Shown here: piece after piece, positions 1 to 10,897 of the stretch
How positions within the stretch are numbered: position 1 is the stretch's first letter
Layout of the letters: every line of letters begins with the position of its first letter
NCBI GenBank assembly: GCA_003662715.1
Contig: QMYO01000030.1
Coordinates: 1 to 10,897 of the forward strand
Length of the DNA: 10,897 nt
Origin: Candidatus Bathyarchaeota archaeon
GTDB taxonomy: Archaea; Thermoproteota; Bathyarchaeia; Bathyarchaeales; Bathyarchaeaceae
Reading direction: 5' to 3'
The notes under the pieces: model-generated
Told to the model about the DNA's origin: nothing
What the model saw: only the letters and a program-made list of their open reading frames with translations
Database searches by the model: none
Translations under genes and position numbers: made by a program

Positions 1-2
1 AG

Positions 3-947
3 GTATGCGGTTCGGTTCTGACAGCGGCGGAGTTAGCTAAGCGCAGCGCCGCAAGGCAATTGCTACCGTATCCCGAAATTAAGGCGCTTGAAAAGAAAGC
101 ACAGCTTGAAGCTGAATTTAGTTGGGAAAAAGCGAAAGCGAAATGCTTAGAACTTGTACCGAAGTTCAAACTGGATATTGCAATCTATGACCTTGTTCAA
201 GCTGGCAAGTTAGAACAGAAGCATCCTTCAGATTACAACCGAACTGAATGGCTGATGATATACCGTGAATGCAAGAAGTATGCGGAGACTGACGGTAACG
301 ACGACGATAACAACGATGGCGGGGGTAATTCCCCGTCATCCCCTGAGTGGAAGGTGAAACTTTCCGAATGTATCGGCTCTGCAAAGAATTTCAGACGTTA
401 TGAGACACTCAAAAGGGATTTACAGCACGAAGGTGTTATCTCCAATGCACATCCGAAGGAATGGGATGATGAAGACTTTGCAAAACTCAAAGAGGCATGT
501 GAACTTGATAAGTCATTGTTCTCAAAAAAGTTAGGATATTGGCAGATAGAGAAAGAACCACACGAAGGAGTTTTTGAACTATTCGGGAAATATGACTTTT
601 GCTTGACCCCATTGCATGACAGATGCTTTTGGTGTGAAGTGAAAGATGTTACACAGGATTGTATCATCCGATGGGGACGATACAGGGTAAAGACAGGATT
701 GTGTTTGGAGTGCAAGCCGAAAGAAGAAGAACTGACAGAAAAGTTTGATAGACTCTACTATAACGAAAGCAAGCGCAAGCTGATAATGGATAGAAAAAAG
801 AACATAACACTGGTGGAAACAGATGGAACAGAGAGGCCCATGACAATCCAAGACGTGGCATTCACGTTTGGGGGCAATGTTGTCATGAAGCTCACTCAAG
901 GGATACAGATAGTCGGCGCGGACATTAGCAAAGTTGAAGTTGACTAA
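3..947 (+). CDS. Unrecognised protein with duplicated motif and zinc-ribbon-like cysteines, 5' end outside window
   Basis: The frame is open to the left edge with no stop, so this is the 3' part of a longer gene. A TTG at 60 is possible, but the residues before it look coding and no clear Shine-Dalgarno precedes it. I do not recognise the family. Numbering from the TTG, two stretches resemble each other: about residues 44-75 and 119-149. Each has a pattern G-(K/V)-(L/I)-x3-HP-x-(D/E)-(Y/W) followed by an acidic/aromatic helix ending near a Cys, which suggests an internal duplication. Between them lies an Asp/Asn/Gly-rich linker (about 77-95). C189-x2-C192 and C215-x2-C218 could form a zinc ribbon. 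The C-terminus is a mixed beta-rich tail. A strong hairpin terminator follows the TAA at once. Function unknown; coding status is secure. Confidence 0.8.
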   Translation, partial: VCGSVLTAAELAKRSAARQLLPYPEIKALEKKAQLEAEFSWEKAKAKCLELVPKFKLDIAIYDLVQAGKLEQKHPSDYNRTEWLMIYRECKKYAETDGNDDDNNDGGGNSPSSPEWKVKLSECIGSAKNFRRYETLKRDLQHEGVISNAHPKEWDDEDFAKLKEACELDKSLFSKKLGYWQIEKEPHEGVFELFGKYDFCLTPLHDRCFWCEVKDVTQDCIIRWGRYRVKTGLCLECKPKEEELTEKFDRLYYNESKRKLIMDRKKNITLVETDGTERPMTIQDVAFTFGGNVVMKLTQGIQIVGADISKVEVD

Positions 948-953
948 GCGGAT

Positions 954-983
954 ACGGGAGGGGTTGTTAGCCCCTCTCGTTTT
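954..983 (+). terminator. Rho-independent terminator after the first gene
   Basis: A ten-base-pair stem (954-963 with 971-980, one G-T wobble) encloses a seven-base loop and runs into TTTT at 980-983. It starts seven bases after the stop codon of the upstream gene. The leftward lipoprotein gene ends at 988, so the hairpin may also stop its transcript, though no T-run is present for that direction. Confidence 0.85.
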
Positions 984-987
984 AATG

Positions 988-1647
988 TTACATAATAACC
1001 GAAATGCAACCGGGCGGCTTTCTCACTTCTGCATCTTTTATCTCGAAGGTAAAGATATATTCATTTATAACATCCTCAATTTGCAATGGTAATAAAACTT
1101 GGATAGTCTTACCGACATATTTTTTAACTAGTTTCTTAAAAAAGTCAAATTCTTCTGACGTAGTAGGAAATAACGGGTTCTTCCGCCACCCTCCATATTG
1201 ACCACTTACATAGTAAATTTTATCAGAGGGTATAATAATATCTGAAATAGTTCCCCCTCGCACAACTACACTCGGTGGTTGTGGATTATTGCGGTCAATA
1301 TATTTTACTCCTGAATGTATCACTCTATGGCTTTCTCCGTTTTCATCGACATATGCCGCTTCATCCCACACTATCTTTATGGAATGATTAGTCTTATTTT
1401 TCAACATAAATGAAATCTGAGAAGATGTTGGCATCCAAATTATCTCAACCATTTGGTCTTCAAAGTAGTATTTGAAGATTCCTTCTTCTTCGACTTTGGT
1501 TATCTTCTGTTCGCCATATCTTTCTTTTGCCTCGACTGGTCTTTCTACCTCTTTAAGAACTATGTCATAATAGGCTCTATAAGTTGCACATCCAAGAAAA
1601 AAGGTTATCAATACAAGAAATACTAAGCATTTTAATTGGTTTTTCAT
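988..1647 (-). CDS. Predicted lipoprotein, family not recognised
   Basis: The 219-residue product starts with a basic stretch, a hydrophobic core (about 7-18) and F17-L18-G19-C20. This fits a signal peptidase II lipobox, with Cys20 as the lipidated residue, so the protein is probably membrane-anchored outside the inner membrane. The mature part is beta-rich, with an 'NKTNHSIKIVWDEAAYVDENG'-like strand pattern reminiscent of an Ig-like or beta-sandwich fold, and a Gly/Trp segment (GQYGGWRKN). I do not know the family. On the minus strand AGGAGA lies six bases before the ATG, which supports this start. It is the only leftward gene and converges on the first gene across a shared hairpin. It may be cargo rather than part of the replication module. 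Confidence 0.85.
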   Translation of the reverse strand: MKNQLKCLVFLVLITFFLGCATYRAYYDIVLKEVERPVEAKERYGEQKITKVEEEGIFKYYFEDQMVEIIWMPTSSQISFMLKNKTNHSIKIVWDEAAYVDENGESHRVIHSGVKYIDRNNPQPPSVVVRGGTISDIIIPSDKIYYVSGQYGGWRKNPLFPTTSEEFDFFKKLVKKYVGKTIQVLLPLQIEDVINEYIFTFEIKDAEVRKPPGCISVIM

Positions 1648-1651
1648 TGTA

Positions 1652-1724
1652 AATCTCCTAAATTATAGAGTTAAACAGTTTCCGTAAAGCGCCTGAATCT
1701 ATTGTAGCTTAAACTTAGGAGATT
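1652..1724. repeat. Inverted repeat, 10-bp arms, between divergent genes
   Basis: AATCTCCTAA (1652-1661) and TTAGGAGATT (1715-1724) are perfect inverted copies 53 bases apart, between the lipoprotein and recombinase genes. The left arm contains the lipoprotein Shine-Dalgarno. A hairpin or paired protein sites are possible, but chance similarity of purine-rich sequence cannot be excluded. Confidence 0.4.
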
Positions 1725-1769
1725 GTCAAAGCGATATCATTTAATCATCAAAAACTGGAGGTTTTTACC

Positions 1770-2435
1770 ATGAAAGGCGCAAGACCATTAACAAGAGACG
1801 AGTTTGACAAAGTGCTATCATCCTTCGAGGGCAAGTATGCTGAGCGGAACCGTTGTCTATTCTTACTTGGCACGTCCGCTATGACGAGGGTATCTGAGCT
1901 TGCGGCTTTGACCGTTGGCGACGTATATCAAGGCGGCTTAGTCGTCTCAGAGCTGGTATTGAGAAAGCAAATAGTGAAGGGCAAGAAGGAATCACGCATC
2001 GCCGTCCTACCACCTGAGACTGTCGAGGCACTCAGGAACTTCATAACGTGGAAAAGAGAGCAAGGCGAATCGCTGGCGAAGGATGCACCGCTTTTTGTAT
2101 CCCGACAGGGCAGACATCTCCACAGGATGCAGATACATCGGATTCTGAAGGATGCTTACGCCGCCGCTGGACTAACAGGCAGGCTCACTACTCATACGAT
2201 GAGAAAGACTGGCGGAACTTGGCTTTATGAGGCTACTGGAGATTTGCTACTCACTCAAGAAGCTCTTGGGCATCGGTCACCTGAAACTACGCGGCGATAT
2301 GTGCCTTTGAATCGCCAGCGGATGCGTGTTGCGATGGAGAATTTCTTTGCCGCTGACAGTGACAAAACTACTTTTTTGTCACGCTCAGAGGATAAGGTTA
2401 TTTCGTTCCCAAAAAGAGTTGCGCATGGACGATAA
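1770..2435 (+). CDS. Tyrosine recombinase/integrase, catalytic domain only
   Basis: This enzyme cuts and rejoins DNA at specific sites through a phosphotyrosine link. All expected residues are visible: R40 in the TRVSEL box, a beta-hairpin lysine in the 70-73 cluster (KGKK), H142-x2-R145 (HTMR), H168 (LGHRS) and the nucleophile Y177 (RRYV). At 221 residues it begins directly with the catalytic-domain opening (PLTRDEF). It therefore lacks the N-terminal SAM-like core-binding domain of Xer and phage integrases, as in the FimB/FimE inversion recombinases. GGAGG seven to eight bases upstream supports the ATG. The C-terminal tail past residue 195 is extra. A 250-base gap with a perfect 11-bp inverted repeat follows. 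It probably integrates, excises or inverts DNA of this element; the target is not known. Confidence 0.9.
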   Translation: MKGARPLTRDEFDKVLSSFEGKYAERNRCLFLLGTSAMTRVSELAALTVGDVYQGGLVVSELVLRKQIVKGKKESRIAVLPPETVEALRNFITWKREQGESLAKDAPLFVSRQGRHLHRMQIHRILKDAYAAAGLTGRLTTHTMRKTGGTWLYEATGDLLLTQEALGHRSPETTRRYVPLNRQRMRVAMENFFAADSDKTTFLSRSEDKVISFPKRVAHGR

Positions 2436-2515
2436 GACATAGTAATCACTTTTGAATTGCAAACGTTTATAGGCAGGAACGAAGAACGCTGCTGCGTTGG
2501 TAGCGAGTGACCCAC

Positions 2516-2555
2516 GAACTGCCATGCAATACTTGCTGGTACAACATGGCAGTTC
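2516..2555. repeat. Perfect 11-bp inverted repeat downstream of recombinase
   Basis: GAACTGCCATG (2516-2526) and CATGGCAGTTC (2545-2555) are perfect inverted copies around an 18-base spacer. No T-run follows, so it is not a usual terminator. An 8-bp palindrome TGGCGCCA is close by (2561-2568). It lies about 80 bases after the recombinase stop, where attachment sites or recombinase-binding arms are often found. The spacer is longer than the usual 6-8 bases of a core site, so function is open. Confidence 0.6.
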
Positions 2556-2685
2556 AAAACTGGCGCCACTGCCTGATGTGAAAATCATACAATGGCTAAT
2601 TATATTGACGCCAAATCCATGTAATTGTTTTACAAAAAGTCTATAAGCTAATCACAATGAGCATAATAAAAATAAGGAAAGACAA

Positions 2686-3300
2686 ATGGACGGTAAGAAC
2701 AACGAAGATGTCACTCCTATGTTAAGAGAACTTCTCAAGGAAGATGTACTCAAATGTCTAACTTGGCTCTCCGGTGTAATAATTGGAAAGACTCTTCAAC
2801 ATATCATTTCCCCTGAAATAGGACGACGTTGGGAATCCAATGAATTACCACGAGATGCTTTCCCTTTGATTATTCAAGTCTTGTTCAAAGAAATTGTGAA
2901 AGGCGAGCTAAAAATCGAGTTCAGATTTGATTCTGATGCAATAGGTGATGTAATTATTGCCAGAAGGCGAAAAACTTTATCAGTCAGTCTTATTAGGAAT
3001 TTGTTATCTGACGGCCTTATTAGCGATTTGTTATCTGAACCCCACAAGATTTTAGTGAGTGGAAAGAATATTCTGGCTCACATCACATACGTTCGAAAAA
3101 CTGAAAGGAATGAACCTAAATATCATGCATACCATCAAATTGACCGATTGCTTCGTTATCTACTCGATAAACCACCTCGGACATGTCCTGTATGCGATAG
3201 AGCTTTTATTGCGATGCGAAAAGATAAAGTTTATTGTAGTCAGCAATGCAAGGATATAGCAGCAAAAAGACGCCAACGAAAAAAAAATAAAAAAAATTGA
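2686..3300 (+). CDS. Unknown protein with C-terminal CxxC/CxxxC zinc finger
   Basis: The 204-residue product has a helical N-terminal region, including a hydrophobic stretch near 23-33, then a mixed alpha/beta middle. It ends in a compact zinc finger: C167-x2-C170 and C184-x3-C188 (CPVC...YCSQQC), followed by a very basic tail (AKRRQRKKNKKN). The finger plus Arg/Lys tail resembles the C-terminal fingers of CGNR-type proteins and suggests nucleic acid binding. I cannot assign the family. AAGGA seven bases before the ATG supports this start. The 3' end is coded by runs of nine and eight A separated by one T (3279-3296), prone to polymerase or ribosome slippage. The neighbouring recombinase and MerR-like gene suggest a role in element maintenance or regulation. 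Confidence 0.75.
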   Translation: MDGKNNEDVTPMLRELLKEDVLKCLTWLSGVIIGKTLQHIISPEIGRRWESNELPRDAFPLIIQVLFKEIVKGELKIEFRFDSDAIGDVIIARRRKTLSVSLIRNLLSDGLISDLLSEPHKILVSGKNILAHITYVRKTERNEPKYHAYHQIDRLLRYLLDKPPRTCPVCDRAFIAMRKDKVYCSQQCKDIAAKRRQRKKNKKN

Positions 3301-3358
3301 AACGTCCACCCTTTTTCTTAAATGTCCACTCCTCAAATAGCTTAGGGTGCTGTATAAT
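3301..3358 (+). promoter_or_regulatory. Promoter with two direct repeats, upstream of MerR-like gene
   Basis: A perfect -10 hexamer TATAAT lies at 3353-3358, 34 bases before the start codon. The -35 region is weak (TCCTCA at 3330-3335), as expected of an activated promoter. Two related sequences, AACGTCCACCC (3301) and AATGTCCACTC (3321), are exactly 20 bases apart, two helical turns. They end at the -35 position, so they could be operator or activator sites. Confidence 0.45.
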
Positions 3359-3392
3359 TATTGGAAAACTTCGGAGAAAGGAGTTGCTTAGA

Positions 3393-3599
3393 ATGACAAA
3401 GAGAGCAACTGTCACAGATATAGCGAAATCTTTAGGCGGTATCATTTCGGCAGATACGATTAGAAATTGGGTGGATGCTGGAATCCTACCTGCGGAGAAA
3501 GATTTTCGTGGATGGCGCTGGTTCCCCAAACCAGATGAGACAATTCAGAGAGTAGAAGAGCTATTATATGGGAAGCAAGAACTCGACAAGTTAAAATGA
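3393..3599 (+). CDS. Small MerR/excisionase-like DNA-binding protein
   Basis: The 68-residue protein fits a MerR-type or excisionase-type winged helix: a first helix (TVTDIAKSLG), recognition part (ADTIRNWVDAGILP), then a wing with R39-G-W-R-W-F and a short last helix (ETIQRVEELL). It lacks an effector domain, as in Xis proteins and small element regulators. The ATG at 3393 is preferred over an upstream TTG because AAAGGAG lies nine bases before it and the HTH begins right there. It has its own -10 element upstream. Its position between the recombinase/zinc finger genes and the primase-helicase fits an excisionase (recombination directionality factor) or a regulator of the replication gene; sequence alone does not separate these. 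Confidence 0.75.
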   Translation: MTKRATVTDIAKSLGGIISADTIRNWVDAGILPAEKDFRGWRWFPKPDETIQRVEELLYGKQELDKLK

Positions 3600-3603
3600 T
3601 GTT

Positions 3604-3640
3604 TGCCCTTGCAACTGCTGGGCAAGCGACGGCAAGGGCA
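3604..3640 (+). repeat. 9-bp inverted repeat after MerR-like gene
   Basis: TGCCCTTGC (3604-3612) and GCAAGGGCA (3632-3640) form a perfect nine-pair stem with a 19-base loop. The motif GGGCAAG recurs at 3620 and 3673. No T-run follows, so it is at most a weak terminator or a protein-binding region. Confidence 0.45.
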
Positions 3641-3732
3641 GGAAGCAGCAAGATAGATGATGCTGTAAAATAACGGGCAAGACCAAAGGATATTTTATCA
3701 TATCATTATATCTTTGTTCAAGTTTTTTGGAA

Positions 3733-3808
3733 AAAATCTTCCGCCGTCGCGCTTGCTAGCAGCATTGGGCGATGGAAACTCCCACATTGCTCCTCGACGG
3801 CGGATTTT
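3733..3808 (+). promoter_or_regulatory. Structured leader hairpin before the primase-helicase gene
   Basis: CCGCCGTCG (3741-3749) pairs perfectly with CGACGGCGG (3795-3803). AAAAT (3733-3737) continues the stem with ATTTT (3804-3808) across a three-base bulge. Within the 45-base loop a second nested stem is possible (AGCA/TGCT plus TGGG/CCCA). The 3' arm ends seven bases before the AGGAGGT ribosome site at 3815-3821, so this fold could control translation of the gene that follows. No known riboswitch class is recognised. Confidence 0.5.
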
Positions 3809-3829
3809 AACAATAGGAGGTGGGGAGAA

Positions 3830-6631
3830 GTGAAAATGAATGATTTTGATTCAGTAAAAGATAAAGTTGATATAAGAGAGTTTATCGACCAAGAAACAGG
3901 AGCACAGGCTAAAAAAGTTGGTACGGATACTTTTAGGATTAACCCTTGTCCCTTTTGCAATCACGATGATTGCTTTACAATCCACGCTAACACCAATAGC
4001 GCACACTGTTATAGTTGTGGGTTTAGTGGAGACGTATTCAATTTTGCGAGGGAATATCACAACTTGACTAGCAATTACGAGGCGCTTAGGTATGTGGCTG
4101 AGAAGATAGGTTACACGATAACGAATGAGAATACAGCCAAGCAAGATGCTAAATTGCTTGATATAAAACAATTAGCGGTTGGTTATTATCATAACAATCT
4201 AATCGAAAAATGCAAAGATGAACCTATCAACTATCTTCAAGATAAACAGGAACATGAAACGTCTGTATTGGAATATCAGATAGGGGTTAGAAAGCATAGC
4301 TTAGACATATTAAAGAAAGAACGTGTCGGCTATGCCGATGGTAAATTTGTGGAACATGCTAAATCAAAGGGATATGGCATAGAAGATTTGCGCAAGGCTG
4401 GACTGGCAAACAAGCAAGGTCAAGACTATTTCCCAAAAGGTGTTTATGTCTATCCGCATTTTGTCTATGGGCAAATTTCCCACTTCAGCCAAAAGGATCC
4501 GATGAAGGCTATCGAATTTCAATCCAAAAAAGAACATCGGCATCCACACTGGCGCTTTTATGGGCAATCAGCTATCAATGCTGATGATTTAATCGCTGTT
4601 GAAGGTGAAAATGACCGATTAAAGGTAATTGATAAGGCTAAGTGCCCTCATGTCATTGCTACGATTGGGCAACTATCGGAGGCTCAAATTGAATACTTGA
4701 AGCAGAAACGGAAGGGCAAGCGGACTTATTTATGTTTTGACAATGATAATAGCGGGCGCGAATATACAAATAAGGTCATTTCAACACTCGGCGGATACGA
4801 TATTTTCGTCATGCGATTTTGCCCTTTGTGGAAGGACGTTGACGAGCTGCTATCTTGCGCTGATGAACCACAGGAAGTATTTGAGCAATTAAAAGAGAAT
4901 GCGATAGATCAATACGAATATCAGTTGAAGTCCATTCCTGAAGATACAGAGTTGTATGATGTTCTCGATACAATCAAACCAATTCTGAAAAACTTGCTTG
5001 ACCACAAAGGCAAAGCGCATGTGGAGGCTTTTGTTAAAACGAAAGTCAAAGAGCGCTTCGATTTCACACTTGATGAATTGAAGGCAGTTACACGATTGGC
5101 TAAGGAGCTGGAGAAAGCAGAAAGCAAGTCTGATTTGCCTGGCGAAGAAAAAGAAGTGACTTTGGTCTGGACTGACAAACCAATAAGGTTAGATTTCTCC
5201 CTGGCGCAGGATTTTGTTGATGGTATTCTACACTATACAATTTATTTGCCAGTGGATATTGAAGGGCATACTCAGTTGATGCCGCATTTGATTACGTCGG
5301 AACGCGAGGCAGTTTTAATCACCAGAGAAGTGCTGGAAGAACGGAACATCTACGTAAACGAAATTGCAATGCCGTCAAATATGAATCGTTGGTCAGTAGA
5401 TACGCAAACAGATTTCAGTGTGCATCACTACCTGAATAAAGAATGTGAAGTTGGGAGCTTTGCAATATACCGTGATTTACATAGAACTTTTACTAACTTT
5501 CTCTGGCATCCAGATTTAAGTTTAGCAACCATCCTATCACTATGGACTATGGAATCCTACGTGTTCATGATATTTGATAGCATTGGATACTTAGCGGCGG
5601 TTGGCACGAAAAGGACTGGCAAAACAAGGATGTTGGAACTACTTGGGGAAGTAGCTTTCAACGCCATCAAGCTGGGCGGGCAAAGTGACGCATACACCTT
5701 CCGGAAAATAGAGAATGATAGAGTGACGTTGCTGATGGACGAAGCTGATAGGTTAGCAAGACAGGCGAAGGCTGGGGGTAGTAATATTATTGAGCATCTG
5801 CGGGACGGCTACAAAAGGACGGGGCAAACAGGATTATGCGAGGGTGAAGCGCATAGACCAACGGAGTTTAGCACCTATAGTATGAAAGCATTTGCCAATG
5901 TGGAGGGCGTTGAGGAGATGCTGGGAGACCGTGTCATCGTCCTGCTTCCAGAGCGCAAGCCATTGGATGAACCGGTTGCTAGATTGCTTATGCGGAGAGA
6001 GCGAAGTAGTTTCCAACTACTGCGGAACAAGCTCTATGTTTGGGCTTTAACTCATGCCAAACAGATTCACGATGCTTATGTAAATCTTGAGATACCTGAC
6101 GAATATAAACTGTTCATTTCAGACAGGGAAGAAGAGATTTGGGCTGGGCTTCTGGCAATTGCGAAGGTGATTGATGATGATAAAGAAGGAGTAAAGTTGT
6201 TCAAGGAACTGTTAGACATCGCTAAGACGAATAAGCAGCGGAAGGTGGCAGAGGAATCGACAGGGAGTATTGACGCACAATTCCTTGAAGCGCTGCTTGA
6301 TTTTTTGCTAAACGGTGAACCCAATGTAGAATATGTAGATGGCAAGCCATACTTTCGCCAGTACGAGATTGAACGGCATATCGCTGATTTCTTGGGCTGG
6401 GTTAAAGTTTCTAGCACGCGCTTTGTGTCAAAACACTTGAAACGGCTTCGCATTATTGATGATGTGGGAACCGACCGGATACGCAAAGTCGTTAGCGATT
6501 ATCCTATAATTACAGAGAAAGATGGAGAGAGGGTAACCGAATATGTCAAAAAACGAATTGCCTTATACCATCTTGACATAGAGCGAGTTAAAGAGGTTGC
6601 TGTGAGGTACGACGTGCAAGTGACGGGGTAA
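3830..6631 (+). CDS. Primase-helicase replication protein (zinc finger, Toprim, DUF3631-like ATPase)
   Basis: A 933-residue fusion that should make primers and unwind DNA at the element's origin. N-terminal CHC2-like finger: C40-x2-C43 and C60-x2-C63, with Cys in place of the DnaG His. Toprim domain: E258 (AVEGEND), D304-x-D306 (CFDNDNSG) and KDVDELL at 335-341. After a linker comes a P-loop ATPase: Walker A GTKRTGKT (592-599), Walker B LLMDEAD (634-640), then DGYKRTG, EFSTYSMKAFANV and GDRVIVLLPER. This order matches DUF3631-type plasmid and phage proteins. R701 may be an arginine finger. The last 120 residues are charged and helical and could bind the origin. The GTG at 3830 is chosen because AGGAGGT lies eight bases upstream; an ATG at 3836 is the alternative. 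The iteron cluster follows immediately. Overall plan resembles P4 alpha protein. Confidence 0.9.
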   Translation: MKMNDFDSVKDKVDIREFIDQETGAQAKKVGTDTFRINPCPFCNHDDCFTIHANTNSAHCYSCGFSGDVFNFAREYHNLTSNYEALRYVAEKIGYTITNENTAKQDAKLLDIKQLAVGYYHNNLIEKCKDEPINYLQDKQEHETSVLEYQIGVRKHSLDILKKERVGYADGKFVEHAKSKGYGIEDLRKAGLANKQGQDYFPKGVYVYPHFVYGQISHFSQKDPMKAIEFQSKKEHRHPHWRFYGQSAINADDLIAVEGENDRLKVIDKAKCPHVIATIGQLSEAQIEYLKQKRKGKRTYLCFDNDNSGREYTNKVISTLGGYDIFVMRFCPLWKDVDELLSCADEPQEVFEQLKENAIDQYEYQLKSIPEDTELYDVLDTIKPILKNLLDHKGKAHVEAFVKTKVKERFDFTLDELKAVTRLAKELEKAESKSDLPGEEKEVTLVWTDKPIRLDFSLAQDFVDGILHYTIYLPVDIEGHTQLMPHLITSEREAVLITREVLEERNIYVNEIAMPSNMNRWSVDTQTDFSVHHYLNKECEVGSFAIYRDLHRTFTNFLWHPDLSLATILSLWTMESYVFMIFDSIGYLAAVGTKRTGKTRMLELLGEVAFNAIKLGGQSDAYTFRKIENDRVTLLMDEADRLARQAKAGGSNIIEHLRDGYKRTGQTGLCEGEAHRPTEFSTYSMKAFANVEGVEEMLGDRVIVLLPERKPLDEPVARLLMRRERSSFQLLRNKLYVWALTHAKQIHDAYVNLEIPDEYKLFISDREEEIWAGLLAIAKVIDDDKEGVKLFKELLDIAKTNKQRKVAEESTGSIDAQFLEALLDFLLNGEPNVEYVDGKPYFRQYEIERHIADFLGWVKVSSTRFVSKHLKRLRIIDDVGTDRIRKVVSDYPIITEKDGERVTEYVKKRIALYHLDIERVKEVAVRYDVQVTG

Positions 6632-6743
6632 CCAAAATGAAGAATCCAGATTTAACAGGGGTTCTTGGCAAATTTCTGACGTGGTGACGTGGTACTGACG
6701 TGCAAAAATTTTTACCACGTCAGAGATAAAAATCCAATAGTAG

Positions 6744-6752
6744 TGTGGATTA
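6744..6752 (-). promoter_or_regulatory. Near-consensus DnaA box
   Basis: Read on the minus strand, TAATCCACA differs from the DnaA box TTATCCACA at one base. It lies between the left iteron cluster and the AT-rich core, where host DnaA would help opening. A single box with one mismatch is modest evidence. Confidence 0.4.
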
Positions 6753-6771
6753 AAAGGACACTGTGACGTTC

Positions 6772-6872
6772 AAATATAATATTTTTAGATAGATAGATAG
6801 ATAAATAAAAAATATATACCTTATCAGCTAAGTGAGGGGTGTTATATTTTTTAACTTTTCATATATTGGAAT
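6772..6872. other. AT-rich putative unwinding element with AGAT tetranucleotide repeat
   Basis: The stretch is strongly AT-rich, with TATAATATTTTT at 6775-6786, four tandem AGAT units (6787-6802) running into AAATAAA, then ATATATACC and a second T-rich block. It sits between iteron clusters, as expected for the duplex-unwinding part of an origin. It contains no gene. Confidence 0.5.
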
Positions 6873-6914
6873 TTTGCACGTCACCACGTCAGTCAGTGGG
6901 TTGAGATACGATAG

Positions 6915-6935
6915 AACACAGTCACAGCCTGTGTT
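6915..6935. repeat. 7-bp hairpin inside the iteron region
   Basis: AACACAG (6915-6921) and CTGTGTT (6929-6935) pair perfectly around a seven-base loop, just before the right iteron cluster. It could be a primer-recognition or protein site, or a minor hairpin. Confidence 0.4.
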
Positions 6936-7009
6936 TGGGGTTCTGACGTGCAAACTGACGTGGTGCTGACGTGGTAAATTTGCACGTCAGAAATTCGGGA
7001 GACCACATC

Positions 7010-7495
7010 ATGACGAATGAACTCTACAAAACGGCAAATGCCCGGACCAGTTTCATTTGTGAGAGCTTACTTGGATACACTGCGCAAGATGGCAAGCAGT
7101 ATGACAAGATAGCGCTGGTGTTGGTGTTGCGTGGGGCTGACAACAAAGCTCAGCAGACGGTGCGGTACTTCTTGGATGTACCAACGGCGAAAGTGTTGGC
7201 GCATGACTTGTTTGCCGGGGAGCTGCGTGATGAGTTCAAAGAATACAAGCAGCACAACGGCAAGCAGCGGGCGTTGAGTATCAAGCAACATGAGAACGTA
7301 TATCGGGTCTCAATTATGAATAGCAATGGCGGTGAGGATAAACATAGCTTGTACTTTGATATTACGGCATGGCAAGCACGGGAACTGGCGATAAGCGTGC
7401 TCGACCATATAAAGCATTACGAGCTTGCAAGGCTAATGGTGTTGCATCTCAACAAGGATGGTGACAATGGGCATACTCAGCGCACTCGAATTTGA
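7010..7495 (+). CDS. Unknown small protein with internal duplication, possible ssDNA-binding fold
   Basis: The 161-residue product is not recognised. Two halves look alike. Residues 32-68 and 97-134 each have a hydrophobic strand, a Gly/Asn-rich turn, a (Y)F-D-(V/I)-(P/T)-(T/A) strand, then a helix of the pattern xxAxxLAxxxL. A duplicated beta-sheet-plus-helix unit recalls PC4/Whirly-type single-stranded DNA binders, but this is inference from pattern only. The ATG at 7010 is chosen because GGGAG lies eight bases before it; an in-frame GTG at 6971 would lie inside an iteron and lacks a ribosome site. The gene starts about 20 bases after the last iteron and overlaps the next gene, so both are probably co-transcribed replication accessories. 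Confidence 0.75.
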   Translation: MTNELYKTANARTSFICESLLGYTAQDGKQYDKIALVLVLRGADNKAQQTVRYFLDVPTAKVLAHDLFAGELRDEFKEYKQHNGKQRALSIKQHENVYRVSIMNSNGGEDKHSLYFDITAWQARELAISVLDHIKHYELARLMVLHLNKDGDNGHTQRTRI

Positions 7496-7718
7496 CAAAA
7501 CCACTTGCGCACGATGCGGATGTTTGCTACACGAGCACTTCGGCGGCAAGCAGATGCGGGGCACACTGCGGGAATGGGATGGGGACGTTGTGTTTGCAAC
7601 GATGGTAGATATTCGATGCGCCAACTGTGGTGCGATGAATGAGATATTCTATCAAGCGGATATGCTCCCGCCGGCGGCACGAAAGAAAGGGCTGTTCGGT
7701 TGTGTGCCGGCAGTATAA
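7467..7718 (+). CDS. Small zinc-ribbon protein
   Basis: An 83-residue product with C14-x2-C17 (CARCGC) and C51-x2-C54 (CANCG), the two knuckles expected of a zinc ribbon, separated by a basic/beta segment. It may bind nucleic acid or a protein partner. The start at 7467 is preferred over the ATG at 7458 because AAGGA (7454-7458) lies eight bases before it. The gene overlaps the end of the upstream gene by 29 bases, which implies translational coupling. The C-terminus is short and ends GLFGCVPAV. No terminator with a T-run is visible after it. Family unknown. Confidence 0.75.
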   Translation: MGILSALEFDKTTCARCGCLLHEHFGGKQMRGTLREWDGDVVFATMVDIRCANCGAMNEIFYQADMLPPAARKKGLFGCVPAV

Positions 7719-7798
7719 TCCATCTTCGGCTATTAAAATACACACGGGAGGTAACATCTAATATAGGTAGTAATGGTTGTTGATTTACCCCCAGTACA

Positions 7799-7827
7799 TT
7801 GCTTTTTGTTCCATCTTGTGGTATGAT
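7799..7827 (+). promoter_or_regulatory. Possible sigma-70 promoter
   Basis: TTGCTT (7799-7804) and TATGAT (7822-7827) are 17 bases apart. It would transcribe the remnant region and the coiled-coil/HTH gene at 8076. The -35 match is only partial. Confidence 0.35.
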
Positions 7828-7879
7828 GAAATTTTATTGAATTCTAAATAAACTGCTTGCATGTTATTATTTCGTATTG

Positions 7880-8060
7880 GGACCAAGTGGCGAAATTCCC
7901 CAGCTGGATAAATTCATCAGCAAAATACCGGGAAGAATTGGAATCAGCTTCCCAAATTAGGAAGTTGGATAAATTCATTAGAGAGCAACTGGGGAATTTC
8001 CCCAGTTGGATAAACTCATCGGGAAAAATGACTCAAAATTTTTCACCGATATTGGGATGA
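7880..8060 (+). pseudogene. Decayed tandem fragments of a 'KYREELES..IPKLDKFIG' HTH protein
   Basis: Translating all three frames shows pieces of one repeated protein segment, none continuous. SGEIPQLDKFIS appears from about 7886 in one frame. KYREELESASQIRKLDKFIR runs from 7923 in another. TGEFPQLDKLIGKNDSK runs from about 7989 in a third. The DNA shows the same thing: three related copies of AATT..CCCAGTTGGATAAATTCATC, starting near 7893, 7955 and 7995. The second remnant at 9566-9861 carries the same segment next to a recognisable HTH. A continuous frame from 7857 would give 67 residues but joins these pieces out of phase, so I treat it as dead. From 7719 to 7880 I see only a possible promoter and a stray GGGAGGT. 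Confidence 0.6.
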
Positions 8061-8075
8061 AAGGAGCTTGAAACT

Positions 8076-8477
8076 TTGAAAAATCCAACCCCACTGAATG
8101 AAATAGCAAGAAAGGTTAGAGATTTAACAACAGAATATCGGGACTATGCGGAAATTCACTGTGATGGAACTGCAGCAGGCTGGCATCTCATGATTCTAAA
8201 AGAACTTCAAGAATTAAAATCAGAAATTGAATCTGTTCAGATACGGCTGGACGATGTCCAAAGACAACTGGGCGAATTAAATGAGAAACTAGACAGTATC
8301 AAGATTGAGAAAGATGGACAATCCTCAAAGACCGACCTTATGGAAGAAATTGAAATAAAATTTGGTGAAAGCATTGAAGAATTACTTGCAGAACATAAAG
8401 GGGAAAGTCTCCGTGAAATAGCAGATAAACTTGGTGTTTCAAAATCGACCATTTCAAACTGGCTAAGGAAAGAATAG
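8076..8477 (+). CDS. Coiled-coil protein with C-terminal helix-turn-helix
   Basis: The 133-residue product has a helical N-terminus, a long charged coiled coil (about 40-78, heptad-like Leu/Ile spacing as in LKELQELKSEIESVQIRL) and an acidic linker. It ends in a clear helix-turn-helix at 111-132 (SLREIADKLGVSKSTISNWL). It is likely a dimeric DNA-binding protein. It starts with TTG at 8076, supported by AAGGAG nine bases upstream and by the lack of a better start. The preceding remnant belongs to another HTH family whose recognition helix (GVSKNTVKKY) is similar in style. The next gene begins 15 bases downstream, so both may share a transcript. Target unknown. Confidence 0.75.
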   Translation: MKNPTPLNEIARKVRDLTTEYRDYAEIHCDGTAAGWHLMILKELQELKSEIESVQIRLDDVQRQLGELNEKLDSIKIEKDGQSSKTDLMEEIEIKFGESIEELLAEHKGESLREIADKLGVSKSTISNWLRKE

Positions 8478-8492
8478 AAAGGTAGAAATCAG

Positions 8493-8879
8493 ATGAGCTT
8501 GAAAACAGCTACAATGATTGTAATAGTTTGTATTATACTTTGTATTATACTAAGCTTTGTAATTAATTTTTTACCTTTGGATTCTACTCTTCAGTTGGAT
8601 TCTACTCTTCAGTTTTTACGTTGGTATGCTATTATTGAGGCTATTAAGAACTATTTGTTTTACTATAGTTTTGCGTTTTTAGCAATATTAGAACCACAGA
8701 GGGCTCAGAGGGAACACAGAGAGCAGAGAGAAATTCCAGAACGAATATCTGAGAGAATGGGATTTTTCACAAGTCCGCGCCACGAGCGAACTTGTGAAAA
8801 ATATAATTGCTCAAATTTTTCTTCGCGCCATCTTTGTGTTCTTTGTGTCTTCGTGGTTCAGATTTTCGCAAAAGTATAG
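8493..8879 (+). CDS. Small membrane protein whose 3' end is replaced by a palindromic repeat
   Basis: Residues 7-28 form one transmembrane helix and about 46-66 a second. From residue 67 the reading frame enters the palindromic element at 8691, giving the low-complexity EPQRAQREHREQRE and, later, HLCVLCVFVVQIF, a typical accidental translation of this repeat. The original C-terminus has therefore probably been lost or the gene extended. Two exact tandem duplications lie in its 5' half (12 bp at 8527-8550, 18 bp at 8577-8612), both in frame. AAAGG about eight bases before the ATG supports the start. I do not recognise the family. The first 66 residues are probably genuine; the rest may not be functional. 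Confidence 0.55.
   Translation: MSLKTATMIVIVCIILCIILSFVINFLPLDSTLQLDSTLQFLRWYAIIEAIKNYLFYYSFAFLAILEPQRAQREHREQREIPERISERMGFFTSPRHERTCEKYNCSNFSSRHLCVLCVFVVQIFAKV
8527..8550 (+). repeat. Tandem duplication, 2 x 12 bp
   Basis: TTTGTATTATAC occurs twice back to back (8527-8538, 8539-8550). It is in frame within the membrane protein and doubles the CIIL part of the first transmembrane helix. Confidence 0.85.
8577..8612 (+). repeat. Tandem duplication, 2 x 18 bp
   Basis: TTGGATTCTACTCTTCAG occurs twice back to back (8577-8594, 8595-8612). It is in frame and yields LDSTLQ twice in the loop after the first transmembrane helix. Confidence 0.9.
8691..8859. mobile_element. Dispersed palindromic (MITE-like) repeat inserted in the membrane protein gene
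   Basis: The ends are GAACCAC (8691-8697) and GTGGTTC (8853-8859). Inside them the arms continue as an imperfect inverted repeat: CACAGAGGGCTCAGAGG-type on the left, CTTTGTGTTCTTTGTGTC-type on the right. The centre holds a perfect 13-bp hairpin. Repeats of this ACCACAGAG / TCTTCGTGGTT type are known as dispersed, non-coding elements in many environmental bacteria. No transposase is encoded and no clear target duplication is visible. Confidence 0.65.
8762..8802. repeat. Central 13-bp perfect hairpin of the palindromic repeat
   Basis: ATTTTTCACAAGT (8762-8774) and ACTTGTGAAAAAT (8790-8802) are perfect inverted copies around a 15-base GC-rich loop. It forms the core of the larger palindromic element. 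Confidence 0.8.
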
Positions 8880-8953
8880 TGTTTTATATTTCACTTCTTA
8901 TCTTCTTTTGTGTTCTTTATTTAAAACAGAAGAAAAAATAGGAGAATCTGTCT

Positions 8954-9229
8954 ATGTCAGAAGAACTAAATGATGTTTTGGAAATTAAAACTGAGGAAGA
9001 GCAGGAAATAACTGGTAAAGGTGTGCTGATATTCTTCTCTATTATTTTCCTAATAGTATCAGTAATATTTGCTTTTGTAGGGGTTTGTAGAATGTATACC
9101 TATGGGCACATAGTAAGAGGAGACGCTTATAACTATATTATAATAGCAAACAGAGGCATAGCTTGGATTTGTGTTGGAATTATTTCAGCAATAATTGGTT
9201 GCACGTTAGCTATTCTATCAAAAGAATAA
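8954..9229 (+). CDS. Small two-helix membrane protein
   Basis: The 91-residue product has an acidic N-terminal tail (about 1-20) and a transmembrane helix at 24-44. A loop with Tyr and Arg follows, then a second helix at about 68-87 ending near the C-terminus. Both ends would lie on the same side, probably the cytoplasm. AGGAG before the ATG supports the start. It is followed by a tiny lipoprotein gene and another small membrane protein gene, all with good ribosome sites, which suggests an operon of membrane peptides. A holin-like or toxin-like role is possible from size and context, but nothing in the sequence proves it. Family not recognised. Confidence 0.7.
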   Translation: MSEELNDVLEIKTEEEQEITGKGVLIFFSIIFLIVSVIFAFVGVCRMYTYGHIVRGDAYNYIIIANRGIAWICVGIISAIIGCTLAILSKE

Positions 9230-9249
9230 TTATAATTAGGAGACTTATC

Positions 9250-9351
9250 ATGAGAAAGCAATACAGAGTTTTGATATGCATTACAATCATCCTTCTGTTT
9301 CTTTCAAGTTGTGGGAAACGTCAGTATAAAGAATATCAGTTTTGGGATTAG
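9250..9351 (+). CDS. Tiny lipoprotein, 33 residues
   Basis: The product starts MRKQYR, followed by a hydrophobic core and the lipobox L18-S19-S20-C21. After signal peptidase II cleavage only 13 residues would remain (CGKRQYKEYQFWD). AGGAGA six bases before the ATG supports this start over an in-frame ATG at 9163 that would overlap the upstream gene. Such short lipopeptides include colicin lysis proteins, Rz1-like spanins and pheromone precursors. It could equally be the broken stub of a longer lipoprotein. It stands between two small membrane protein genes. Confidence 0.55.
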   Translation: MRKQYRVLICITIILLFLSSCGKRQYKEYQFWD

Positions 9352-9379
9352 ATAATTTAAAGGAGGAGGCAATTGGAAA

Positions 9380-9565
9380 ATGAGACGGAATTACATTAAT
9401 TTAATTTACAACTGGAATGACAGAAGATTTTTAAAGAGAGACAAGCATAAAGCGCTGAAGTTGTTCCTGTATATCTTAAGTGCATTACTTTCAGCTAGTG
9501 GCATAGGGGCTATCATAGGGTTACCATTGTTCTTGATTACTGCGATTTGGGACATATCGGATTAG
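9380..9565 (+). CDS. Small membrane protein, 61 residues
   Basis: A basic N-terminus (RRNYINLIYNWNDRRFLKRDKHK) precedes one long or two closely packed hydrophobic helices at about 27-57 (LFLYILSALLSAS and IGAIIGLPLFLITAIW), ending DISD. Purine-rich AGGAGGAGG lies 10-13 bases before the ATG. The cationic N-terminus and Gly-rich hydrophobic hairpin resemble small toxins or holins in general form only. The stop codon is the exact point where the HTH remnant begins in the same frame, so this gene may be an upstream segment joined to that remnant, or its natural end may have been cut by the rearrangement. Confidence 0.6.
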   Translation: MRRNYINLIYNWNDRRFLKRDKHKALKLFLYILSALLSASGIGAIIGLPLFLITAIWDISD

Positions 9566-9861
9566 AAAACAGTTAGAAAATACCGTCAGGAATTAGAAAG
9601 CAATTCGGAAATTCCGAAATGCTCAACTTTTATTACAAAAGATGGCAGAAAATACCCTCGCGGAAAGAAACAACCCTCTTGGCGGGATGATGCAAGCCCG
9701 TTGCTCTCCCTGAATGAGCGGATAACTGGATTGCGGAAGATATGGGGGTTAGCAAAAACACTGTAAAGAAATACCGGGAAGAATTAGAATCAACTTCGCA
9801 AATTCCGAAGTTGAATAAATTCATCGGGACGGATAGGAAAGAAATATCTGCGCAGGAATAA
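9566..9861 (+). pseudogene. Frameshifted remnant of a repeated HTH protein
   Basis: Immediately after the stop at 9563-9565 the same frame reads TVRKYRQELESNSEIPK, then KDGRKYPRGKKQPSW and LLSLNER. At 9720-9721 the frame shifts, as if one base were lost, and continues as DNWIAEDMGVSKNTVKKY, REELESTSQIPKLNKFIG and TDRKEISAQE to TAA at 9859-9861. The second part has a clear helix-turn-helix (WIAEDMGVSKNTVKKYREEL) followed by the linker also found at 7880-8060. The HTH-linker-'DGKKYPRG' order is common in ParB-like or replication-associated regulators of mobile elements. It lacks the 5' end and is interrupted, so it is dead. From 9862 to 10010 I see no gene. Confidence 0.65.
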
Positions 9862-9920
9862 GATAGACATTCCGATAGCTGTTTGATAGCCAAAATCAAA
9901 TCTGCTGCGGGAATTTTTTG

Positions 9921-9950
9921 AGAGGTAAGCACCGTCCCCTTTCCCTATTT
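9921..9950 (-). repeat. Possible REP-type remnant (GGGGACGGTGCTTACCTCT)
   Basis: On the minus strand GGGGACGGTGCTTACC resembles the GGGGACGGTG repeats often linked with REP-associated tyrosine transposases and translated as KGDGAYL in gene tails. Only one copy is visible here, so this rests on recall of the motif. Confidence 0.3.
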
Positions 9951-10010
9951 CCATTCAAATCGTCCATACCCTCCTATAGATTTTCATTAGAAAAAATTTT
10001 ATTTTTGTGC

Positions 10011-10053
10011 ATTTTTCCCTTGACATTTACCACAGAATGTTGTATAATATATA
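10011..10053 (+). repeat. First copy of a duplicated promoter/operator block
   Basis: Bases 10011-10053 match 10236-10278 at 41 of 43 positions (mismatches at 10029 and 10030). The block covers -35, spacer and -10 in both copies, offset by 225 bases, so a promoter with its operator has been copied to both sides of the RHH gene. Confidence 0.9.
10020..10048 (+). promoter_or_regulatory. Perfect sigma-70 promoter for the RHH gene
   Basis: TTGACA (10020-10025) and TATAAT (10043-10048) are both consensus and 17 bases apart. Transcription should start near 10055, about 11 bases before the RHH start codon, leaving a very short leader with no good ribosome site. An unrepressed promoter of this quality would be very strong, which implies tight repression. 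Confidence 0.9.
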
Positions 10054-10065
10054 TGGTGATAGAAA

Positions 10066-10236
10066 ATGAAACAACACAAAGGTAGAAATCTAAGACGGGT
10101 AAATTTGACAATACCTGATGATATTTTCAAATGGTTGAAGATACAAGCTGCGAAAGCGGATATGAGTATTAGCTTGTATTTGACAAGGATGTTAGAAAAA
10201 GAGAAGAATTTTATCGAATTATCTGAAAAAAGTTAA
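10066..10236 (+). CDS. Ribbon-helix-helix repressor, 56 residues
   Basis: The product fits the MetJ/Arc/CopG fold: a basic N-terminus, a DNA-contacting strand RRVNLTIP (10-17), helix A DDIFKWLKIQAAKAD (18-32), the turn MSIS and helix B SLYLTRMLEKEK (36-47). Such proteins bind the operator as dimers. It is short, like plasmid copy-control CopG proteins. The ATG at 10066 is preceded by purines (GATAGAAA) but no clear Shine-Dalgarno, and the transcript leader would be very short. Nearly identical consensus promoters flank it, so it most likely represses both itself and the downstream leader/SWIM gene. No toxin gene adjoins it, so an antitoxin role is less likely. Confidence 0.8.
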   Translation: MKQHKGRNLRRVNLTIPDDIFKWLKIQAAKADMSISLYLTRMLEKEKNFIELSEKS

Positions 10237-10278
10237 TTTTTCCCTTGACATTTTGCACAGAATGTTGTATAATATATA
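10236..10278 (+). repeat. Second copy of the duplicated promoter/operator block
   Basis: Nearly identical to 10011-10053 (41 of 43 bases), with the same spacing of -35 and -10. It begins within the TAA of the RHH gene. Confidence 0.9.
10245..10273 (+). promoter_or_regulatory. Perfect sigma-70 promoter for the leader and SWIM gene
   Basis: TTGACA (10245-10250) and TATAAT (10268-10273) are consensus with a 17-base spacer. The start site should be near 10280, about 118 bases before the SWIM start codon. That leaves a leader containing the two hairpins described below. Confidence 0.9.
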
Positions 10279-10279
10279 G

Positions 10280-10368
10280 TGTAAGATAAAAGACAGCTAA
10301 CAAGCTGTGGTAATTGAAAAAGCCGTCAACCCTGACGGCAATCATGGAATTGACGGCTTTTTCGATTG
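10280..10368 (+). ncRNA. Structured leader or small RNA with terminator and competing hairpin
   Basis: From the predicted start, ACAGCT (10293-10298) pairs with AGCTGT (10303-10308) around AACA. Segment A (GCCGTCA, 10322-10328) can pair with B (TGACGGC, 10333-10339, four-base loop) or with C (TTGACGGC, 10350-10357) to make the terminator. A-B and A-C exclude each other, the usual layout of an attenuator. If the terminator always forms, the product is a small RNA of about 83 bases. No leader peptide or known riboswitch fold is recognised. Confidence 0.6.
10317..10362 (+). terminator. Strong hairpin terminator, 13-bp perfect stem
   Basis: AAAAAGCCGTCAA (10317-10329) and TTGACGGCTTTTT (10350-10362) pair perfectly. 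With two wobbles the stem extends to 10311/10368, 19 pairs. The five-T run makes it a terminator rightward, and the matching A-run makes it one leftward. It stands before the SWIM gene start, so it would have to be bypassed to express that gene from either upstream promoter. Confidence 0.85.
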
Positions 10369-10397
10369 CAAAAAACTAACATTAAAGGGGTTTAGAT

Positions 10398-10897
10398 ATG
10401 AAGTTAGCATTTTCACAATCGGATATTATAACGACTGCTAAAAGTCTTGGATTACCAACCGATGGTTTTATCCAGAGACGTATAGCACGTGCATTAGACT
10501 TAGTGCAATCCAACAAGGTAGATAAAATTGACGATGAAATTTTCCGTGTTCATTCGCAGTATGAACCGAATAAGCATTACATCGTCAACGTCAATCATGG
10601 GCATCCATCATGTGATTGTCCTGATGGTAAGCGGACTATCTGGTGTAAGCATCAGATAGCAGCTCGGTTGTTTGCACAAAAGCAACCACGTTTCAAGATA
10701 TGTGATGATACCGAAAATAGCTATCTTGGACGTGGACGTTGGATTGTTTACGACTATGCTTTCCGCAAGGGATACGTAATATGCCGTAATAGCAAGGGTG
10801 AGTTGGAGTGTCCATGCTTCAAGGAAAATTGCATTCACCGAAAGATAGTCAATGACTGGATAGCTAACAACGGTAAGCGAATAGTCAATGAGTGTGG
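10398..10897 (+). CDS. Double SWIM zinc finger protein, 3' end outside window
   Basis: At least 166 residues; the frame is open to the right edge. Residues 25-66 are a helix plus beta-hairpin leading into SWIM finger one: C72-x-C74-x8-C83-x-H85 (SCDCPD...WCKH). A second beta unit (RWIVYDYAF, VICRNSKG) leads to finger two: C138-x-C140-x4-C145-x-H147 (CPCFKENCIH). SWIM fingers bind DNA or proteins and occur in transposases, bacterial SWI/SNF helicases and Shu2-type recombination proteins; two in tandem in a small protein is uncommon. AAAGGGG seven bases before the ATG supports the start. It lies behind the RHH-flanked promoter and attenuator-like leader, so it is probably a tightly dosed element protein, perhaps in replication or recombination. 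I do not know the family. Confidence 0.85.
   Translation, partial: MKLAFSQSDIITTAKSLGLPTDGFIQRRIARALDLVQSNKVDKIDDEIFRVHSQYEPNKHYIVNVNHGHPSCDCPDGKRTIWCKHQIAARLFAQKQPRFKICDDTENSYLGRGRWIVYDYAFRKGYVICRNSKGELECPCFKENCIHRKIVNDWIANNGKRIVNEC

Follow-up and report, generated by a model that had tools for sequence, protein, structure and literature searches.

A candidate iteron origin of replication beside a primase-helicase gene in a small, probably circular mobile element

Introduction

The region 6671-6995 of the window, by which we mean the whole stretch of 10,897 bases analysed here, is likely where replication starts in a mobile element that is small and probably circular; it would be served by the CHC2-Toprim-AAA+ protein encoded next to it. 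We read the site as an origin because one intergenic region holds all ten copies of an eight-base word, of which 0.35 would be expected in the window, and because these copies flank a core of 25% GC as two sets. A repeat module is duplicated within the site, and the site adjoins the stop of the primase-helicase gene, a position that it has in common with the origins of phage-inducible chromosomal islands (PICI). A first-pass annotation, made from the letters of the DNA, had proposed that the cluster is the origin of a self-contained replicon, one that belongs with the primase-helicase next to it. This proposal gains support from the layout of the site, from an array in a Desulfocapsa plasmid and from gene evidence for a circle. 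The features on which the argument is built are as follows, the iteron copies being given by start and strand.

3830..6631, + strand: primase-helicase, 933 aa, with CHC2 zinc finger, Toprim primase, AAA+ region matching DUF3631 and C-terminal domain
6671..6727, no strand: left iteron set (6677+, 6685+, 6696+, 6715-)
6728..6870, no strand: AT-rich core, candidate melting region, 25% GC, with (TAGA)5.5 at 6786-6807
6871..6995, no strand: right iteron set, an inverted tandem (6876-/6884-) followed by a +++- block (6944+, 6956+, 6967+, 6982-)
7010..7495, + strand: possible ssDNA-binding protein with predicted Whirly fold, 161 aa

The repeat cluster and its layout

The ten exact copies of TGACGTGS in both orientations that the earlier annotation had counted were all located, within 6677-6989, and the word occurs nowhere else on either strand of the 10,897 bases. 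Dinucleotide shuffling of the window (200 shuffles) gave a mean of 0.35 copies and a maximum of 4, and 5000 Markov shuffles of 6632-7009 alone gave a local mean of 0.021 and a maximum of 2. A cytosine precedes eight of the ten copies, the remaining two being the second copies of 8-bp tandems. The AT-rich core with AGAT repeats, also described before, is borne out by composition, with a GC fraction of 0.25 in 6728-6870 against 0.42 in 6671-6727 and 0.48 in 6871-6995. The cluster lies directly after the primase-helicase gene, as had been stated, with 45 bases between the last base of the stop (6631) and the first copy, and the putative start codon at 7010 sits 15 bases past the end of the right set.

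Both sets contain a +++- module. When the left block is aligned with the right, 44 positions are identical, 8 are mismatched and 10 are gaps; the score is 60, and none of 500 letter shuffles scored above 32. Judged by this alignment, the two blocks arose from one module and have since diverged. The inverted tandem (6876-/6884-) is complementary to the first tandem (6677/6685) over 16 of 16 bases, and 6671-6683 is complementary to 6983-6995 over 13 of 13. Two head-to-head pairs had been reported and both were recovered, 6696/6715 and 6967/6982. The left pair is predicted to form a hairpin, while the best fold of the right block pairs 6944 with 6982 and not 6967 with 6982; none of 200 shuffles did as well in either case. 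As a single strand, 6665-7000 folds much better than 100 shuffles (z -8.35).

The DnaA boxes that the annotation had counted as part of the pattern did not materialize, as 6600-7100 holds no canonical box (TTWTNCACA) and three matches with one mismatch. The window has no second outstanding repeat cluster (the next-best peak is four copies of a 7-mer), no known RNA family and no tRNA. A perfect 18-base tandem repeat of 2.1 copies occurs at 8577-8614, within a small membrane-protein-like ORF. No mention of TGACGTGG together with "iteron" was found in the open full-text literature. GC skew, suggested earlier as a check, is positive on both sides of the site with no switch; it is uninformative here because nearly all genes point one way, which masks the test.

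The adjacent primase-helicase

Residues 2-429 of the 933-residue protein are a DnaG-type primase. Compared with the ORF start at 3830, the in-frame ATG at 3836 agrees better with where the relatives P0002 and P0003 begin. In the helicase half, DUF3631 is the only Pfam match, and the region is poorly modelled in structure prediction. The C-terminal domain may be winged-helix-like, as suggested by predicted secondary structure only, and no sequence match to known DNA-binding domains was obtained for it. In the relatives P0004-P0007, residues 541-815 are conserved at 67-73% identity while the primase half has just 20-23%. The contrast suggests that primase parts and initiator parts are interchangeable.

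DNA of close relatives was found neither in viral contigs (queries: the window primase, A1, P0003, A3 and the Desulfocapsa protein) nor in genome contigs (queries A1 and A3). The viral contigs yielded two distant loci alone, L001 and L002. Searches with tblastn gave distant matches in 31 plasmid records and 37 phage records, none with 80% coverage.

The Whirly-fold neighbor

The Whirly fold is known mainly from plant organelles. Structure prediction places this fold over residues 1-146 of the 161-aa protein encoded at 7010, a likeness to the plant proteins WHY1, WHY2 and WHY3 that comes with only 9-14% sequence identity. No Whirly profile appears among the Pfam matches of 11 family members at E up to 1, and the protein differs further from the plant ones in being carried by a mobile element that we call bacterial. 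From its predicted fold, it is a possible single-stranded DNA-binding protein of the replicon. Over the first quarter of the Whirly-fold protein, the 92-aa protein P0051 is 83% identical to it; beyond that the two are unrelated, and P0051 is perhaps a broken copy. The Whirly relative P0045 and the primase relative P0002 each come from a 7789-base contig, probably the same one.

The mobile element

The remaining genes to which we refer are these.

1..947, + strand: C-terminal part of a SWIM-family protein (family match), gene truncated by the window start
1770..2435, + strand: tyrosine recombinase, 221 aa (Phage_integrase E 8e-25; XerC model positions 106-288 of 295)
3393..3599, + strand: MerR/HTH_17-like DNA-binding protein, 68 aa (HTH_17 E 1.8e-4; MerR E 3.5e-4)
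10066-10236: short CopG/RHH-like protein (profile match)
10398..10897, + strand: N-terminal part, same SWIM family (family match), gene truncated by the window end

The two ORFs at the window ends match complementary parts of one protein family, 10398-10895 its N-terminal SWIM portion and 3-944 its C-terminal portion. In six aligned relatives (451-508 residues long, out of 41 found), 108-115 residues separate the two parts. Complementary parts of one gene at the two ends are most simply read as a circle of about 11.2 kb, of which the window would cover all but some 330 bases; as the ends show no terminal repeats or overlap, the gene ends are the whole of the case for a circle. A linear element holding two incomplete copies of a SWIM-family gene is a possible reading of the same ends. 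Among the 41 relatives, two carry names that give a slight hint of the host, one a MAG of Candidatus Poribacteria and the other a MAG of Deltaproteobacteria; we take the host to be probably among uncultured bacteria. The tyrosine recombinase is matched in its catalytic part alone. The 68-aa protein, whose HTH_17 and MerR matches both fall under the curated cut-offs, is by these matches a possible regulator or excisionase.

Comparison with known replicons

Four types of replicon offer comparison, and the gene-family scans used for it (PHROGs and Pfam) covered ten ORFs of the window. The PICI origin, according to PMC6092414, lies immediately 3' of the replication initiation gene, and its AT-rich region always has a set of iterons on either side. 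In the same source a plasmid could be sustained by the pri-rep-ori segment, and the organization is stated to be shared by no other known bacterial replicon. The window resembles this SaPI/PICI arrangement in a candidate origin immediately 3' of a primase-initiator gene, in two iteron sets on either side of an AT-rich core and in an integrase upstream (PMC6092414). It differs in its DUF3631 helicase half, its adjacent Whirly-fold gene and its probable form as an 11.2-kb circle; moreover, none of the ten ORFs scanned is clearly a gene for a terminase small subunit, a capsid protein or interference. Weak terminase small subunit matches at the level of the helix-turn-helix came from the 68-aa protein (E 0.0047) and a 133-aa protein (E 1.7e-4, among 72 families), and NCBIfam TerS scored 18.6 bits against a cut-off of 120.

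The first-pass annotation had called the unit P4-like, which is right only in part. The satellite phage P4 likewise has a single protein with DnaG-type primase and helicase parts, the helicase of alpha-type proteins being of the SF3 kind. According to PMC4234260, the P4 alpha protein has a Toprim-type primase and a winged helix that binds the origin repeats, after which unwinding and priming follow. The shared primase type speaks for the name, whereas the different helicase match (DUF3631), the lack of P4 markers and the PICI-like layout speak against it: psu, sid, delta and epsilon, named as markers in PMC8628076, had no PHROGs match in the ten ORFs scanned. The layout of the window fits the PICI description better than P4. 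The iteron word of the window presumably also differs from that of P4.

Classical iteron plasmids are set apart from the window by its want of a canonical DnaA box and of any Pfam match to a RepA/RepB-type initiator (ten ORFs scanned). The archaeal plasmid pRN1, as described in PMC4234260, has its essential origin, a stem-loop, just downstream of the primase-helicase gene. The candidate origin of the window shares this position, whereas the primase of pRN1 is archaeo-eukaryotic and its stem-loop, in the same source, is without iterons.

Repeat arrays near related genes were sought in other replicons. The Desulfocapsa sulfexigens plasmid NC_020305 encodes a CHC2 zinc finger protein related to the window primase over residues 3-420 (hhalign probability 100, 32% identity), and the 3' flank of its gene carries a mixed-orientation array. 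This array, made of another word, supports the adjacent-origin reading, because the gene that it follows encodes a related primase half. Twelve of the 14 copies of GGTGCA, both orientations counted, in the 13.3-kb locus lie in this flank, where shuffling gave 0.41 on average and 4 at most (1000 shuffles); shuffles of the whole locus gave a mean of 5.3 and a maximum of 13. All seven forward close pairs of GGTGCA in the 36.7-kb plasmid are in the flank, against 0 forward and 1 reverse for the reversed-pattern control. The word was chosen after looking at the locus, and in an unbiased test the best 7-mer reached 6 copies, not above the shuffle maximum of 7, and the best 8-mer 5 against 4. Besides its different word, the plasmid differs from the window in a helicase half that hhalign did not align and in an annotated replication initiation protein with a cluster of its own, CTATCAC at 3776-4250 of L112, with up to 9 copies per 400 bases near the annotated gene.

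No such array was seen in the 3' flank of the weakly similar genes of L115 and L116, and L113 has no outstanding repeats at the 3' side of its helicase gene. In a plasmid of Pseudomonas sp. FeN3W (L114, 1351-4475), a CCATGGA array of 34 copies, against a shuffle maximum of 9, lies 5' of a DUF3631-like helicase gene, between this gene and ParA/ParB-like genes.

The iteron word in viral contigs

Three direct copies of the iteron word occur in 101 stretches of viral contigs, with mixed-orientation copies in ten (L017, L022, L025, L029, L040, L041, L046, L079, L093 and L103). In these ten loci the word lies in DNA of 41-47% GC within contigs of 53-56% GC. We rejected kinship with the window cluster and regard the common word as coincidental or convergent, because the ten loci are one phage group (blastn matches common to 44 of 45 pairs) and show no match at E 1e-3 to any of ten window proteins. 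The phage group has a mixed-orientation TGACGTGC cluster of its own in AT-richer DNA (L022 2878-3099, L029 6444-6665, L046 5050-5147 and seven more), possibly an origin or control site, and L022 and L029 encode proteins that by eye look terminase-like and SF3-like. The +,+,- pattern was met in 7 viral stretches, against 1 for one permuted control. The 7 contigs are of 57-73% GC, L104/L110 and L108/L109 look like duplicate sequences, and none matches the layout of the window by eye.

Alternative explanations

The nearness of the right set to the putative start codon at 7010 would also suit an operator array for the Whirly gene, perhaps for later genes as well, with either a regulator or the Whirly protein as its binder; it was as transcription regulators that the plant members of the family first became known (PBF-2, in the title of 1l3a). 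An operator, however, has no need of two sets separated by 160 bases, of an AT-rich core between them or of a duplicated module, and 6500-7100 holds one promoter-like site against 1.5 expected, so that we regard an operator as improbable. We give as little credence to a control or accessory site, for copy number or for an additional start that depends on the primase, with the main origin at another place. Such an arrangement may hold in the Desulfocapsa plasmid, with its GGTGCA array 3' of the primase gene and its CTATCAC cluster near an annotated initiator, but in the window no second cluster stands out and the ten ORFs scanned include no classical Rep family.

Plasmid centromeres can be repeat arrays, and a partition site bound by a small protein, such as the ribbon-helix-helix protein encoded at 10066, is thus conceivable but very unlikely, given that this gene is 3 kb off and that no ParA- or ParM-type ATPase was matched in the ten ORFs scanned. 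It is hardly credible that the cluster is a small non-autonomous insertion with inverted ends: the complementary 13-base ends would fit, yet the cluster is present in a single copy in the window, and its internal module duplication and position suit an origin better.

Origin model and significance

Under the origin reading, the CHC2-Toprim-AAA+ protein would bind the TGACGTGS iterons that flank the AT-rich core, with its C-terminal domain as the probable point of contact. The AAA+ part would open the core, the primase half would lay primers for the host polymerase to extend, and the product of the following gene, the Whirly-fold protein, would coat the single strands. By analogy, the mechanism probably resembles both PICI and P4. 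More tentatively, and with more doubt than confidence, we propose a family of small circular elements in uncultured bacteria that share an exchangeable replication module, composed of a DnaG-type primase-DUF3631 AAA+ initiator, a two-sided origin with module-specific iterons and a dedicated Whirly-fold single-stranded DNA-binding protein whose gene adjoins the origin.

The layout is already known from phage-parasite islands, and the iteron word, the helicase type and the Whirly-like neighbor make a new combination. The site and the gene before it offer a precise candidate pair of origin and initiator for an element known here from metagenome-type sources, and place a protein of predicted Whirly fold beside a likely bacterial replication origin. 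If the proposal of an exchangeable module is true, a Whirly-type protein would there be at work at a defined origin of a bacterial replicon.
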